Shown: in pieces, positions 1-64,000 of the stretch | How the letters are laid out: every line of letters begins with the position of its first letter | Position numbering within the stretch: the first letter of the stretch is position 1 | DNA from: Alphaproteobacteria bacterium | GTDB taxonomy: Bacteria; Pseudomonadota; Alphaproteobacteria; Micavibrionales; Micavibrionaceae | Assembly: GCA_030750865.1 (NCBI GenBank) | Contig: JASMHE010000008.1 | Coordinates: 496,001-560,000, forward strand | Direction of reading: 5' to 3' | Length of the DNA stretch: 64,000 bases | Notes under the pieces: model-generated | The model's input: the letters and a program-made list of their open reading frames with translations, nothing else | The model's database searches: none | Told to the model about the DNA's origin: nothing | Program-made: the position numbers and the translations under genes

Positions 1-955
1 TGGTCTGTAACGCCTCTGCACGTTCTTTCAGGCCCAGTCCCAGCAGAAAGTCACGCTGCGTCGCCAGTTTAAAACCGCTCACCACAGGAAATGCGGCCAA
101 GACACGCCGCAAGGCATCGAAATCAACATGTGATGTAATATCCGCTTCACCCGGCGTTTCAAGTACAGGCACAAACGCATGGTCTTTCACAGCCTGCAAC
201 GTATCCCCGCACGCAGACGTGCCATGACCATAATCAATAAGAAGCGCGGCCCCTTTTTGCGCCGTCATACGAGCGGCCAGCTTCTCAACAAATCCGGCAC
301 GCGCAGGTGATATTTCAAACAAACCGCCGTCGCCATCACGAATATGATCCGGTATCGCATCAACAAGCCCTTCAGAGGCAGGCACATGCCCCAATGACAA
401 TGCCCCGTCTTTCACGCCAACCACTTTTTCGCACCATGTTCCGTCAATTTTCTCGAGCTGATGAATCGGCAACGCATCCAGCAATTCATTGGCCACAAAA
501 ATGATCGGCGCATCATCGGGCAAATCATCCAGTGTCATGATATGAACCGGATTATGATCCGCCAGCTTCTCGCGCTGCCGTTCAATCAAATACGGGCTGG
601 TTTCAATCAGATAGAGTGACATATGATCCTGAAAATCAGTCATTTTTCTGGTGGCCCGCAGCGCATCGGCCATCAACGTGCCGCGCCCCGGTCCGCCTTC
701 AACCAGATAGATATGTTGCGGCGAACCGCATGATTGCGACAACTTCATCCATGTATCAACGATCCACGCCCCCAGCAATTCACCGAACATTTGCGAAATT
801 TCGGGCGCTGTCGTGAAATCGCCACCCGTCCCGAACGGATCACGGGTCATGTAATATCCGTATTCAGGATGGCCCAGTGCCAGATTCATATAAACGGAGA
901 GTGATACAGGGCCGGAATGCTCGATCTGTTTTTTCAAAAACGCGTCCAAAGACAT
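1..955 (-). CDS. MidA/NDUFAF7-type class I SAM-dependent methyltransferase (3' end cut by window)
   Basis: The reading frame opens at 955 (MSLDAFLKKQIEHSGPVSL) two bases after the lgt stop and runs off the window edge, so about 318 residues are visible. It has the family hallmarks: an N-terminal PVSLSVYMNLAL segment, GYYMTRDPFGTGGDFTTAPE, and the SAM-binding loop VEGGPGRGTLMADAL, followed later by LLIDYGHG. The family is the COG1565/DUF185 group, whose mitochondrial member NDUFAF7 symmetrically dimethylates an arginine of a complex I subunit. The bacterial substrate is not established here. It is probably co-transcribed with lgt. Confidence 0.88.
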   Translation of the reverse strand, partial: MSLDAFLKKQIEHSGPVSLSVYMNLALGHPEYGYYMTRDPFGTGGDFTTAPEISQMFGELLGAWIVDTWMKLSQSCGSPQHIYLVEGGPGRGTLMADALRATRKMTDFQDHMSLYLIETSPYLIERQREKLADHNPVHIMTLDDLPDDAPIIFVANELLDALPIHQLEKIDGTWCEKVVGVKDGALSLGHVPASEGLVDAIPDHIRDGDGGLFEISPARAGFVEKLAARMTAQKGAALLIDYGHGTSACGDTLQAVKDHAFVPVLETPGEADITSHVDFDALRRVLAAFPVVSGFKLATQRDFLLGLGLKERAEALQT

Positions 956-957
956 GA

Positions 958-1788
958 TTATGCCTTTCTGTTGTCTATCGCATATTTAATCATCAAAGCG
1001 CCCAACACCATCATCGGCACGCACAGGAACTGTCCCATTGTGAAATAGCCCCAAATATAACCGATCTGCACGTCAGGCTCGCGGAAAAACTCGATACCGG
1101 CACGGAACAATCCATAGAGCAGCAAGAACATTCCCACCATAAAGCCCGGACAAGATTGCAAAAAGCCTTTGCGCGCGCAGACGAACAGCACAACAAACAA
1201 AACGGCTCCTTCCAGCAATGATTCATAAAGCTGACTTGGATGACGCGGCAAATCACCACCCGCGGGAAAAACCATTCCGATCGGCGATCCCGTCACACGG
1301 CCGTACAACTCGCCATTGATAAAATTCGCCAGCCGCCCGAAAAACAAGCCGATCGGCGCGGCGCACGCCAAAACATCAGCCAGCGGCAACAGCCGGATCA
1401 GCCGCTTGCGCGCAAACAGGACAGTCACAATCCCTGCACCGACCAAACCGCCGTGGAACGACATGCCGCCCTGCCAGATTTTCAAAATCAAAAGCGGATC
1501 ATCCAGATAATAATCCAGTTGGTAAAACAGCACATACCCAAAACGGCCACCAAGAATGACACCGATAATGATCCATGTCAGGAAATCATCAATATCCTGC
1601 TTGAATGGCAATCGACGGGTTTGATCTTTGATTTCCGTTGCGTCAGGCTGAAAAAAGCGCGTGCATAGATACGCTGCATATTTCCAACCGAGGATAAATC
1701 CGGCCAGATAGGCAAGCGCATACCATCTGATATCGAACGGTCCGATGGATAGGGCGATCGGGTCAATATCCGGAAATGTCAGAGCCAT
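958..1788 (-). CDS. lgt: Prolipoprotein diacylglyceryl transferase
   Basis: Inner-membrane enzyme that transfers a diacylglyceryl group from phosphatidylglycerol to the lipobox cysteine of prelipoproteins. At 276 residues it has normal family length, with about seven hydrophobic segments. Visible Lgt signatures are WYALAYLAGF near residue 22, the catalytic-site MSFHGGLVGAG around residue 110, and the GRLANFINGELYGR stretch around residue 150. The last signature is the most diagnostic. The gene lies between rfaD upstream and the midA-like gene immediately downstream. Substrate lipoproteins encoded in this window include the LysM/M23 protein and the 239-residue lipoprotein before gmhA. Confidence 0.97.
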   Translation of the reverse strand: MALTFPDIDPIALSIGPFDIRWYALAYLAGFILGWKYAAYLCTRFFQPDATEIKDQTRRLPFKQDIDDFLTWIIIGVILGGRFGYVLFYQLDYYLDDPLLILKIWQGGMSFHGGLVGAGIVTVLFARKRLIRLLPLADVLACAAPIGLFFGRLANFINGELYGRVTGSPIGMVFPAGGDLPRHPSQLYESLLEGAVLFVVLFVCARKGFLQSCPGFMVGMFLLLYGLFRAGIEFFREPDVQIGYIWGYFTMGQFLCVPMMVLGALMIKYAIDNRKA

Positions 1789-1812
1789 ATTATACGTCGC
1801 TTCCTGTCTATC

Positions 1813-1832
1813 CGCGTTTAGGCATAAACGCG
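1813..1832 (-). other. Perfect 8-bp inverted repeat between rfaD and lgt
   Basis: CGCGTTTA and TAAACGCG flank a 4-base loop just after the rfaD stop and 24 bases before the lgt start. There is no following T-run on either strand, so it does not look like a classical terminator. It may stabilise or process the rfaD-lgt transcript. Confidence 0.45.
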
Positions 1833-1841
1833 TCTGGTCTG

Positions 1842-2846
1842 TTAACGGTACGGATCTTCTTGTGACAGATAATTTTGTACATAGTCACGAATACCGTCTT
1901 CCAATGAGGTAAACGGCTTGTCATATCCGGCATCAACCAGCTTTTGCATGTTCGCTTCGGTGAAATATTGATATTTGCCGCGCAATTGCTGGGGCATATC
2001 AATATAGTTGATCTTCGGCGTTTTACCGGCGGCGGCAAACACGGCCTCGGCCAAATCCTTGAAGCTACGCGCTTTGCCCGTACCGACGTTGAACAAACCG
2101 TTCACATCCTTGTTATCAAGCAGCCACAACATCACATCTACACAGTCGCGCACATACACGAAATCGCGCAACTGCCCGCCATCGGAATAATCAGGGTGGT
2201 GTGATTTGAACAATTTGGCCGTCGCCCCCGCAATAATTTGCGGATAGAGCTTGCAGCACACACTCATCTGATCGCCCTTATGATGTTCATTCGGACCATA
2301 CACGTTAAAGAATTTCAAGCCGGCCCATTGCGGCGGCACCAATGTTTCCTTTGCACCATCTTTGTCATGGATGATACGGCTGACACGGCGGTCAAACGCA
2401 TGTTTCGACCAGCCATAGGCATTCAGCGGTTTCAGTCTGGACAAAGAATCCGGATCGGCCGCATCGTCAAATCCTTTTGATCCATCACCATATGTTGCCG
2501 CGGATGACGCATAGATAAGCCGGACATCATTTTCCGCACACCATCGCCACAACGCACGGGACAAAATGAAATTTGTATCAACAATCAAATCCGCATCTTT
2601 TTCCGTTGTGGCTGAAATCGCCCCCATGTGAAAGATCGCTTCAATGTGTTCGTCTTTATGGTCATCCAGATATGCCAGTAAATTTTCGGGCTTTACAATG
2701 TCGCGCAATTCGCGTTTCGAGATGTTACGCCATTTATCATCATGCCCCAAAACATCACACACAACGATGTTGCGCTCGCCGCGATCTTCCAATGCAGCAA
2801 CCAAATTTGAACCGATGAACCCGGCCCCGCCGGTTACAATAATCAT
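1842..2846 (-). CDS. rfaD: ADP-L-glycero-D-manno-heptose 6-epimerase
   Basis: NADP-dependent short-chain (extended SDR) epimerase making ADP-L-glycero-D-manno-heptose for the lipopolysaccharide inner core. The start at 2846 (MIIVTGGAGFIGSNL) puts the Rossmann glycine motif at residues 5-12 and follows an AAGGA ribosome site; an in-frame extension upstream lacks family similarity. The catalytic YGWSKHAFD (Tyr and Lys of YxxxK) lies near residue 143, followed by the RfaD-typical GLKFFNVYGPNE. The 334-residue length fits the family. The partner gene gmhA sits far away at 50200. Confidence 0.95.
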   Translation of the reverse strand: MIIVTGGAGFIGSNLVAALEDRGERNIVVCDVLGHDDKWRNISKRELRDIVKPENLLAYLDDHKDEHIEAIFHMGAISATTEKDADLIVDTNFILSRALWRWCAENDVRLIYASSAATYGDGSKGFDDAADPDSLSRLKPLNAYGWSKHAFDRRVSRIIHDKDGAKETLVPPQWAGLKFFNVYGPNEHHKGDQMSVCCKLYPQIIAGATAKLFKSHHPDYSDGGQLRDFVYVRDCVDVMLWLLDNKDVNGLFNVGTGKARSFKDLAEAVFAAAGKTPKINYIDMPQQLRGKYQYFTEANMQKLVDAGYDKPFTSLEDGIRDYVQNYLSQEDPYR

Positions 2847-2939
2847 TTCATTATCCTTTTCGTTATTGTGATAAAATTCCGTTTTTGCGCAGAATTCTGT
2901 CACGCAAAGCATAAATGAGTCGTTCGCCCTAATCCACAC

Positions 2940-2953
2940 ACAAAATATTTTGT
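2940..2953. promoter_or_regulatory. 14-bp perfect palindrome in the rfaD-ubiK divergent spacer
   Basis: ACAAAATATTTTGT is self-complementary and lies in the 189-base gap between the divergent rfaD (start 2846) and ubiK (start 3036). Position and symmetry suit a dimeric regulator binding site, but no regulator can be named. Confidence 0.35.
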
Positions 2954-3035
2954 CCCCGAACACTGTTCTGCTTGAACCGCTGCCGGACTCCTGCTACGCA
3001 ATATTTCATCATCTGAATTGTGAAGAGAAACCGTT

Positions 3036-3371
3036 ATGTCAGTGAAATTCGACAAAGACAACTTCAAGGCCAGCGGCATGTCGTTTGTGGACGATCTTGC
3101 CCGTATGGCAGGTGGCGCCGCCAATGTTGCAAGCACTATGCGCCAGCAAATTCAGGAGGATATCAAAACGCGCGTCGAAGAGATCGCACAGCGTATGGAC
3201 CTTGTCCCCCGTCAGGATCTGGATGATGCCAATACCCGCATCACGGCCCTGACCGAGATTGTAAAAGATCTGGAAGACCGCCTGTCTGCATTGGAAGATA
3301 CCAAGCCGAAAACGGCCGCCAAGAAGACAGCGAAGAAGAAAACGACAACGAAGAAAACAAAGAAGTCATAA
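3036..3371 (+). CDS. ubiK: UbiK-type accessory factor (BMFP domain)
   Basis: Small coiled-coil protein of the BMFP/YqiC family; characterised members assist aerobic ubiquinone synthesis with UbiJ. Residues 1-45 form the amphipathic N-terminal part, including DDLARMAGGAANVASTMRQQ. Residues 58-92 form the leucine-zipper coiled coil (ALTEIVKDLEDRLSALE). The tail from about residue 93 is a lysine/alanine/threonine-rich stretch (AAKKTAKKKTTTKK) that is probably disordered or binds membrane or acidic partners. It is first in a plus-strand run ubiK-ybjN-proC with 4- and 2-base gaps. Confidence 0.85.
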   Translation: MSVKFDKDNFKASGMSFVDDLARMAGGAANVASTMRQQIQEDIKTRVEEIAQRMDLVPRQDLDDANTRITALTEIVKDLEDRLSALEDTKPKTAAKKTAKKKTTTKKTKKS

Positions 3372-3375
3372 CACG

Positions 3376-3879
3376 ATGAAAGCACATCAAGCGATATATG
3401 AATCCGTCAATAACCCGCTCGACGGCGTCGAAGAAATTCTGATGCAAAATGACTGGATGTATGACCGTTCACATGATGATCAACTCATCGTACAGGTTGC
3501 CGGACAATTCTGTAACTATCAGATGATTTTTAACTGGCACGAAGAATTCAGCACCATGCAATTCGTCTGCGAATATGATGTCATCATTCCGACCGCCCGT
3601 CTGGAAAAAGCACCGCAAGTTCTAGCGATGGCGAATGAAAAGGCATGGCTCGGTCATTTCGAAGTGCCGGACAAAACACAGACACCGCAGTTCCGCTACA
3701 CCAGCCTGTTCCGTTCCCACAGCCCGAATTCAAGCACGGATTACATTGCCGATCTGGTCGAAATTGCAATGGAACAATGTGAACGGAATTATAATCTGTT
3801 TGATATGCTGGCCGGATCAATGGATATAAACAAAGACATTCTTGAGTTTGCGCTCAAAACCACAGCCGGAGAAGCCTAA
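3376..3879 (+). CDS. YbjN domain-containing protein
   Basis: A 167-residue protein of the YbjN/DUF1790 family, common in Alphaproteobacteria directly before proC. The fold resembles type III secretion chaperones and its molecular role is unknown. Visible features are the N-terminal NPLDGVEEILMQNDW, a central aromatic strand region (NYQMIFNWHEEFSTMQFVCEYD), and a C-terminal helix with IAMEQCERNYN. It has no signal peptide or membrane segment, so it should be cytoplasmic. It is tightly packed between ubiK and proC, which suggests one transcript. Confidence 0.8.
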   Translation: MKAHQAIYESVNNPLDGVEEILMQNDWMYDRSHDDQLIVQVAGQFCNYQMIFNWHEEFSTMQFVCEYDVIIPTARLEKAPQVLAMANEKAWLGHFEVPDKTQTPQFRYTSLFRSHSPNSSTDYIADLVEIAMEQCERNYNLFDMLAGSMDINKDILEFALKTTAGEA

Positions 3880-3881
3880 GC

Positions 3882-4718
3882 ATGACGGGCAGCACGGCAC
3901 AGCCGCATGTTCTTCTGGTTGGTTGCGGAAATATGGGCGGCGCCATGCTGAAAGGCTGGCTGCAAGAAGGTAAATACCGGATCAGTGTGATCGACCCCCA
4001 CCCCGCCCCCGAAAACACAAAACGCGACGACCTTGAAATCTATACATCTGCGGATGATTTTTCACAAAACGGCACGCAAGCCGACATCGTTATTCTGGCG
4101 GTAAAACCGCAAATATTGGCCGACGTTGCGCCCTCTATCGTTCCTTGCCTGACGGAAGACACGATCATCTTATCCATCGCAGCGGGACAGCCGATTAAAA
4201 CACTCGAAAATCTGTTCGGCGCACAGCACAAAATTATCCGGTCTATGCCAAACACGCCGTCACAAATCGGACGCGGCATGACTGTTTTATCCCCCAACGG
4301 ATTATGTGATGAACATGCCGTGGCCCTTGCCGAAGAGCTGATGTCATCCATTGGTGATGTACTGGTCATCGAGGATGAAACGCTGATGAATGCGGTCACA
4401 GCCGTATCAGGCAGTGGTCCGGCCTATGTCTTTTTATTAATCGAAGCACTGGAATCAGCGGCGATCAGCGCGGGCCTTTCCGAAGAAACCGCGCGCCGCC
4501 TTGCCCGCAGAACGATCACAGGATCAGCCGCGCTTGCCGCCGCCAATGATGACACAGATGCCGCGACCTTGCGCCAGAATGTCACAAGCCCCGGCGGTAC
4601 CACAGAAGCCGCGCTTGATATTTTGATGGAACCACAAAGCGGTTTGGTTGATTTGATGGATCGTGCTGTCCAGAATGCTGTTCAGCGCGGCATTGATCTT
4701 GGTAAAAAAGATACATAA
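3882..4718 (+). CDS. proC: Pyrroline-5-carboxylate reductase
   Basis: Catalyses the last step of proline synthesis, reducing 1-pyrroline-5-carboxylate with NAD(P)H in the cytoplasm. The N-terminal Rossmann motif GCGNMGGAMLKGW lies near residues 14-26. AVKPQILADV follows in the nucleotide domain. The dimerisation domain carries the ProC signature, with AVSGSGPAYVF near residue 175 and TSPGGTTEAAL near 240. The 278-residue length is slightly above the usual 265-275. It is third in the ubiK-ybjN-proC run. Confidence 0.96.
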   Translation: MTGSTAQPHVLLVGCGNMGGAMLKGWLQEGKYRISVIDPHPAPENTKRDDLEIYTSADDFSQNGTQADIVILAVKPQILADVAPSIVPCLTEDTIILSIAAGQPIKTLENLFGAQHKIIRSMPNTPSQIGRGMTVLSPNGLCDEHAVALAEELMSSIGDVLVIEDETLMNAVTAVSGSGPAYVFLLIEALESAAISAGLSEETARRLARRTITGSAALAAANDDTDAATLRQNVTSPGGTTEAALDILMEPQSGLVDLMDRAVQNAVQRGIDLGKKDT

Positions 4719-4761
4719 CACCGCTTTCTCACAGTCATATTATTGACCGACGCGGCATTGG

Positions 4762-4785
4762 ATGACGGCATTACATATGCGTCAC
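4762..4785. terminator. Possible hairpin between convergent proC and tsaB
   Basis: Short interrupted inverted repeat (TGAC-GCAT / ATGC-GTCA) in the 76-base gap between two convergent genes. It is followed on the plus strand by CCGTCCCGTTTTA. The stem is weak and the T-run short, so this is only a candidate. Confidence 0.25.
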
Positions 4786-4794
4786 CGTCCCGTT

Positions 4795-5520
4795 TTACCC
4801 TTTATACCCTTCCAGAATACGCTGCTCTTTTTTCGACGGGCTTACATCGGCATCGCGCAAATACACAGGTTCGGCTTTATACGCTGCAAGATCGTCCTGC
4901 GCCGCAATATCACACGCCATGCGGATCATGACCTCTGGTGATGGTGTTTCAAAACCATCAAGACCTTCCGGCGCTGCGTTGCCTGCCTCTTTGCGGAAGC
5001 GGTCAATCGCATCGCCGATCATGATTGTGTGCTGCTGTTCAATCTGTTGCAGGATGTCCGCACTGTTCCCTGCCGCCGCATCACATTGCGGCTTTCCTGT
5101 CTGCCGGTCAAACAGCTGATAATAAAAATCTTTGCGCTTTGTCTCCACCAGTACCAGCAATGATGTTTTATCCTGCGCCTGATCCGCACAGCTTTCCAGA
5201 CATTGACGCGCCAGAACCTGCGTGGTTGTCAGTCCGGCCACAGGCGCGCCGGTCGCAAGACCAAGCGCACGGGCAGATGACAACCCGATCCGCAACCCCG
5301 TAAAAGCGCCCGGCCCGCACGTAGTCACAATCAAATCAACATCAGCAAGCGATACAGACGCTTTATGCATTACATCGGTAATTTGCGGCATCAAAATTTC
5401 GGCATGCCCGCGCTTCATCAGGCGACGATCCGTTACGTACGCATTGCTGTCTTCGTTCCAAAATGAAACGGAACATGCATTCAGTGCGGTATCAAGGGCC
5501 AGAATCTTTTTAAATTTCAT
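4795..5520 (-). CDS. tsaB: tRNA N6-threonylcarbamoyladenosine synthesis protein TsaB
   Basis: TsaB pairs with TsaD (and TsaE) to place threonylcarbamoyl on A37 of ANN-decoding tRNAs. It is an ASKHA-fold protein without its own catalytic activity. Seen here are ILALDTALNACSVSF at the N-terminus, HAEILMPQI near residue 40, and the diagnostic GPGAFTGLRIGLSSARALG near residues 69-87. The start at 5520 (MKFKKILALDT) has a GGAA about ten bases upstream; an in-frame ATG at 5535 would add five residues. Alphaproteobacteria often place rimI next, but none follows here. Confidence 0.92.
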   Translation of the reverse strand: MKFKKILALDTALNACSVSFWNEDSNAYVTDRRLMKRGHAEILMPQITDVMHKASVSLADVDLIVTTCGPGAFTGLRIGLSSARALGLATGAPVAGLTTTQVLARQCLESCADQAQDKTSLLVLVETKRKDFYYQLFDRQTGKPQCDAAAGNSADILQQIEQQHTIMIGDAIDRFRKEAGNAAPEGLDGFETPSPEVMIRMACDIAAQDDLAAYKAEPVYLRDADVSPSKKEQRILEGYKG

Positions 5521-5564
5521 GATAAATGGTTCCATTCTTATGATGCGTTATATATATTACTTTC

Positions 5565-6758
5565 ATGCGCTTGAACAGTATCCAGTATCGATTTCCTTTG
5601 AAACGGGGCGTCATGACGTTTTATGTCATGATGATGTTCTGGGCATGCCTTGCCGTCAACCCGCAGGCGCACGCGGCATCCACACATAAATATGATGCAA
5701 CCGCCATACGTATTTTCGCCTATCACCGTATTGGCGAAGACCGCTATCCCGACACCAGCATCCGGCGCGAACAATTCGAGGCCCATATTCAAGAACTGGC
5801 GAGCGGAAATTATAATGTCATCGCATTGCCCGATGCCATCGCGGCACTGAAATCCGGCAATTCTTTTCCGCCAAGAACAGTTGTGCTGACATTCGATGGC
5901 GGGCATGCCTCTATCGCAAAATATGCCGTACCGCTGTTACTAAAGCACAAGTTTCCTTTCACATTGTTCATTTCATCGAACCTGATCGATTCAGGGTCAA
6001 ATGAATATATGCGTTGGGGTGACATCAAAAAACTCGCAAAGAATGATCTGGTCACCATTGGCATGCATCCGGCCAGTTACCGCCGCTTATATAGCGAGAC
6101 AGACAAGACCATTAAACAATCCATTCACGCAGGACGCAGCCGCATCCGTGACATGACCGGCGCGAATGCCGACCTGTTCGCCTATCCGTTCGGGGAATAT
6201 AGCCACGCTTATATGGACATCATTGCAGACACGGGATTTCGAGCGGCTGTCACCCAGAATTCTGCCGTAGCGCATCTGGACAGCACCCTGTTTGAACTGC
6301 CGCGCTTTAGCATGACAGAGGGATATGGCAGCGTGGACCGCTTCCGTTTACTGGCCAACGCACTGCCCTTGCCGCTTGAAATCACGGCGCCGCAATCTGT
6401 GGTTCTTTCGGAAACAGAAGACGTGAAGCATTTCACACTCCGCTATAATAGTGACGTGGTGGATAATATCACCCGCTTGTCATGCTTCCTGTCTGATCAA
6501 GGACGGCTTGAATTCGATCACGGTGCAGAACGAAACGGGGCTGAAGATGAGAATAAAGATGATAACACAGACGAACAGCGTACAAAGCAGCTGTCTATCA
6601 CGCTTGAATACCCTCTGGTCAACGGACGTAATCGCCTGAACTGCACCTATCCGGCCCATGACGACACGACAGAACAAAATGGCCGGAATTTATGGCGGTG
6701 GTTCGGAAAATTGCTGATTTATAATGCGCCGGACGCCCCGGGCATGCCCGGCGAATAA
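5565..6758 (+). CDS. Secreted NodB-fold (polysaccharide deacetylase-like) protein with degenerate metal site
   Basis: A 397-residue protein with a basic N-terminus and hydrophobic stretch ending AVNPQAHA, probably a signal peptide. A second ATG at 5613 would give a tighter leader. The NodB-like domain covers about residues 45-270: FAYHRIGED, VVLTFDGGHAS, VTIGMHPASYRR, FAYPFGEYS. The usual D-D motif is D-G, and the usual H-x3-H is H-x3-Y, so two of three metal ligands appear lost. The C-terminal ~120 residues, with an acidic insert (EDENKDDNTDEQ), look like a beta domain of unknown role. It may bind rather than deacetylate glycans. Confidence 0.75.
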   Translation: MRLNSIQYRFPLKRGVMTFYVMMMFWACLAVNPQAHAASTHKYDATAIRIFAYHRIGEDRYPDTSIRREQFEAHIQELASGNYNVIALPDAIAALKSGNSFPPRTVVLTFDGGHASIAKYAVPLLLKHKFPFTLFISSNLIDSGSNEYMRWGDIKKLAKNDLVTIGMHPASYRRLYSETDKTIKQSIHAGRSRIRDMTGANADLFAYPFGEYSHAYMDIIADTGFRAAVTQNSAVAHLDSTLFELPRFSMTEGYGSVDRFRLLANALPLPLEITAPQSVVLSETEDVKHFTLRYNSDVVDNITRLSCFLSDQGRLEFDHGAERNGAEDENKDDNTDEQRTKQLSITLEYPLVNGRNRLNCTYPAHDDTTEQNGRNLWRWFGKLLIYNAPDAPGMPGE

Positions 6759-6877
6759 ACAGTCAATAATAAGACGCAGCGCCGCACTCCCCTTACATAA
6801 ATGAAAGAACAAAAAAGCCGCCCGCATAACATATGAATGGGGCAGCTCCGTAGCCGTAATAATCGTATGCGGCTGTC

Positions 6878-7423
6878 TTAACCGTTCACAGCTTCAACGC
6901 GCACAACTTCCGGCACATAATGGCGCAGCATGTTTTCGACACCGCTTTTCAGGGTGATGCTGGCGCTCGGACAGCCGGAGCAAGCGCCTTCAAGACGCAG
7001 ATAAGCCACACCTTCATCATAGCTGACAAATTCAATATTCCCGCCATCCATCGCAACAGATGGTTTGACGCGTGTATCAATCAGTTCTTTGATTTGGAGG
7101 CTGATTTCATCAAGATCATCGGTCGAAACCGTTTGTTCGTCATCCACAACAGGCAATCCGGAAGCGTAATGCTCCATAATCACGCCGAGAATATGCGGTT
7201 TCAGCAAATCCCAGTCTTCATCTTCGGTTTTTGTCACAGAGACGAAGTCTGTTGCCAAAAAGACACCATCAACCCCTGTCAATTGGAACAAAGACTGCGC
7301 CAGTTTTGATTGTCCGGCATCATCAATCGTCTGATAATCCCGCGTACCGGATGACAGAACTTTTACGCCGGGCAAAAATTTGAGTGTGTTCGGGTTCGGG
7401 GTCTCTTCAAACTGTATAAACAT
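6878..7423 (-). CDS. NfuA/NFU1-like iron-sulfur cluster carrier (NifU C-terminal family)
   Basis: A 181-residue iron-sulfur cluster carrier. The N-terminal Nfu domain begins MFIQFEETPNPNTLKFLPG, the form seen in mitochondrial NFU1 and alphaproteobacterial relatives. The C-terminal NifU-like domain carries the cluster-ligating CSGC near residue 155 in GACSGCPSAS. It probably delivers 4Fe-4S clusters to enzymes such as lipoyl synthase or respiratory subunits. A Usp-family gene lies 122 bases upstream on the same strand, a pairing common in Alphaproteobacteria near trpS and tsaB. Confidence 0.92.
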   Translation of the reverse strand: MFIQFEETPNPNTLKFLPGVKVLSSGTRDYQTIDDAGQSKLAQSLFQLTGVDGVFLATDFVSVTKTEDEDWDLLKPHILGVIMEHYASGLPVVDDEQTVSTDDLDEISLQIKELIDTRVKPSVAMDGGNIEFVSYDEGVAYLRLEGACSGCPSASITLKSGVENMLRHYVPEVVRVEAVNG

Positions 7424-7545
7424 ATTAATCGCATCCTCTATAATCTACGCGGGATCATCTATGCCGGTAACATAGTCTTTTTCCGCTGCAATTCAAGTAT
7501 TGTCTTCTATCGTCTTCGGGGATCACAATCAGGGGTAAGATCGGC

Positions 7546-8064
7546 TTAACGCAGGCCCTTTTGTTCCAGATCACCCGGCACAATCATCACCGGCACATGA
7601 AGCCGCGCAAAGCCTTTGCCCGTGAAATAGGACACAAGCGATCCGGGGCTGGAGGAATCGACCTTACCGCCCAGTACCAGTGATCGCACGCTCTCATCTT
7701 CTTCGATAATTTTGACAATTTCATCCTGATTATTGCCTTCACGAATATAAAAGACAGGCATCAAACCGGAAATGTCATTCACAATCTTGGCCGCATTCCA
7801 GAGGAATTTTTCAGCCTGATCCCGCAATTCATTTTTCATCATTTTCTCGAGATTTTGCCAATGCACGAAATCATCGACATTGACGATATAGGCAATGATG
7901 ATATTCGCACGATTGGCGACAGCCTTCTGCGCCGCATAACGCAATGCGACCAGAAACTCGTCACTGTCATCGGCAATAATCAAATACGCGCCGCCATCAT
8001 TTGCACGGCCGGCTTTCGGTGTTTTCACTTCTTCGACATCAATTACGTCCTGAGGCTCTGTCAT
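7546..8064 (-). CDS. Universal stress protein (UspA) family
   Basis: A 172-residue Usp-fold protein. After a charged N-terminal extension (about residues 1-24), YLIIADDSDEFLVALRYAA matches the first strand and helix of UspA. The C-terminal part has VRSLVLGGKVDSSSPGSLVSYF, corresponding to the ATP-loop region in ATP-binding Usps. The GxxG(x9)G(S/T) pattern is imperfect, so nucleotide binding is uncertain. The role is probably stress-related but unspecified. It lies 20 bases downstream of the TIGR02186 gene and upstream of the Nfu gene. Confidence 0.85.
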   Translation of the reverse strand: MTEPQDVIDVEEVKTPKAGRANDGGAYLIIADDSDEFLVALRYAAQKAVANRANIIIAYIVNVDDFVHWQNLEKMMKNELRDQAEKFLWNAAKIVNDISGLMPVFYIREGNNQDEIVKIIEEDESVRSLVLGGKVDSSSPGSLVSYFTGKGFARLHVPVMIVPGDLEQKGLR

Positions 8065-8084
8065 GATATCATCCTTTCCCCATG

Positions 8085-8849
8085 TTAATCTCTGCGCAAT
8101 GTATAATATGCACCCGCACCCGCCATTAACGCCAAGATCACCGCAATAATCCCATATAATAGCCCGCTATTATAGGCAAAATTGTAAATATTCGCACTCA
8201 TCCCCACCTGTGCGACCCTGAAATAAATCTCATCCTGATCAATCAGAGCGCCGTCTTTGAACAAAAACCCGCGTATGCGGTAACGACCGGTCGGCACATC
8301 GGACGGTACGGTAAAATCCGCCCGAAAGAAACGGTCCGTAATAAAATGAACATTCTTTGGAATGAGCGGAAAATGCCCCGCCAGCTGTTTGTTACGGATC
8401 AGCGCTTCGCGATAACGCGCCGCCTTACTTTCGTTTGATTTTTTACCTTTATACCTGAATTCAAGCGCATTCAATCCAATATAGTTATCAATCAGCAAGG
8501 ATTGCTTGGCCAGATCTTTGCCCGGTTTACTCAGCGCAACATCGTAATAAACAGGCACATCATAAAAGGCCAGACTGTCCGTATTCATCCACATGCCCAG
8601 CAGCTGCCCCTTATGCCGCACAGATACTTCGCGCGAAGGACCGTAAAGCGCAATCGCCACATCGCCCGTTTGTCTGGTTGTGCCAAACACCGTAAAACTC
8701 GATCCGGTAAAGCCCGTCGTAATACCGACTTCGTTTGACGAGACATCAATGACAAAGCCATCCTCGTCCGCCACAGCCACAGATGCCCCCGTCACGCTGA
8801 GTAACGCCCCGCACATCAAAAACAGGAAAATACCGCGCAACATCATCAT
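8085..8849 (-). CDS. TIGR02186-family membrane-anchored periplasmic protein
   Basis: A 254-residue protein with an N-terminal signal-like segment (LFLMCGALLSVTGASVAVADE), a beta-rich middle and one C-terminal transmembrane helix (GIIAVILALMAGAGAYYTL, about residues 232-250). Recognisable family features are NEVGITTGFTGSSFTVFG and VAIALYGPSREVSVRHKG. The family has no defined function but is typically encoded next to TauE/SafE transporters. Here its ATG overlaps the exporter stop by four bases, which supports a joint role, perhaps as an accessory periplasmic subunit. Confidence 0.82.
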   Translation of the reverse strand: MMMLRGIFLFLMCGALLSVTGASVAVADEDGFVIDVSSNEVGITTGFTGSSFTVFGTTRQTGDVAIALYGPSREVSVRHKGQLLGMWMNTDSLAFYDVPVYYDVALSKPGKDLAKQSLLIDNYIGLNALEFRYKGKKSNESKAARYREALIRNKQLAGHFPLIPKNVHFITDRFFRADFTVPSDVPTGRYRIRGFLFKDGALIDQDEIYFRVAQVGMSANIYNFAYNSGLLYGIIAVILALMAGAGAYYTLRRD

Positions 8850-9760
8850 TCGCGCACCTCGACACTATAGAGGTCGGCAGGTTCGATAAACAGCTCGACG
8901 CCAAGTCGCACAGCAATCAGGAAGAAAATAACAGACAGGATCAAACGCGAATAAAAGCTGCTGACATATTTGGCAACACGCACACCGATCTGCGCCCCGA
9001 TCACGCCGCCGATAATCAGAAACGACGCCAGCACCAGATCAACCGTCTGGTTTGCCACGGCATGCATAATCGTCGTCACAATCGAAGACATCATAATCTG
9101 TAACAAAGACGTACCAGCCACCAATAAAATCGGCATACCGAGCAAATAGATCATGGCCGGCACCATCAGGAATCCGCCACCAATCCCCAAAACAGACACC
9201 AGAAAACCACCGATAAAACCGATACCGGCAGGCAATAATGCGCTGATATAGATACGGGATCGCGGAAAACGCATACGATACGGCAAGCGCCGCCAGATGC
9301 CTTTTTTATAGAATTGACTGCCGCGTTTTTTCACAGGCGTTTTGACAAAAAGCCCTTTGATTGTATCAAACAGCATCGTTGACCCCATACCGCCGAGGAT
9401 CAACACATATAAAAACGGGATCAGGAAATCGATCTGGCCGATATGCTGCATCAATTTAAAAACAAGCACACCGATCAATGACCCGAGCACACTGCCCGAC
9501 AACATAATCAGCGCCATTTTGACATCGACATTGCCACGGCGCCAATGGCCCAGCACGCCGGATAAACTTGAGGCCACAAGCTGGTTGGCTTGCGTTCCCA
9601 CCGCAATCGCGGACGGTACACCCATAAAAATCAAAAGTGGTGTCGTCAGAAAACCACCGCCCACGCCGAACATGCCCGACAGGAAACCAACGCCTGTGCC
9701 AAGCGCAATCACGGCCTCTGCAGGAACCGTCATTTCAGCAAGTGGTAAATAGACCTCCAT
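8846..9760 (-). CDS. TauE/SafE family sulfite/organosulfonate exporter-like permease
   Basis: A 304-residue inner-membrane protein with around eight hydrophobic segments. It contains the internally duplicated TauE/SafE signature: GVGGGFLTTPLLIFMG near residue 32 and GIGGGFLMVPAMIYLLG near residue 195. The family exports or imports small sulfur-containing anions; the substrate cannot be read from sequence. A basic cytoplasmic loop (about residues 140-165) separates the two halves. It is translationally coupled to the TIGR02186 gene by an ATGA overlap. Confidence 0.9.
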   Translation of the reverse strand: MEVYLPLAEMTVPAEAVIALGTGVGFLSGMFGVGGGFLTTPLLIFMGVPSAIAVGTQANQLVASSLSGVLGHWRRGNVDVKMALIMLSGSVLGSLIGVLVFKLMQHIGQIDFLIPFLYVLILGGMGSTMLFDTIKGLFVKTPVKKRGSQFYKKGIWRRLPYRMRFPRSRIYISALLPAGIGFIGGFLVSVLGIGGGFLMVPAMIYLLGMPILLVAGTSLLQIMMSSIVTTIMHAVANQTVDLVLASFLIIGGVIGAQIGVRVAKYVSSFYSRLILSVIFFLIAVRLGVELFIEPADLYSVEVRE

Positions 9761-9838
9761 TGAAGCTCACACCCTAATCATACACCAAAGATACACACGG
9801 AAAACACGCCACAGCGCGCGTCACCAAAACCGCCTAAA

Positions 9839-10504
9839 TCAGTACGTCTTACCGACTTTTTTATCAACATCACGGAACAAAATCGGACGATACTCACTAT
9901 CAAGGAAATCGCGATAATTACCCGCATATGATTCATGCAGCGTTTTATCAAAATCAACGCTACGCGCAAGACTTAAAAACGCTTTCGCCCATTTTGTATA
10001 GGCATCTTTTTCCGCCGAACATTCCATGATATAGATATCACCATTATACATTGATCCCAGCATCATGGCGCGACGGCGCATATCTCCGCCCGGATAGCTG
10101 TCTGTGAATTCGGCCAGCGCATAGCTGCCGTACCCACGACCAAGACCCGCTTCATCATAATAGATTTCAAAAACAGGGCTGTAATAATCGACAATGTAAT
10201 TTTGCCAGAATTCTTGATTCACCGTGAGTTTCTGGACATCGGCATCCATATGGCGCGGATAGATCAAATAACGTTTATCTTCACGCACACGCAGCTTACA
10301 AATCGCATGATCGTCCCCTGACGGGGCCGCCAATGTCAAAATAATATCAGCATCCTGATTATTCACGCGGCGCCAATCATCCGGATAGGTCAATGTCACA
10401 CCGTTTTTTGAATCTTCCCACACGATCACATCGGCCTTTGCGGTTGATACGGCAATGGCTTGCGCAAGGAAAACGGTCATTAAAAATAAACGTAACATCT
10501 TCAT
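9839..10504 (-). CDS. Secreted protein of unknown function (PsbP/DcrB-like N-terminal motif)
   Basis: A 221-residue protein starting MKMLRLFLMTVFLAQAIAV with a clear signal peptide and likely cleavage after STAKA. The mature part begins with GVTLTYPDDWRRV, which resembles the opening of PsbP-like or DcrB-like lipoprotein domains, but I cannot assign a family with confidence. It has no membrane anchor or lipobox, so a periplasmic location is likely. It lies between the TauE/SafE exporter and the NAD synthetase gene, all on the minus strand with gaps of about 80 bases. Confidence 0.6.
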   Translation of the reverse strand: MKMLRLFLMTVFLAQAIAVSTAKADVIVWEDSKNGVTLTYPDDWRRVNNQDADIILTLAAPSGDDHAICKLRVREDKRYLIYPRHMDADVQKLTVNQEFWQNYIVDYYSPVFEIYYDEAGLGRGYGSYALAEFTDSYPGGDMRRRAMMLGSMYNGDIYIMECSAEKDAYTKWAKAFLSLARSVDFDKTLHESYAGNYRDFLDSEYRPILFRDVDKKVGKTY

Positions 10505-10583
10505 CGTTTGAAAATGCCACAAACGCCGACAAAAACAAAGTCCTGCTTTGCAATCTTACAAAGTTTTATACATGAAGATGGAA

Positions 10584-13307
10584 TTATGACGGTTTCGGTG
10601 ATCCTGCGGCAGCCCGTTCACGGCGCACTTTATCAATCAAATATTGCGGTGAATCGACATCCAGTGCACCGAAAACCTTTTGCCAGCCGTCCTGACACAC
10701 GCGGTCATATAATTTTTGCAAGCTGTATGTGATATCATCATCATTCTGACGCATAGCGCCGATCACGTCTTTGACAAAGCCTTCATCACTACGCGCGCGC
10801 AAACATAAAACGCTACGCTTTTGTTCATCCCAACCGAGCCCTTCACGATCTGCGCGATCGAACAGCAAATTCACGGCAAGCTCCGCCAGTTCATCATGAC
10901 TGCTGTTACCGAAATTCGGCGTCCGCATTGATGTCTGATGATCGACATTCCGGCCATAGGTCGGCGCAACAGGGCTCGCATGGATTTTATGCTGTGAAAT
11001 CATCCAGCGTTCATAACGGTAAACCAGCATATCAAATAATTGCTCGTCAGAAACACCCGCGAAATAGCGGTCCGCTTTACATTTTTCAAAGACCTCGGAC
11101 GCGTTCAAACGACGCGGACCATCATGCGTGTCAATCTTGGCATACAGCATATAATCTGCTGCGGTATCAAGCTGTTTAAAACTGCCTTTCAGCGCCTCTT
11201 CATCGCTTTGCGTCACTTCACCGTCTTCGTTTTTGGGCTGAAGCTCGGCACTTGGTTTATTCCGCAAGACCGGTCCAAGCGCGCGCACTGGCTTCATCAC
11301 CCCTTTCAAGCCATGCTCATACAAATAACGCATCAATTCAAGCTGGTAATCCTTGTTCAAATGGGCATTCAGGTTAATCGTACCGCTATGCAGATCACCG
11401 CCATATGTGGCATAGGCATTGCGCGCTTCATCCAGATTCGGATTGGCGATTGCCATTTTACCTTCTTTGTTGGCGATCAACATGATCAAGACCTGACGGC
11501 CGCGCGCCTGAATATTTTCATACGCCACGCCATCAGACGCATAGGCTGTTGAAACCAGATCACGGATTTCCGGATATTTCGCTTTCAAAGCCGCCGCCTG
11601 ATCCGCCAGCTCTTTGTCGGTATATTGCCCGGGACGTGTGTTCAAAAAGGCCGCAATATCACGGCGAATATCTTCCATCTTGTCCTGCGGAATGACACTG
11701 GAATCTTCAAGCGCATAGATCACCGCATAGAAATCCAGCAAATCCTGCACATTGTGGGTCATAAACTTACCGCCGATGCCATCAACCGTTTCACCGGTAT
11801 GTGTATCAACGCCCCCTTCGATCAGGATTTCAGAGGCATATCCCGTTTTGCTCAAATCACTGTTATTGGTCGGCATATAATCTGTCGTCAGCATATTTTG
11901 AAGACAAGCCTGAATAGCCGCTTCTTCGCCATCCTGCGCATATGCCGCCTCAATCGCCGTTTTATATTTCAGATGCGACATACGATCCAGAAAACCATCC
12001 ACGCCCAGATCATGCACGGCAAGACGCACCATCGCGGCCACAATCACCGCATTAAAGCATGAATCTGCGCCGCCGCTTAAAGCTTCGGCAATCCCTTGCG
12101 ATCCGGTCTTGCACATGTAATCAAACAGCCAATGCGCCGTCATACGCAGCGTTTCTTCGGCATGACGGTGCGGATTATCGGGACGATCCCAATCCGCATC
12201 ATACGCATAAAGCGTGTCATTGTCCGATGACAATGTATGGATCGGATTGTGGACTTGAAAATCACGCCTGATCGTTTTATGCGCTTTGCTCCTGCGCTTT
12301 TTCGGATCAACATTTTGGACGCTGATCGTATGTGTATCCGCCGCAAAACCGTCAAAAGAAAGGCGCTTGCCCGAAGACAGGATTTTACCGTCCTGTGCAA
12401 TGACGCGATGACCGAATTGCGTAAACGTTGAACCGCTGCTGCCCAGACCATCCGTATCCAGCACCACATCGGCATACCGTGATGCCAGCGTATCAAGATG
12501 ATAATGTTTATCGATTTTATCGCGGGCGGGTGGACTGGCATTTGCAATGGCCATCACAAGCCCGTCTTTTTTGCCGACATAGCGCATTGTTGCCGGAATA
12601 ATGTTCACGTCTTCGTAACGGCTGTCATCATGCGGCTGGCCGTCATATTGTGTTGCGACCCATTTTTCTTCGCAAATAGCCTGCGCCAGATTATAACCGC
12701 GCACCCGTCCGTCTGTTACGAAGAAGACTGGCCGTCCGAGATGCACATCATGCGTCTCATCAAACGGCACCTTGATGGTTCCGAACACGCCGCGCACATC
12801 ATTGGCACTGGCCATGCTCCATTCCTGAAAATAACGGCTTTCATAGCCGCGCTCATAATCAAACAAATTCATCTTCGCCGTCATACCGTGAACCTGACCG
12901 CCCGCAATGACAGTCTGCACATTAAAGGGACGGCCCGCACGGTTATAGAGCGGGTTTTTCATGCGTTCGGTTTCATCGCCCATACGCGTTGTGCGCACGC
13001 GTGTTGCCTCCGAACGGTCAGCATAATGCCATGTGCCGCCAACAGACACAACAAGGTTGGGGTCAAGCGCATAGCTGTAATCGGCAATCTGCTGATAAAA
13101 ATCGCGCATGACATCATTATTCACGCGCGCAAATTCATCATTACACTCATAGCCTGTTACCGTCAGTTCATCGAACACGACCAGGTCACTTTGCTGTTCC
13201 ACCGCATGGCGGATCGCATTGAATATATTGGTTAAATTACGCGGAAAATCCAGTGCTGTCTGGTTTGTCGAAACCTGCGTGACCCTCAGCTGTATTGTAT
13301 CAGCCAT
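10584..13307 (-). CDS. nadE: Glutamine-dependent NAD(+) synthetase-like, unusually long
   Basis: Amidates deamido-NAD to NAD using ammonia from glutamine. The N-terminal nitrilase-fold glutaminase (about 1-310) keeps the Glu-Lys-Cys triad: E47 in FDELTVTGYE, K145 in MTAKMNLFDYE, C212 in AICEEKW. The synthetase domain has the PP-loop SGGADS near residue 410, then NIQARGRQVL and KPSAELQP. At 907 residues it is far longer than usual (about 540-680). The gap from PP-loop to NIQAR is near 185 residues, against about 65 in ammonia-dependent NadE, and the usual GNxSE reads ANPNLDE. The start at 13307 follows GGGGAGAGG. Confidence 0.82.
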   Translation of the reverse strand: MADTIQLRVTQVSTNQTALDFPRNLTNIFNAIRHAVEQQSDLVVFDELTVTGYECNDEFARVNNDVMRDFYQQIADYSYALDPNLVVSVGGTWHYADRSEATRVRTTRMGDETERMKNPLYNRAGRPFNVQTVIAGGQVHGMTAKMNLFDYERGYESRYFQEWSMASANDVRGVFGTIKVPFDETHDVHLGRPVFFVTDGRVRGYNLAQAICEEKWVATQYDGQPHDDSRYEDVNIIPATMRYVGKKDGLVMAIANASPPARDKIDKHYHLDTLASRYADVVLDTDGLGSSGSTFTQFGHRVIAQDGKILSSGKRLSFDGFAADTHTISVQNVDPKKRRSKAHKTIRRDFQVHNPIHTLSSDNDTLYAYDADWDRPDNPHRHAEETLRMTAHWLFDYMCKTGSQGIAEALSGGADSCFNAVIVAAMVRLAVHDLGVDGFLDRMSHLKYKTAIEAAYAQDGEEAAIQACLQNMLTTDYMPTNNSDLSKTGYASEILIEGGVDTHTGETVDGIGGKFMTHNVQDLLDFYAVIYALEDSSVIPQDKMEDIRRDIAAFLNTRPGQYTDKELADQAAALKAKYPEIRDLVSTAYASDGVAYENIQARGRQVLIMLIANKEGKMAIANPNLDEARNAYATYGGDLHSGTINLNAHLNKDYQLELMRYLYEHGLKGVMKPVRALGPVLRNKPSAELQPKNEDGEVTQSDEEALKGSFKQLDTAADYMLYAKIDTHDGPRRLNASEVFEKCKADRYFAGVSDEQLFDMLVYRYERWMISQHKIHASPVAPTYGRNVDHQTSMRTPNFGNSSHDELAELAVNLLFDRADREGLGWDEQKRSVLCLRARSDEGFVKDVIGAMRQNDDDITYSLQKLYDRVCQDGWQKVFGALDVDSPQYLIDKVRRERAAAGSPKPS

Positions 13308-13364
13308 ACCTCTCCCCATCTCTGTGATTTAAAAGATTTAAAGAGCGGTGAAATTTATGTCAAT

Positions 13365-14366
13365 TTATTTCTGCCAAAACCCCATGATTTTCATGGCATC
13401 TTTCAGAACAGGTCCGGCAATCTCTCTGGCACGCGCATTACCCTTTTCCAGAATGGCGTCGATTTCAGCCGGATTTGCCAACAATGCATTCATACGTTCT
13501 GTGATGGGCGCCAATGTTGCGATCGACAACTCGGCCAGAGCCTTTTTGAAATCACCAAACCCTTTGCCGCCAAATTCCGCAATCACCTGTTCGGCAGAAC
13601 GATCGGCAAGCGCGGCGTAAATCGTAATCAGATTTTTAGCTTCCGGCCGTTCATTCATATTATCAATACTGTCCGGCACAGGATGCGGATCGGTTTTGGC
13701 TTTTTTGAATTTCTTCACAATCAGATCGGCATCATCCGTCAGATTGATACGGCTCATATCGGATTCCGCCGATTTGCTCATTTTCTGTGTCCCGTCACGC
13801 AGCGACATAACCCGCGTTGCACCGCCTTTAATCATCGGTTCGGGCAATGTGAAGAATTCCGTGTCATAGCGGTGATTGAACGTGCTCGCAATATCACGGG
13901 CCAGTTCAAGATGCTGTTTCTGGTCATCCCCCACCGGCACATCTGTTGCCTGATATAACAGTACATCAGCCGCCATCAGCACTGGGTAAGAAAACAGCCC
14001 CAGCCCTGCCCGTTCGGCATCTTTTCCGGCCTTGTCCTTGAACTGTGTCATGCGTTCCAGCTTGCCCATCTGGGACATCGTGGCCAGAAGCCACATCAGC
14101 TGCGAATGTTCCGCCACAGAAGATTGCACGAACAATGACGCTTTGTCCGGATCAACGCCTGCCGCAATATATGCCGCCGCAATCTCACGCGTGGCTTGCT
14201 TTAACGTATCCTGATCATACGGCATGGTAATCGCGTGCAAATCCGCAACCATGTACAGGCATTCGCCTTCATCCTGAAGGCCGACCCAGTTCTTCAGCGC
14301 GCCCAGATAGTTTCCGAGGTGAAGATGCGATGTCGGCTGCATGCCCGATAAAATTCTTTTCGTCAT
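13365..14366 (-). CDS. trpS: Tryptophan--tRNA ligase
   Basis: Class I aminoacyl-tRNA synthetase charging tRNA-Trp. It has MQPTSHLHLGNYLGAL near residues 9-24, containing the HIGH-equivalent, and the KMSKS loop in GTQKMSKSAESD near residue 195. MAADVLLYQATDVPVGDDQKQHLELAR is also typical of TrpRS. The 333-residue length is normal. It lies 33 bases downstream of murJ on the same strand, the order seen in many Alphaproteobacteria. Confidence 0.97.
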   Translation of the reverse strand: MTKRILSGMQPTSHLHLGNYLGALKNWVGLQDEGECLYMVADLHAITMPYDQDTLKQATREIAAAYIAAGVDPDKASLFVQSSVAEHSQLMWLLATMSQMGKLERMTQFKDKAGKDAERAGLGLFSYPVLMAADVLLYQATDVPVGDDQKQHLELARDIASTFNHRYDTEFFTLPEPMIKGGATRVMSLRDGTQKMSKSAESDMSRINLTDDADLIVKKFKKAKTDPHPVPDSIDNMNERPEAKNLITIYAALADRSAEQVIAEFGGKGFGDFKKALAELSIATLAPITERMNALLANPAEIDAILEKGNARAREIAGPVLKDAMKIMGFWQK

Positions 14367-14399
14367 AACTCTATGTTCCGTATTCTATTTTTCGTGTCT

Positions 14400-15944
14400 T
14401 TATTTTTTGCGTTTTAAAACCCGCTTAACATCCTCTATCTTGACGGCTCCTGTCAACAGGATTGCGCCGCCATACACAATCTGTGCGCCGAGAATGATGG
14501 ACAGAACCGCCACAATCAGATGCACATCAGCCCCCGACAACAACCAGCGATCCAGCCCGACAATCACAGCAGCCATCACAGCGACCGACACCAAAACACG
14601 GGCCATTCGGCTGTAAAACAGGGCTTCAAGACGCATATCCGGTTCACTGCGCAATGCCAGAGCAAAGCAAAGAAGCTGTACCCATCCGGCAATAGAGGTC
14701 GCAAGCGCAATCCCTTCAACCCCTGTGCCAAGCACAAAGATAAAAGTGACGCCAAGCGCGATATTCAGCACCGTGCCGAAAATCGAAATTTTCACGGGTG
14801 TGGTCGTATTCTTGCGCGCCCAGAACGCCGCCGAATACACTTTTGTAATCACATAGGCCGGCAACCCGATTACATACATCTTCAGAACAGCCGCCGTTGC
14901 AACCGTATCAGCCGCATCGAACGCCCCGCGTTCAAACAACATCGTAATCACGGGCTGTGCAATTAAAAATAACCCCACCGCCGACGGCAGGCCGATCACC
15001 AGACAAATTTCCAATGCGCGGTTAAATAAATCCCGCGCGTCCTGCCCTTGCCCGGAGGACAAAGCCCGCGACAACATCGGCAATAATGTTGTGCCGATGG
15101 CAATCCCGATCATGCCCAGCGGCAGTTGGTTCAGACGATCAGCGTAATACAGAAAGGAAATCGACCCCGTATCCAGAAAGGACGCAATAATCATATCGGC
15201 AAACAAATTGATCTGCACAACGCCCGCCCCGATAATCCCCGGTCCCATCAATAAAAAGAGCTGCTTTAAACGGCCATCCCACTGCGGCCGGATGAACCCG
15301 ATTTTGTATCCCTGCCGCTTGACGTTCCACCATAAAAGCGCGCATTGCAAAAGGCCGGCGGCAAAAACACCCCACGCCATCGCGTGCCCCGCCGTCGGGA
15401 AGAAAAAGAAACTGAGCAACAAAAAGCCGATCAAACTGAGGTTAAACAAAATAGGCGCTGCGGCAAACGGTGCAAAACGCTCATGCGCGTTCAGAACCCC
15501 GCCAAACAGCGCCGTCATGGACATCAACAGCAAATACGGAAATGTGATTTGCGCCAGCGTCACGGCCAGATCATAACGCGGACCGTCTTTTTCAAAACCG
15601 GGCGCAATCAACGTGATGATAAACGGCATCAACAACATGGCCGCCGCCGAAAACAGCGCAAGCCCCATCGCCATAACCGACAACGCATTGCTGGCAAAAC
15701 GGTCTGCCTTGTCTTGCCCTTCTTTTTCGAGTGCTTCGGAATAAAGCGGCACAAAAGACACCGTAAACGCCCCTTCGGCCGTGATGCGTCGAAACAGATT
15801 TGGCAATTTCAAGGCTACAAAAAAAGCATCGGCAATCGGCCCCGCCCCCAGAATAGAGGCGGTTAAAATATCGCGGATAAATCCGGCGATACGCGAAAGA
15901 CCTGTTAATCCGGCAACGGTTGCCATTGCTTTTAATAACTTCAT
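14400..15944 (-). CDS. murJ: Lipid II flippase MurJ
   Basis: Polytopic MOP-superfamily inner-membrane protein that moves lipid II across the membrane for peptidoglycan synthesis. The N-terminal TVAGLTGLSRIAGFIRD and FFVALKLPNLFRRITAEGAF are diagnostic MurJ segments. Fourteen or so hydrophobic helices span the protein. The start at 15944 (MKLLKAMATVAG) is chosen by family alignment; ATG at 15956 is also possible, and neither has a good ribosome site. The 514-residue length is normal. It is divergent from ubiE, with about 50 bases between starts. Confidence 0.95.
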   Translation of the reverse strand: MKLLKAMATVAGLTGLSRIAGFIRDILTASILGAGPIADAFFVALKLPNLFRRITAEGAFTVSFVPLYSEALEKEGQDKADRFASNALSVMAMGLALFSAAAMLLMPFIITLIAPGFEKDGPRYDLAVTLAQITFPYLLLMSMTALFGGVLNAHERFAPFAAAPILFNLSLIGFLLLSFFFFPTAGHAMAWGVFAAGLLQCALLWWNVKRQGYKIGFIRPQWDGRLKQLFLLMGPGIIGAGVVQINLFADMIIASFLDTGSISFLYYADRLNQLPLGMIGIAIGTTLLPMLSRALSSGQGQDARDLFNRALEICLVIGLPSAVGLFLIAQPVITMLFERGAFDAADTVATAAVLKMYVIGLPAYVITKVYSAAFWARKNTTTPVKISIFGTVLNIALGVTFIFVLGTGVEGIALATSIAGWVQLLCFALALRSEPDMRLEALFYSRMARVLVSVAVMAAVIVGLDRWLLSGADVHLIVAVLSIILGAQIVYGGAILLTGAVKIEDVKRVLKRKK

Positions 15945-15996
15945 GGCGGCAATCATAACGCTTGATATCCGTGAAAACTACTTCTAAATTGCATGC

Positions 15997-16782
15997 ATGA
16001 CTCAGAATCGTGAACAAAATAAGGCAAATGGTACGGCAAACCCTGAACAGGAATGGTTCGGGGAGCGCAATGTCAGCGCCACCGAAAAAACCAAACTTGT
16101 TCAAGGCGTTTTCGATTCCGTTGCCGACAAATATGACCTGATGAATGATGTCATGTCCGGCGGCGTGCACCGTTTGTGGAAAGACCGCCTGATCCGTATG
16201 ATTCGCCCGCGCCCCCACCTGCGGTATCTGGATGTGGCCGGTGGTACGGGTGATATCTCGTTCCGCATCCGTAAGAAGGTCGGTGACGATGCCCGCATCA
16301 CGCTATGTGATCTGGATGAACAGATGTTACGCGTCGGACGTGACCGGTCCATTGATCAGGGCATGATGGGGCAATTTGAATGGATCACAGGCAATGCGGA
16401 ATCTCTTCCCCTGCCTGATAACAGCGTCGATGTGTACACCATTGCGTTTGGCTTGCGGAATGTCACCCGCATTGATACCGCATTACGCGAAGCTGCACGT
16501 GTTCTGGCACCGGGCGGCCGCTTTTTCTGCCTTGAATTCAGCCACGTAACAGATCCCGGTCTTGCCAAAATCTATGACGAATATTCTTACCGTGTTATCC
16601 CGAAAATGGGCGAGATGATTGCCAAAGACCGTGACAGCTATCAGTATCTTGTTGAGAGTATTCGTAAAATGCCAAAACAGCAGGAACTGGTGGACAGAAT
16701 GTTAAAAGCCGGATTTCTCCGTGCAAAATATACGAACCTCAGCTATGGTTTGGTCGCGATTCACGAAGGATTAGTGCTCTGA
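15997..16782 (+). CDS. ubiE: Ubiquinone/menaquinone C-methyltransferase UbiE
   Basis: SAM-dependent C-methyltransferase of ubiquinone (and, where present, menaquinone) synthesis. Signatures are VFDSVADKYDLMNDVMSGGVHRLWKD near residue 38 and the SAM loop LDVAGGTGDISFR near 74. AFGLRNVTRIDTALRE and GRFFCLEFSHV are also visible. The 261-residue length is normal. Alphaproteobacteria often continue ubiE-ubiB-coaBC; here ubiB is absent and a small membrane protein gene occupies the gap. ubiK at the start of the window acts in the same pathway. Confidence 0.96.
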   Translation: MTQNREQNKANGTANPEQEWFGERNVSATEKTKLVQGVFDSVADKYDLMNDVMSGGVHRLWKDRLIRMIRPRPHLRYLDVAGGTGDISFRIRKKVGDDARITLCDLDEQMLRVGRDRSIDQGMMGQFEWITGNAESLPLPDNSVDVYTIAFGLRNVTRIDTALREAARVLAPGGRFFCLEFSHVTDPGLAKIYDEYSYRVIPKMGEMIAKDRDSYQYLVESIRKMPKQQELVDRMLKAGFLRAKYTNLSYGLVAIHEGLVL

Positions 16783-16859
16783 TTTCAGTACGATAGCGCT
16801 TATCCATAGACGAAAAGCCTTACTGGAAGCCAAACACATATCTTTATTTGGCATAATAC

Positions 16860-16888
16860 TTGCATTTATTCCGCATACAGGCTATAAC
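16860..16888 (+). promoter_or_regulatory. Sigma70-type promoter for the 85-residue membrane protein
   Basis: TTGCAT and TATAAC are separated by exactly 17 bases, ending 29 bases before the ATG at 16918. This is one of the best housekeeping promoter matches in the window. Confidence 0.6.
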
Positions 16889-16917
16889 GGTACAAATTAT
16901 AAAAAGCGAGGTCAGAC

Positions 16918-17175
16918 ATGAGTACATCCAAATTCAATATTATTAAGAACGTCACACCAGCTGTCGCCATTATGCTTGCCGGTGTTGCAGGCGCTGTTTT
17001 TTCTTTGAATGGCAAGGTTGTCGATAACACGGCAAGCACGCTGTCACAGATTGCACCGGCCGCAGGCGTTAGCAAAAAAGCCGACCTGTTTTCAGGTGAT
17101 CTTCCTCCGTTTCCGGAAGCACAGAAAAACACAATTGAAATGAAAAAAGAAACAACAGAAGTCGCGCCACAATAA
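16918..17175 (+). CDS. Small membrane-anchored protein of unknown function
   Basis: An 85-residue protein. Residues 12-30 (VTPAVAIMLAGVAGAVFSL) form one hydrophobic helix, a signal anchor or uncleaved signal. The rest is polar and probably periplasmic, ending in an acidic/lysine stretch. A GCGAGGT ribosome site sits eight bases upstream, a strong promoter precedes it, and an intrinsic terminator follows, so it looks like a real single-gene unit. I recognise no family. It sits where ubiB is often found between ubiE and coaBC. Confidence 0.65.
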   Translation: MSTSKFNIIKNVTPAVAIMLAGVAGAVFSLNGKVVDNTASTLSQIAPAAGVSKKADLFSGDLPPFPEAQKNTIEMKKETTEVAPQ

Positions 17176-17205
17176 TCGCGCCCCTTCTACATTGTATTTC
17201 TTTAT

Positions 17206-17235
17206 AAAAAAGCGCCGCAAAACGGGGCTTTTTTT
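17206..17235 (+). terminator. Rho-independent terminator after the small membrane protein gene
   Basis: AAAAAGC-G-CCG, loop CAAAA, then CGG-G-GCTTTTTTT forms a GC-centred stem with flanking A and T runs, about 30 bases after the stop codon. Confidence 0.75.
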
Positions 17236-17325
17236 ATGCATTTCACCATAGATTTTACGAGAAACCCGTTGTAAACTCGGGGCATTATACAAAGACACAC
17301 TCAAAAAAGCGAAAGGCGCTTTCAC

Positions 17326-18585
17326 ATGTCCGGAATAGACGGCAAGAAAATCCTGCTGATTATCAGCGGCGGCATCGCGGCTTATAAATCTCTTGAACTG
17401 ATCCGGCTTCTCCGCAAACGCGGCTGCAATGTTACCGGCATCGTAACAAAAGGCGGCGAACAATTCGTGACACCGATGAGCGTCGCCGCCCTGACCGAAA
17501 ACCCTGTCTATACAGATCTCTGGTCTTTGAAAGATGAAACAGAGATGGGCCATATCCGCCTCTCCCGCGAATGTGACCTAATTCTGGTGGCACCGGCCAG
17601 TGCGGATATGCTGGCAAAAATGGCACACGGATTTGCGTCCGATCTGGCATCAACCACACTGCTGGCTTCGGATAAACCTGTTTATGTCGCCCCGGCGATG
17701 AATAATAAAATGTGGGATCATCCGGCCACACAAGACAATCTTACGCTATTACAGTCACGCGGCATCACAGTCATTGGCCCGAACGAGGGTGAAATGGCCT
17801 GTGGCGAATACGGCCTCGGCCGCATGAGCGAACCGGACGAAATCATACACGCCTTCGACGGACTGGCCGATGTGCAAAAGCCACTCTCCGGCGTGAGTGC
17901 ACTTGTCACATCAGGCCCGACTCATGAACCGATTGACCCTGTGCGTTTTATCGGCAACAAGTCTTCGGGTAAACAAGGACACGCCATTGCAACGGCGCTT
18001 GCACAATATGGCGCAGACGTCACGCTTGTCAGCGGCCCTGTCAATTTGCCCGATCCGGCGGGTGTCAATGTCATCCACGTGCAAACCGCACTGGAAATGC
18101 TGGAAGCCTGTAAGAATGCTACGCCATGTGATGTTGCGATCTTTGCCGCCGCTGTGGCGGATTGGTCTGCTGTGACAACTCTCACAGAAAAGATCAAAAA
18201 GCGCGGCCGCCGCAATCCGCCCGATTTGCAACTGAAAGAAAACCCCGATATTCTTGCCACAATCGCACGGCCATCACGCAAACGGCCGAAACTGGTTATC
18301 GGCTTTGCGGCTGAAACAGAAAATGTCGTTGATTTTGCAAAAGAAAAAATGCAAAGCAAAAATTGTGACTGGATCGTCGCGAATAACGTGGCAGAAAATG
18401 CGGAGGATATCTCAGAAACACAGATTTTTGGTGCAGACCAGAATCATGTATATTTAATCTCCGCTGATAATGTCGAGGAATGGCCGTTAATGCAAAAAAG
18501 CAATGTTGCCGAGAAACTCTGTCAGCGCATTGGCGATGCATTCGCGCAAGATGAAATTCTGTCTTGCCCCGCAGCCGCAGAATAA
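17326..18585 (+). CDS. coaBC: Bifunctional phosphopantothenoylcysteine decarboxylase / phosphopantothenate--cysteine ligase
   Basis: Catalyses two consecutive steps of coenzyme A synthesis. The N-terminal CoaC flavoprotein domain (about 1-185) has ISGGIAAYKSLEL, the catalytic His near residue 76 in MGHIRLSR, the PAMN motif in VAPAMNNKMW, and the active Cys near 159 in MACGEYGLGRM. The C-terminal CoaB domain has TSGPTHEPIDPVRFIGNKSS, AAAVADW and the KLKEN-like QLKENPDIL. The 419-residue length is slightly above the E. coli enzyme. It is followed 30 bases later by dut, a conserved pairing. Confidence 0.96.
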   Translation: MSGIDGKKILLIISGGIAAYKSLELIRLLRKRGCNVTGIVTKGGEQFVTPMSVAALTENPVYTDLWSLKDETEMGHIRLSRECDLILVAPASADMLAKMAHGFASDLASTTLLASDKPVYVAPAMNNKMWDHPATQDNLTLLQSRGITVIGPNEGEMACGEYGLGRMSEPDEIIHAFDGLADVQKPLSGVSALVTSGPTHEPIDPVRFIGNKSSGKQGHAIATALAQYGADVTLVSGPVNLPDPAGVNVIHVQTALEMLEACKNATPCDVAIFAAAVADWSAVTTLTEKIKKRGRRNPPDLQLKENPDILATIARPSRKRPKLVIGFAAETENVVDFAKEKMQSKNCDWIVANNVAENAEDISETQIFGADQNHVYLISADNVEEWPLMQKSNVAEKLCQRIGDAFAQDEILSCPAAAE

Positions 18586-18615
18586 CAGAAGAACAAACAG
18601 AAAGATGAGGTCGTC

Positions 18616-19077
18616 ATGGCAGACGAAAAGATTGAAGTACAACTTATGGCGATGGAACATGCCGTTGGTTTAAACCTGCCGACATACGCAACTGAACAAT
18701 CAGCGGGCATGGATTTATCCGCCGCACTGGAAGAAGCTTTTGAACTCGGCCCTGGGGAACGCGCCCTGATCCCGACAGGGCTTGCCATTGCTCTGCCCGC
18801 CGGTTACGAGGCACAAGTCCGCCCGCGTTCCGGTCTGGCCGTCAAACATGGCGTGACCGTTTTGAACACCCCCGGCACGGTTGATGCCGATTATCGCGGC
18901 GAAATCAAAGTCGTTCTAGTCAATCACGGGCAAGAGCCGTTCACCATTGAACGTGGCATGCGCATCGCACAAATGGTCATCGCAAAGCACGAAAGTGTGA
19001 AATGGGCTGTGGTCAAAGATCTGGAAGAAACAGAACGCGGCGAAGGCGGCTTCGGGTCAACGGGGACAGCAGGTTAA
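18616..19077 (+). CDS. dut: dUTP diphosphatase
   Basis: Trimeric dUTPase converting dUTP to dUMP, which limits uracil in DNA and feeds dTMP synthesis. All five family motifs are visible: [50 protein letters not shown], and the C-terminal [11 protein letters not shown] that closes over the active site. The 153-residue length is normal. A GAGG ribosome site precedes the ATG. The stop codon is part of an inverted repeat shared with the convergent 65-residue gene. Confidence 0.97.
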
Positions 19078-19098
19078 TCTGCCGGTCGATGCAGATTA
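19075..19098. terminator. Stop-to-stop inverted repeat between dut and the convergent 65-residue gene
   Basis: TAATCTGC and GCAGATTA form a perfect 8-bp stem around an 8-base loop. The outer ends are the TAA stop codons of the two convergent genes. There is no T-run, so it may act as a shared, weak or Rho-assisted terminator or as an mRNA 3' end stabiliser. Confidence 0.4.
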
Positions 19099-19293
19099 CG
19101 CAATCCGTGCCGTCTGGTTGAACAAATGGCGGAAACGCCATTCCTGATAATCATTGATGAATTTTTCTTTCAACACGCCGTGCGGTTCTGCAGGCACGTC
19201 AGAGTCCGTAGTAGCTGCGTCCTGATGTTCCGCAACTGCACGTTTTGTTTTTGCCTCAACATAGCTATTTGCCATAAATTTTATGTGCTGCAT
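19096..19293 (-). CDS. Hypothetical small protein
   Basis: A 65-residue polar protein of unknown function. An AGAAGG ribosome site lies eight bases before the ATG at 19293, which favours this start over the inner Met at residue 7. The C-terminal half (KEKFINDYQEWRFRHLFNQT) is predicted helical with aromatic and basic residues. No signal peptide, membrane helix or recognisable domain is visible. It converges with dut and is divergent from mutS. Confidence 0.5.
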   Translation of the reverse strand: MQHIKFMANSYVEAKTKRAVAEHQDAATTDSDVPAEPHGVLKEKFINDYQEWRFRHLFNQTARIA

Positions 19294-19480
19294 TAGCTAA
19301 ACCTTCTAACTCACTCTAATGAATACAATAATTCATCACACAAATCATATAATGTAAGTATGGCCTTTGTCAATCTTCCTGACATCATGTACGTCACGGC
19401 AAAAAAGTTGTGTATGCCGCAGCTATAAACGCATTCTTTCCTTTATCAATCCACCCCGAATTGGCTACCCTAGTGAAATC

Positions 19481-22222
19481 ATGTCAAATGCCGCAGAAAA
19501 ACAGCACCTTCAGGCTGAAAAAGATCCTGAAAACAATGCGTTAAAAACCGTTGACGATTTCATCGCAGACGGTCACACCCCTATGATGGCACAATATCTG
19601 TCGGTAAAGACACAGCACCCTGACTGCCTTGTCCTGTACCGTATGGGTGATTTTTACGAATTATTCTTTGATGACGCCATTACGGCATCTGCCATTCTCG
19701 ACATCACCCTGACCAAGCGCGGCAAGAATCAGGGCGAAGAAATTCCGATGGCGGGCGTGCCGTTTCACTCCTTTGAACCCTATCTGGCAAAACTGATCAA
19801 AGCCGGACACAAAGTGGCCATCTGCGAACAGACAGAAACGCCAGAAGAAGCCAAAAAGCGCGGCGGATACAAGGCGCTTGTCAACCGCGAAGTCGTCCGC
19901 ATTCTGACGCAAGGGACGCTGACCGAAGACAGTCTGCTAAATGCCCGCGAGAATAATTATCTGTGCGCCGTATCCGAAATGGCCGGACAATTCGGTATCG
20001 CGTGGATTGAACTTTCAACCGGTGAATTCAATGTACAGCCCGTGGCGGAAAAATCACTGATTTCAACATTGGAACGCATCGCCCCGCGCGAGATTCTCGT
20101 CGCACAAACATTGCTCGACCGCAATGAAGCCATCGGCACTGCCGTGCATTTGCGCGACATCATGTCGCCGCTGGTTGCCAGCATGTTCGACAGTCAAAAC
20201 GCCGAAAAACGCCTTGAAAAACAATTTGGCGTTGGCACACTGGAATCATTTGGCGGTTTCAGCCGCGCCGAAACATCGGCCGCAGGCACACTGCTTGACT
20301 ATATCGACCGCACGCAAAAAGGCAAAGTGCCGCATATGCAGCGCCCGCGCCAAATTGCAAACGGCGATATTATGGAGATCGATGCCGCAACACGCCGCAA
20401 CCTTGAACTGATGCGCACCTTATCCGGCGAAAAGCGCGGATCACTTTTATCCTGCATCGATATGACAGTTACAAGCTGTGGTGCACGCCTGTTGCAAAAC
20501 AGATTGTCGGCCCCGCTGATGTGCATCGATACGATCACCGCACGGCAAGATGAAGTTGAAAACGCCATCCAAAACACCGCTTTGCGCGAAGATATCCGCG
20601 ATGGTCTGCGCGAATTACCCGATATTGAACGCGCAATGGCCCGTCTGACCGCTGATCGCGGCAGCCCGCGTGATCTGGGCGCAATGCGCGAAGGCCTGCA
20701 CGGTGCATCCGTCATTATGGCGCTGATCCAAAACAACAAAGACAAAGCCCCTGCCCTTTGCGCCCTTGCGGGCGGGTTACAGCAATCTCCGGCAATTCAG
20801 GATTTGGCCGATACACTCAAGGCCGCCCTCAAAGACGACCTTCCAGCCATGAGTCGTGATGGCGGTTTCATTCGCGAAGGCTTTCACCAGAAGCTTGATG
20901 ATCTGCGCGTTTTAAAAGATGAAAGCAAGCGCCTGATTGCAAATCTGCAACAGAAATATCAAGAAATGACGGGCATATCGTCCATGAAGATCAGCTTTAA
21001 TAACGTGCTGGGCTATTTCATCGATGTCCCCTCAAAACATGCTGATCCGCTGATGGTGCGCAAGGGCGAGGAAAACACAAGCGACAACCCATTCATTCAC
21101 CGCCAGACAATGGCAAGCTCGGTACGATTTACAACACCGGAACTCGCCGAACTAGAACGCGACATCGCGCAAGCCGGTGATCGCATTCTGGCCATCGAAC
21201 AAGACCTGTTCCAGCAACTGGTAAGCAAGTGCTGCGCGCTATCATCCGATGTCGCCCCGATCGCACAGGCCATTGCCGCCATTGATGTTGCAACATCCCT
21301 TGCGGACCTCGCCATCAATGAAAATTATGTCCGTCCGTCTGTGGATGGCTCCAACGCCTTCAGTATTCAAAAAGGTCGCCACCCTGTTGTAGAAGCCGCC
21401 TTGCGCAAAGATAGTGCGCACAGCTTTGTGCCAAATGATTGTGACCTCGGTGACGGGCAGAAATTATGGCTTCTGACAGGGCCGAACATGGCGGGTAAGT
21501 CAACATTCCTGCGGCAAAACGCCTTGATTGCCATTCTGGCACAGATGGGCAGCTTCGTACCCGCAGAACACGCGCAAATCGGCATCGTGGACCGCTTATT
21601 CAGCCGTGTCGGCGCATCCGATGATCTGGCCAGCGGCCGTTCCACCTTTATGGTCGAAATGGTTGAAACGGCTTCTATCCTCAATCAGGCAACAGAGCGC
21701 TCTTTGGTTATTCTGGATGAAATCGGGCGCGGCACAGCCACCTTTGACGGTCTGTCTATCGCATGGGCCTGCGTTGAACATTTGCATGAAACAAATCAAT
21801 GCCGCGGTCTGTTTGCCACGCACTATCATGAACTTGCCGCGTTGGAAGGCAAGCTCGATAACCTGTCCTGCCACTCAATGCAGGTCAAAGAATGGAAAGG
21901 CGATATTGTGTTTCTTCATTCTGTCGGTAAAGGCAGCGCCGATCATTCATACGGTATTCACGTCGCCAAAATCGCAGGCCTGCCGCCTGTGGTTATCACA
22001 CGCGCCGAACAAGTCCTGAACAAGCTGGAAACAGGCGAAAAATCCGGAAAAATCAGCCAGCTTTCCGAAGAATTGCCGCTGTTCTCCGTTGTGGAAGCCG
22101 AACAAAAACCGGCTCAGCCCTCCGCCCTCGAAGAAAAAATGCAGACCATCAATCCGGACGACCTTTCCCCGCGCGATGCGCTCGACATGCTTTACACGCT
22201 AAAACAGCTCGGCCAAGAATAA
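19481..22222 (+). CDS. mutS: DNA mismatch repair protein MutS
   Basis: Recognises base mismatches and small loops and starts methyl-directed-type repair with MutL. The mismatch-reading FYE lies at residues 58-60 in [11 protein letters not shown]. The connector and lever domains follow. The ATPase has Walker [10 protein letters not shown] at 667-675, then [10 protein letters not shown], Walker [16 protein letters not shown], and THYHEL. The 913-residue length is typical. The start at 19481 matches family N-termini; the in-frame extension to a TTG at 19367 looks non-coding. The ribosome site is weak. Confidence 0.96.
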
Positions 22223-22330
22223 CAGCGGAATACGCACCGCTATTTCGCGGAGACATTCACGCCCATCCCCTCGCAACCGCAGCATATATTATCCTTTATA
22301 AAACATGCCGTTAACTGCTAGAATTAAGGC

Positions 22331-23254
22331 ATGGAACAAACGCACACAATACTCAGAAAAAACATACTGGAACAGATCGGCAATACGCCCCTGTTCGCGC
22401 TGTGCAATGGCATCTATGCCAAAGGTGAATTTCTGAACCCGTCCGGTTCTATCAAGGCCCGCATGGCACATTACATGATTGAACGCGCCGAAGAAGAAGG
22501 CTTGTTAAAGCCCGGCGACACAATCGTGGAAGCCACAAGCGGTAATACAGGCAACGCGATGAGTATGGTTGCCGCTGCCAAAGGCTATAAAATGCTGGTC
22601 CTGATGCCAAGCGGGTACACCAACGAGCGCACATTGATTTCGCGCGGCTTTGGTGCGGATATTCGCTATGTCGGTCATTTCCAAGTCAATGAGGCGCGGC
22701 AAGAAGCTCTGGAGCTTGGTCAGAAAGACGGCTATTACTGCCCCGCACAGTTTGACAGCGAATGGAATGTCGAAGAAAACCGCGACTGGCTGGGACAGGA
22801 AATTAGCAAACAGCTTGAGGAACTCGGCCTCAAAATTGATGCCATTGTACAAGGCGTCGGTACAGGCGGCACGTTGATCGGCAATGCAATGGCCCTGAAA
22901 GAACACCACAACCCCGACCTGAAGGTCTTTGCAATGGAGCCAAGCGAATCCAAGACACTGGCCTGCTGCATGGTTGCAGATCATAAAATCGAGGGCATTT
23001 CCGACGGGTTTGTGCCGACAATATACCAGCGGCACAGCAATCTGGTTGACGAGGTCATCTCTGTGAACAGCCAGATCGCAATTGAAGAAACAAAGAGATT
23101 ATGCGCGGATAAAGGCATTTTCGTCGGTCCAAGCTCCGGCGCGAATTATTTCGCCGCGCGCCATATCAAAGAACACTATCCCGATATCGGCAACGTCCTG
23201 ACATTCCTATGCGATCGCGGCGAGAAATATCTATCGATGTTATTTGAAGAATAA
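22331..23254 (+). CDS. PLP-dependent cysteine synthase family protein
   Basis: Fold-type II PLP enzyme of the cysteine synthase/cystathionine beta-synthase family, 307 residues. IGNTPLFAL opens the domain. The PLP lysine is K42 in NPSGSIKARM. The substrate loop is EATSGNTGNAMSM near 67-79, the phosphate-binding loop is VGTGGTLIG, and GPSSGANY is the C-terminal PLP contact. It probably makes cysteine from O-acetylserine or O-phosphoserine and sulfide, but CysK, CysM and related activities cannot be separated by eye, so no symbol is given. Confidence 0.85.
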   Translation: MEQTHTILRKNILEQIGNTPLFALCNGIYAKGEFLNPSGSIKARMAHYMIERAEEEGLLKPGDTIVEATSGNTGNAMSMVAAAKGYKMLVLMPSGYTNERTLISRGFGADIRYVGHFQVNEARQEALELGQKDGYYCPAQFDSEWNVEENRDWLGQEISKQLEELGLKIDAIVQGVGTGGTLIGNAMALKEHHNPDLKVFAMEPSESKTLACCMVADHKIEGISDGFVPTIYQRHSNLVDEVISVNSQIAIEETKRLCADKGIFVGPSSGANYFAARHIKEHYPDIGNVLTFLCDRGEKYLSMLFEE

Positions 23255-23280
23255 GAAACGGCTGTTTCTTTATTTCTTTT
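23253..23280 (+). terminator. Probable intrinsic terminator after the cysteine synthase-like gene
   Basis: AAGAAAC, loop GGCT, GTTTCTT gives a perfect 7-bp stem overlapping the stop codon, followed by TATTTCTTTTT. It lies between convergent genes only 15 bases apart. The stem is AT-rich, so strength is uncertain. Confidence 0.45.
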
Positions 23281-24223
23281 TCAGCTTTCCGACAACTTTT
23301 GACATGAAGCCGCCACCCGCCTCCGTTTCATCGTCATCTTGCACAGATGGTGCGGCTTGCAGCGCATTGTCTTCATCGTCAACAAGCGACATATCAACGT
23401 CTTTGATCAACGCTTCGAAATCAACCGATTTAAAGTTCATCGTGTTAAGACGGGCAATGATCTCTTGTTCTTGTTTATCAAAATCACCGTCACACCAGCA
23501 AAGCAGACGTGCGATGTAGAAAAAGCGGTTCCGGTCCTGTTGATCTTCAATGCGTGAAAACATCACATCAATTGATTGCGGCGTTTGCATATCGACCAGC
23601 AGCGTATCGCGCTGTTCTTCGGTAAAGGCGACCGTTTCCAGAATATTATTCATGAACGCCTTTTCACTATCCATAACGACGCCATCAGCATGCGCCACTG
23701 AAAAGACCGCGCGCCACATCGCGAGTTCACTTTCCGTGACAGAAGGCATTGTTGTCCGCAAATTCGGGAAAACCGTATGCAGGTATTCTTGTAAACTTTG
23801 CGCTGTGTCGAACCCATCCGGCTTTTCCAGCAACGGCGCAATCACATCCGAATTTTCACTTTTTGCCATTGCGGCCGCAAACGCTTGCCCTCTGCCTGAT
23901 TTTTCGATTTCCGCGGCCAGCTCGCCTCGAATGGCTTCGGCCTGTGCGACCAAATCGCCGCCGTTCCAGTAAAACAGCCGCAGCACTTCACAAAACTTCA
24001 CAAGATCGTCATCGGCAGTCACATGCTGCAAAACACTATGCAACTCGCTCGGGCTCAGGATCTCATCATGAATGATTTTATATTGCTCCGCCGGCATGCC
24101 TTTACGACTCAGCGTTGCTTCAAGTGCAACACGGTCATCCGGTGTCAAATGCTCTGTTATGTGTGCCACTTTCAAAATGGCACGCCACATATTAAAACGA
24201 CTGTCGGAAACTGGAGCTTGCAT
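23270..24223 (-). CDS. Tandem TerB-like domain protein
   Basis: A 317-residue protein made of two related helical units. The first, about residues 11-110, begins MWRAILKVAHITEHLTPDDRVAL and contains LRLFYWNGGDLVAQAEAI. The second, about 165-265, begins MWRAVFSVAHADGVVMDSEKAFM and contains LLCWCDGDFDKQEQEII. The acidic helix pattern matches TerB/TerB-like metal-binding bundles tied to membrane-stress and tellurite-type systems. The acidic tail ends with GGGFMSKVVGKLKKK, an amphipathic basic end that could touch membrane. It has no signal peptide and no ter operon nearby. It is divergent from the BPL_N pair. Confidence 0.65.
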   Translation of the reverse strand: MQAPVSDSRFNMWRAILKVAHITEHLTPDDRVALEATLSRKGMPAEQYKIIHDEILSPSELHSVLQHVTADDDLVKFCEVLRLFYWNGGDLVAQAEAIRGELAAEIEKSGRGQAFAAAMAKSENSDVIAPLLEKPDGFDTAQSLQEYLHTVFPNLRTTMPSVTESELAMWRAVFSVAHADGVVMDSEKAFMNNILETVAFTEEQRDTLLVDMQTPQSIDVMFSRIEDQQDRNRFFYIARLLCWCDGDFDKQEQEIIARLNTMNFKSVDFEALIKDVDMSLVDDEDNALQAAPSVQDDDETEAGGGFMSKVVGKLKKK

Positions 24224-24399
24224 GTGATATCCCCTCTTTGCTATTCGGCCTTCATTATTGATTATTTTACCTTACAGAGCAAGGCCTTATCACGTGGATA
24301 TTCCGGACAAAAATCCCGCATATTTAATATAGTCGAATATCGTTATTGTTTTATGAACAAAATTTGCGCCTTTTTGCAAAATGGTTTAAAGGAATAAAA

Positions 24400-25188
24400 A
24401 TGCAAATTTTGATCTATCAGGATTATGTCGAAAATAATCACGTCCTTTTCCGCGCGCTGCAGGATGCCTATCCCGCCGCGCACATTGCCTATTGCGATGC
24501 GGACGACATCAAAGGCGGCATTCTGACAGACAAAACAGATCTTTTCATCATGCCCGGTGGCGCGGACCTTTATTATTGCGAAAAATTGAACGGTACGGGT
24601 AACAGAAAAATCCGTAACTATGTTGAAAATGGCGGACGTTATCTCGGCATCTGTGCCGGCGCTTACTATGGCTGCGCAAATATCGCATGGGCGGAAGATA
24701 CTCCCGAACAGGCCATCACAGGATCGCGCGAACTGGCTTTCTTTCACGGCACAGCCCGCGGCCCCGTGCATCAATTCATAGAAAACGGACAAATTGAAAA
24801 ATCGTGGAAAGGCGCTCCTGCCGTACAATATGACACAGGCACAGCGATGATTGATGCGATCGCACCCTACGCCGCCGGCCCTGTCTTCATCGCAGACAAC
24901 ACAGCACACGTCGATCACGACATCATTGCGCGTTACACAGACCTGCCGGAGGATCAAGATATCGCGGCAGTCCGTTGTACCATCGGCAAAGGCAGTGCTT
25001 TGCTTTGTAGCTTTCATCCCGAGTACAGCGCCGCTTATGCCCGCAAAAAACATTATAAAAACGCGAACAGCTCCCACGCATGGGACAGCGACATTCTGCG
25101 CAAACTGGAACAGGACAACACGAACTGGCTTGCGTTTATTATCAATACAGTGATGGCGGAGGTGCGTTATGACAGACAATACGCCTGA
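24400..25188 (+). CDS. BPL_N-domain (class I glutamine amidotransferase-like) protein, copy 1
   Basis: A 262-residue cytoplasmic protein of the biotin-protein-ligase N-terminal-domain family, with a GATase1-like fold. Residues 1-10 (MQILIYQDYV) start the fold. FIMPGGADLYYCEKL and NYVENGGRYLGICAGAYYG carry the nucleophile-elbow cysteine near residue 90. FFHGTARGPVHQF contains a conserved histidine. No biotin ligase catalytic domain is attached, and the substrate is unknown. The start at 24400 follows AAAGGA. Its 3' end overlaps the paralogue downstream by 20 bases, implying translational coupling. Confidence 0.75.
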   Translation: MQILIYQDYVENNHVLFRALQDAYPAAHIAYCDADDIKGGILTDKTDLFIMPGGADLYYCEKLNGTGNRKIRNYVENGGRYLGICAGAYYGCANIAWAEDTPEQAITGSRELAFFHGTARGPVHQFIENGQIEKSWKGAPAVQYDTGTAMIDAIAPYAAGPVFIADNTAHVDHDIIARYTDLPEDQDIAAVRCTIGKGSALLCSFHPEYSAAYARKKHYKNANSSHAWDSDILRKLEQDNTNWLAFIINTVMAEVRYDRQYA

Positions 25189-26011
25189 GCAAAATCTCAT
25201 CATCCACACAGACCATTTCGTCAGCAGCGGTGAAATTTCACGCACCCTGAAAGACAGCTTCAATAATGTCGCCTTTATCGAAGCATCAGGCGAAGATTTA
25301 AAACGCGGCGGCTTGCTCGACCCGCAAAAAACACTGGCGTATTTCCTACCCGGGATCAGCGGTGATCACAGCCCGTACAACGATCAAATAGGTCCGGCCG
25401 GAAACGCGGAAATACGGCGTTACGTTGAAAATGGCGGCGTGTTTGTCGGCACATGCGCGGGGGCGTATTATGCCTGTGAACATATTGTCTATGACGCGCC
25501 GTGGATTTATCCGGCAAAAACCAACCGTCCGGGCCTGAATTTCTTTAACGCACTGGCACACGGCCCCGTGCGCAGTAATGCCATTCAGGCACAGGACGAT
25601 CAATGGTTCGGTGATTGCAGCGTCATTTCCGTACGCTACAAAGATAAAGACGGCACAGAAAAGCCCGGCGGCATTGCCTATGGCAACGGTCCGGCCTTGA
25701 TCCCGCGCGACCCGAACGACCCCGACCTTGAAATCATTGCGCGCTATGATGACACACCGAATAATGACATCGCGCTGGCTGTGCAACGCGTCGGCAAGGG
25801 GCTGGCCATTTTCATGGGTGTTATCCCCTATATCCGGTATGATGAACAATACGCAGGCAGCCCGTTCCCCAAACTGGCCGCACTCACGGCTGATCTGCAA
25901 AAACACGAAGAAAGTCGCAGCGAGGTATGGTCATTACTGATGGATCGTATTCAGCAACATCATTTTGATCTTGGCACGCTAAACAAAGCTGTGTTAAGAC
26001 ATCAGCCATGA
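25169..26011 (+). CDS. BPL_N-domain (class I glutamine amidotransferase-like) protein, copy 2
   Basis: A 280-residue paralogue of the preceding protein. [15 protein letters not shown] replaces the MPGGAD segment. [20 protein letters not shown] keeps the elbow cysteine near residue 93. [13 protein letters not shown] parallels the histidine segment of copy 1. A GGAGG ribosome site lies inside copy 1. The sequences have clearly diverged, so the duplication is not recent. The ATGA overlap with trmFO ties three genes into one transcript. The product may form a heterodimer with copy 1; that is inference. Confidence 0.72.
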
Positions 26012-27399
26012 CACACACGCCAACAGATACAAAGACAAAACCCCTTCACATCATCGGTGCCGGATTAGCCGGTAGCGAAGCGGCATGGCAAGCAGCCAAT
26101 CTTGGCGTGCCCGTCATTTTACATGAAATGCGTCCGGACCGGAAAACAGATGCGCACCATACAGATTACTGCGCAGAGCTGGTTTGCTCGAATTCGTTCC
26201 GGTCCGACGATGCCGAAAGCAATGCGGTCGGCCTGCTGCACGAAGAAATGCGCCGCTGTAATTCCATCATTATGCGCGAAGGCGCAAAGGCCGCCGTTCC
26301 TGCGGGTAGCGCACTGGCCGTTGATCGGAATGTCTTTTCCGAAGGCGTCACAAAGGCATTGCAGGATCACCCGCTTATCACCGTTGAGCGCGGCGAAATC
26401 AAAGGATTGCCACCTGCCGAGTGGGGGCACACTATTATTGCCACAGGTCCGCTGACATCGGATAATCTGGCAAGCGCTATCAAAGAGCTGACCGGCGAAG
26501 ACGAGCTAGCCTTCTTTGATGCGATTGCGCCTATTATTTACAAGGAAAGCATCAATTTTGATGTGGCGTGGTTCCAGTCCCGCTATGACAAAGAAGGCCC
26601 GAACGGCACAGGCAAAGATTACATCAACTGCCCGATGACCGAACAGCAATATAACGACTTTATCAATGCCTTGCTGGAATCAGATAAAACAGAATTCAAA
26701 GACTGGGAAAAAGATACACCCTATTTCGAAGGCTGCATGCCGATCGAAGTCATGGCAAGCCGCGGACCGGAAACACTGCGTTTTGGCCCGATGAAACCTG
26801 TCGGCCTGACCAACCCGCATGCAGACGAACGCCCTTATGCTGTCGTACAGCTCCGTCAGGACAATACACTCGGCACACTCTATAACATCGTCGGTTTCCA
26901 AACAAAAATGAAATATGGCGCACAAACAGACATATTCCGCATGATCCCCGGACTGGAAAATGCTGAATTTGCGCGTCTTGGCGGCATTCACCGCAATACA
27001 TTCATCAATTCACCAAAATTGCTAGATCAGACATTGCGCCTGAAAGCGCGGCCTGACATCCGCTTTGCAGGGCAAATCACAGGGTGCGAAGGCTATGTCG
27101 AAAGCGCCTCTGTCGGCATTATGGCTGCACGCTTTGCCGTCGCCGAGATGCGCGGCGAAGAGATAGCGCCGCCACCGGCTGAAACGGCGATGGGCAGCCT
27201 GCTGTCACACATCACAGGCGGGGCAAACGCCGACACATTCCAGCCGATGAATATCAATTTCGGCCTCTTCCCACCGCTGGAAGAACGCATCAAGGGCCGC
27301 CGCGGCGAACGCAAAGCCGCGCGCAAAAAAGCCCTGACACGCAGGGCTCTTGACGTTATTGATAATTGGGCAAAGCCTGCAAAGGACGAAGCGGCCTAG
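26008..27399 (+). CDS. trmFO: Methylenetetrahydrofolate--tRNA-(uracil-5-)-methyltransferase TrmFO
   Basis: Flavoenzyme that forms ribothymidine at U54 of tRNA using methylene-THF as carbon donor and FADH2 as reductant. The N-terminal FAD motif is [15 protein letters not shown] near residue 16. [20 protein letters not shown] near residue 60 is highly diagnostic. The C-terminal [15 protein letters not shown] contains a conserved cysteine. The 463-residue length is normal. It overlaps copy 2 of the BPL_N pair at its start and shares a CTAG stop with the convergent 98-residue gene. Confidence 0.96.
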
Positions 27400-27692
27400 A
27401 CGTCAGGGTCAAAGGCCGGATCAAGGCCAAGCGGATAGTCCTGGTTTTTCGCAACGAGTTCCGCTGTTTCCTGCGCAAAATTACGAACTTTGCCAAGATC
27501 ATCGGACGGCAACTCTCTTGCGGCATCCTGCTGTTCGAGTTTCTGAAGCGCTTCACTTGAAATCGCCACAACATCTTCGGTCGCTGACGCTTCACTTGCA
27601 GAAACAGGCTTATCCGTATCTGTCTTTGGCGTCGCACCCGTTTGCAATGTTTTCAGAACCGGTAAATTCGATAAAATAGATGAAATCGTCAT
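27396..27692 (-). CDS. Hypothetical 98-residue protein
   Basis: A small soluble protein of unknown function. The start is well supported by GGGAGAA seven bases before the ATG. The N-terminus ([19 protein letters not shown]) is weakly amphipathic. The middle is serine/threonine-rich, followed by [19 protein letters not shown], a helix type often seen in small secreted-substrate or flagellar-associated proteins, and a C-terminal helix [12 protein letters not shown]. That resemblance is not enough for a call. The stop codon overlaps the convergent trmFO stop. Confidence 0.55.
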
Positions 27693-27830
27693 TTTTATTC
27701 TCCCTCATATCCTATGATGGATTTCCGTGTACCCTTTTTAAATAACCCTAGCCATTAGTATACATGAAAAACGTTACCAAAATATATAATAAAAATATTA
27801 TGGTTTCATATCAACGCGTTATACCCCAAT

Positions 27831-28640
27831 TCAAAAGCGGGATGCAAACATAAACCAGAGATAAAATAACGGTGTTTTATGGTTAAGACGCGCATCGAAA
27901 ACATCATATTCCATACGATATAAACGCTTTAGATAATAGCGCGTCATGTATTTCATCACCTTCAGATAACGGCTATTTACTTGCGTATCCTGATTATAAG
28001 CATGTCCATGCGTTGCAATATCTTGCACAGCCAGCTTCAGACCGGTGACCGGCCCGTTTCTATAGATCATTTCCGGGTCAATATCATGATGCTCCAGCAA
28101 GTTCTGCGGTAAATAACAACGGTGATGAGACGCATAAAACGGAATAGCCCGCAACAACCCCGCCAATGAAAAAGCCCGTGATACATCCCGCGCATTTTCA
28201 CAGAAATCCTCGCCCAGAATCCGTAAACACAACTTCGTCAACGGTACAGACACGTGATCGATATATTTGACAAGTCCGTCAATATCCGCAGGCGCGGCAT
28301 CTTCCAAATCAAATTCACGGCCATAGAGCAAATCATCGAAATCCGCACGCGGCAAATCATATACCTTGATCGCGTCCCGCAGATTTTCGACAATGACGTT
28401 CTTTGGCGGTTTTTCATCCGCATAGATTTTATCCAAGGCATCACGCCACCATTGCAACCGGATCAAACCGATTGTTGTATCGGATACAATCTCGCGCGTT
28501 TTTGCAATTTCATGATGGAACGCAAATAATGCCCACAACGCATCACGCTGATCTTTATTTCCGATCAAGCCAAGCAAGAAGCGGTCTTTGTCATGCTCTC
28601 TCACGAGATCACGACAATAGTTCTTTGTTGTATTCTCCAT
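27831..28640 (-). CDS. NDUFAF6-like squalene/phytoene synthase-family protein
   Basis: A 269-residue member of the squalene/phytoene synthase fold. FHHEIAKTREIVSDTTIGLIRLQWWRDAL near residues 38-66 matches the NDUFAF6-type branch. The catalytic DxxxD that should occupy the first aspartate motif is replaced by H-E-I-A-K, so prenyl-diphosphate condensation is unlikely. NDUFAF6 is a mitochondrial complex I assembly factor. The alphaproteobacterial gene commonly lies downstream of secDF and the NDUFAF3-like gene, as here, though sodB intervenes. The start is uncertain: ATG at 28661 is possible, and neither site is strong. Confidence 0.78.
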   Translation of the reverse strand: MENTTKNYCRDLVREHDKDRFLLGLIGNKDQRDALWALFAFHHEIAKTREIVSDTTIGLIRLQWWRDALDKIYADEKPPKNVIVENLRDAIKVYDLPRADFDDLLYGREFDLEDAAPADIDGLVKYIDHVSVPLTKLCLRILGEDFCENARDVSRAFSLAGLLRAIPFYASHHRCYLPQNLLEHHDIDPEMIYRNGPVTGLKLAVQDIATHGHAYNQDTQVNSRYLKVMKYMTRYYLKRLYRMEYDVFDARLNHKTPLFYLWFMFASRF

Positions 28641-28693
28641 GATATATGAGCGTTTTTTCATGCGATCCCAATAGAAGGTCCTTGTCAAACCGT

Positions 28694-28716
28694 GTGAATG
28701 TTATACATTCATTCAC
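28694..28716. promoter_or_regulatory. Inverted repeat in the sodB upstream region
   Basis: GTGAATG and CATTCAC form a perfect 7-bp inverted repeat around nine bases; a nested GAATGT-TAT-ACATTC lies inside it. It sits about 50 bases before the sodB ATG, in the spacer divergent from the NDUFAF6-like gene. It could be an operator for a metal or redox regulator; none can be named. Confidence 0.4.
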
Positions 28717-28765
28717 GTGCTTACAAAAGGATTTAAACCAAATATAGAAAAGTAAAGGAGCAACC

Positions 28766-29392
28766 ATGACTTTTACATTACCTGAACTGCCATACGCATA
28801 TGACGCGCTTGATCCGTATATGTCTGCAGAAACGCTCGAGTTCCACCACGACAAACACCACAATGCCTATGTTGTCAAAGGCAACGAGCTTATTGAAGGT
28901 ACAGGTCTTGAAGATGCATCACTCGAAGATGCGATGGTCAGCTCTTTCAAAGACCCGAACCGTGGCGGTCTGTTTAACCAGTTGGGCCAACATTACAACC
29001 ATATCCACTTCTGGAACTGGATGAAACCAAATGGCGGCGGCGCATCCCTGCCCGGCGCACTGGAAACAAAAATTAAAGAAGATATCGGCAGCTTTGACGA
29101 TTTCCGCGGCCAGTTCCTGACAAAAGGCGCAGGTCAATTCGGCTCAGGCTGGGTATGGCTGGCTCAAGATGGCGCATCAGGAAAGCTGGAAGTTCTCAGC
29201 ACACCAAACGGTGAAAACCCGCTTGTGTACGGTAAAACACCACTGCTTGGTTGCGATGTGTGGGAACACTCCTACTACATTGATTACCGCAATGCCCGCC
29301 CGAAATATCTCGAAGCGTTCTTCGATAATCTCGTCAACTGGGAGTATGTCGGCGAGCTGTTTGAAAAAGGCCCAATCAAGCTGGCCGCTTAA
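28766..29392 (+). CDS. sodB: Superoxide dismutase, Fe/Mn family (probably Fe)
   Basis: Cytoplasmic dismutase converting superoxide to oxygen and peroxide. Metal ligands are visible at H27 (LEFHHDKHHNAYV), H79 (HYNHIHFWNW), D164 and H168 (CDVWEHSYYIDYRN). The 208-residue length is normal. Alphaproteobacterial enzymes of this type are usually iron or cambialistic, and metal choice cannot be proved here. It has an AAAGGAGC ribosome site, its own inverted-repeat upstream region and a strong terminator, so it is likely monocistronic. Confidence 0.94.
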   Translation: MTFTLPELPYAYDALDPYMSAETLEFHHDKHHNAYVVKGNELIEGTGLEDASLEDAMVSSFKDPNRGGLFNQLGQHYNHIHFWNWMKPNGGGASLPGALETKIKEDIGSFDDFRGQFLTKGAGQFGSGWVWLAQDGASGKLEVLSTPNGENPLVYGKTPLLGCDVWEHSYYIDYRNARPKYLEAFFDNLVNWEYVGELFEKGPIKLAA

Positions 29393-29420
29393 TCACAAAA
29401 CAGCCATAAGATACAAATGC

Positions 29421-29454
29421 AAAAAGCCTCTTCATCTCGGAAGAGGCTTTTTTT
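29421..29454 (+). terminator. Rho-independent terminator after sodB
   Basis: AAAAAGCCTCTTC and GAAGAGGCTTTTTTT form a 13-bp stem with a 6-base loop and a T-run. It lies 29 bases past the stop codon and could also serve the opposite strand. Confidence 0.9.
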
Positions 29455-29540
29455 ATAGCGTTGCTCACTTTTTCCTTCGCCGTCGCACACAAAAACGGCA
29501 CGGGCGCGCGGAGAGGGGCTCTCTCCCCGCCCGCCCCCAC

Positions 29541-29918
29541 CTATAGTGGCCAGAGCGCCGCCACAACGCGCCGTCCTTCGGCCAGTAATACATTATACGT
29601 GCGGCACGCCGCACCTGTATCCATCACATCCAGCCCGACATGGCCCTGCTGAAAAATCGTACGATATTCAGGCAACACGAAAAACCCTTGCTGCCCTGCC
29701 CCGATCAGGCAGACATCAATATTTTCAAGCTTGGAAAATAAGCGCGAGAATTCATCTTTTGAAAAATCCGCAGGCATCACAGAGACATCCCACGCTTCGA
29801 CACGATCCGGATAAACCAGAACAGGGCTATCATAGACCTGCCCGCTAACTTTGAACTGCCCTTGTTTATAGGACTGAATAACCTGACGGTCCGATGAAAT
29901 GAGCGGTGTTACATCCAT
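29541..29918 (-). CDS. Mth938-like / NDUFAF3-like protein
   Basis: A 125-residue single-domain protein of the DUF498/Mth938 fold. Family features are SGQVYDSPVLVYPDRVEAWDV near residue 25, the core IDVCLIGAGQQGFFVLPEYRT, and GLDVMDTGAACRTYNVLLAEGR near the C-terminus. The eukaryotic homologue NDUFAF3 is a complex I assembly factor. In Alphaproteobacteria the gene is a usual neighbour of secDF, and here it follows secF by 20 bases. No catalytic residues are known for the family. Confidence 0.85.
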   Translation of the reverse strand: MDVTPLISSDRQVIQSYKQGQFKVSGQVYDSPVLVYPDRVEAWDVSVMPADFSKDEFSRLFSKLENIDVCLIGAGQQGFFVLPEYRTIFQQGHVGLDVMDTGAACRTYNVLLAEGRRVVAALWPL

Positions 29919-29938
29919 AAAAACAAATCAAAGCGCCA

Positions 29939-30904
29939 TTATGAGGACGCTGAAGCCTCTTCCTCTGTTGTGGTGTCGTCACCCTCTTCTGTTGCCGGAC
30001 GGATGCCGAAAAACAGCAAGACCGGCGCCGCAACAAAGACAGATGAATATGTACCGATCACGATACCAAAAATCAGCGCATCGATAAATCCACGGATAAC
30101 ATCACCGCCGAAATACCACAGCGCAATCAACGCCAGCAATGTTGTAAAGGACGTCATTAACGTTCTGGACAACATCTGGTTTGTGGACAGGTTGAACAGC
30201 TCGATCAGCGGTTTTTTCTTATATTTGCGCAAATTCTCACGAATACGGTCAAAGACCACCACCGTATCGTTGATCGAATAGCCTGCAATCATCAAAATGG
30301 CGGCTACGGTCGACAGGTTAAATTCCATTTGCGTCAACGCAAAGAACCCGATGGTCGCAATCGCGTCATGGGCAAGCGCAACAATAGCGGCCAAGCCGAA
30401 CTGCCACTCGAACCGGAACGAAATATAAACCAGAATACCGATCAAGGAATAAAGCACCGCAAGTGCACCCGCTTTTTTCAGCTCCTCGCCAACCTGCGGT
30501 CCGACATATTCAACGCGGCGGTAATCAACCGCGCCATCTTCGGCAAATAATGTATCAAGCGATTCTTTGACACGCTCAATCGCCGCTTGCTGGGCGTCGT
30601 TATCTCCTGCCTGTTGTGGCAAACGGATCAGAATGTCATCCGGCTCACCAAAGGTTTGGATCGACATCGCGCCAAGACCAAGTTCATCAAGAACGGCACG
30701 CATATTCGATAGCACAGGCGCGTCCGTTGGTGTTTTGATTTCAATCACCGTACCACCCGTAAAATCGATCCCGAAATTCAGTCCTTTTTCAACGGTCAGC
30801 CCGATCGAGCCAATCACCAGTAGCGCCGATAACACGAATGCTACATAACGCAACCGCAGGAAATCGAATGAAAAATCGTCTGGTATAAATTGTATGCCAC
30901 GCAT
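29939..30904 (-). CDS. secF: Protein translocase subunit SecF
   Basis: Inner-membrane partner of SecD that uses the proton gradient to help complete Sec translocation. It has one N-terminal helix, a periplasmic P4-like domain (about residues 40-140) and five further helices. KGLNFGIDFTGGTVIEI near residue 45 is the family signature. GYSINDTVVVFDRIREN in the membrane domain contains conserved charged residues. The 321-residue length is normal for the unfused form. It lies 29 bases after secD. Confidence 0.96.
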   Translation of the reverse strand: MRGIQFIPDDFSFDFLRLRYVAFVLSALLVIGSIGLTVEKGLNFGIDFTGGTVIEIKTPTDAPVLSNMRAVLDELGLGAMSIQTFGEPDDILIRLPQQAGDNDAQQAAIERVKESLDTLFAEDGAVDYRRVEYVGPQVGEELKKAGALAVLYSLIGILVYISFRFEWQFGLAAIVALAHDAIATIGFFALTQMEFNLSTVAAILMIAGYSINDTVVVFDRIRENLRKYKKKPLIELFNLSTNQMLSRTLMTSFTTLLALIALWYFGGDVIRGFIDALIFGIVIGTYSSVFVAAPVLLFFGIRPATEEGDDTTTEEEASASS

Positions 30905-30933
30905 TTTGTATCTTCCTTTTCTATTCCTATCTC

Positions 30934-32487
30934 TTAAATCGGCAATGTATCGGGTTTACGTTTACGCATCCAATAGACAACGATCAGACGCGTCACCATA
31001 ATGGCCGAGAAGAAGGATGTGATAATCCCGAGCCCCAGCGTCACCGCAAAGCCCTTAATTGGCCCCGTTCCGAACGAGAACAGGATCAACGCCGCAATCA
31101 ATGTCGTCATGTTGGAATCGACAATAGTTGACATGGCCTGACTGTAACCTGAGTCAATCGCGGACAATACACTGCGCCCCCGCTTAATCTCTTCACGGAT
31201 ACGCTCGAAAATAAGAACGTTCGCATCAACGGCCATACCGAGAGTCAGCACAATACCGGCAATCCCCGGCAAGGTCAGTGTCGCCTGTAAACTTGAAAGC
31301 AATGCAAACAGCAAGGCCACGTTCACAACCAAAGCAACGTTTGCGAAAATACCGAACAGGCCGTACGCGATAATCATGAAGACCAGAATAAAGCACAAAC
31401 CAAACAAGCTCGCGATTTTACCGGCCTCGACCGAGTCCGCACCCAATGACGGTCCGACAGTCCGTTCTTCCAGAATTTTAAGCGGCGCAGGCAATGCACC
31501 GGCGCGCAGCAAAATCGCAAGGTCGTTGGTTTCCTGCACGGTAAAGCTGCCTGAAATCACGGCAGAGCCGCCACAAATCGGTTCATTGATATTTGGCGCA
31601 CTCACAATCTCGCCATCCAGAACAATCGCAAATGGCCGCTGTGTATTCTGCTTGGTCACTTCACAAAAACGCTTTGCGCCGATTCCGTTCAAACGGAAAC
31701 TCACAACCGGCATCCCTTGCTGGAATGATGGCTGCGCATTCACCAGCATATCACCCGTCAGCATCGCCCGGCGCTGCACAGGCAAGCGGCGCGCCGGATC
31801 ATCAGCCATCGGCAATTCTTTGGCACTCGCCCCTGTACGGCCGCTCACATCGACCAGATGGAATGTCAGCTTTGCTGTTTTACCCAAGATATCCTTGACC
31901 CGTGATGGATCGTCCAAACCGGGCAACTGCACGATAATACGTGTATCCCCCTGCCGCTGGATCGCAGGTTCCCGCGTGCCTGTTTCATCAACACGGCGAC
32001 GGACGATTTCAATCGATTGTGAAATCGTCTGGTCCGTAATTTCTCTTAACCCGACCTCGGAAAAACCGGCTTCGATAATCCGGTCATCTTCACTGATAGA
32101 AATCTCAAGGGATTGATCAACGCCATGCACCAGCTTTCGCGCAAGATCAACATCATCGGGATCGCGCAGTGTTAAACGCATACCGCTTGGTAACGCCACA
32201 ATGCGTGTATAACCAATTCTGTTTTCGCGTAATTCCGGACGCAAAGATTGAACCAGCCCCTCGGACCGTTCACGAATGACATTATCAACATCGACTTCCA
32301 GCAATAAGTGCGAACCGCCTTGCAAGTCCAGCCCCAGATTGACTGTTTTATGCGGCACCCACCCCGGCAAATGTTCAGCCGCCCAAAGACGTGCATCTTC
32401 GTTAATCAAGTTCGGCGCGCTATATAAGACACCGAACAGACACACGAGAAGCGTCAACACCATTTTCCATCTGGGTATATGTATCAT
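30934..32487 (-). CDS. secD: Protein translocase subunit SecD
   Basis: Partner of SecF with a large periplasmic domain. The N-terminal helix (LTLLVCLFGVLYSAPN) is followed by VNLGLDLQGGSHLLLEVD near residue 45. The periplasmic region runs to about 330, and the C-terminal six-helix part contains GMAVDANVLIFERIREE, with charged residues needed for proton coupling. The 517-residue length suits alphaproteobacterial SecD. In some Alphaproteobacteria secD and secF are fused; here they are separate genes. Confidence 0.96.
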   Translation of the reverse strand: MIHIPRWKMVLTLLVCLFGVLYSAPNLINEDARLWAAEHLPGWVPHKTVNLGLDLQGGSHLLLEVDVDNVIRERSEGLVQSLRPELRENRIGYTRIVALPSGMRLTLRDPDDVDLARKLVHGVDQSLEISISEDDRIIEAGFSEVGLREITDQTISQSIEIVRRRVDETGTREPAIQRQGDTRIIVQLPGLDDPSRVKDILGKTAKLTFHLVDVSGRTGASAKELPMADDPARRLPVQRRAMLTGDMLVNAQPSFQQGMPVVSFRLNGIGAKRFCEVTKQNTQRPFAIVLDGEIVSAPNINEPICGGSAVISGSFTVQETNDLAILLRAGALPAPLKILEERTVGPSLGADSVEAGKIASLFGLCFILVFMIIAYGLFGIFANVALVVNVALLFALLSSLQATLTLPGIAGIVLTLGMAVDANVLIFERIREEIKRGRSVLSAIDSGYSQAMSTIVDSNMTTLIAALILFSFGTGPIKGFAVTLGLGIITSFFSAIMVTRLIVVYWMRKRKPDTLPI

Positions 32488-32543
32488 ATTGTCACTCTTT
32501 CCAGCGTTTTCGTCATCCCGTGAAACAGGATATACGCAAAATC

Positions 32544-32870
32544 TTAGTTACGAATATTTTGAATTGTCGAACGCAGAACCGTCAACTTCACATTGCCGCC
32601 CATATCAAGCACGACTTCATCACTGTCTTTTGTGATTTTGTGAACATGACCGATCAGGCCACCTGCCGTCAGGACTTTATCGCCCTTTTTCATCGCATCG
32701 ACCATTTCTTTATGCTTGCGCAATCTTTTCTGCTGCGGCTTGATCAAAAGCACGTAAAACAGCAGAACCATAATAACGATCAGCAACATATTCAGCGCGA
32801 AGGCTTCCCATGCACTCGGGGCTTCGGCAGCGGCTGTTCCTGCGGCGGCATAAGCAGCGGATATAAACAT
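32544..32870 (-). CDS. yajC: Preprotein translocase subunit YajC
   Basis: A 108-residue single-span membrane protein of the SecDF-YajC holotranslocon. The hydrophobic helix is about residues 23-46 (LNMLLIVIMVLLFYVLLIKPQ), then PQQKRLRKHKEMVDAMKKGD and VLTAGGLIGHVHKI, the family signature. Its alanine-rich N-terminus (AAYAAAGTAAAEAP) is longer than in E. coli. It lies 56 bases upstream of secD on the same strand. Confidence 0.94.
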   Translation of the reverse strand: MFISAAYAAAGTAAAEAPSAWEAFALNMLLIVIMVLLFYVLLIKPQQKRLRKHKEMVDAMKKGDKVLTAGGLIGHVHKITKDSDEVVLDMGGNVKLTVLRSTIQNIRN

Positions 32871-33033
32871 CTTTGACTCCTGTTATTGTCCAATAATAAT
32901 TATGAGTCATTGGTATAACAAGGGGATATGACCCTGTACAGAGGCAAGCACAAGAAGCTTCAACTCATGCACAGCTAACTCGGGCACAGCTAAATCGGTT
33001 GCAAAACATCCGGCGGGAAAAGCGCGCCTTCCG

Positions 33034-34668
33034 TTAAATCGTCATATCCATATAACGTTCAAAGCGACGTTTATTGATTTTGAAATTCAGCCAGTTCCGC
33101 ACCCCCAGCATAAAAAACAGAATGCCGAAACACATCACAAAGAATGGCTCAAGATTGTTGAAAATACCGCGATCTATTTTTGCGCGGGCGGGATTGCCGG
33201 GATCATACATCACACGGACAGTATCACCGACTCTGTAAGTCGGCCTATTTGTACCCCGTTTGCTGTCGTGCCGCATCGTTTTCCCGTCCAGTGTTTTAAA
33301 GGTGACAACAGGAGAATACATCAAGGTACGCACGGAAGACGAAGACGTATGGCTGTACCATGTGTTTAAATCGCTAATACGGCCTTCGACCGATACGGCC
33401 CGCATTTGAAAATCGTCATAGCGTTCAGCCCACACATAACCGCCACCCATCATACCAATCCCCAGCACAAGGGTAATGCAAACACCCAGCATAGCATGCC
33501 CCATATGCGCAACGTAACGGCTTGCAAACTCCTGCTTATTCAACAGGACTTGCCGTTTTTTCTTACGCTCACGTTTCACGCGGCGACGTTCAAGCACATC
33601 TGCCGCATCATATTGCGCATCATAGTTTTTCTTCGCTTTCATCAGTTTGAGCACAATGAAACACGCAAAACCGAGCGTCAGAAGCAGTGAAAAAACATTC
33701 AAATCATAAGACATCACACCGAGCGCCGTACACACCAGCCCCGGTATCAGAAAAAACAGACTGATAATCAGCCACGGCAACGAAAAACGGGACCCGCGTT
33801 CAGGGTCATTCCGATCAACACGCAATGAAACATCGGTCCCCGGAATACGGCCAACCACGCTGCTGGAGCTGCTTGGTGCAATAACATCATAGCTTTTACC
33901 GCCATCTTCATAACGATAAATATTCGTGTACATTTCACCGGTATAGCTTTCTTTTGTCTTCCCCATATCCAGAGCAAGCTGTTTTTTCTTGCGACGGTCC
34001 GGCAAGCTGATAATCCCCAAGAACGCCGCCCCTGCACTAACCCCGAACGCGACGAAGATAAGCGGCACGATCATATTGTGCCAAAAACCGCCAAGATTGA
34101 TGCGCGCTGGCTTTTCAGGATCATAGACAATGTCGTATGTTTGCCCGACAATGAACTTACTGCGGCTGGAAGAGACATTATCAGCCACTTCGTGCGTCCG
34201 GCCATAGGCATCTTTGAAACGCACCACGGGGAAATAACTCGGGCCGCTATCCGATGATGTACTGACATTATAGCGCACGATTGTACCGCTGGTGTGAACG
34301 CCATTGGCTTCCACAGATGTGTAATCATACGCGAAATACAATCCGGCCAGTGCAAAGATGGCCGGAAATAAAATAATGAACTTACTTTTCTTTTCGACTT
34401 TTTCCTTGCGTGATTTGATCTCCAGCGCCTCTTTCTTCCCAAACGCGCTGTCCGCATCCCCTTTCCAGTCTTCCCGTACCTCTTCTGCGGCCTGCGCTTT
34501 ACTTTTCACCGCGACCGCATGGATTTTCCCCGCAACCTTGCGCCCAATCGCGCGCCAATAAATCAAATTAACAAAGAAAATACTTCCGACCAGACTAAAG
34601 ACGACGCCAATCAGAATAAGCGTTGTGCTGTGCCACGCATACATGGCCTGCGACAAAACATCAAACAT
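33034..34668 (-). CDS. Multi-pass membrane protein with repeated DUF3592 domains
   Basis: A 544-residue membrane protein of unknown function. DUF3592-type units are visible near residues 125-205 (YFPVVRFKDAYGRTHEV, YDIVYDPEKPARINLG) and near 430-515 (YSPVVTFKTLDGKTMRH, VRVMYDPGNPARAKID). A degenerate middle copy lies near 245-300 (YRYEDGGKSYDV, VSLRVDRNDPERG). Hydrophobic helix pairs separate the units, and a lysine/arginine-rich stretch near residue 365 is probably cytoplasmic. It is inserted between yajC and the LysM/M23 gene. Confidence 0.7.
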   Translation of the reverse strand: MFDVLSQAMYAWHSTTLILIGVVFSLVGSIFFVNLIYWRAIGRKVAGKIHAVAVKSKAQAAEEVREDWKGDADSAFGKKEALEIKSRKEKVEKKSKFIILFPAIFALAGLYFAYDYTSVEANGVHTSGTIVRYNVSTSSDSGPSYFPVVRFKDAYGRTHEVADNVSSSRSKFIVGQTYDIVYDPEKPARINLGGFWHNMIVPLIFVAFGVSAGAAFLGIISLPDRRKKKQLALDMGKTKESYTGEMYTNIYRYEDGGKSYDVIAPSSSSSVVGRIPGTDVSLRVDRNDPERGSRFSLPWLIISLFFLIPGLVCTALGVMSYDLNVFSLLLTLGFACFIVLKLMKAKKNYDAQYDAADVLERRRVKRERKKKRQVLLNKQEFASRYVAHMGHAMLGVCITLVLGIGMMGGGYVWAERYDDFQMRAVSVEGRISDLNTWYSHTSSSSVRTLMYSPVVTFKTLDGKTMRHDSKRGTNRPTYRVGDTVRVMYDPGNPARAKIDRGIFNNLEPFFVMCFGILFFMLGVRNWLNFKINKRRFERYMDMTI

Positions 34669-34724
34669 GTCATCTCCTTTTACAGCCGTGCTTTATACGT
34701 GTCTCTTCCCTATCGGTGAACGGC

Positions 34725-35672
34725 TTATTTCCCCAGATATTTGACAGGGTTCAAGGCTGATGTCCCCCGCCGGACTTCGAAATGAAGTTGCGGCGCATCC
34801 ACATTACCTGTGGATCCAACCGCGCCAATATGTTGGCCACGCTTCACCACATCGCCTTTGGATACAGACATCTTGTCCAGATGGGCATAGGCTGTCATCC
34901 AGCGATCTTCATGTTTCACCAGAACCAGATTGCCATAGCCTTGCAACTGATTATCCGCATAAACAACAACGCCATTTTCCGCCGCCCCGACAGATGTACC
35001 GCGCGGCGCAGAAATATTAATCCCTTCATTATGCAGTCCGCCCTCTTTCGGACCAAATGATGATACAACTCTACCATCCTGCACCGGCCAGCCGAATTTC
35101 CCGCCGGACCGTTTGGGCACGCGGGCATTGATCTTACGCTGTACGGCTTTCGGTGTCGGCTTTGCACCCGGTCTGCGCACGGACAATGGCTCATCACTAC
35201 TATCGGTCGTGCGATAGACATCCCCCGACGGACGTCGTGACGGCAAACGTAATACCTCGCCTTTATGAATGGTATATGGCGCAGACATGTTATTCAGGCG
35301 GCTAAGCTCTGTCATACTGACATTAAAGGTTCGTGAGATACGGTATAAATTATCATCCGCGCGCACCGTATAGGTATTGGGCGGTGGTAACGTCAAACGC
35401 TGCGTGACATCCAGCACATAAGGGGCGCGCAACTTGTTCACATAGATGATATCCTGCATCGACAGCTTATACCGGTTCGCAATACTCCAGAGTGTATCAC
35501 CACTTTCAACCGTATGAACGCCGGCACTGTCCGCCCCGCCATCAACACCGTAATGCACATAAGGGGCCGGTGTATCGCTTGTCCCGCAGGATACAAGCAT
35601 CACCGCCGTCAGCGCTGTGACCAGCGCTTTATCAATCCTATATTTCCGGATAGAGAACATCATCATCAGCAT
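34725..35672 (-). CDS. LysM/M23 (LytM) family lipoprotein, probably non-catalytic
   Basis: A 315-residue outer-envelope lipoprotein of NlpD/EnvC type. The lipobox LVSC puts the lipidated cysteine at residue 29. LysM domains lie about 52-95 (HTVESGDTLWSIANRY) and 100-143 (YTVRADDNLYRISRTF). The M23 domain follows about 200-312. Zinc-site motifs are altered: HNEGIN instead of HxxGxD, and QLHFEVR instead of HLHFE. An amidase-activator role is therefore more likely than peptidase activity. The gene overlaps the pcm 3' end; the exact ATG (35672 or 35660) is unclear. Confidence 0.82.
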   Translation of the reverse strand: MLMMMFSIRKYRIDKALVTALTAVMLVSCGTSDTPAPYVHYGVDGGADSAGVHTVESGDTLWSIANRYKLSMQDIIYVNKLRAPYVLDVTQRLTLPPPNTYTVRADDNLYRISRTFNVSMTELSRLNNMSAPYTIHKGEVLRLPSRRPSGDVYRTTDSSDEPLSVRRPGAKPTPKAVQRKINARVPKRSGGKFGWPVQDGRVVSSFGPKEGGLHNEGINISAPRGTSVGAAENGVVVYADNQLQGYGNLVLVKHEDRWMTAYAHLDKMSVSKGDVVKRGQHIGAVGSTGNVDAPQLHFEVRRGTSALNPVKYLGK

Positions 35673-36333
35673 TTTCACTGGCAGGTGCCAGGTTTGGTAG
35701 AAGTGGAACAAAGCGCACAGGCATCAAGTCCTTCACCGAGAACGTATCATCGCCTTCTTTTTTATAGCGCTTCAAAATCTGTTTATCTCCATCCGTGACC
35801 GGCACAATCATAATGCCGCCAATCCGCATCTGGTCAAACAGCTCTTGCGGCGGTTTATCGAATGCCGCCGCCGTACAGATAATTTTATCAAATGGCGCTT
35901 GGTTGGCCCAGCCTTTCATCCCGTCACCGGCGATGGCCGTAATATTGCGCAACTTCAGGTGATCAAAAACCTTTTCCGCATGGATCAACAACGGTTTGTG
36001 ACGTTCGATGGAATACACACGGCGACATAAATGCGCCAGAATAGACGCCTGATAGCCTGACCCTGTGCCGATTTCCAGAATTTTGTCATTATAGGTCAAT
36101 TCCAGCGCCATCGTCATTTTCGCAACCACAAGCGGCTGACTGATTGTCTGGCCGCGCCCGATCGGCAGGGCAATATCCTCGTAAGCCTGATCCTGCATCG
36201 CAAGCGGCACGAACACTTCGCGCGGCACACGTTCCATTGCGGCAAGCACGGCCGTATCCGCCACACCTTGCGAACGCAAATGCATAATAAGACGAATCTT
36301 TCGTGTATCCTGAGCCTTTAGGGTCTGGAGCAT
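35638..36333 (-). CDS. pcm: Protein-L-isoaspartate O-methyltransferase
   Basis: SAM-dependent repair enzyme methylating isoaspartyl residues in aged proteins. PLAMQDQAYEDIALPIGRGQTISQP near residue 45 is diagnostic. The SAM motif is LEIGTGSGYQASILAHL near 87, and IICTAAAFDKPP is the post-motif. The 231-residue length is normal. In many Alphaproteobacteria surE separates pcm from serS; here a GGCT-like gene does. The C-terminal ~25 acidic residues overlap the start of the LysM/M23 gene. Confidence 0.94.
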   Translation of the reverse strand: MLQTLKAQDTRKIRLIMHLRSQGVADTAVLAAMERVPREVFVPLAMQDQAYEDIALPIGRGQTISQPLVVAKMTMALELTYNDKILEIGTGSGYQASILAHLCRRVYSIERHKPLLIHAEKVFDHLKLRNITAIAGDGMKGWANQAPFDKIICTAAAFDKPPQELFDQMRIGGIMIVPVTDGDKQILKRYKKEGDDTFSVKDLMPVRFVPLLPNLAPASENADDDVLYPEI

Positions 36334-36397
36334 TTTATTTCCATTTTGATATCAACATGACTACGCCGCAGAACGCTGCGTAATGAAAGCTTATTGT

Positions 36398-36856
36398 CTA
36401 ATCATCTCGTATTGCGCGCAGAAAATCAATATAAGATTGCGATAAACCGCAATCCTGTGCGCCACCAATAATTGTATCCAGATAGACACGAGATGGCAAA
36501 AACTGTTCCTCGCCGCTGCATGTCGGGATATAGGTTTGCGCCTCTATCGGTGCATCATCGCGCGTATAAACCGTAATCATATGACGGCGATATTTATCTT
36601 CATGCACGGCCTCCCACCAATCAAGGCGCGTAAAATCATCATCTGTCATACGGAATAAAAAGCCTTCGACAAGACTGCCTTGCGCCTGAATGATGCCGGC
36701 TGCGCCGCTTCCTTCCCAGCGTTTTTCAACCCAGAACGGAAAATTCAGCTTATACCCGCGTAACACAGCGAACTGATCCGGCGTTGATGCCGGACAACGG
36801 CTTTTCATTTGCGCATGGGACAAATTACTTCCATATGCAAAATACAAATCAGACAT
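36398..36856 (-). CDS. Gamma-glutamylcyclotransferase-like protein
   Basis: A 152-residue GGCT-fold protein. FAYGSNLSHAQMKSR at residues 6-20 is the substrate-loop signature. The likely catalytic glutamate is E82 in LDWWEAVHEDKYRR. Family members cyclise gamma-glutamyl amines or amino acids to 5-oxoproline; the substrate here is unknown. It occupies the usual surE position between serS and pcm, three bases after serS. A link to amine or glutathione turnover would be inference. Confidence 0.83.
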   Translation of the reverse strand: MSDLYFAYGSNLSHAQMKSRCPASTPDQFAVLRGYKLNFPFWVEKRWEGSGAAGIIQAQGSLVEGFLFRMTDDDFTRLDWWEAVHEDKYRRHMITVYTRDDAPIEAQTYIPTCSGEEQFLPSRVYLDTIIGGAQDCGLSQSYIDFLRAIRDD

Positions 36857-36859
36857 GCT

Positions 36860-38146
36860 TTATGATTGAACTTCCCGCGCCTCGATTTTTTCAAGACCGC
36901 CCATATACGGTTTCAAGACATCCGGTACGACAACGCAGTTTTCAGCCGGATCATAATAATTTTCAAGCACGGCGATCAATGCGCGCCCCACGGCCAGACC
37001 GGACCCGTTCAATGTGTGTACGAACTGTGTCTGCTTTTCCCCTTTATCACGGAAACGGGCCTTCATGCGGCGCGCCTGAAAATCAAGACAGTTCGAACAG
37101 CTTGAAATTTCACGGTAACGCTGCTGTCCTGGAAGCCAGACCTCAATGTCATAGGTCTTTGTAGCACCAAAACCGGTATCACCACTACACAGAATAACCG
37201 TCCGGTACGGCAATTTCAGTTTCTGCAAAATGCTTTCAGCCGCTTCGGTCATGCGTTCATGTTCTTCGACGGACTTTTCCGGTGTCGTAACACTGACCAG
37301 TTCCACCTTATAGAACTGGTGCTGCCGGATCATGCCGCGCGTATCCTTGCCTGCGGCCCCTGCTTCGGATCGGAAGCACGGCGTCCACGCCGTAAAGCGC
37401 AATGGCAGTTCCTCTGTATCAATAATTTTATCGGCAACCATATTTGTCAGCGATACTTCCGCCGTCGGGATCATCCAGTGCCCTGTTGTTGCCTTGAATA
37501 GATCCTCGGAAAATTTCGGGAGTTGTCCTGTCCCGTAAAGCGCATTATCACGCACCAGCAATGGTGGTGACACCTCCAGATACCCATATTCGGTTGTGTG
37601 TGTATCCAGCATGAACATCGCCAGCGCTTTTTCCAGCCGTGCAATAGCGCCCGTCAGCATCACAAAACGTGAACCGGACATCTGCACCGCTGTTTCGAAA
37701 TCAATCATCCCCAACTTTTCGCCGATCTCTTCGTGATCCGGCGCATCATCCTGCGCTGCAACGTCACCGAGGGTGCGTATTTCAACATTTTCGTCTTCGT
37801 CAGCCCCGTCAGGCACATCATCAGACAAAAGGTTCGGCAAGCCGGATAAATGCATATTCAGTGATTCAGCCAGTGTCGCTTCGCGCTCTTCCAATTCGCC
37901 CATCTGACCTTTGATTGCCGCAACTTCATCCATAATGGCATCCGCATCACCGCCAGCGCGTTTGATCTCGCCGATTTTTTTCGACTTTGCGTTCCGTTCG
38001 GCCTGCAAGTCCTGTAATGCTGTTTGCACCGAACGGCGCTCTTCGTCCAGACGCAGAATTTCGGGCGTTTGCGGTTCAAGCCCGCGACGCTTCCACGCCG
38101 TATCGAATTTTACCGGATTTTCACGAATAGCAGCCAGATCAAACAT
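36860..38146 (-). CDS. serS: Serine--tRNA ligase
   Basis: Class II synthetase charging tRNA-Ser (and tRNA-Sec where present). The N-terminal tRNA-binding coiled coil covers about residues 30-110. Motif 2 lies in [24 protein letters not shown] near residue 250. Motif 3 is [18 protein letters not shown] near residue 380. The 428-residue length is normal. A strong AAGGATG ribosome site precedes the ATG. It is the first gene of the minus-strand serS-GGCT-pcm-LysM run. Confidence 0.97.
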
Positions 38147-38296
38147 AATTCATCCTTGTCATTTATAAGAAGCAGATTGTATTCTCATTCCCTGACGGCT
38201 TGCTTTGCCATATCCATGCCATATATTGGTCATGTATTTTGCAATTCAAACCGTGCGAATAAATATCAGGTATAAAGCGCTCATAGAAAGAGGTCA

Positions 38297-39202
38297 ATGC
38301 CATTGCGTCCCCCTTCTTCTGAAAATATTCTGACAGTGATAAAGCCAAAAGAAAACGGCCTGCCACTTGTCTTTGATTCCCCCCATAGCGGCCGCATTTA
38401 TCCGGACGACTTCAACCATGCCTGCGATCAGGACATGATGGAGCGCGCCGAAGATAACCATGTCGATACCTTATTCGCGGATTGCGGCAAATATGGCGCT
38501 GCATTTCTGAAAGCCGAATTTCCACGCACCTATATTGATGTCAATCGCGGGGCGGACGATATTGACCTGTCATTATTCGACAGCGCCGATGAATGGACCG
38601 GCACACCGGTCCGACCGACAAACAGATCACAAGCCGGTATCGGATTGATCCGCCGCCTGTTACGCCCCGGCACGCCGCTTTACGACAGATATCTCAGCGC
38701 CGAAGAAGTTACTCACCGTATTGAACATTATTACACGCCATACCATCAGGCGCTCGAAACCCTGACCAACGATGCGTATTACAATTTCGGGCAGGTCTGG
38801 CACATCAATTGCCATTCTATGCCATCAGCCGCATCAAAAAACCGGTTCACCCGCGCGCCGCTATCCTTGTTTCATGACGAACCCGATTTTGTTCTGGGGG
38901 ACCGCGACGGCACATCATGCAGTGCGCATTTCACGCGGTCCGTGCGTGATTTCCTGAAATCGCTCGGCTACCGTGTTGCCATCAACCACCCCTATCGGGG
39001 CGTAGAACTTGTACGGCGCTATGCCGAACCGTCAATCGGCAAACACTCTTTGCAACTTGAAATCAACAAGGCCCTCTATTGGGATGAAGAAAAATGCAAA
39101 CCGTCCAAAAAATACGACGCCTTTAAACAGAATATGGACAAATTTGTTTCATTCTGTGCCGATTACGTCTCCGAACAGCTCATTGACATGGCGGCCGATT
39201 AA
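38297..39202 (+). CDS. N-formylglutamate amidohydrolase family protein
   Basis: A 301-residue zinc hydrolase of the FGase/HutG family. Signatures are VFDSPHSGRIYPDDF near residue 26, RTYIDVNRGADDIDL near 78, VWHINCHSMPSA near 165, and INHPYRGVELVRRYAEPS near 232, ending with LQLEINKALYWDE. Characterised members release formate from N-formylglutamate in histidine breakdown, but no hut genes are nearby, so the physiological substrate is open. It converges with lipB and shares a TTAA stop. Confidence 0.86.
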   Translation: MPLRPPSSENILTVIKPKENGLPLVFDSPHSGRIYPDDFNHACDQDMMERAEDNHVDTLFADCGKYGAAFLKAEFPRTYIDVNRGADDIDLSLFDSADEWTGTPVRPTNRSQAGIGLIRRLLRPGTPLYDRYLSAEEVTHRIEHYYTPYHQALETLTNDAYYNFGQVWHINCHSMPSAASKNRFTRAPLSLFHDEPDFVLGDRDGTSCSAHFTRSVRDFLKSLGYRVAINHPYRGVELVRRYAEPSIGKHSLQLEINKALYWDEEKCKPSKKYDAFKQNMDKFVSFCADYVSEQLIDMAAD

Positions 39203-39822
39203 AAAATCTCTTTCCAGAGTTTTTGAAACACAGCATCGACCTCGGCCATTGGCACATCACGGCCAAGCTCTTTTCTGAGTGATGTAACACCGTGTTCGCT
39301 GATCCCGCACGGCACGATACCGCTAAAATGTGATAGATCAGGATCAACATTAAGCGCAAGACCGTGATATGTCACCCAATGCCGCACGCGCACACCGATA
39401 GCGCCGATTTTATTTTCCGTGCCGTCATCTTTAGGCACCCAAATACCGACGCGCCCGTCACGACGCTCACCCGTTACCCCGAATACGGCAAGTGTGCGGA
39501 TCATCCATTCCTCAAGCTGCCAGACATATTTCTTGATATCCGGTGTTTCCTGACGGGCTTTCAAATCAACCAGCGCATAAATCACACGCTGCCCCGGTCC
39601 GTGATAGGTATATTGCCCGCCGCGCCCTGTTTCAAACACGGGAAAACGCGCATCAACAAGGTCGCTTTGCTTGGCACTGGTCCCTGCGGTGTACAGCGGC
39701 GGATGCTCGACAAACCACAGTAATTCATCCTGCGCGCCGTCACGGATCTGACGCACGCGCGCCTCCATCTCATGCACGGCAAAGGCATAATCAACATGAT
39801 TTTTCGATGTCATAATTTCCAT
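39199..39822 (-). CDS. lipB: Octanoyl-[acyl-carrier-protein]:protein N-octanoyltransferase
   Basis: Transfers octanoyl from ACP to lipoyl domains, the first step of protein lipoylation. Family motifs are EHPPLYTAGTSA near residue 39 and RGGQYTYHGPGQRVIY near 67. The catalytic lysine is K138 in ENKIGAIGVRVRHWVTYHG and the cysteine is C172 in SGIVPCGISEHGVTSL. The 207-residue length is normal. The start at 39822 is chosen by family length; ATG at 39813 has a nearer GGAA. The Nfu protein in this window may serve the following LipA step. Confidence 0.95.
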   Translation of the reverse strand: MEIMTSKNHVDYAFAVHEMEARVRQIRDGAQDELLWFVEHPPLYTAGTSAKQSDLVDARFPVFETGRGGQYTYHGPGQRVIYALVDLKARQETPDIKKYVWQLEEWMIRTLAVFGVTGERRDGRVGIWVPKDDGTENKIGAIGVRVRHWVTYHGLALNVDPDLSHFSGIVPCGISEHGVTSLRKELGRDVPMAEVDAVFQKLWKEIF

Positions 39823-39953
39823 ACAGGCGAAAATAAGCACAAAAAGAGCAATATGCAATCATCTTCGGGCTTGCCTAAGGCGATTTACTTTGCTAGGACA
39901 TACGACACTGTGAATATTCACGATATGTATATTGTGATTATTCGTTCTACCGT

Positions 39954-40042
39954 GCGGCCGTGGCGGAATTGGTAGACGCGTCAGACTAAGGATCTGGTGG
40001 GAGTTAAATCCCGTGGAGGTTCAAGTCCTCTCGGCCGCACCA
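39954..40042 (+). tRNA. tRNA-Leu (anticodon AAG), CCA encoded
   Basis: A complete 89-base cloverleaf. The acceptor GCGGCCG pairs with CGGCCGC, followed by ACCA. The D-arm is GCGGAATTGGTAGACGC, a leucine-type form. The anticodon stem is TCAGA/TCTGG with loop CTAAGGA, so positions 34-36 are AAG. A long variable arm (GGGA/TCCC) and T-arm GGAGGTTCAAGTCCTCT confirm class II tRNA-Leu. A34 would be deaminated to inosine if TadA accepts it. The malic enzyme gene starts 72 bases downstream. Confidence 0.97.
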
Positions 40043-40114
40043 CTTCTCTCTTTCTTGAGAGAGAATAAAATTAAAACTGCACTTTTAATTTCTGACCTTA
40101 AAAGAGGTTCTCAT

Positions 40115-42391
40115 ATGACAGACGATGCACTCCGCGAAGCCGCGCTAGAATATCACCGTTCTCCGCGTCCCGGCAAAATTGCAATTAAAGCGACAAAAGC
40201 ACTTGATACACAGCGCGATCTCGCGCTTGCATACTCCCCCGGTGTAGCCGCCGCATGCGAGGAAATCGCAAAAGACCCTCTGAAAGCATTAGAATATACA
40301 TCACGCGGAAATATCGTTGCCGTCATTTCGAACGGTACTGCCGTACTTGGTCTGGGCAATATCGGCGCACTGGCCTCAAAACCTGTGATGGAAGGGAAAG
40401 CTGTCCTGTTCAAGAAATTCTCGAATATCGACTCGCTTGATATCGAGATCAACGAAACGGACCCCGACAAATTTATCGAAGCTGTTGCCGCGCTTGAACC
40501 TTCGTTCGGCGGTATCAACCTTGAAGACATCAAAGCACCGGAATGTTTTGAAATTGAAGAACGCCTGAAAGAGCGCATGAACATTCCCGTCTTCCATGAC
40601 GACCAGCACGGCACAGCCATCATCGTCGGCGCGGCGTTTTTAAACTGGCTGCACCTGACGAAGAAAAAAGCAAAAGACGTGAAGCTTGTCGCCAACGGCG
40701 CAGGCGCATCGGCAATTTCCTGCCTGAAAGTTCTGCATTCTCTGGGCTTGCCAAAAGAAAATATCATTGTCTGTGACCGTAACGGCGTTATTTACAAAGG
40801 CCGCACCGAAGGCATGGATTCAATCAAAGAACAATTTGCCAGCTCAACAGAGCACCGCACCTTACAAGAAGCGCTGAACGGCGCCGACATTTTCCTCGGA
40901 CTGTCCGGCCCGAATGTTTTGAAGGGCAAAGATATCGAAAAGATGGTTCAAGCCCCGTTGATTATGGCGCTTGCGAACCCGACACCGGAAATCATGCCCG
41001 AAGAGGTCAAAAAAGTGAAGCCGGAGGCTATCATCTGCACCGGCCGATCCGATTACGTGAATCAAGTCAATAACGTGCTGTGCTTCCCGTTCATCTTCCG
41101 TGGCGCGCTCGACGTTGGCGCAACAGCCATCAACGAAGAAATGAAACTAGCCTGCGTCAAAGCGATTGCCGAACTGGCCCGCATCGAAGCATCGGCCGAG
41201 GTCGCCGCTGTGTACAGCAGTGAAACATTGGAATTCGGACCGGAATACCTTATCCCGAAAGCTTTTGACCCGCGCTTGATTTACCAATTGCCTATTGCTG
41301 TTGCCAAAGCTGCGATGGATAGCGGCGTTGCAGCACGCCCGATCGAAGACTGGGTTGCCTATGAAGATAAGCTGCAAAGCTATACATACCGTACCAGCAT
41401 GGCCATGCGCCCCTTGATGGACAAAGCCAAAGCCGATGTGAAACGCATCGTCTATGCCGAAGGTGAAGAAGAGCGCGTTCTGCGTGCCGTGCAAACCGTT
41501 ATCGATGAGAAAATCGCAAAACCAATCCTGATCGGCCGCCGCAAAGTCATCGAAATGCGGATCAACAAGCTGAAATTGCGTCTGACACCGGATAAAGATT
41601 TTGAAATTTGCGATCCGGAAGATGATCCGCGTTACCGTGATTACTGGACGAATTACCACGAAATTATGGAACGCTGCGGTGTTACCCCTGCGGTGGCAAA
41701 GACAACGGTCCGCACGAACACAACCGTGATCGGCGCATTGATGGTACAACGCAAAGAAGCTGATGCCCTGATCTGCGGCACGGTTGGCGTTTACCGCGAA
41801 CATCTGAAAAACGTGCTTGATATTCTGAAACTGAAACCAGGCATCGAAACGGCGGCAGCGATGAATATTCTGGTCATGGCGCGCGGCACCTATTTCTTCT
41901 GCGATACCCAGATCAATGCAGCGCCAAGCGTTGCACAGCTGAGTGAAATGACCATCATGGCCGCAGAAGAAGTTAAACGTTTTGGCATCTCACCAAAAAT
42001 CGCAATGCTCTCGCATTCGAATTTCGGCACACATGACACAGAAAGCGCTGTTCGTATGCGCTCTGCGCTTGCTGATCTGCGTCAACGTGCACCGCATCTG
42101 GAAATTGACGGTGAAATGCATGGCGATTCCGCCCTGTCGGAACAAATTCGCAAAGACATCATGCCAAATTCCACATTGCACGGCACAGCAAATCTGTTTG
42201 TGATGCCGTCCATTGAATCCGCAAACATCACATTCAATATGCTGAAAGTCATGGGCGATGGTATTTCTATCGGCCCTATTCTGCTTGGCGTTGCAAAACC
42301 GGCTCATATCCTGACTCCGTCGGTTACACCGCGCGGCATCATGAATGCGACCGCTGTGGCCGCACTGGGCGCACAGGCCGAACAGGGATAA
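40115..42391 (+). CDS. maeB: NADP-dependent malic enzyme with C-terminal phosphotransacetylase-like domain
   Basis: Decarboxylates malate to pyruvate with NADP, supplying NADPH and pyruvate. The malic domain (about 1-425) has LAYSPGVAAACEEI near residue 38, FHDDQHGTAIIVGAAF near 160, and the NADP-binding GAGASAISCLKVL. The phosphate acetyl/butyryltransferase-like domain (about 430-758) has VYAEGEEERVLRAVQ and a regulatory rather than catalytic role in characterised homologues. The start at 40115 follows AAAAGAGG. An upstream in-frame extension would run through the tRNA and is rejected. Confidence 0.95.
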   Translation: MTDDALREAALEYHRSPRPGKIAIKATKALDTQRDLALAYSPGVAAACEEIAKDPLKALEYTSRGNIVAVISNGTAVLGLGNIGALASKPVMEGKAVLFKKFSNIDSLDIEINETDPDKFIEAVAALEPSFGGINLEDIKAPECFEIEERLKERMNIPVFHDDQHGTAIIVGAAFLNWLHLTKKKAKDVKLVANGAGASAISCLKVLHSLGLPKENIIVCDRNGVIYKGRTEGMDSIKEQFASSTEHRTLQEALNGADIFLGLSGPNVLKGKDIEKMVQAPLIMALANPTPEIMPEEVKKVKPEAIICTGRSDYVNQVNNVLCFPFIFRGALDVGATAINEEMKLACVKAIAELARIEASAEVAAVYSSETLEFGPEYLIPKAFDPRLIYQLPIAVAKAAMDSGVAARPIEDWVAYEDKLQSYTYRTSMAMRPLMDKAKADVKRIVYAEGEEERVLRAVQTVIDEKIAKPILIGRRKVIEMRINKLKLRLTPDKDFEICDPEDDPRYRDYWTNYHEIMERCGVTPAVAKTTVRTNTTVIGALMVQRKEADALICGTVGVYREHLKNVLDILKLKPGIETAAAMNILVMARGTYFFCDTQINAAPSVAQLSEMTIMAAEEVKRFGISPKIAMLSHSNFGTHDTESAVRMRSALADLRQRAPHLEIDGEMHGDSALSEQIRKDIMPNSTLHGTANLFVMPSIESANITFNMLKVMGDGISIGPILLGVAKPAHILTPSVTPRGIMNATAVAALGAQAEQG

Positions 42392-42429
42392 AACAACGAC
42401 ACGCCTTCACCGTTTTTTTGTGAAAGCAG

Positions 42430-42457
42430 TTGTGTAAAGTAAAAACCAAAGTACTAT
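42430..42457 (+). promoter_or_regulatory. Candidate promoter for mgtE
   Basis: TTGTGT and TACTAT are spaced by 16 bases, 48 bases before the mgtE ATG. It is a moderate match to the housekeeping consensus. I see no magnesium riboswitch in the short leader. Confidence 0.4.
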
Positions 42458-42504
42458 AGGGGCGATATGAATGATTGACCCTGTAGAAAGAGGTGGCGTA
42501 AATC

Positions 42505-43935
42505 ATGACCTCTGAGGACAAAAAACCAGAGACCGAAGAAGAGATCAATGAGGCGGACAATGTAAACCAGTCCCCTCAGGACGATGATCCTGTCTATGGT
42601 ATCAGCGACGATCAAATCAACGACATCGAAGAAGCGCTGCATATCGGGTATGAAGATGCACTCGTCGAGCATATTTACCAGCTTAGCCCCGCCGATGCCG
42701 CAGAGCTGATCAGTAAGGTCAGCGACGAAGACCGCGATTTGCTGTTAACAGAACACGCGCACGCTTTCCCCCCGTTCTTTTTCTTGTATCTGGATCCGGA
42801 CCTGCGGAAACTGGCACTCGAAAATATGACCCCCGAGGAAATCGCGGCCATTATTTCGGAACTGGACAGTGACGATGCCCTTGACCTCATTCACAATCTG
42901 AAGCCCGAGTTCCAGAGCGATGTTATCCAGAAACTGTCGGCTAAAAACCGCTTAACCCTCGAAGAAGGCCTGAGCTTCCCCGAGGATAGTGCCGGTCGTA
43001 TGATGCAACGCGAATTTGTTGCCATCCCGCAATTCTGGACGGTCGGAAAAACCATTGACTATCTGCGGGCAGCCTCGGCAAATCTACCGACCGACTTCTT
43101 TGACATCTTTGTGATCAGCCCAACATACCATGTCATTGGAGAAATTCCGCTCAGCCGTATTTTACGATCAGAACGATCACAAAAAATGGAAGAGCTGAAA
43201 CTGGAAACACTATTCACCATTCCGGCCACAATGGATCAGGAAAATGTGGCGCACGTCTTTAAACGGCAAAACCTGATTTCCGCGCCTGTGGTCGATTCCG
43301 AGGATCGGTTAATCGGGGTTATCACGATCGATGACGTCGTTGACGTTATTGATGAAGAAGCGCAGGAAGATATCCTGAAATTGGGTGGTGTTGAGAAAGG
43401 CGACTTGTATCGCGCTGTCATGTCTACCACAGGATCACGTTTTAAATGGCTGTTTGTGAACCTGATTACGGCCATCATCGCCTCTGCCGTCATCAGCCTG
43501 TTTGATGCCACACTACAGCAAATGGTCGCGGTTGCGATTTTGATGCCCATTGTGGCCTCAATGGGCGGGAATGCAGGCACACAGGCACTGACTGTTGCCG
43601 TGCGCGCCCTTGCCACGCGGGAGCTGTCCGGCGTCAACGCCCTGCGTATCATCTGGAAAGAAACAATTGTCGGCTTTTTAAACGGTGCGGCCTTTGCCAT
43701 TATTATGGGATTAATCGCAGGCTTCTGGTTCAGCAACTCTATACTGGGTGGCGTCATCGCCACAGCCATGATCGTCAACCTGATCGTCGCCGGTTTGTTC
43801 GGCGCAGGCATCCCGATTTTACTCAATAGAATGGGAAGCGACCCTGCCGTATCGTCAACCGTTTTCCTGACGACCGTGACCGATGTCATCGGTTTTCTGG
43901 TATTTCTCGGTCTGGCCGCAATGTTTCTGGTTTAA
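42505..43935 (+). CDS. mgtE: Magnesium transporter MgtE
   Basis: Magnesium-gated magnesium channel, a homodimer in the inner membrane. The N domain (about 20-155) has AELISKVSDEDRDLLL and FSEDSAGR-like FPEDSAGRMM near residue 153. Two CBS domains follow to about 290, ending LIGVITIDDVVDVIDEEAQED. Five C-terminal helices contain PIVASMGGNAGTQALTVAVRA, the pore signature. The 476-residue length is typical. It ends with a TTAA shared with the convergent 93-residue gene. Confidence 0.95.
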   Translation: MTSEDKKPETEEEINEADNVNQSPQDDDPVYGISDDQINDIEEALHIGYEDALVEHIYQLSPADAAELISKVSDEDRDLLLTEHAHAFPPFFFLYLDPDLRKLALENMTPEEIAAIISELDSDDALDLIHNLKPEFQSDVIQKLSAKNRLTLEEGLSFPEDSAGRMMQREFVAIPQFWTVGKTIDYLRAASANLPTDFFDIFVISPTYHVIGEIPLSRILRSERSQKMEELKLETLFTIPATMDQENVAHVFKRQNLISAPVVDSEDRLIGVITIDDVVDVIDEEAQEDILKLGGVEKGDLYRAVMSTTGSRFKWLFVNLITAIIASAVISLFDATLQQMVAVAILMPIVASMGGNAGTQALTVAVRALATRELSGVNALRIIWKETIVGFLNGAAFAIIMGLIAGFWFSNSILGGVIATAMIVNLIVAGLFGAGIPILLNRMGSDPAVSSTVFLTTVTDVIGFLVFLGLAAMFLV

Positions 43936-44213
43936 GCGAACTCGACCTTAATCGAACCGCCACGCCCCAAGAGCTTTAAATCCATTTCACTGACTTTGCC
44001 GCGATAATCATCGGCATTAATCACGATAGAATCGATGCGCTCCTGAAAACCGAAATCACAAGCCTTTTTGAAATCGCCGCAAAACGAAACACGCAAATCA
44101 CCAACTCTGGCCGATTCCGGCGCGTTCCGGTTTGCATATTTCACAATACGATCATTGACACGAACGCGGTCTTCTTTTGCCGCATTAAAAATAAATATAT
44201 TTCGGATGTACAT
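43932..44213 (-). CDS. Hypothetical 93-residue protein
   Basis: A small protein of unknown family. The start at 44213 (MYIRNIFIFNAAKED) follows an AAAAGGA ribosome site; an upstream GTG would add six residues. The composition alternates strands and charged loops (VGDLRVSFCGDFKKACDFGFQ, SIKVEFA), suggesting a compact alpha/beta fold. It has no signal peptide or membrane helix. It converges with mgtE, with overlapping stop codons, and is divergent from the GNAT gene. Confidence 0.5.
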   Translation of the reverse strand: MYIRNIFIFNAAKEDRVRVNDRIVKYANRNAPESARVGDLRVSFCGDFKKACDFGFQERIDSIVINADDYRGKVSEMDLKLLGRGGSIKVEFA

Positions 44214-44414
44214 CACACCATTCCTTTTCACCGTCTGGTTTACCGTTTTAACTGTTTTTCGTATTCTTGTGATACGTTATCTTTTTTATAAAATCAGGGG
44301 ATAACATACGCTTAACCGCTATATTATGTCAAAAATTATTTTTCTTCTCTTGCTCCTCCATAAAAGATTCTGCATGCTATGGGCTGACACATTAACTGTA
44401 ATGATATTGATCGT

Positions 44415-44948
44415 ATGACTGCTTCGAAACTGACACGTCCATCTATTGAATATAAAGAGAGCTTCCTTGCCGCTATGGTGGAATATCACAAGGAAGGTCA
44501 CTATCTTTATAATGACCTGGAATATCTGAATAATAATTTCGAAGAGTATGTAAAGCTGCTGTCCAAAGACCGCGGCCACCCCCACCAACCGCACCCGGAA
44601 TGGGTTGAAAATGTACCGGAAACAGTAGCGTGGTTTGTCAAAGACAACGAATATCTTGGCACAGTTGATGTCCGTCATCGCCTGAACTGGCATCTGGAAA
44701 AATGGGGCGGTCACATTCATTTCATCTTACGCCCGTCTATGCGCGGCAAAGGATTTGGCAAAAGAATGTTGCAAAAAGCCATTCCGATTGCCAATTATCT
44801 GGGCATTGAAAAGGCGCTGCTGACCGTCGCCCCGGAAAACAAAGCGGCTATTCGCACCGTAGAAGCCTGCGGCGGCGAATATGAAGACACGCTTGTGGCG
44901 ACAAACCGCTTTCCGACCAGAGCGCGCTACTGGATAAATTGTACGTAA
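44415..44948 (+). CDS. GNAT family N-acetyltransferase
   Basis: A 177-residue acetyl-CoA-dependent transferase of the GNAT fold. The acetyl-CoA pyrophosphate loop is MRGKGFGKRMLQKAIPIA near residues 108-125. The later helix is ENKAAIRTVEACGGEYE near 138. HIHFILRPSMRG forms the core strand. The N-terminal 60 residues carry a family-specific region (YHKEGHYLYNDLEYLNNN) like that of putative antibiotic or small-amine acetyltransferases. The acceptor substrate cannot be told. It ends 21 bases before the penicillin-binding protein gene. Confidence 0.85.
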   Translation: MTASKLTRPSIEYKESFLAAMVEYHKEGHYLYNDLEYLNNNFEEYVKLLSKDRGHPHQPHPEWVENVPETVAWFVKDNEYLGTVDVRHRLNWHLEKWGGHIHFILRPSMRGKGFGKRMLQKAIPIANYLGIEKALLTVAPENKAAIRTVEACGGEYEDTLVATNRFPTRARYWINCT

Positions 44949-44969
44949 CCTCACCATTGTAAAACATCT

Positions 44970-46958
44970 ATGGCAAAACCAAAGACAACAAAAGCCAAAA
45001 ACAAGGCTCAAAAGAAAAAGAACAAAAAAGCGGCCAAAACGACGGCGAAAAAGACGAAAGCGTCAAAGAAGAAAACCGCGAAAAAGGCGACCCAGCCGGC
45101 AAAACACAGCCTGATCGGCCGCCTGTTTAAATGGTGTATTGTGCTGGGCCTGTGGGGCGGTATCTTTCTGGGCGGGCTGATTGCATGGTACGGTACGGAA
45201 TTGCCGGATATTATTGAATCCCCGACATTTGAACGCAGCGCATCAACACAAATTCTCAGCTATGACCGGGAAGATTTGGTGAACTATGGCCAAATCAAAG
45301 GCGGCTCTGTGCATGTCTCCGAACTGCCGGATCATGTTGCTTATGCAGTCATATCCATCGAAGACAGACGCTTTTACCGCCATTTCGGGATTGACCCGAT
45401 CGGGATTGCCCGCGCAATGGCTATCAACATCATGCAGGGCGGCTTGCGTCAGGGCGGATCAACCATTACCCAACAACTGGCCAAAAATTTGTTCCTGACC
45501 CATGAACGAACAATCAAACGCAAAATTCAAGAAGCGATGATATCTCTTTGGCTGGAAAAAGAATTTTCTAAAGACGAAATCATCAGCGCCTATCTTAACC
45601 GCGTATATTTCGGCGCAGGCGCATATGGCATTGAAGCCGCCGCGCAAGTTTACTTTAAAAAATCGGCAACAGAACTCAATGTCTATGAATCTGCACTGCT
45701 GGCCGGATTGCTCAAGGCACCGTCCCGCTATTCACCGCACGCCAACCCTGATCTTGCCAGAAAACGGGCGCGCACTGTGCTGAACGCAATGGAAGATAAC
45801 GGCTATGACTTCACCAATCAGGAAACAACGCCGTCTACGATTGCCTCCTTGCCCTATGACAAGAAAAACACAAGCAATATCCGTTACTTTGCTGATATTG
45901 TTATGACAGAAAAAGAAGATTTAATCGGCAAACTCGATCAGGACATCACAATACAGACAACACTGGTTCCCGCATTACAGGATGCCGCAGACCGCATTTT
46001 AAAAGATAATTTGCAACGGTACGAAGATCGTCACGTCACACAGGGCGCTATTGTCGTGATGGATTTCGAAGGGGCCGTCCTTGCCTTATCCGGCGGCGTT
46101 GATTTCCGCACAAGTCAGTTTAACCGCGCAACGCAGGCCCGGCGCGCTTCGGGGTCGGCCTTCAAACCGGTTGTGTACCTGACCGCCCTTGAAAACGGAT
46201 GGGATAAAGACAGCATGATCCTTGATGCGCCGATTGAGAATGGCGATTATCACCCCGAAAACTTCAAAGATGAATATCTCGGTAAAGTAACACTGGAAAC
46301 GGCCCTGTTAAAATCACTAAACACAGCCGCTGTCAGACTGGCCAAAGATGTCGGCACGCGGAAAATCATCAACACGGCAAAGACACTCGGGATCGACAGC
46401 ACGCTTGCCAATGATCTTAGCATGGCATTGGGCAGCAGCGGTATTTCATTGATGGAAATGACCAGAGCTTACGGCGCAATCGGAAATGGCGGATACCGCA
46501 TTGATCCCTATTTTATTTTCCGGGTCGAAGATGCAAAAGCCGCAGACGACGAGAAAATTATCTATCAAAAAAGAAAATTTGATCGCGGCCCGCGCGCTAT
46601 CAAAGCATCGGCCGCGAAAGAGATGAAACAGATGTTGCAATCTGTCATCGAAGACGGCACAGGCAAGCGCGCCGCCTTGCCCTTTGACACATACGGAAAA
46701 ACAGGCACATCGCAATATTACCGCGATGCGTGGTTTGTCGGTTTTACCGATAAATTCGTCGCCGGCGTCTGGGTCGGCAATGATGATAACAGTCCGATGC
46801 AGGGTGTTACAGGTGGATCGCTTCCGGCGGAAATATGGCATGATGTCATGCTGACCGCGCATAAACAGGAAGGCATATCCCCTCTGTCCGATACATCACA
46901 TTCCCCGTCTGACCGCAGCTCATTCACCCGCTTTCTGGATCGTATCCTGAACAACTAA
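44970..46958 (+). CDS. Class A penicillin-binding protein (PBP1A family)
   Basis: Bifunctional peptidoglycan glycosyltransferase/transpeptidase. The cytoplasmic N-terminus (about 1-45) is an extreme lysine/alanine/threonine-rich tail. One membrane helix lies about 50-72. The transglycosylase domain has the catalytic EDRRFYRHFGIDPIG near 132 and GGSTITQQLAKNLFL. The transpeptidase domain has the active serine near 397 in SGSAFKP, SLN near 450, and KTGTS near 576. At 662 residues it lacks long inserts seen in some PBP1A. Which of PBP1A or PBP1C it matches best is uncertain. Confidence 0.93.
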   Translation: MAKPKTTKAKNKAQKKKNKKAAKTTAKKTKASKKKTAKKATQPAKHSLIGRLFKWCIVLGLWGGIFLGGLIAWYGTELPDIIESPTFERSASTQILSYDREDLVNYGQIKGGSVHVSELPDHVAYAVISIEDRRFYRHFGIDPIGIARAMAINIMQGGLRQGGSTITQQLAKNLFLTHERTIKRKIQEAMISLWLEKEFSKDEIISAYLNRVYFGAGAYGIEAAAQVYFKKSATELNVYESALLAGLLKAPSRYSPHANPDLARKRARTVLNAMEDNGYDFTNQETTPSTIASLPYDKKNTSNIRYFADIVMTEKEDLIGKLDQDITIQTTLVPALQDAADRILKDNLQRYEDRHVTQGAIVVMDFEGAVLALSGGVDFRTSQFNRATQARRASGSAFKPVVYLTALENGWDKDSMILDAPIENGDYHPENFKDEYLGKVTLETALLKSLNTAAVRLAKDVGTRKIINTAKTLGIDSTLANDLSMALGSSGISLMEMTRAYGAIGNGGYRIDPYFIFRVEDAKAADDEKIIYQKRKFDRGPRAIKASAAKEMKQMLQSVIEDGTGKRAALPFDTYGKTGTSQYYRDAWFVGFTDKFVAGVWVGNDDNSPMQGVTGGSLPAEIWHDVMLTAHKQEGISPLSDTSHSPSDRSSFTRFLDRILNN

Positions 46959-47025
46959 AAACGGCGTAAAACATAACATCAAGCGCTTCTTGCCACGTTG
47001 ATTTTTTTGACAACCATACAAATCA

Positions 47026-47055
47026 ATAAAGGCTGCCCCAAAAGGCAGCCTTTAT
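47026..47055. terminator. Bidirectional intrinsic terminator
   Basis: ATAAAGGCTGCC and GGCAGCCTTTAT make a perfect 12-bp stem with a 6-base loop between the convergent PBP gene and the 159-residue gene. Short T-rich ends on both strands suit two-way termination. Confidence 0.8.
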
Positions 47056-47109
47056 GACATCATAGCCAAAGCGTTTTATTCATGTGACACACATGCCGCG
47101 GGCGCGGGT

Positions 47110-47589
47110 CTATTCGTAACAGCTTTCCTTGTACACCGCATATTGCGTGCGTAATGTACCGGCGAATTTACTTTCCCCGATTTTGTCCCAGTGTGCTTTC
47201 AACGCAACGACCGAGGCCGGCGGTGTATCAAAATCCCAGCAGTTCCTTGATGTGGTTTTGTCCACGAACTCAAGGAACGGATAAGGAAACGCATTCCGCG
47301 GCGCACGCAAGCCCAGATCAATCAATGTCTTCGAGATTAACGCATCTCCTATTTCCATCATATCGGCTGTAAACTGTATGGATGCGAGGATTTTCGTTTC
47401 CGTGCGACTGCTGGGGACATGACGCAAATGCCGCATAAACCGCACGTAAACTTCCATTTCAAACGGCTTTTCCTCACCAACACTCGGCGGCAAAGGCAGC
47501 ACAATATGATCATCCTTGTCCAGATTCTGACGCACCACCGGATTTGCAAAGATTTTATCATCAAAAATGGGTGTATAAGTATTTGTCAT
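47110..47589 (-). CDS. Hypothetical 159-residue protein
   Basis: A soluble protein of unknown function. The start at 47589 (MTNTYTPIFDDKIF) is set by an AAAGGAG ribosome site with six-base spacing. Recognisable only as a charged helical protein: EMEVYVRFMRHLRHVPSSRTETKI near residues 50-72, then a helix with MEIGDALISKTLIDLG, and two C-terminal cysteines. There is no membrane helix. Its leader contains two inverted repeats, one enclosing the ribosome site, so translation may be controlled. No neighbour hints at a role. Confidence 0.6.
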   Translation of the reverse strand: MTNTYTPIFDDKIFANPVVRQNLDKDDHIVLPLPPSVGEEKPFEMEVYVRFMRHLRHVPSSRTETKILASIQFTADMMEIGDALISKTLIDLGLRAPRNAFPYPFLEFVDKTTSRNCWDFDTPPASVVALKAHWDKIGESKFAGTLRTQYAVYKESCYE

Positions 47590-47595
47590 GTTTAT

Positions 47596-47608
47596 CTCCT
47601 TTCGGGAG
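47596..47608 (-). promoter_or_regulatory. Hairpin enclosing the ribosome site of the 159-residue gene
   Basis: In the mRNA, CUCC-CGAAA-GGAG pairs the Shine-Dalgarno GGAG with an upstream CUCC; the ATG lies six bases later. The four-pair stem is weak, so it would open easily, for instance with heat. Confidence 0.35.
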
Positions 47609-47612
47609 TTGT

Positions 47613-47630
47613 ATATCCGTTGACGGATAT
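47613..47630. promoter_or_regulatory. 18-bp inverted repeat upstream of the 159-residue gene
   Basis: ATATCCGT and ACGGATAT, separated by two bases, lie 24 bases before the ATG at 47589. It could be an operator for a dimeric regulator or an RNA hairpin in the leader. Confidence 0.45.
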
Positions 47631-47859
47631 GGTTATGGTCTTCTCTCTCTTTTTCGACCTCAATCACACCTACTTAAATTTTACCGCTTCCCCAGATGAC
47701 CCGTTCACACGTTTTTTATCATCTGAGTTTAGCTTGGATTTGATTCGTTAACAGAGTCTTAACAGCAGGGTGAATCCACTATTCCCTACGGTTTAAGCTG
47801 TGGATAATTGATTTTCTGAGGAGATAAAGTAAAAAAGCGATTGTCTTTGACGGCAAATA

Positions 47860-48291
47860 TTAACCGATAAAGCGAATCGCCCCCGTTGCCAATGCATCGG
47901 CCCGTTCATTTTCGGGATGCCCTGCATGCCCCTTCACCCAATGAAATGACACATCATGTCTGGACACGGCTTCATCAAGGCGTTTCCAGAGGTCCTGATT
48001 TTTGACTTCTTTTTTATTTGCCGTGCGCCAGCCTTTGGCTTTCCAGCCTTCCAGCCACTTGGTAATACCATCGCGCACATAAACACTATCGGTGTAAAGA
48101 TCGACCTTGCATCGTTTCTTTAACACCTCCAGCGCCATAATCGCCGCCATCAATTCCATGCGGTTATTCGTTGTCTCCGGCTCTCCGCCTGACAGTTCTT
48201 TTTCATGGTCACCATATCGCAACAACGCCCCCCAACCACCCGGTCCGGGATTACCGCTGCAAGCACCATCTGTGTAAATTTTGACTGTCAT
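47860..48291 (-). CDS. rnhA: Ribonuclease HI
   Basis: Degrades RNA in RNA-DNA hybrids, for example replication primers and R-loops. All catalytic residues are visible: D8 ([14 protein letters not shown]), E46 (NRMELMAA), D68 (LYTDSVYV) and D132 (ADALA), with H122 in WVKGHAGH. The basic handle region ([16 protein letters not shown]) is present. The 143-residue length is normal. It lies 27 bases after ispH; homoserine kinase, often between them in Alphaproteobacteria, is absent. Confidence 0.96.
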
Positions 48292-48318
48292 GACTTATAC
48301 GCCCTTAGAATATCTTTT

Positions 48319-49281
48319 TTACGCAACCAAAACCCGTGGCACTTTGAAAACAACATTTTCTTCTGTAATCGGCTCTTCGGAGACCGTCACATCAAAATGC
48401 CCGCGCGCCGCTTCAATCACTTCATCAACCAACGCTTCCGGCGCTGATGCCCCTGCCGTGACACCCAAACTCTCAACGCCGTCAAACCAGCGCCAGTCAA
48501 TGTCAGCCGCGCGCTGTACCATCATGGTTTTTTCGCACCCATAGGATTTGGCGACCTCCACCAGTCGATTGGAATTCGATGAATTCGGCGCGCCGATCAC
48601 AATCATGGCATCCGCTTTGGGCGCAATCGCCTTCACAGCGGCCTGACGGTTTGTTGTGGCGTAACAAATATCTTCTTTATGCGGACCGTCTATCGTCGGG
48701 TATTTTTCCTGCAACCGTTCAACAATGTCCGCTGTATCATCAACAGATAGTGTTGTTTGCGAACACCACGCCAGATTGTTTTCATCCGCGACGGTCAGAT
48801 TATCGACATCTTCGATTGTTTCCACCAGCAACACAGCTCCATCCGGCAGCTGCCCCATTGTTCCGATCACTTCGGGATGTCCGTCATGTCCAATCAGAAT
48901 AATCTGACGACCATTTTTGTAATGCCGCTCAGCCTCGCGGTGCACCTTACTCACCAGCGGGCATGTTGCATCAATAAAGAACATCTCGCGGCTTTCTGCT
49001 TCCTGCGGCACAGATTTCGGCACGCCGTGCGCGGAAAAGATAACAGGTTGATCGTCATCCGGCACTTCATCAAGCTCTTCAACGAAGACAGCCCCTTTTT
49101 TGCGTAAATTTTCAACGACATACTTGTTATGTACGATTTCATGGCGGACATAGACAGGCGGCCCGTATTTTTCAAGCGCAAGCTCGACAATCTGAATGGC
49201 GCGGTCAACACCGGCGCAGAATCCGCGCGGTGAGGCCAGAATAATATTTAATGTTTTTTGTTTCGATGCTTCGATAGACAT
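48319..49281 (-). CDS. ispH: 4-hydroxy-3-methylbut-2-enyl diphosphate reductase
   Basis: Last enzyme of the MEP isoprenoid pathway, an iron-sulfur protein giving IPP and DMAPP. The three cluster cysteines are C22 ([12 protein letters not shown]), C107 ([10 protein letters not shown]) and C206 ([11 protein letters not shown]). SAHGVP and [11 protein letters not shown] are further signatures. The 320-residue length is normal. The start at 49281 follows AGGTG; a GTG extension to 49317 is unlikely. dxs and ispA of the same biosynthesis lie 3-6 kb downstream on the other strand. Confidence 0.96.
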
Positions 49282-49425
49282 GACACCTATATATGAAAGT
49301 TTCGCCTGAAAATCCACAAAGGATTTATCAAAAAGGTTTGAAAGGTGCGCATGACTGCCTTAAAGTGAAGCTGCTTTAAAAATCACAACAGGGTGAACGC
49401 GCGCTGTGCGCCGCAAACAGACACC

Positions 49426-50145
49426 ATGAAAAAAGAAGAAAATATTATAACCTCGCCGTTTCATCACATGCGTCTTATAACGCTATGCTTGCTTATGACC
49501 ATTGGTCTCAGCGCATGCGAATCCGTAGAGCTTGGAAATCTTTTCCAATGGAGCAAGTCTGCCGAGAGCGCGCAGCATGATGATACAGAAGGCAGCATGG
49601 AAGATTTGCTAACGCACTCGGACGACGCAGGTACAACGCCGTCACAAACCATCACAAAGACATCAAACGCAACCACAGAGCCCTCCGTTGAATGTCCCGA
49701 GGTTTCTACCGTCGAGGAACTGGAAGTCGTGTACACCTTTATGCCCGAAACATCGCGCGCAGCCGAAGATTTGCTGGCAACCATATGGCTTGGCGACATC
49801 GAAACAGAGTGCAAAATACGCGACAACCAGCTTGTTTTATATATGGATGTGACCTTTGACGGGTTAATCGGCGCAAAAGGCCGTGAGAAATCCGATCAGG
49901 AAATCAGCTTCTCACATCCCTATTTCGTGGCCCTGACATCAAAACGCGGCACGATCCTGAGCAAAGAAATACATGCCGTGCCGATTACATTCCGCCGTGG
50001 CGACAAACATGCGCGCAAAGTCGTCCGCATTAAACAAAAACTACCCGCCGACATAACACAGGATAAGACGCTGAACGAAGTTCTTATCGGTTTCCAGCTG
50101 AATAACGATCAGTTAAACTACAACAAAATGGCGATGGAGCAGTAA
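49426..50145 (+). CDS. Putative lipoprotein of unknown function
   Basis: A 239-residue protein with a lipobox (LMTIGLSAC) placing the lipidated cysteine near residue 31. A shorter start at 49468 would place it near 17. The next ~60 residues are serine/threonine/acid-rich and probably a flexible linker. From about residue 90 a beta-rich domain follows (TVEELEVVYTFMPE, CKIRDNQLVLYMDVTFDG, KHARKVVRIKQ). The pattern suits an envelope lipoprotein, but I recognise no named family. The true start is uncertain, as no ATG has a clear ribosome site. It precedes gmhA by 54 bases. Confidence 0.65.
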   Translation: MKKEENIITSPFHHMRLITLCLLMTIGLSACESVELGNLFQWSKSAESAQHDDTEGSMEDLLTHSDDAGTTPSQTITKTSNATTEPSVECPEVSTVEELEVVYTFMPETSRAAEDLLATIWLGDIETECKIRDNQLVLYMDVTFDGLIGAKGREKSDQEISFSHPYFVALTSKRGTILSKEIHAVPITFRRGDKHARKVVRIKQKLPADITQDKTLNEVLIGFQLNNDQLNYNKMAMEQ

Positions 50146-50199
50146 AAACAGCTACCGCAACGCCATCGTCTTTCAACAACCAACGTGACATAACGCCCC

Positions 50200-50787
50200 A
50201 TGACTGATTTTGATCTTTTTGAATTCTGGACATCTGAAGCCGAAGAACACACATCTGTGGCAGACAAAACATTCGAGACGCTCTGTGAACCGTTTGCCCA
50301 GTGGCTTGACGTCTCTGTATCCGCTGTCGAGAACGGAAACAAGATTATCTTTTTCGGCAATGGCGGCAGCGCATCCGATGCGCAACATCTGGCAACAGAA
50401 CTTGCCGTGCGTTACATCAGTGACCGCGAACCGATCCCGGCCTTGTCTTTGGCGACAGACACGTCATCATTAACGGCTATCGGCAATGACATGGGGTTTG
50501 AGCATATTTTTGCACGCCAGATTAACGCGGTGGGCCAATCAGGTGATATCGCCGTCGGGATCAGCACATCAGGGAAAAGCCCCAACGTCATCAAGGCACT
50601 GGAAGCCGCCCGTAAAAAAGGCATTATAACCGTCGGCCTATCCGGCCGTGACGGCGGTGACATGCATGAGGTCTGCGATCTGCTTTTGATTATCCCTTCA
50701 CACACAACGGCCCGCATTCAGGAAATGCACATCACACTCGGCCAGATGTTCTGCGGCGCAATGGAACAACGTCTTGGTCTTGTTTAA
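50200..50787 (+). CDS. gmhA: Phosphoheptose isomerase (sedoheptulose 7-phosphate isomerase)
   Basis: First step of ADP-heptose synthesis for lipopolysaccharide, converting sedoheptulose 7-phosphate to heptose 7-phosphate. It is a SIS-domain protein of 195 residues. FFGNGGSASDAQHLATELAVRY near residue 50 contains the phosphate loop and catalytic-site residues. GISTSGKSPNVIKAL near 116 is the second SIS loop, and QEMHITLGQMFC closes the domain. It shares the pathway with rfaD. Its stop overlaps the start of the HDAC-family gene by one base. Confidence 0.94.
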   Translation: MTDFDLFEFWTSEAEEHTSVADKTFETLCEPFAQWLDVSVSAVENGNKIIFFGNGGSASDAQHLATELAVRYISDREPIPALSLATDTSSLTAIGNDMGFEHIFARQINAVGQSGDIAVGISTSGKSPNVIKALEAARKKGIITVGLSGRDGGDMHEVCDLLLIIPSHTTARIQEMHITLGQMFCGAMEQRLGLV

Positions 50788-51737
50788 TGTCTGCCGCCGA
50801 TACGCCGCCATATAAGATTTATTTCAACAGGTCCGGCTTACAGCATGATACAGGCCCATCGCACCCTGAATCAGTGCGTAGACTGGAAACATTAGACACA
50901 CTGTTCAGCCAGCCTTTATTCATCCCCTATATCGACGAAGATATTTATCCTGCCGACTATGACCAGATCACGGCTGTCCACACCGAAGATCACTTCATGC
51001 TGCTGGAGGACCGCGCCCCTGCTACCGAAAGCATCCATCTGGATGCAGACACCATTATGTCGGCAGGCAGTTTAAAAGCGGCATGTGATGCTGCCGGCGC
51101 CGCTTGTCAGGCTGTTGATTGTGTGCTGGACACAGACACGGAAACCAAACGGGTCTTTTGCGCCACACGGCCACCCGGCCACCATGCCGAACCCGACAAA
51201 CCGATGGGGTTTTGCCTACTCAACAATATCGCCATTGCGGCCAAGCATGCACAAGACCATCATGGCATCAAACGAATTGCGATCATTGATTTTGATGTCC
51301 ATCACGGTAACGGCACAGACAGCTTTGCGCGCCGTCACGAAGGCATTTTCTATGTCTCCTCGCACCAATCACCGCTTTACCCCGGCACAGGGGCAGAGAT
51401 CGATAATATCCCCGGCAAAATCCTGAACAAAGAAATACAGGCCGGAGCCGGATCAGACGATATCCGCACCCTTTATACCAAAGATATCCTGCCCGCGATT
51501 GATGCCTACCGCCCGGAACTTATTATGATTTCTGCCGGTTTTGATGCGCATAAAGACGATCCGCTGGCCAATCTGAACCTTGAAACAGATGATTTTCACT
51601 GGTTAACCGCACAAATATGCGCGCTTGCTGATACGCATTGCGGGGGACGGATCATCTCTGTTCTGGAAGGCGGCTATGATCTTGACGCATTGCGCGCCTC
51701 CACCGAAGCACATCTTTGTGCGTTATTTCAGCTTTAG
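50787..51737 (+). CDS. Histone deacetylase family protein
   Basis: A 316-residue zinc-dependent deacylase of the arginase/HDAC superfamily, close to bacterial acetoin utilisation or acetylpolyamine amidohydrolase-like proteins. Visible are RPPGHHAEPDKPMGFCLLNN near 129-148 (tandem catalytic histidines), the zinc ligands in IIDFDVHHGNGTD, and SAGFDAHKDDPLA, followed by EGGYDLDALR. The acyl substrate is unknown. Alphaproteobacteria commonly place it before xseB-ispA-dxs, as here. Confidence 0.9.
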   Translation: MSAADTPPYKIYFNRSGLQHDTGPSHPESVRRLETLDTLFSQPLFIPYIDEDIYPADYDQITAVHTEDHFMLLEDRAPATESIHLDADTIMSAGSLKAACDAAGAACQAVDCVLDTDTETKRVFCATRPPGHHAEPDKPMGFCLLNNIAIAAKHAQDHHGIKRIAIIDFDVHHGNGTDSFARRHEGIFYVSSHQSPLYPGTGAEIDNIPGKILNKEIQAGAGSDDIRTLYTKDILPAIDAYRPELIMISAGFDAHKDDPLANLNLETDDFHWLTAQICALADTHCGGRIISVLEGGYDLDALRASTEAHLCALFQL

Positions 51738-51829
51738 ACGATCAAACCCTTGTCGAAAAAGACTTTCTGACATACACTTCTGGCTAGAAATTTCAGTATG
51801 ACTTGAACATAAAATTCATCGGATCATCA

Positions 51830-52078
51830 ATGGCACAAGACACGAAAAACATTTCAGACCTCAGTTTCGAAGACGCAATGGCCGAACTCGAATCGATCGT
51901 GCGCAATATGGAATCCGGCGATACAAAGCTCGAGGATTCCATCTCCGCTTATGAACGCGGCATTGAACTGAAAAAACATTGCGAAAAAAAACTGCGCGAT
52001 GCCCAGTCAAAAATTGAGAAAATTACCATTAACGATGATGGCGCCGCGACAGCCGAGCCATTTGACCAAGAGGAGTAA
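51830..52078 (+). CDS. xseB: Exodeoxyribonuclease VII small subunit
   Basis: An 82-residue helical subunit that assembles on XseA to degrade single-stranded [24 protein letters not shown] near residue 11 and [23 protein letters not shown] are the full family signature. The start at 51830 ([10 protein letters not shown]) has a moderate GGAT upstream; a longer in-frame start at 51803 adds nine non-conserved residues. It lies six bases before ispA. Confidence 0.95.
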
Positions 52079-52084
52079 CCCCCT

Positions 52085-52993
52085 ATGCCCTCACCAAGAC
52101 AAGCGAGTGCGACCCTGAAGGAAGAAATGGAAAGATGCGTTGCGGACGTCAATAAGACGATCGCCCGCCTGCTTCCTGAAACAGACTTACATGAAGAACG
52201 TCTGTATGATGCCATGCGTCACGGTACAATGAACGGCGGCAAACGTCTGCGTCCGTTCCTGCTGATGCAAAGCGCCGCGCTTTTCAATGTGGATCCGGTC
52301 CGCGCCCGCCGCGCCGCAGCCGCGCTTGAATTTGTGCATTGTTACTCCTTAATTCACGACGATCTGCCATCGATGGATGATTCAGACCTGCGTCGCGGCA
52401 AGCCCGCTGTTCACAAGGAATATGACGAGGCCACAGCAATTCTGGCGGGGGATTCCCTGCTGGCACTCGCCTTTGAAATTCTGGCCGACCGTGAGACACA
52501 CGCCGACCCGAATGTGCGCGTTCAACTCGTACGTCTTCTGGCGGAAGCAGCCGGTCCGAAAGGACTGTGCGGCGGACAGATGCTCGACCTGATCGGGGAA
52601 AACGAAGAATTCGATCTTGGCACAATCAGCCGTATGCAACGCATGAAAACAGGCCGCCTGATGACCTTTGCCTGCGAAGCCGGCGCCATCCTCGGGAAAT
52701 CCGATGATGCCCACCGCAGAGCGCTTGCCAACTATGCGCATGATCTGGGTCTGGCCTTTCAGGTGACCGACGATATTCTGGATATTGAAGGGAACAGCAA
52801 GGAAACAGGCAAGCCCACCGGAAAAGATGGCGATGCCGGAAAATCGACATTCGTATCGACGATGGGTAAAGAACAGGCCAAAGCGCGCGCCGAAATGCTG
52901 GTCCAGCAGGCGACACGCCATCTGCATGTCTTTGGTGACCGCGCCGAAGTCCTGCGCGAGATGGCCGAATATGTGCTGGAGCGCCGCGCTTAA
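52085..52993 (+). CDS. ispA: Polyprenyl diphosphate synthase (farnesyl diphosphate synthase type)
   Basis: Condenses IPP with allylic diphosphates to make short-chain prenyl diphosphates. The first aspartate-rich motif is D92-D93 with D98 in HDDLPSMDDSDLRRGKP. The second is DDILD near residue 225, followed by KPTGKDGDAGKSTFV. GGKRLRPFLL near 51 binds IPP. At 302 residues it matches the bacterial FPP synthase class, though chain length (C15 or C20) cannot be proved. It sits between xseB and dxs, as expected. Confidence 0.93.
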   Translation: MPSPRQASATLKEEMERCVADVNKTIARLLPETDLHEERLYDAMRHGTMNGGKRLRPFLLMQSAALFNVDPVRARRAAAALEFVHCYSLIHDDLPSMDDSDLRRGKPAVHKEYDEATAILAGDSLLALAFEILADRETHADPNVRVQLVRLLAEAAGPKGLCGGQMLDLIGENEEFDLGTISRMQRMKTGRLMTFACEAGAILGKSDDAHRRALANYAHDLGLAFQVTDDILDIEGNSKETGKPTGKDGDAGKSTFVSTMGKEQAKARAEMLVQQATRHLHVFGDRAEVLREMAEYVLERRA

Positions 52994-53110
52994 CACCCCG
53001 CATATCCCTGCTCCGAAATTCACAATCGCACCGCCGGAACGCTTGAATTTTCTGGACCAACGGGATTTGCTGTGTTTATATCTGTGCACACAAAATAACG
53101 AAGAATACAC

Positions 53111-55042
53111 ATGCCGACAGACGCCGCAAAAAATGACCCGTCTTATCAGGACGAAAATCGGTCCGGAACACCGCTTCTGGATCAAGTCAGCACGCCCGCG
53201 GATATGCGTCACTTCTCAGACGAAGAGCTTATAAAGCTCAGTAACGAACTACGTCAGGCGACCATCAATGCCGTTTCCAAAACAGGCGGCCATCTGGGCG
53301 CGGGACTTGGCGTTGTGGAATTAACCGTGGCCATACATGCTATTTTTGATACGCCGCATGACCGGCTTATCTGGGATGTCGGACACCAATGTTACCCGCA
53401 TAAAATTCTGACCGGACGCAAAGATCGCATCGAAACCTTGCGCAAAGGCGGCGGCCTGTCCGGTTTCACAAAGCGCACCGAATCCGAATATGATCCGTTT
53501 GGTGCCGCGCACAGCTCGACCTCTATTTCTGCGGGACTTGGCATGGCCACAGCCGCCGATTTACAAGATGATGACAAAAATGTCATTTGCGTGATTGGTG
53601 ATGGCGCCATCAGTGCGGGCATGGCTTATGAAGCCATGAATAATGCAGGCGCCTTGAACAAACGATTGATTGTCATTTTGAACGACAATGAAATGTCGAT
53701 CGCGCCGCCCGTCGGCGCGATGAGCCGCTATCTGACAAATCTTGTCTCATCACAGCCCTATCTGAACGCACGCGACTTTGCCAAACGTGCGTCTGATATC
53801 CTGCCCCCTCCGCTACGCAAGGCAGCCAAACGCGCCGAAGAAACAGCCCGTATTGCCTTTGGCGGCGGCACATTATTCGAGGAAATGGGCTTTTATTATA
53901 TCGGCCCTGTGGACGGGCATGACCTGAACCAGCTTTTACCGATCCTGCGCAATATTCGTGATAATACATCAAATGGTCCGGTCTTCATTCACGCCATCAC
54001 GGAAAAAGGCAAAGGGTACGTCCATGCCGAAAACGCCGATGATAAAATGCACGGTGTTGCCAAGTTCGACGTGGTGACGGGCGATCAGTTCAAATCCAAA
54101 AGCAGCCTGCCCAGCTATACCAATGTATTTGCAGACAGCCTGATAAAACACGCACAAACCGACGATAAAATCGTCGCTGTCACAGCCGCCATGCCCGACG
54201 GTACCGGACTGACCCGCTTTGGCTATGAATTTCCGGACCGCATGTTTGATGTCGGTATCGCCGAACAACACGCCGTCACATTCGCCGCCGGCCTCGCTGC
54301 AGAGGGCATGAAGCCGTTTGCAGCCATTTATTCGACATTCCTGCAACGTGGCTATGATCAGGTTGTGCATGATGTGTGTATCCAAAATTTGCCTGTGCGC
54401 TTTGCCATTGACCGTGCCGGCCTTATCGGTGCGGACGGATCAACGCATGCAGGGGCGTTTGACATTGCCTATCTGTCATGCTTGCCGAATATGACCATTA
54501 TGGCCGCCGCTGATGAGGCTGAACTTGTGCATATGGTGCATACGGCCGCGGCCTATGATGATGGCCCGATCGCATTTCGTTATCCGCGCGGCACCGGAAC
54601 GGGCGCCCCCCTGCCCGATCAGCCGCAAAAGCTTGAAATCGGCAAAGGCCGCATGATCCGCAAAGGCAAGGATATCGCGATCCTGTCACTTGGCGGACGC
54701 TTGCAGGAATGTGAAAAAGCTGCCGATATTCTGCAGGAAAAACACGGCATCGCTATCACGGTCGCCGATGCCCGCTTTGCCAAGCCAATTGACACAGCGC
54801 TTATCAACGATCTTGTCAAAGACCACCGCCACCTTATCACAATCGAAGAAGGGTCACGCGGCGGATTCGGATCAATGGTGCTGGAATATCTCGCCACGCA
54901 GGATATGCTGGACGGAAGAATTCAGGTAAACTGCATGCATCTGCCTGACCGTTTTCAGGATCAGGACACGCCGGACAACCAATATAAAGAAGCGGGATTG
55001 CACGCAGACGCAATCATCGCAAAGATTCTTAAAAACGCATGA
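53111..55042 (+). CDS. dxs: 1-deoxy-D-xylulose-5-phosphate synthase
   Basis: Thiamine-diphosphate enzyme condensing pyruvate and glyceraldehyde 3-phosphate, the entry step of the MEP pathway. Signatures are [22 protein letters not shown] near 58, [17 protein letters not shown] near 92, and the ThDP/metal motif [18 protein letters not shown] near 162. [18 protein letters not shown] near 384 carries the ThDP-activating glutamate. The 643-residue length is normal. Its stop overlaps the HAD gene by an ATGA; tlyA, often next in Alphaproteobacteria, is absent. Confidence 0.97.
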
Positions 55043-55764
55043 TAAGCAACAAACCCACCATTATTCTATTCGACATGGACGGCACAACGGTGCGTCATAT
55101 CAATCCAAAGCTGTTGCACCTTTTGGAAACGCTGGATGATTACTGTTACAAAACGGGAAAGTTCTTTTCAAAATTATTCAAACGCAAACATAAACACGTG
55201 CATCTGGTCGAATTCCGTGACGGGAAACGCCAGAAACTGCTGGTGCACCGCGCTATTCACAAATTCCGCCGCAAGACAGTAGATCAGATCGTTGAGCCGT
55301 GCCCCGGCATTCACAGCCTGCTTGATTACCTGCAGGACCACAATGTCCGCATGGGCATTATCAGTAACGGTCTTGGCAAAGGATACGGCCACGATGTGCT
55401 GGAAACATTCAAGCTGGATGATTATTACGAAGTCAAAATTTTCCGCGAAGATATAAAACGTGCAAAACCGCACCCCGACCCGATCATTCACGCCATCAAT
55501 AAAATGGAACCTGACGTCACGGAAAATGATGTGATCTGGTATATCGGCGACCGTCACAAGGATATCGAAGCGGCCGTTGCGGCAGCAGGTCACATCCCGT
55601 GCGAGATTGAGCCCTTTGCCTATAACATCAATGCCGCCCTTGCCATTTTGCGGCATAATTTCGGACCAAACAACATCATCATGTCATGGGCCGATTTCGA
55701 AGAGAAAATCAGACAAATCCTCGGCGGAACAGCACCTTCCAAAACAAGCCGTAAATCCGCCTGA
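55039..55764 (+). CDS. HAD-superfamily phosphatase-like protein
   Basis: A 241-residue HAD hydrolase resembling phosphoglycolate phosphatases. Motif I is D12-M-D14-G-T in [10 protein letters not shown]. Motif II is in [12 protein letters not shown] (S near 110). The motif III lysine lies in [13 protein letters not shown], and motif IV is [13 protein letters not shown] near 173. The cap region (about 20-85) is unusually basic, with [14 protein letters not shown] and HKFRRKT. The substrate is unknown. Translation is coupled to dxs, and the C-terminus ends in a basic tail. Confidence 0.85.
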
Positions 55765-55843
55765 GCCGATATCGAACACCTGTTTCAAACATCCCGCTCC
55801 CGTCACAAGCCAGACCGCCACGCTTTTACCTTGCCGTTATTAC

Positions 55844-57754
55844 CTAGCGCAAATATAGCGGTGATTGATGAATATTGATCTTGCCGCTTTGTTGCAAGCT
55901 TTCCAGCAGGGCCTGTGCCTGCCGCTGATCGTCTGCCGAGATATATTGCCCCAGCACATGCAGCCCCTGTCCGGCGCGCACTTGCCCTTCCAGCATTTGT
56001 AGAACGCGTTCAAACGGCGTTTTCACAGATGGCAACATGACAACACGAATATCATGACGGTCTTCGCCGCCCAAGCGGTTGCCCGCATAATCAAGGGCAT
56101 CGTTTAAACCGCCAAGTTCATCAACAAGCCCGACATCAAGCGCCTGATAACCTGACCAGACACGGCCGCGTGCAACCTGTTCCGCGTCATCAACACTCAT
56201 TCCACGCCCCTCGGCGACACGCGCGATAAAGGCGTCATAGATCATATCGATCACATTTTCGAAACGGGCGCGTCCCTCGGCAGAAAATGGCTGGTTAAAA
56301 GACCACAAATCCGCATTTTCGCTGAACCCGATAGAAGCCCAGTTTACACCGACTTTTGACCACATATTCCCCAAAGAGAATTTCCCGCCGGCAACACCGA
56401 TCGACCCCGTCAACGTGCCTGGAAGCGCATAGATATAATCAGCATTTGCCGCGATCCAATATCCGCCCGATGCGGCCATTTCGCCCATCGAGACAATCAC
56501 GATCTTACCCTCTTCTTTGGCATCGATGATGGCGCGGCGAATGGTTTCGGAGGCCACCGGCGACCCGCCTGGGCTTGATATCCGCAGAACGATGGCTTCA
56601 ATATCTTCGTCTTCGGTAGCGGCCTGTATCATGCCGGCAACATCATCTGCCGACGACAAACCTGATGGTGACATATCGGCACTTTCGACAATTGCGCCCA
56701 CCGCATAGATCAGCGCAACGGATGGCTTGTCCTGCTGGTGCTTGATCGCCGCCAGCGCTCTTTCACGTCTCTGATGCGTCATTTCGGCGATATAATGGTC
56801 AATCTGTACAAACCGCACATCATCAACATCGCCGTCTTCGCCGGCCACATTCTGTTTGACTCGGTCACTCAGATCATCTTTGTAAATCAGTTCATCCACC
56901 AGCTGTTTTTCAACGGCCTGCTGATCGGTGAACAAGCCCTGATCGACAACGCGCTGTAAGTAATCAGGCAAGAACGAACGGTCTTCGGCAATATCGGCCA
57001 GCATCTTGTCGTTAATATCTTTCAACAGCGCCGTCATCATCTCTTTGACAGGCTTGGTAATCTCTGTATCCGTCACGGAACTAAAGACAGATTTATATTC
57101 TTTGCGGGCTTCGATCTGCGGCTCGATGCCGACTTTATCCAGCAACGCACGCGCATAGGGAATTTCAATAAACAGTCCGGATACATTCACGCTGCCGATG
57201 GGCTGCATGAAAATTTTATCAAAGGCCGATGCCAAATAATATTGGCCCAGTCCGCTGCCCATTTCGCCATAGGAGGTTGCATAGATATAGGCAAACTTGC
57301 CGCTTGTGCGGAAATCTTTCACCGCTGCGCGCAATTCCTGTATATGTGCCAGATTAACGCGCCCGCCCCGCATCGATAATACAAGGCCATTGATACGCGG
57401 GTCTGTCTTCGCATCTTCCAGTGCCGTTGTTAACTGCCGTATCGTCACCGGATCTTCAAAGGCATATGGTCCGGCTTCGTTCGGGTGCTCCAGCGGCGCA
57501 TCAACCAGCTCATACAGCAACACCGATTCCTGCGGAATGCCGACACGTCCTTCTTTTAAAACCAGATTGGAAAACAAAGCGCCCGTGATCCCGCTGACAA
57601 CAATCATAAAACCGATGGACAAGCACAGCATCTTGAAGCTTTTCCAGACAAACGGCAACAATCCCTGACGTTTGCGCTTACGCGTTGTCTTCTGCGGTTC
57701 TACCGCTTTTGGTCTTGCTTTGAAAAATAATGATCGTCTCGGACGGTAAGGCAT
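55844..57754 (-). CDS. sppA: Signal peptide peptidase SppA, 67 kDa type
   Basis: Membrane-bound serine/lysine protease that clears signal peptides after Sec export. The basic N-terminus is followed by one membrane helix about residues 37-60. Two tandem ClpP-like halves follow. The catalytic lysine is near residue 215 in EARKEYKSVF, and the nucleophile serine is near 427 in MGEMAASGGYWIA. RISSPGGSPVASETI and LTGSIGVAGGKF are further signatures. The 636-residue length matches the E. coli type. Confidence 0.94.
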   Translation of the reverse strand: MPYRPRRSLFFKARPKAVEPQKTTRKRKRQGLLPFVWKSFKMLCLSIGFMIVVSGITGALFSNLVLKEGRVGIPQESVLLYELVDAPLEHPNEAGPYAFEDPVTIRQLTTALEDAKTDPRINGLVLSMRGGRVNLAHIQELRAAVKDFRTSGKFAYIYATSYGEMGSGLGQYYLASAFDKIFMQPIGSVNVSGLFIEIPYARALLDKVGIEPQIEARKEYKSVFSSVTDTEITKPVKEMMTALLKDINDKMLADIAEDRSFLPDYLQRVVDQGLFTDQQAVEKQLVDELIYKDDLSDRVKQNVAGEDGDVDDVRFVQIDHYIAEMTHQRRERALAAIKHQQDKPSVALIYAVGAIVESADMSPSGLSSADDVAGMIQAATEDEDIEAIVLRISSPGGSPVASETIRRAIIDAKEEGKIVIVSMGEMAASGGYWIAANADYIYALPGTLTGSIGVAGGKFSLGNMWSKVGVNWASIGFSENADLWSFNQPFSAEGRARFENVIDMIYDAFIARVAEGRGMSVDDAEQVARGRVWSGYQALDVGLVDELGGLNDALDYAGNRLGGEDRHDIRVVMLPSVKTPFERVLQMLEGQVRAGQGLHVLGQYISADDQRQAQALLESLQQSGKINIHQSPLYLR

Positions 57755-57866
57755 AGATCAGGACTCCCTCTATGTATTTTCCTGCCAGTAAATTATACGA
57801 CACATCAGGATGAAAACAATAGACAACACGCCTCCGCGCCAAGTCGCCAACGTCAGGCGGCACTCT

Positions 57867-58952
57867 TTACAGACATTGCGCCTTGTGCCGTAACCAGTGA
57901 TCCGCCAGAACACAGGCCATCATTGCTTCGGCCACAGGCACGCCACGGATGCCGACACACGGATCATGTCGCCCTTTGGTCACAATTTCCGTTTCATTGC
58001 CGCCTTTGTCGATTGTTTTTGTCGGCGTTAAAATAGAGCTGGTCGGCTTGATCGCAACACGGGCCACAACATCTTGCCCGGACGAAATACCGCCCAAAAT
58101 GCCGCCTGCGTGATTGGACTGAAAAACAGGCTGCCCGTCTTCACCGATGCGGATTTCGTCGGCATTGTCTTCGCCGCCCAGTGCCACTGCATCAAATCCA
58201 TTGCCGATCTCGACCCCTTTAGCCGCATTAATCGACATCATCGCCTTTGCCAAATCAGCATCCAGTTTATCATACACAGGCGCGCCCAGTCCGGCGGGAA
58301 TGCCTTGCGCGATAATTTCCAACGCGGCGCCCGCACTTGATCCGTTTTTACGTTGGCTATCCAGATAGGCTTCCCATGTATCCGACGCCGTTTTATCCGG
58401 CGAGAAGAACGGATTATCAAGCACATAATCCCAGTCCCAGTTTTCGCGGGTGATTTTATGCGGACCGATTTGCACGACCGCCCCGCGAATTTGAACATGA
58501 TCACCAATCTGTGTTTCCAGAATTTTACGGGCGATTGCACCAGCCGCAACGCGCATTGCCGTTTCACGCGCCGAAGAGCGCCCGCCGCCGCGATAATCGC
58601 GAATACCGTATTTTGCGTCATAGGTGAAATCGGCATGGCCCGGACGGAACTTGTCCTTGATATCGCCATAGTCTTTTGAACGTGCATCCTGATTGTATAT
58701 AATCAGGCCGATCGGCGTACCAGTCGTCACACCGTCAAACACACCTGACAGGATTTCAACCTGATCGGGTTCTTTGCGCTGTGTTGTAAAGCGGGATTGC
58801 CCCGGTTTGCGCAAATCCAGATATTTTTGGATATCCTCGGCCGTTAACGGGATACGCGGCGGCACACCATCAACAACGCAACCGATCGCCGGTCCGTGGC
58901 TTTCGCCCCAACTCTGATATTGAAACAATGTGCCGAAACGGTTCCCAGACAT
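57867..58952 (-). CDS. aroC: Chorismate synthase
   Basis: Last shikimate-pathway step, an FMN-dependent 1,4-elimination making chorismate. Family signatures are all present: [17 protein letters not shown] near residue 16, [23 protein letters not shown] near 118, and [25 protein letters not shown] near 280, with [17 protein letters not shown] near the C-terminus. The 361-residue length is normal. Alphaproteobacteria usually have fabI directly beside aroC; a 135-residue AT-rich gene separates them here. Confidence 0.97.
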
Positions 58953-59360
58953 TTAACGCACCCCTGTAAAAAATAGGACCATCATCGCAATGGCGACAAT
59001 AAACGTTAGAACAGAGGAAACATACAAAATATTTTTCAGAATATTAGCTACAACAGAATGACTCTCAAAATCCAAAGTACTAGCTAGACTTCTTAATTCT
59101 CTCTGACTAACTTTTGCTGAACGTGCTCCGCCAAAGGATATAAAGGCAAAACATAAACTCATGACAATAGGGAACAGCAATACGTATCTAAATAACTGCG
59201 CATCACTCGCGCTGGCAAAATAGAACGACAAAATAGATCCAGTAATCGCGTAATAAAAAAGATTTAGCTTTATCACTATATCTATGTATCCTCGATTGGT
59301 ATCAATCTGATGTCGATACTTCTGCCAAAGCAGACTGGTGTTTGCTTCTAATTCTGCCAT
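58953..59360 (-). CDS. AT-rich hypothetical membrane protein between fabI and aroC
   Basis: A 135-residue protein with four hydrophobic segments, about residues 26-44 (KLNLFYYAITGSILSFYFA), 52-72, and two near the C-terminus. RSAKVSQRELRSLASTLD forms a basic loop. I recognise no family. The start at 59360 (MAELEANTSLLWQKYRH) has CGGAC upstream and leaves a small gap after fabI; a longer frame would overlap fabI. Its base composition is clearly more AT-rich than both neighbours, which suggests later acquisition. Confidence 0.6.
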   Translation of the reverse strand: MAELEANTSLLWQKYRHQIDTNRGYIDIVIKLNLFYYAITGSILSFYFASASDAQLFRYVLLFPIVMSLCFAFISFGGARSAKVSQRELRSLASTLDFESHSVVANILKNILYVSSVLTFIVAIAMMVLFFTGVR

Positions 59361-59373
59361 GTGTCCGACTACG

Positions 59374-60228
59374 TTAAGCGGCCTCTTCGCCTTTTTTGGG
59401 TTTGATACCTGCCAGCAACTCGGCTGTTTCGGCGGCTGTATCGACAGAACACATGCCAACCGTATGATACCCTGAATCAACATGCAGGACTTCGCCTGTC
59501 ACACCGCTGCCAAGATCGCTCAGCAAGAACAAGCCGGAACGGCCGACATCTTCGATCGTGACGTTGCGACGCAGAGGTGAGTTCAATTCATTCCATTTCA
59601 GAATGTAACGGAAATCACCGATCCCGCTTGCCGCCAATGTCTTGATCGGCCCTGCGGAAATTGCATTCACGCGGATCGCCTTCGGCCCAAGATCAGCGGC
59701 CAGATAACGCACAGATGCTTCAAGCCCTGCTTTTGCAACGCCCATCACATTATAGTGCGGCATCACGCGTTCGGCACCGTAATAGGTCAATGTCAGCAAA
59801 GAGCCGCCTTCGTTCATGATCGGCACAGCACGCTGTGCAACAGCTGTGAAGGAATAAATTGAAATATCCATTGTGCGCTTGAAATTCTCGCGCGAGGTAT
59901 CAAGATACAGGCCATCCAGTTCGCTTTTGTCAGAGAACGCAATCGCGTGCACCACAAAATCAATCGAGCCCCATTTTTCTTCGATTTCGGCAAAGGCACG
60001 ATCCAGATCTTCGTCATTTGTCACATCACACGGGATCACAAGATCGGAACCGACACGCTCTGCCAGTGGTCTGACACGGCGCTCAAGTGATTCTCCCTGA
60101 TACGTGAAAGCAAGCTCAGCACCTTGCTGTGCGAGCGCTTCGGAAATACCCCATGCAATAGAACGATCATTGGCAACGCCCATAACAACGCCGCGTTTGC
60201 CAGCCATAAATTTGCCATCAGAAGACAT
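59374..60228 (-). CDS. fabI: Enoyl-[acyl-carrier-protein] reductase [NADH]
   Basis: Reduces the enoyl-ACP double bond in fatty acid elongation; the FabI type is the target of triclosan. MGVANDRSIAWGISEALAQQG near residue 16 is the nucleotide loop typical of FabI. The catalytic Tyr-x6-Lys is in HYNVMGVAKAGLEASVRYLA near 157. NAISAGPIKTLAASGI and SGVTGEVLHVDSGYH follow. The 284-residue length is slightly long owing to the C-terminal tail ending KKGEEAA. Confidence 0.96.
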   Translation of the reverse strand: MSSDGKFMAGKRGVVMGVANDRSIAWGISEALAQQGAELAFTYQGESLERRVRPLAERVGSDLVIPCDVTNDEDLDRAFAEIEEKWGSIDFVVHAIAFSDKSELDGLYLDTSRENFKRTMDISIYSFTAVAQRAVPIMNEGGSLLTLTYYGAERVMPHYNVMGVAKAGLEASVRYLAADLGPKAIRVNAISAGPIKTLAASGIGDFRYILKWNELNSPLRRNVTIEDVGRSGLFLLSDLGSGVTGEVLHVDSGYHTVGMCSVDTAAETAELLAGIKPKKGEEAA

Positions 60229-60349
60229 AGTTTTATCCTTTATTGATTACCTTTAAAACGCCCTTATCCTACACATTTAAAGGCCTACGTCCAGATAATA
60301 TTCGGCGAATAAGCAGGTTATCCAACAGCAGATCATGTCTTCGGCAGGC

Positions 60350-61240
60350 CTATCTTTTCCCGGACATTTTCTCCAGCACAGGATTGGCCGCAATCAAGTC
60401 TGTCAGCGCCTTTGACGCACCTTCGTTCGTCGCACCGCCCGGCAAGACAATCACCATATTGCCCTTATCACCGACATCACGGATGGTATCAAGACGCATT
60501 GCTTCTTCCATGAAACGATCCGCCACCGACACATCCACGCCTTCTTCGACCAGTTCCCGGCGGATATTGGCATATCCTTCGGCGATCGAACGGCGGAATC
60601 CCGCAACACCCTCACCGATCAGAATGTTACGCTGCTTATCAGCTTCGGCGGCCTTCACGCGGCGGATATAATCAGCCGCCGCTTCGTTTTGGGCCGCATC
60701 TTTTTCACGTTCGGACGCGCGAACACGGTTATAGGCATCCTGCACATCCATCGGTGCGGTCGGTTCATCCACCACGATACGGCGAATATTGATCCCGTAT
60801 TCCAGTATTTGCTCTTTCACATCACCGATCACGCCCTCGCTGATCTCGTCCCGTTCATCGTAAAGTTCCTGAAAATCCTTGCCGGATGTATATTTACGCA
60901 CAGACGCACTGACGATTTTACTCATCTGATCGATCGGCACATCGGTATCAAAGTAGAAGCGGCCGGTATCGACAATTTCGTACTGAATGGTAATCGGCAG
61001 ACTGACAAAGAGATTATCACGTGTTTTCGTATCAAGCGTATCGGCGACCTGCCGCAAATCGGTCGGAATTTTGACCGTCACAATATGGAACGGCCACGGC
61101 AGTTTCAAACGCAGCCCCGGATTGATTTCTGTGCGCACATGGCGGCCAAAGAACGTAATCAGCGCCTGCTTGCGTTGCGGTACAGTGAAAAAACACGTTG
61201 TAAGATAAGCGAGCGCGACGCCCGACACGATCCAAAACAT
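60350..61240 (-). CDS. SPFH/stomatin-like membrane protein
   Basis: A 296-residue protein with an N-terminal membrane helix (VSGVALAYLTTCFFTVP) and an SPFH/band 7 domain about residues 18-200. PQRKQALITFFGRHVRTEINPG and GLRLKLPWPF match the stomatin/HflC-like start. VRKYTSGKDFQELYDERDEI, and the helical ASEREKDAAQNEAAADYIRR and AEADKQRNILIGEG, form the coiled-coil region. It probably oligomerises at the membrane. HflC and QmcA types cannot be separated by eye, and no hflK or NfeD partner is adjacent. Confidence 0.82.
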   Translation of the reverse strand: MFWIVSGVALAYLTTCFFTVPQRKQALITFFGRHVRTEINPGLRLKLPWPFHIVTVKIPTDLRQVADTLDTKTRDNLFVSLPITIQYEIVDTGRFYFDTDVPIDQMSKIVSASVRKYTSGKDFQELYDERDEISEGVIGDVKEQILEYGINIRRIVVDEPTAPMDVQDAYNRVRASEREKDAAQNEAAADYIRRVKAAEADKQRNILIGEGVAGFRRSIAEGYANIRRELVEEGVDVSVADRFMEEAMRLDTIRDVGDKGNMVIVLPGGATNEGASKALTDLIAANPVLEKMSGKR

Positions 61241-61299
61241 TGAAAACCCCTTTTCTAAATTTCTTTTCGGAGATAGATTACCTTATTCACTATGCCCAG

Positions 61300-61332
61300 A
61301 GAACAGTAAAAGAACGGTAAAAGAACAGTAAA
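61300..61332 (+). repeat. Three tandem 11-bp repeats upstream of pdxH
   Basis: AGAACAGTAAA, AGAACGGTAAA and AGAACAGTAAA lie head to tail, ending 19 bases before the pdxH ATG. The period is close to one helical turn. An A-rich tract follows up to the start codon. Confidence 0.6.
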
Positions 61333-61350
61333 AAGAATAAAAATAAAAAA

Positions 61351-61968
61351 ATGATGGATATCAGTACATTAAAAAAAGCAGACCTTGCCCCTGAAAACCC
61401 GCTCGACATCTTCGGCGCATGGTTTGAAACGGCAAAAACGACCGAACCGAACGACCCCGATGCCATGTGCCTTGCCACCGTCACGAAAGACGGCAAGCCG
61501 AGCGCACGTATGGTGCTGTTAAAAGATGCCTCGGACAAAGGGTTTAAATTCCACACCAATTCAAACAGCCGCAAAGGACACGATCTGGCCGCAAACAGCT
61601 TTGCCGCGCTCTGTTTTCACTGGAAGTCGATACAAAAACAGGTCCGCGTTGAAGGCCGTGTTGAAATCGTGGACGCGGCAGAGGCCGATGCCTATTACGC
61701 CACACGCCCGCACGGACGGCAAATCGGCGGCTGGGCCTCTGCACAATCGGAAAAAATGACAACCAGAAGCGACCTGCAGGCCAGCATCCAAAAGGTCGAA
61801 GACAGATTCAAAGATACAGTTCCCGTGCCGCGCCCGCCCTATTGGAACGGATATCGCGTCATTCCCGAACGGATCGAATTCTGGGATAATGGCGAAGATC
61901 GCCTTCATACACGGCTGTTATACGAAAAAGATGGAGAGAACTGGGTGAGATCACTCCTCTACCCTTGA
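61351..61968 (+). CDS. pdxH: Pyridoxamine 5'-phosphate oxidase
   Basis: FMN enzyme that oxidises pyridoxamine or pyridoxine phosphate to PLP. DAMCLATVTKDGKPSARMVLLK near residue 38 and the FMN-contacting HTNSNSRKG are diagnostic. ALCFHWKSIQKQVRVEGRVE lies near 88. The C-terminal substrate segment is PYWNGYRVIPERIEFW and WVRSLLYP. The 205-residue length is normal. No Shine-Dalgarno site is visible; the start codon follows an A-rich run after three 11-bp repeats. It is placed beside fabI and aroC, as in many Alphaproteobacteria. Confidence 0.95.
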   Translation: MMDISTLKKADLAPENPLDIFGAWFETAKTTEPNDPDAMCLATVTKDGKPSARMVLLKDASDKGFKFHTNSNSRKGHDLAANSFAALCFHWKSIQKQVRVEGRVEIVDAAEADAYYATRPHGRQIGGWASAQSEKMTTRSDLQASIQKVEDRFKDTVPVPRPPYWNGYRVIPERIEFWDNGEDRLHTRLLYEKDGENWVRSLLYP

Positions 61969-61993
61969 TATCCGTGATTAATCTCCCTAATTT
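61964..61993 (+). promoter_or_regulatory. Candidate heat-shock-type promoter of htpG
   Basis: CTTG, 18 bases, then CCTAATTT resembles alphaproteobacterial RpoH (sigma32) promoters. The same stretch also reads as TTGATA-17-TAATTT for the housekeeping sigma. It overlaps the pdxH stop and ends about 27 bases before the htpG ATG. Confidence 0.45.
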
Positions 61994-62020
61994 ATCATCA
62001 TTCAGATGAAGGAGATAAAA

Positions 62021-63952
62021 ATGGCCACGGAAAAACTTGATTTTGGTGCAGATGTATCACGCTTATTGGAAATTGTCGCACACGCGCTTTATTCAAATCG
62101 CGATGTGTTCTTGCGTGAACTGATCTCGAATGCCTCGGACGCGTGCGACAAACTGCGGTACGAAGCCATCAAAACGCCTGAGCTAACCGGCGATTCAGGC
62201 AATTTACAAATCCGCATCTACAAAGACACAGATTACCGCGCCCTGCATGTTGCCGATAACGGCATCGGTATGAATAAAGATGAGTTGATCGACAATCTGG
62301 GCACGATTGCAAAATCAGGCACAAAGGCCTTGATGGAGCAAGTCAAAGCCACGAAAAAAGATGATGAAAAACTCAGCCTGATCGGACAATTCGGCGTTGG
62401 ATTCTATGCGTCATTCATGGTGGCAGACAAGGTTGAGGTCATCTCGAAAAAAGCCGGTGATAAGGATTGCTGGCACTGGGAATCAGACGGCAAGACCGGC
62501 TTTGAAGTACGCAAAGCAAAAAAAGACGAAGCCGCCAGACTGATCGGCGATCAAGGCACAGCCATCATCCTGCATATCAACGCCGATTCCAGCGAATATC
62601 TGATTGATGACATGCTCAAAAAAGTCATACAGGATTATTCAGACCATATTGATTTTCCGATCTATCTGGGCGCACCGGACGAGGTCGACGATGAAGAGCA
62701 ACCTGTAAACAGCGCAACGGCACTCTGGGCAAAATCACCGCAAGACTGCACGCAGGAACAATATAACGAATTTTATAAGCATATCGGCCATGCGATGGAC
62801 GAACCGCTGCACACGATCCATTGGCGGGCCGAAGGCGTGATCGAATATTCCGCCCTGCTCTATTTACCGACATTGCGCCCGTGGGATTTGTATGATCCGT
62901 CACGCAAACATGCGGTCAAATTATATGTGAAACGTGTCTTTATCGCGGATGACTGCGAGGGTCTGATTTATCCGTGGCTGCGTTTCATGCGCGGTGTGAT
63001 CGATTCACAGGACCTGCCGCTGAATATCAGCCGCGAGATGCTGCAACACAATCCTGTTGTGTCCAAAATCCGCAATGGCGTTGCCAAACGGGTGCTGAAA
63101 GAGATCAACAAGCTGGCCGAAGATAACAAACAAAGCTTTGAAGCATTCTGGGCGCAGTTCGGTTCCGTGCTGAAAGAAGGTCTTTATGATGCCGTCGAGC
63201 ACCGCGAAGACTTGTTAAAAGCCGTGCGTTTTTATTCCACGCACCAAGATGGCGAGCTGACATCACTGGCCGATTATGTGGAACGCATGAAAGACGGACA
63301 GGATGAAATCTATTATATCAGCGGCGAAAATCTGGAGACCCTGAAAAACAGCCCGCAACTGGAAGGCTTCAAATCGCGGGGTCTGGAAGTCCTGTTCTTT
63401 ACCGACACGATTGATGATTTCTGGCTGCAATCCGTACCGGACTATAAAGACAAAAAATTCAAGTCCGCAACAAAGGGCGACATCGCACTCGATAAATTCG
63501 ATACGGACGATACGAAAAACGAAAAAGATGATAAAAAACAAGATGATAAAAACGAATCCAAACCCAAAGGATCAAAAAAATTCCTTTCCACCATTCAGGA
63601 ATTACTGACCGAAGATGTCAGCAATGTGCGCTACAGTAACCGCCTGACAGATTCGCCCGTCTGCCTGATTGCCGATGAGGCGGCTGTCGATTTGCGCATG
63701 GAACGCGTGCTGAAGATACATCAGCAATACCAGCCGGAAACCAAACGCATTCTGGAAATCAATCCCGATCATCCGCTCATCAAAAAAATGACGGACTGGG
63801 CAGAAAAAACCGATGCAAATCATGCCGAACTGGATAATGCGGCCCATTTGCTGCTCGATCAGGCCCGCATCATTCAAGGCGAACCCGTGCCCGACCCGGC
63901 ACGTTTTGCCAAAACATTATCAACCTTTATGGAACGTGGCATTGCGGCTTAA
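62021..63952 (+). CDS. htpG: Molecular chaperone HtpG (Hsp90)
   Basis: Bacterial Hsp90, an ATP-driven dimeric chaperone. The N-terminal GHKL ATPase has LRELISNASDACDKLRYEA near 31, DNGIGMNKDEL near 78 and GQFGVGFYASFMVADKV near 118. The middle domain has the ATP-contact arginine segment LPLNISREMLQHN near 330. A lysine/aspartate-rich linker (about 495-515) joins the C-terminal dimerisation domain. The 643-residue length is normal. The start at 62021 has a perfect AAGGAGA ribosome site. Confidence 0.97.
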   Translation: MATEKLDFGADVSRLLEIVAHALYSNRDVFLRELISNASDACDKLRYEAIKTPELTGDSGNLQIRIYKDTDYRALHVADNGIGMNKDELIDNLGTIAKSGTKALMEQVKATKKDDEKLSLIGQFGVGFYASFMVADKVEVISKKAGDKDCWHWESDGKTGFEVRKAKKDEAARLIGDQGTAIILHINADSSEYLIDDMLKKVIQDYSDHIDFPIYLGAPDEVDDEEQPVNSATALWAKSPQDCTQEQYNEFYKHIGHAMDEPLHTIHWRAEGVIEYSALLYLPTLRPWDLYDPSRKHAVKLYVKRVFIADDCEGLIYPWLRFMRGVIDSQDLPLNISREMLQHNPVVSKIRNGVAKRVLKEINKLAEDNKQSFEAFWAQFGSVLKEGLYDAVEHREDLLKAVRFYSTHQDGELTSLADYVERMKDGQDEIYYISGENLETLKNSPQLEGFKSRGLEVLFFTDTIDDFWLQSVPDYKDKKFKSATKGDIALDKFDTDDTKNEKDDKKQDDKNESKPKGSKKFLSTIQELLTEDVSNVRYSNRLTDSPVCLIADEAAVDLRMERVLKIHQQYQPETKRILEINPDHPLIKKMTDWAEKTDANHAELDNAAHLLLDQARIIQGEPVPDPARFAKTLSTFMERGIAA

Positions 63953-64000
63953 CAGCCAGCAACAACCGGAAATACCACAAAAGAATAAAGAAAGCGCAAT

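Follow-up and report, generated by a model that had tools for sequence, protein, structure and literature searches.

A tandem pair of freestanding BPL_N proteins in a Micavibrio relative and its possible role in biotin acquisition

Results

Two overlapping BPL_N genes lie upstream of trmFO

The window analysed here, by which we mean the whole stretch of 64,000 nucleotides (positions 496,001 to 560,000 of the forward strand of contig JASMHE010000008.1, assembly GCA_030750865.1), contains two overlapping genes, denoted A and B, that are flanked by a divergent TerB/DUF533-like gene on one side and by trmFO on the other. The features at the locus, in window coordinates, are as follows.

23270-24223, minus strand: TerB/DUF533-like gene, 317 aa, divergent; syntenic bystander
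24400-25188, plus strand: gene A, standalone BPL_N protein of 262 aa; class I GATase-like predicted fold, Cys85-His206-Glu208 complete
24652-24654, plus strand: codon of the nucleophile-elbow Cys85 of A (GICAGAYY)
25015-25023, plus strand: His206-Pro-Glu208 (HPE) of A, remainder of the putative catalytic triad
25169-25188, plus strand: overlap of A and B, 20 bases
25169-26011, plus strand: gene B, diverged BPL_N paralogue of 280 aa; same predicted fold, Cys present, His and Glu gone
25454-25456, plus strand: codon of Cys96 of B (GTCAGAYY), invariant across the B alignment of 24 sequences
25823-25831, plus strand: Ile219-Pro-Tyr221 (IPY) of B, replacing His-x-Glu
26008-27399, plus strand: trmFO, 4-base overlap with B; syntenic bystander

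An earlier note on this DNA, made from the letters alone, had described A and B as two GATase1-like BPL_N proteins with the elbow cysteine that overlap each other and trmFO and carry no biotin ligase domain, and our searches bear this out. Both proteins exceed the curated cut-off of Pfam BPL_N (PF09825; 24.2 bits), A with 168.9 bits (1.5e-49; residues 28-255 of 262 aligned to the profile) and B with 70.9 bits (1.1e-19; residues 54-261 of 280); GICAGAYY and GTCAGAYY are present, the overlaps measure 20 and 4 bases, and the Pfam search revealed no biotin-ligase domain in either protein. An NCBIfam search of the pair returned zero matches over the cut-off, a sequence search of the PDB gave no more than weak matches, which were to entries of the PdxT type and to a few others that are unrelated, and an initial scan of genome contigs with A alone as the query gave zero matches. 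The TerB-like gene, described in the same note as tandem and divergent, is divergent, and its Pfam DUF533/TerB match is confined to the second half of the protein; two similar halves can be discerned by eye in its 317 residues, of which the second alone is recognised by Pfam.

A has a complete Cys-His-Glu triad and B does not

Alignments of 28 sequences for A and 24 for B, each counting the copy of the window, yielded confident AlphaFold models (mean pLDDT 94.1 for A and 93.9 for B). Both predicted folds are like those of PdxT, HisH and other class I glutamine amidotransferases, the best match having Z 19.7 and rmsd 2.5 over 182 for A, and Z 19.4 and rmsd 2.9 over 194 for B; Foldseek comparisons of both proteins agreed. 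Lower among the fold matches of A was Arabidopsis GGP1 (gamma-glutamyl peptidase 1, a Cys peptidase; Z 16.0, rmsd 3.6 over 212), a same-fold enzyme that cuts gamma-glutamyl bonds. A thus combines the predicted fold with the triad of class I glutamine amidotransferase-like proteins (C85, H206, E208), whereas B, with Cys-Ile-Tyr at the same sites, has the predicted fold without the triad.

This asymmetry extends to the copies at the loci of the 44 genomes of the order that encode BPL_N (see below), each typed by the higher-scoring of two profiles (A1, A2). Cys-His-Glu is found in 32 of 34 A-type copies, a set that takes in five of a third, weakly scoring type, with one Cys-Asn-Ala copy and one fragment under the Pfam cut-off making up the rest. 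Among 33 B-type copies, His is gone in 31 and Cys kept in 31, with Cys-His-Glu in one. Outside the order, 69 of 73 BPL_N copies have Cys-His-Glu, and the remaining four include two fragments. The earlier picture of coupled copies that both keep the elbow Cys is hence correct for the Cys, but the two are not equivalent, given the His missing from nearly all B copies.

The pair recurs in the order, at TerB-trmFO and elsewhere

We surveyed 115 genomes of relatives, with that of the window included, taking E <= 0.001 as a BPL_N match; 81 of these reach 90% completeness with contamination of 5% or less, so that single absences are unsafe. BPL_N was detected in 44 genomes, in 42 of them over the cut-off. 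A-B pairs occur in 18 (one in the order B-A), B only in 15 and A only in 6, and the other five comprise three with A paired to a third BPL_N type and two with the third type alone. All 21 pairs are spaced by -20 to +20 bases, as measured with script-chosen start codons. Contig ends make two genomes uncertain, since that of G020 lies upstream of B and that of G081 (A only) falls where B could lie. Because the pair recurs in relatives, the pairing of A and B goes beyond chance, and a coupled, conserved A-B pair suits two cooperating products. Of the two-subunit enzyme suggested in the earlier note, the coupling is therefore upheld by the 18 A-B pairs, but an obligate partnership, with both genes always together, is contradicted by the 15 B-only and 6 A-only genomes. 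At the 15 B-only loci, tblastn with 28 A proteins found no remnant of A, matches being limited to the 600-base bins that hold B. No A-B fusion was found either, there being no BPL_N frame longer than 420 aa among 187 hits and just one weak second segment (L170).

Other arrangements were also observed. In three loci of genera g9 and g35 (L036, L040, L054), A is partnered by a different BPL_N type with Cys-His-Glu intact. In two A-only genomes (L033:8040-8840 and L035:8200-8925), the place of B between A and trmFO is taken, as judged by eye, by an apparent acetyltransferase whose N-terminus is rich in Lys and Ala.

The adjacency seen in the window could point to a functional module of the pair with TerB and/or trmFO, in stress response or tRNA modification, and the earlier note had proposed co-occurrence as the check. 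We inspected the mutS region in 20 genomes out of the 41 in the family that lack BPL_N. BPL_N is absent from all 20 regions, and yet TerB and trmFO are both at the locus in 12 of them, with the opposed orientation that they have in the window; besides, many A-B pairs at the loci of BPL_N genomes are sited away from trmFO. These 20 relatives largely refute a TerB or trmFO module, which we regard as exceedingly improbable: the TerB-trmFO neighbours are an old syntenic block that the pair moved into or out of.

BPL_N presence tracks the loss of biotin synthesis in the order

The genome of the window encodes BCCP and a BirA, the latter without an N-terminal extension (by eye) and located not beside A and B but elsewhere, between genes read as nuoN and coaX. 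In this genome no match to BioY was found, and neither bioA nor bioB was detected over the cut-off, one weak bioB hit being read as lipoyl synthase. Biotin is needed in this organism and seems to be neither made nor imported by BioY.

Across the 115 relatives, bioB is present over the cut-off in 2 of the 44 genomes with BPL_N versus 36 of the 71 without (Fisher 1.1e-7), and bioA in 0/44 versus 30/71. Within the family of the window (73 genomes), any of bioA, bioB and BioY occurs in 2/32 BPL_N genomes compared to 36/41 others, and the 39 family genomes without bioA and bioB include 30 with BPL_N, four with BioY, none with both and five with neither (G016, G025, G041, G063 and G072, family members that thus lack bioA, bioB, BioY and BPL_N). 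Genera g35 and g51 each include BPL_N genomes as well as bioB genomes. Tested on a MutS tree with 106 tips, dependent evolution fitted better than independent evolution for BPL_N with bioB (LR 26.0, p 3e-5) and for BPL_N with bioA (LR 21.9, p 2e-4), and parsimony gave 15 changes for BPL_N and 13 for bioB. This tree omits nine of the 115 genomes, namely G013 and G015 (no MutS match), G027, G096, G100, G106, G107, G113 and G114. Only two of the 115 genomes combine BPL_N with bioB, and G013 is one of these.

A class-wide sample of 289 genomes, 100 of which have bioB, includes 13 non-order genomes whose BPL_N match exceeds the cut-off, and bioB is absent from all 13; one further genome, G323, has bioB and a BPL_N hit under the cut-off. 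A universal exclusion between BPL_N and bioB is ruled out by BPL_N-bearing named genomes from beyond the order, of which we analysed 50 of 53 chosen: bioB is present in 31 of the 50, mostly larger proteobacterial genomes (e.g. Vibrio, Marinomonas, Cupriavidus) but including two of the nine counted by name as Alphaproteobacteria, Xaviernesmea (L151) and Sarmatiella (L187). Within the order, BPL_N, bioB and BioY are all absent in 17 of the 18 genomes of family f3 (G074, G080, G086, G089, G092, G095, G098 and G100-G110), and another biotin route must therefore exist.

As a control we compared thiC, the sole other vitamin pathway considered. It shows the same raw exclusion, being present in 0/44 genomes with BPL_N and 28/71 without (tree LR 15.3, p 0.004), and part of the signal therefore reflects general auxotrophy, which is a confounding factor. 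In the 87 genomes without thiC, nonetheless, bioB occurs in 2/44 with BPL_N versus 11/43 without (p 0.007; tree LR 18.3, p 0.001), and the tree LR is 35.8 (p 3e-7) for bioB, bioA and BioY combined, the addition of BioY being a choice made after the data were seen. Conversely, among the 75 genomes without bioA and bioB, thiC is found in 0/42 with BPL_N versus 2/33 without (p 0.19).

Relatives outside the order are linked to biotin transport genes

From 268 stretches encoding relatives we examined the best 80 loci, 24 from the order and 56 outside it. A BioY-like gene is present in 22 of the 80, all 22 among the 56 outside. In Marinomonas ushuaiensis, genes for an ABC ATPase, a CbiQ-type protein and BioY (i.e. 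BioMNY) precede BPL_N, and in Mannheimia BioY is divergent to BPL_N, both as assigned by Pfam. The order bioM-bioN-bioY-BPL_N appears conserved in Marinomonas, Vibrio, Aliagarivorans and relatives (L132, L134, L136, L138-L140, L142, L144, L145, L148 and L149), as read from ORF clusters with a Pfam check in L136 only. BioY is also the commonest family among 90 near neighbours, a batch from which the gammaproteobacterial BioMNY loci were excluded: it accounts for seven of the 90, counting one (L166) that stands in second position on its side and was knowingly added, and LysR comes next with three among the 25 of 119 families listed. Lineages with BPL_N beside BioY are both free-living and host-bound, and comprise Marinomonas, Vibrio, Mannheimia, Chlamydiae and Brevinema.

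In a midpoint-rooted protein tree of 146 tips, those left of 187 hits once duplicates were removed, the main clade of A (24 tips, support 0.93) has as its sister a 17-tip group of 14 gammaproteobacterial copies, Xaviernesmea and two copies from the order, and 13 of these 17 are BioY-linked. Of the 37 B-scoring tips, a single clade (support 0.95) unites 29, small neighbouring groups take up seven, and the last is placed in another part of the tree.

BirA-box-like sites were scanned for with a half-site consensus and a simple shuffle as the null. Upstream of BioM, the site was clear in one of 12 regions (L132), marginal in two (L139, L136) and at background in the rest; it was clear in one (L184) of eight other BioY/BPL_N regions, and upstream of A in the window it was at background level. 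Regulation through a BirA box was accordingly not retained.

Discussion

A putative route from bound biotin to BirA

The reading that we favour, with a probability of about 0.45, is that A and B serve biotin acquisition in a Micavibrio relative without biotin-synthesis genes, A being a Cys-His-Glu amidase and B a degenerate copy. Its two parts differ in strength. That A and B have a role in biotin use is probable; amide hydrolysis as the reaction of A is a tentative and somewhat doubtful assignment, and biochemically putative. The organism, which we take to be a relative of Micavibrio, would presumably be predatory like that genus. A would hydrolyse the amide bond of biotinyl-lysine (biocytin), of biotinyl-peptides or of a similar bound form coming from the surroundings or, presumably, from prey, and the freed biotin would then be loaded by the separate class I BirA onto BCCP. 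B would probably bind substrate or product, or would support or stabilise A where both exist, possibly in a complex. The simplest interpretation of A is an amidase that sets biotin free, because the fold and triad fit amide hydrolysis and a biotin user unable to make the vitamin encounters much of it in bound form, as biotinyl-lysine or biotinyl-peptides derived from protein breakdown. B stands alone, mostly without the His, in 15 genomes, 14 of which lack bioB, and so a His-dependent reaction is not the whole story. In these genomes B evidently has a role independent of A, and here the proposed mechanism is at its weakest.

Alternative readings

In part, the distribution of BPL_N could be explained by lifestyle, since dependent lineages shed many vitamin pathways together, and BPL_N might then mark dependence on prey or host with no particular tie to biotin. 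The raw exclusion of thiC is just what this predicts, but the exclusion of biotin genes persists among thiC-negative genomes, that of thiC is not significant once bioA and bioB are both absent, and the linkage to BioY is seen in free-living as well as host-bound lineages, all of which makes the lifestyle explanation quite unlikely. A tie to biotin without hydrolysis would arise if A and B acted in trans on BirA in the manner of the fused N-domain of class III ligases, giving better use of biotin or better recognition of the acceptor under biotin scarcity. Class III BPLs carry BPL_N as their N-terminal domain, a yeast model places that domain by the active site and, in the available text of that study, glutaminase activity was not found (PMC12582158); in addition, the BirA of the window's genome has no such extension, and B can stand alone without a triad. 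We nevertheless consider action in trans unlikely, for Cys-His-Glu is nearly invariant in A-type copies and in those outside the order, which a non-catalytic role would hardly account for, birA lies elsewhere in this genome, and no biotin-ligase family appears among the 25 of 119 families listed for the 90 neighbours.

Catalysis of a different kind is proposed by a two-subunit glutamine amidotransferase, with A as the glutaminase and B as its ammonia-using partner. The coupled genes and the match of A to PdxT and HisH in predicted fold and triad would agree with it. B, however, has a predicted fold that is glutaminase-like rather than that of a synthase, B or A alone is common, and glutaminase activity of yeast Bpl1 was not found, though its authors note, in the portion available, that a partner substrate is often required (PMC12582158). 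Such an enzyme is thus very unlikely.

Relation to known systems

A shares with the N-domain of class III ligases (PF09825, e.g. yeast Bpl1) the Cys...His-x-Glu triad and a GATase-like predicted fold, but A and B are freestanding, lack the ligase domain and are in tandem as triad-bearing and triad-less paralogues, with BirA encoded elsewhere as a class I enzyme. The BPL_N proteins linked to BioMNY or BioY also have an intact triad, and their gammaproteobacterial members fall in the sister group of the main A clade; those, however, are transporter-linked, whereas A is paired with B in a genome that has no BioY to lie beside it. PdxT, HisH and GGP1 resemble A in predicted fold (Z up to 19.7) and triad, and differ from the pair in that identity is at most 20% among the 50 matches listed, no synthase partner was seen at the locus, and B lacks His and Glu. 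The reaction proposed for A, release of biotin from biocytin, would be analogous to that of animal biotinidase, which belongs to the nitrilase superfamily and has a fold unrelated to BPL_N.

As far as the available text of PMC12582158 goes, the triad of the yeast Bpl1 N-domain is C89, H215 and E217, with no definitive function assigned to the domain; the full triad is also present in seven fungal and two further animal ligases, while four other class III ligases compared do not have the complete triad but retain at least His and Glu, and the N-terminal half of the fungal and animal enzymes is required for activity. S. cerevisiae is described as having no characterised biotinidase in the accessible part of PMC4510963. 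BPL_N is not mentioned in the matched text of a paper on Chlamydia BioY (PMC3459881), and among the literature matches listed, in the portions available, standalone BPL_N was not tied to BioY or biotin salvage.

Standalone bacterial BPL_N proteins, whose presence in one order goes with loss of biotin synthesis and whose closest outside relatives are mostly located in biotin-transport operons, give a direct clue to the ligase N-domain. If true, the proposed role is relevant to the as yet unexplained N-domain in the biotin ligases of fungi and animals. The proteins also suggest a way in which bacteria that depend on prey or a host, and that neither make biotin nor encode BioY, could cover their need for this essential vitamin. 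In a broader form, which we find somewhat unlikely, BPL_N would be a biotinidase-type amidase on the GATase fold that strips biotin from foreign biotinylated proteins in predators, endosymbionts and other biotin-dependent bacteria, accompanied in Micavibrio-type bacteria by a pseudo-enzyme partner and captured as a domain by fungal and animal biotin ligases; if true, this would explain the unassigned N-terminal half of those ligases.

More than one BPL_N gene is also found beyond the order. Trichoplax has two, of rickettsial origin according to the available text of PMC7750005. Tandem pairs are present in a Finniella MAG (L179:5824-7804), where the second copy has Gly instead of Cys, and in another member of the class (L111:7296-9067), where both copies have Cys-His-Glu.
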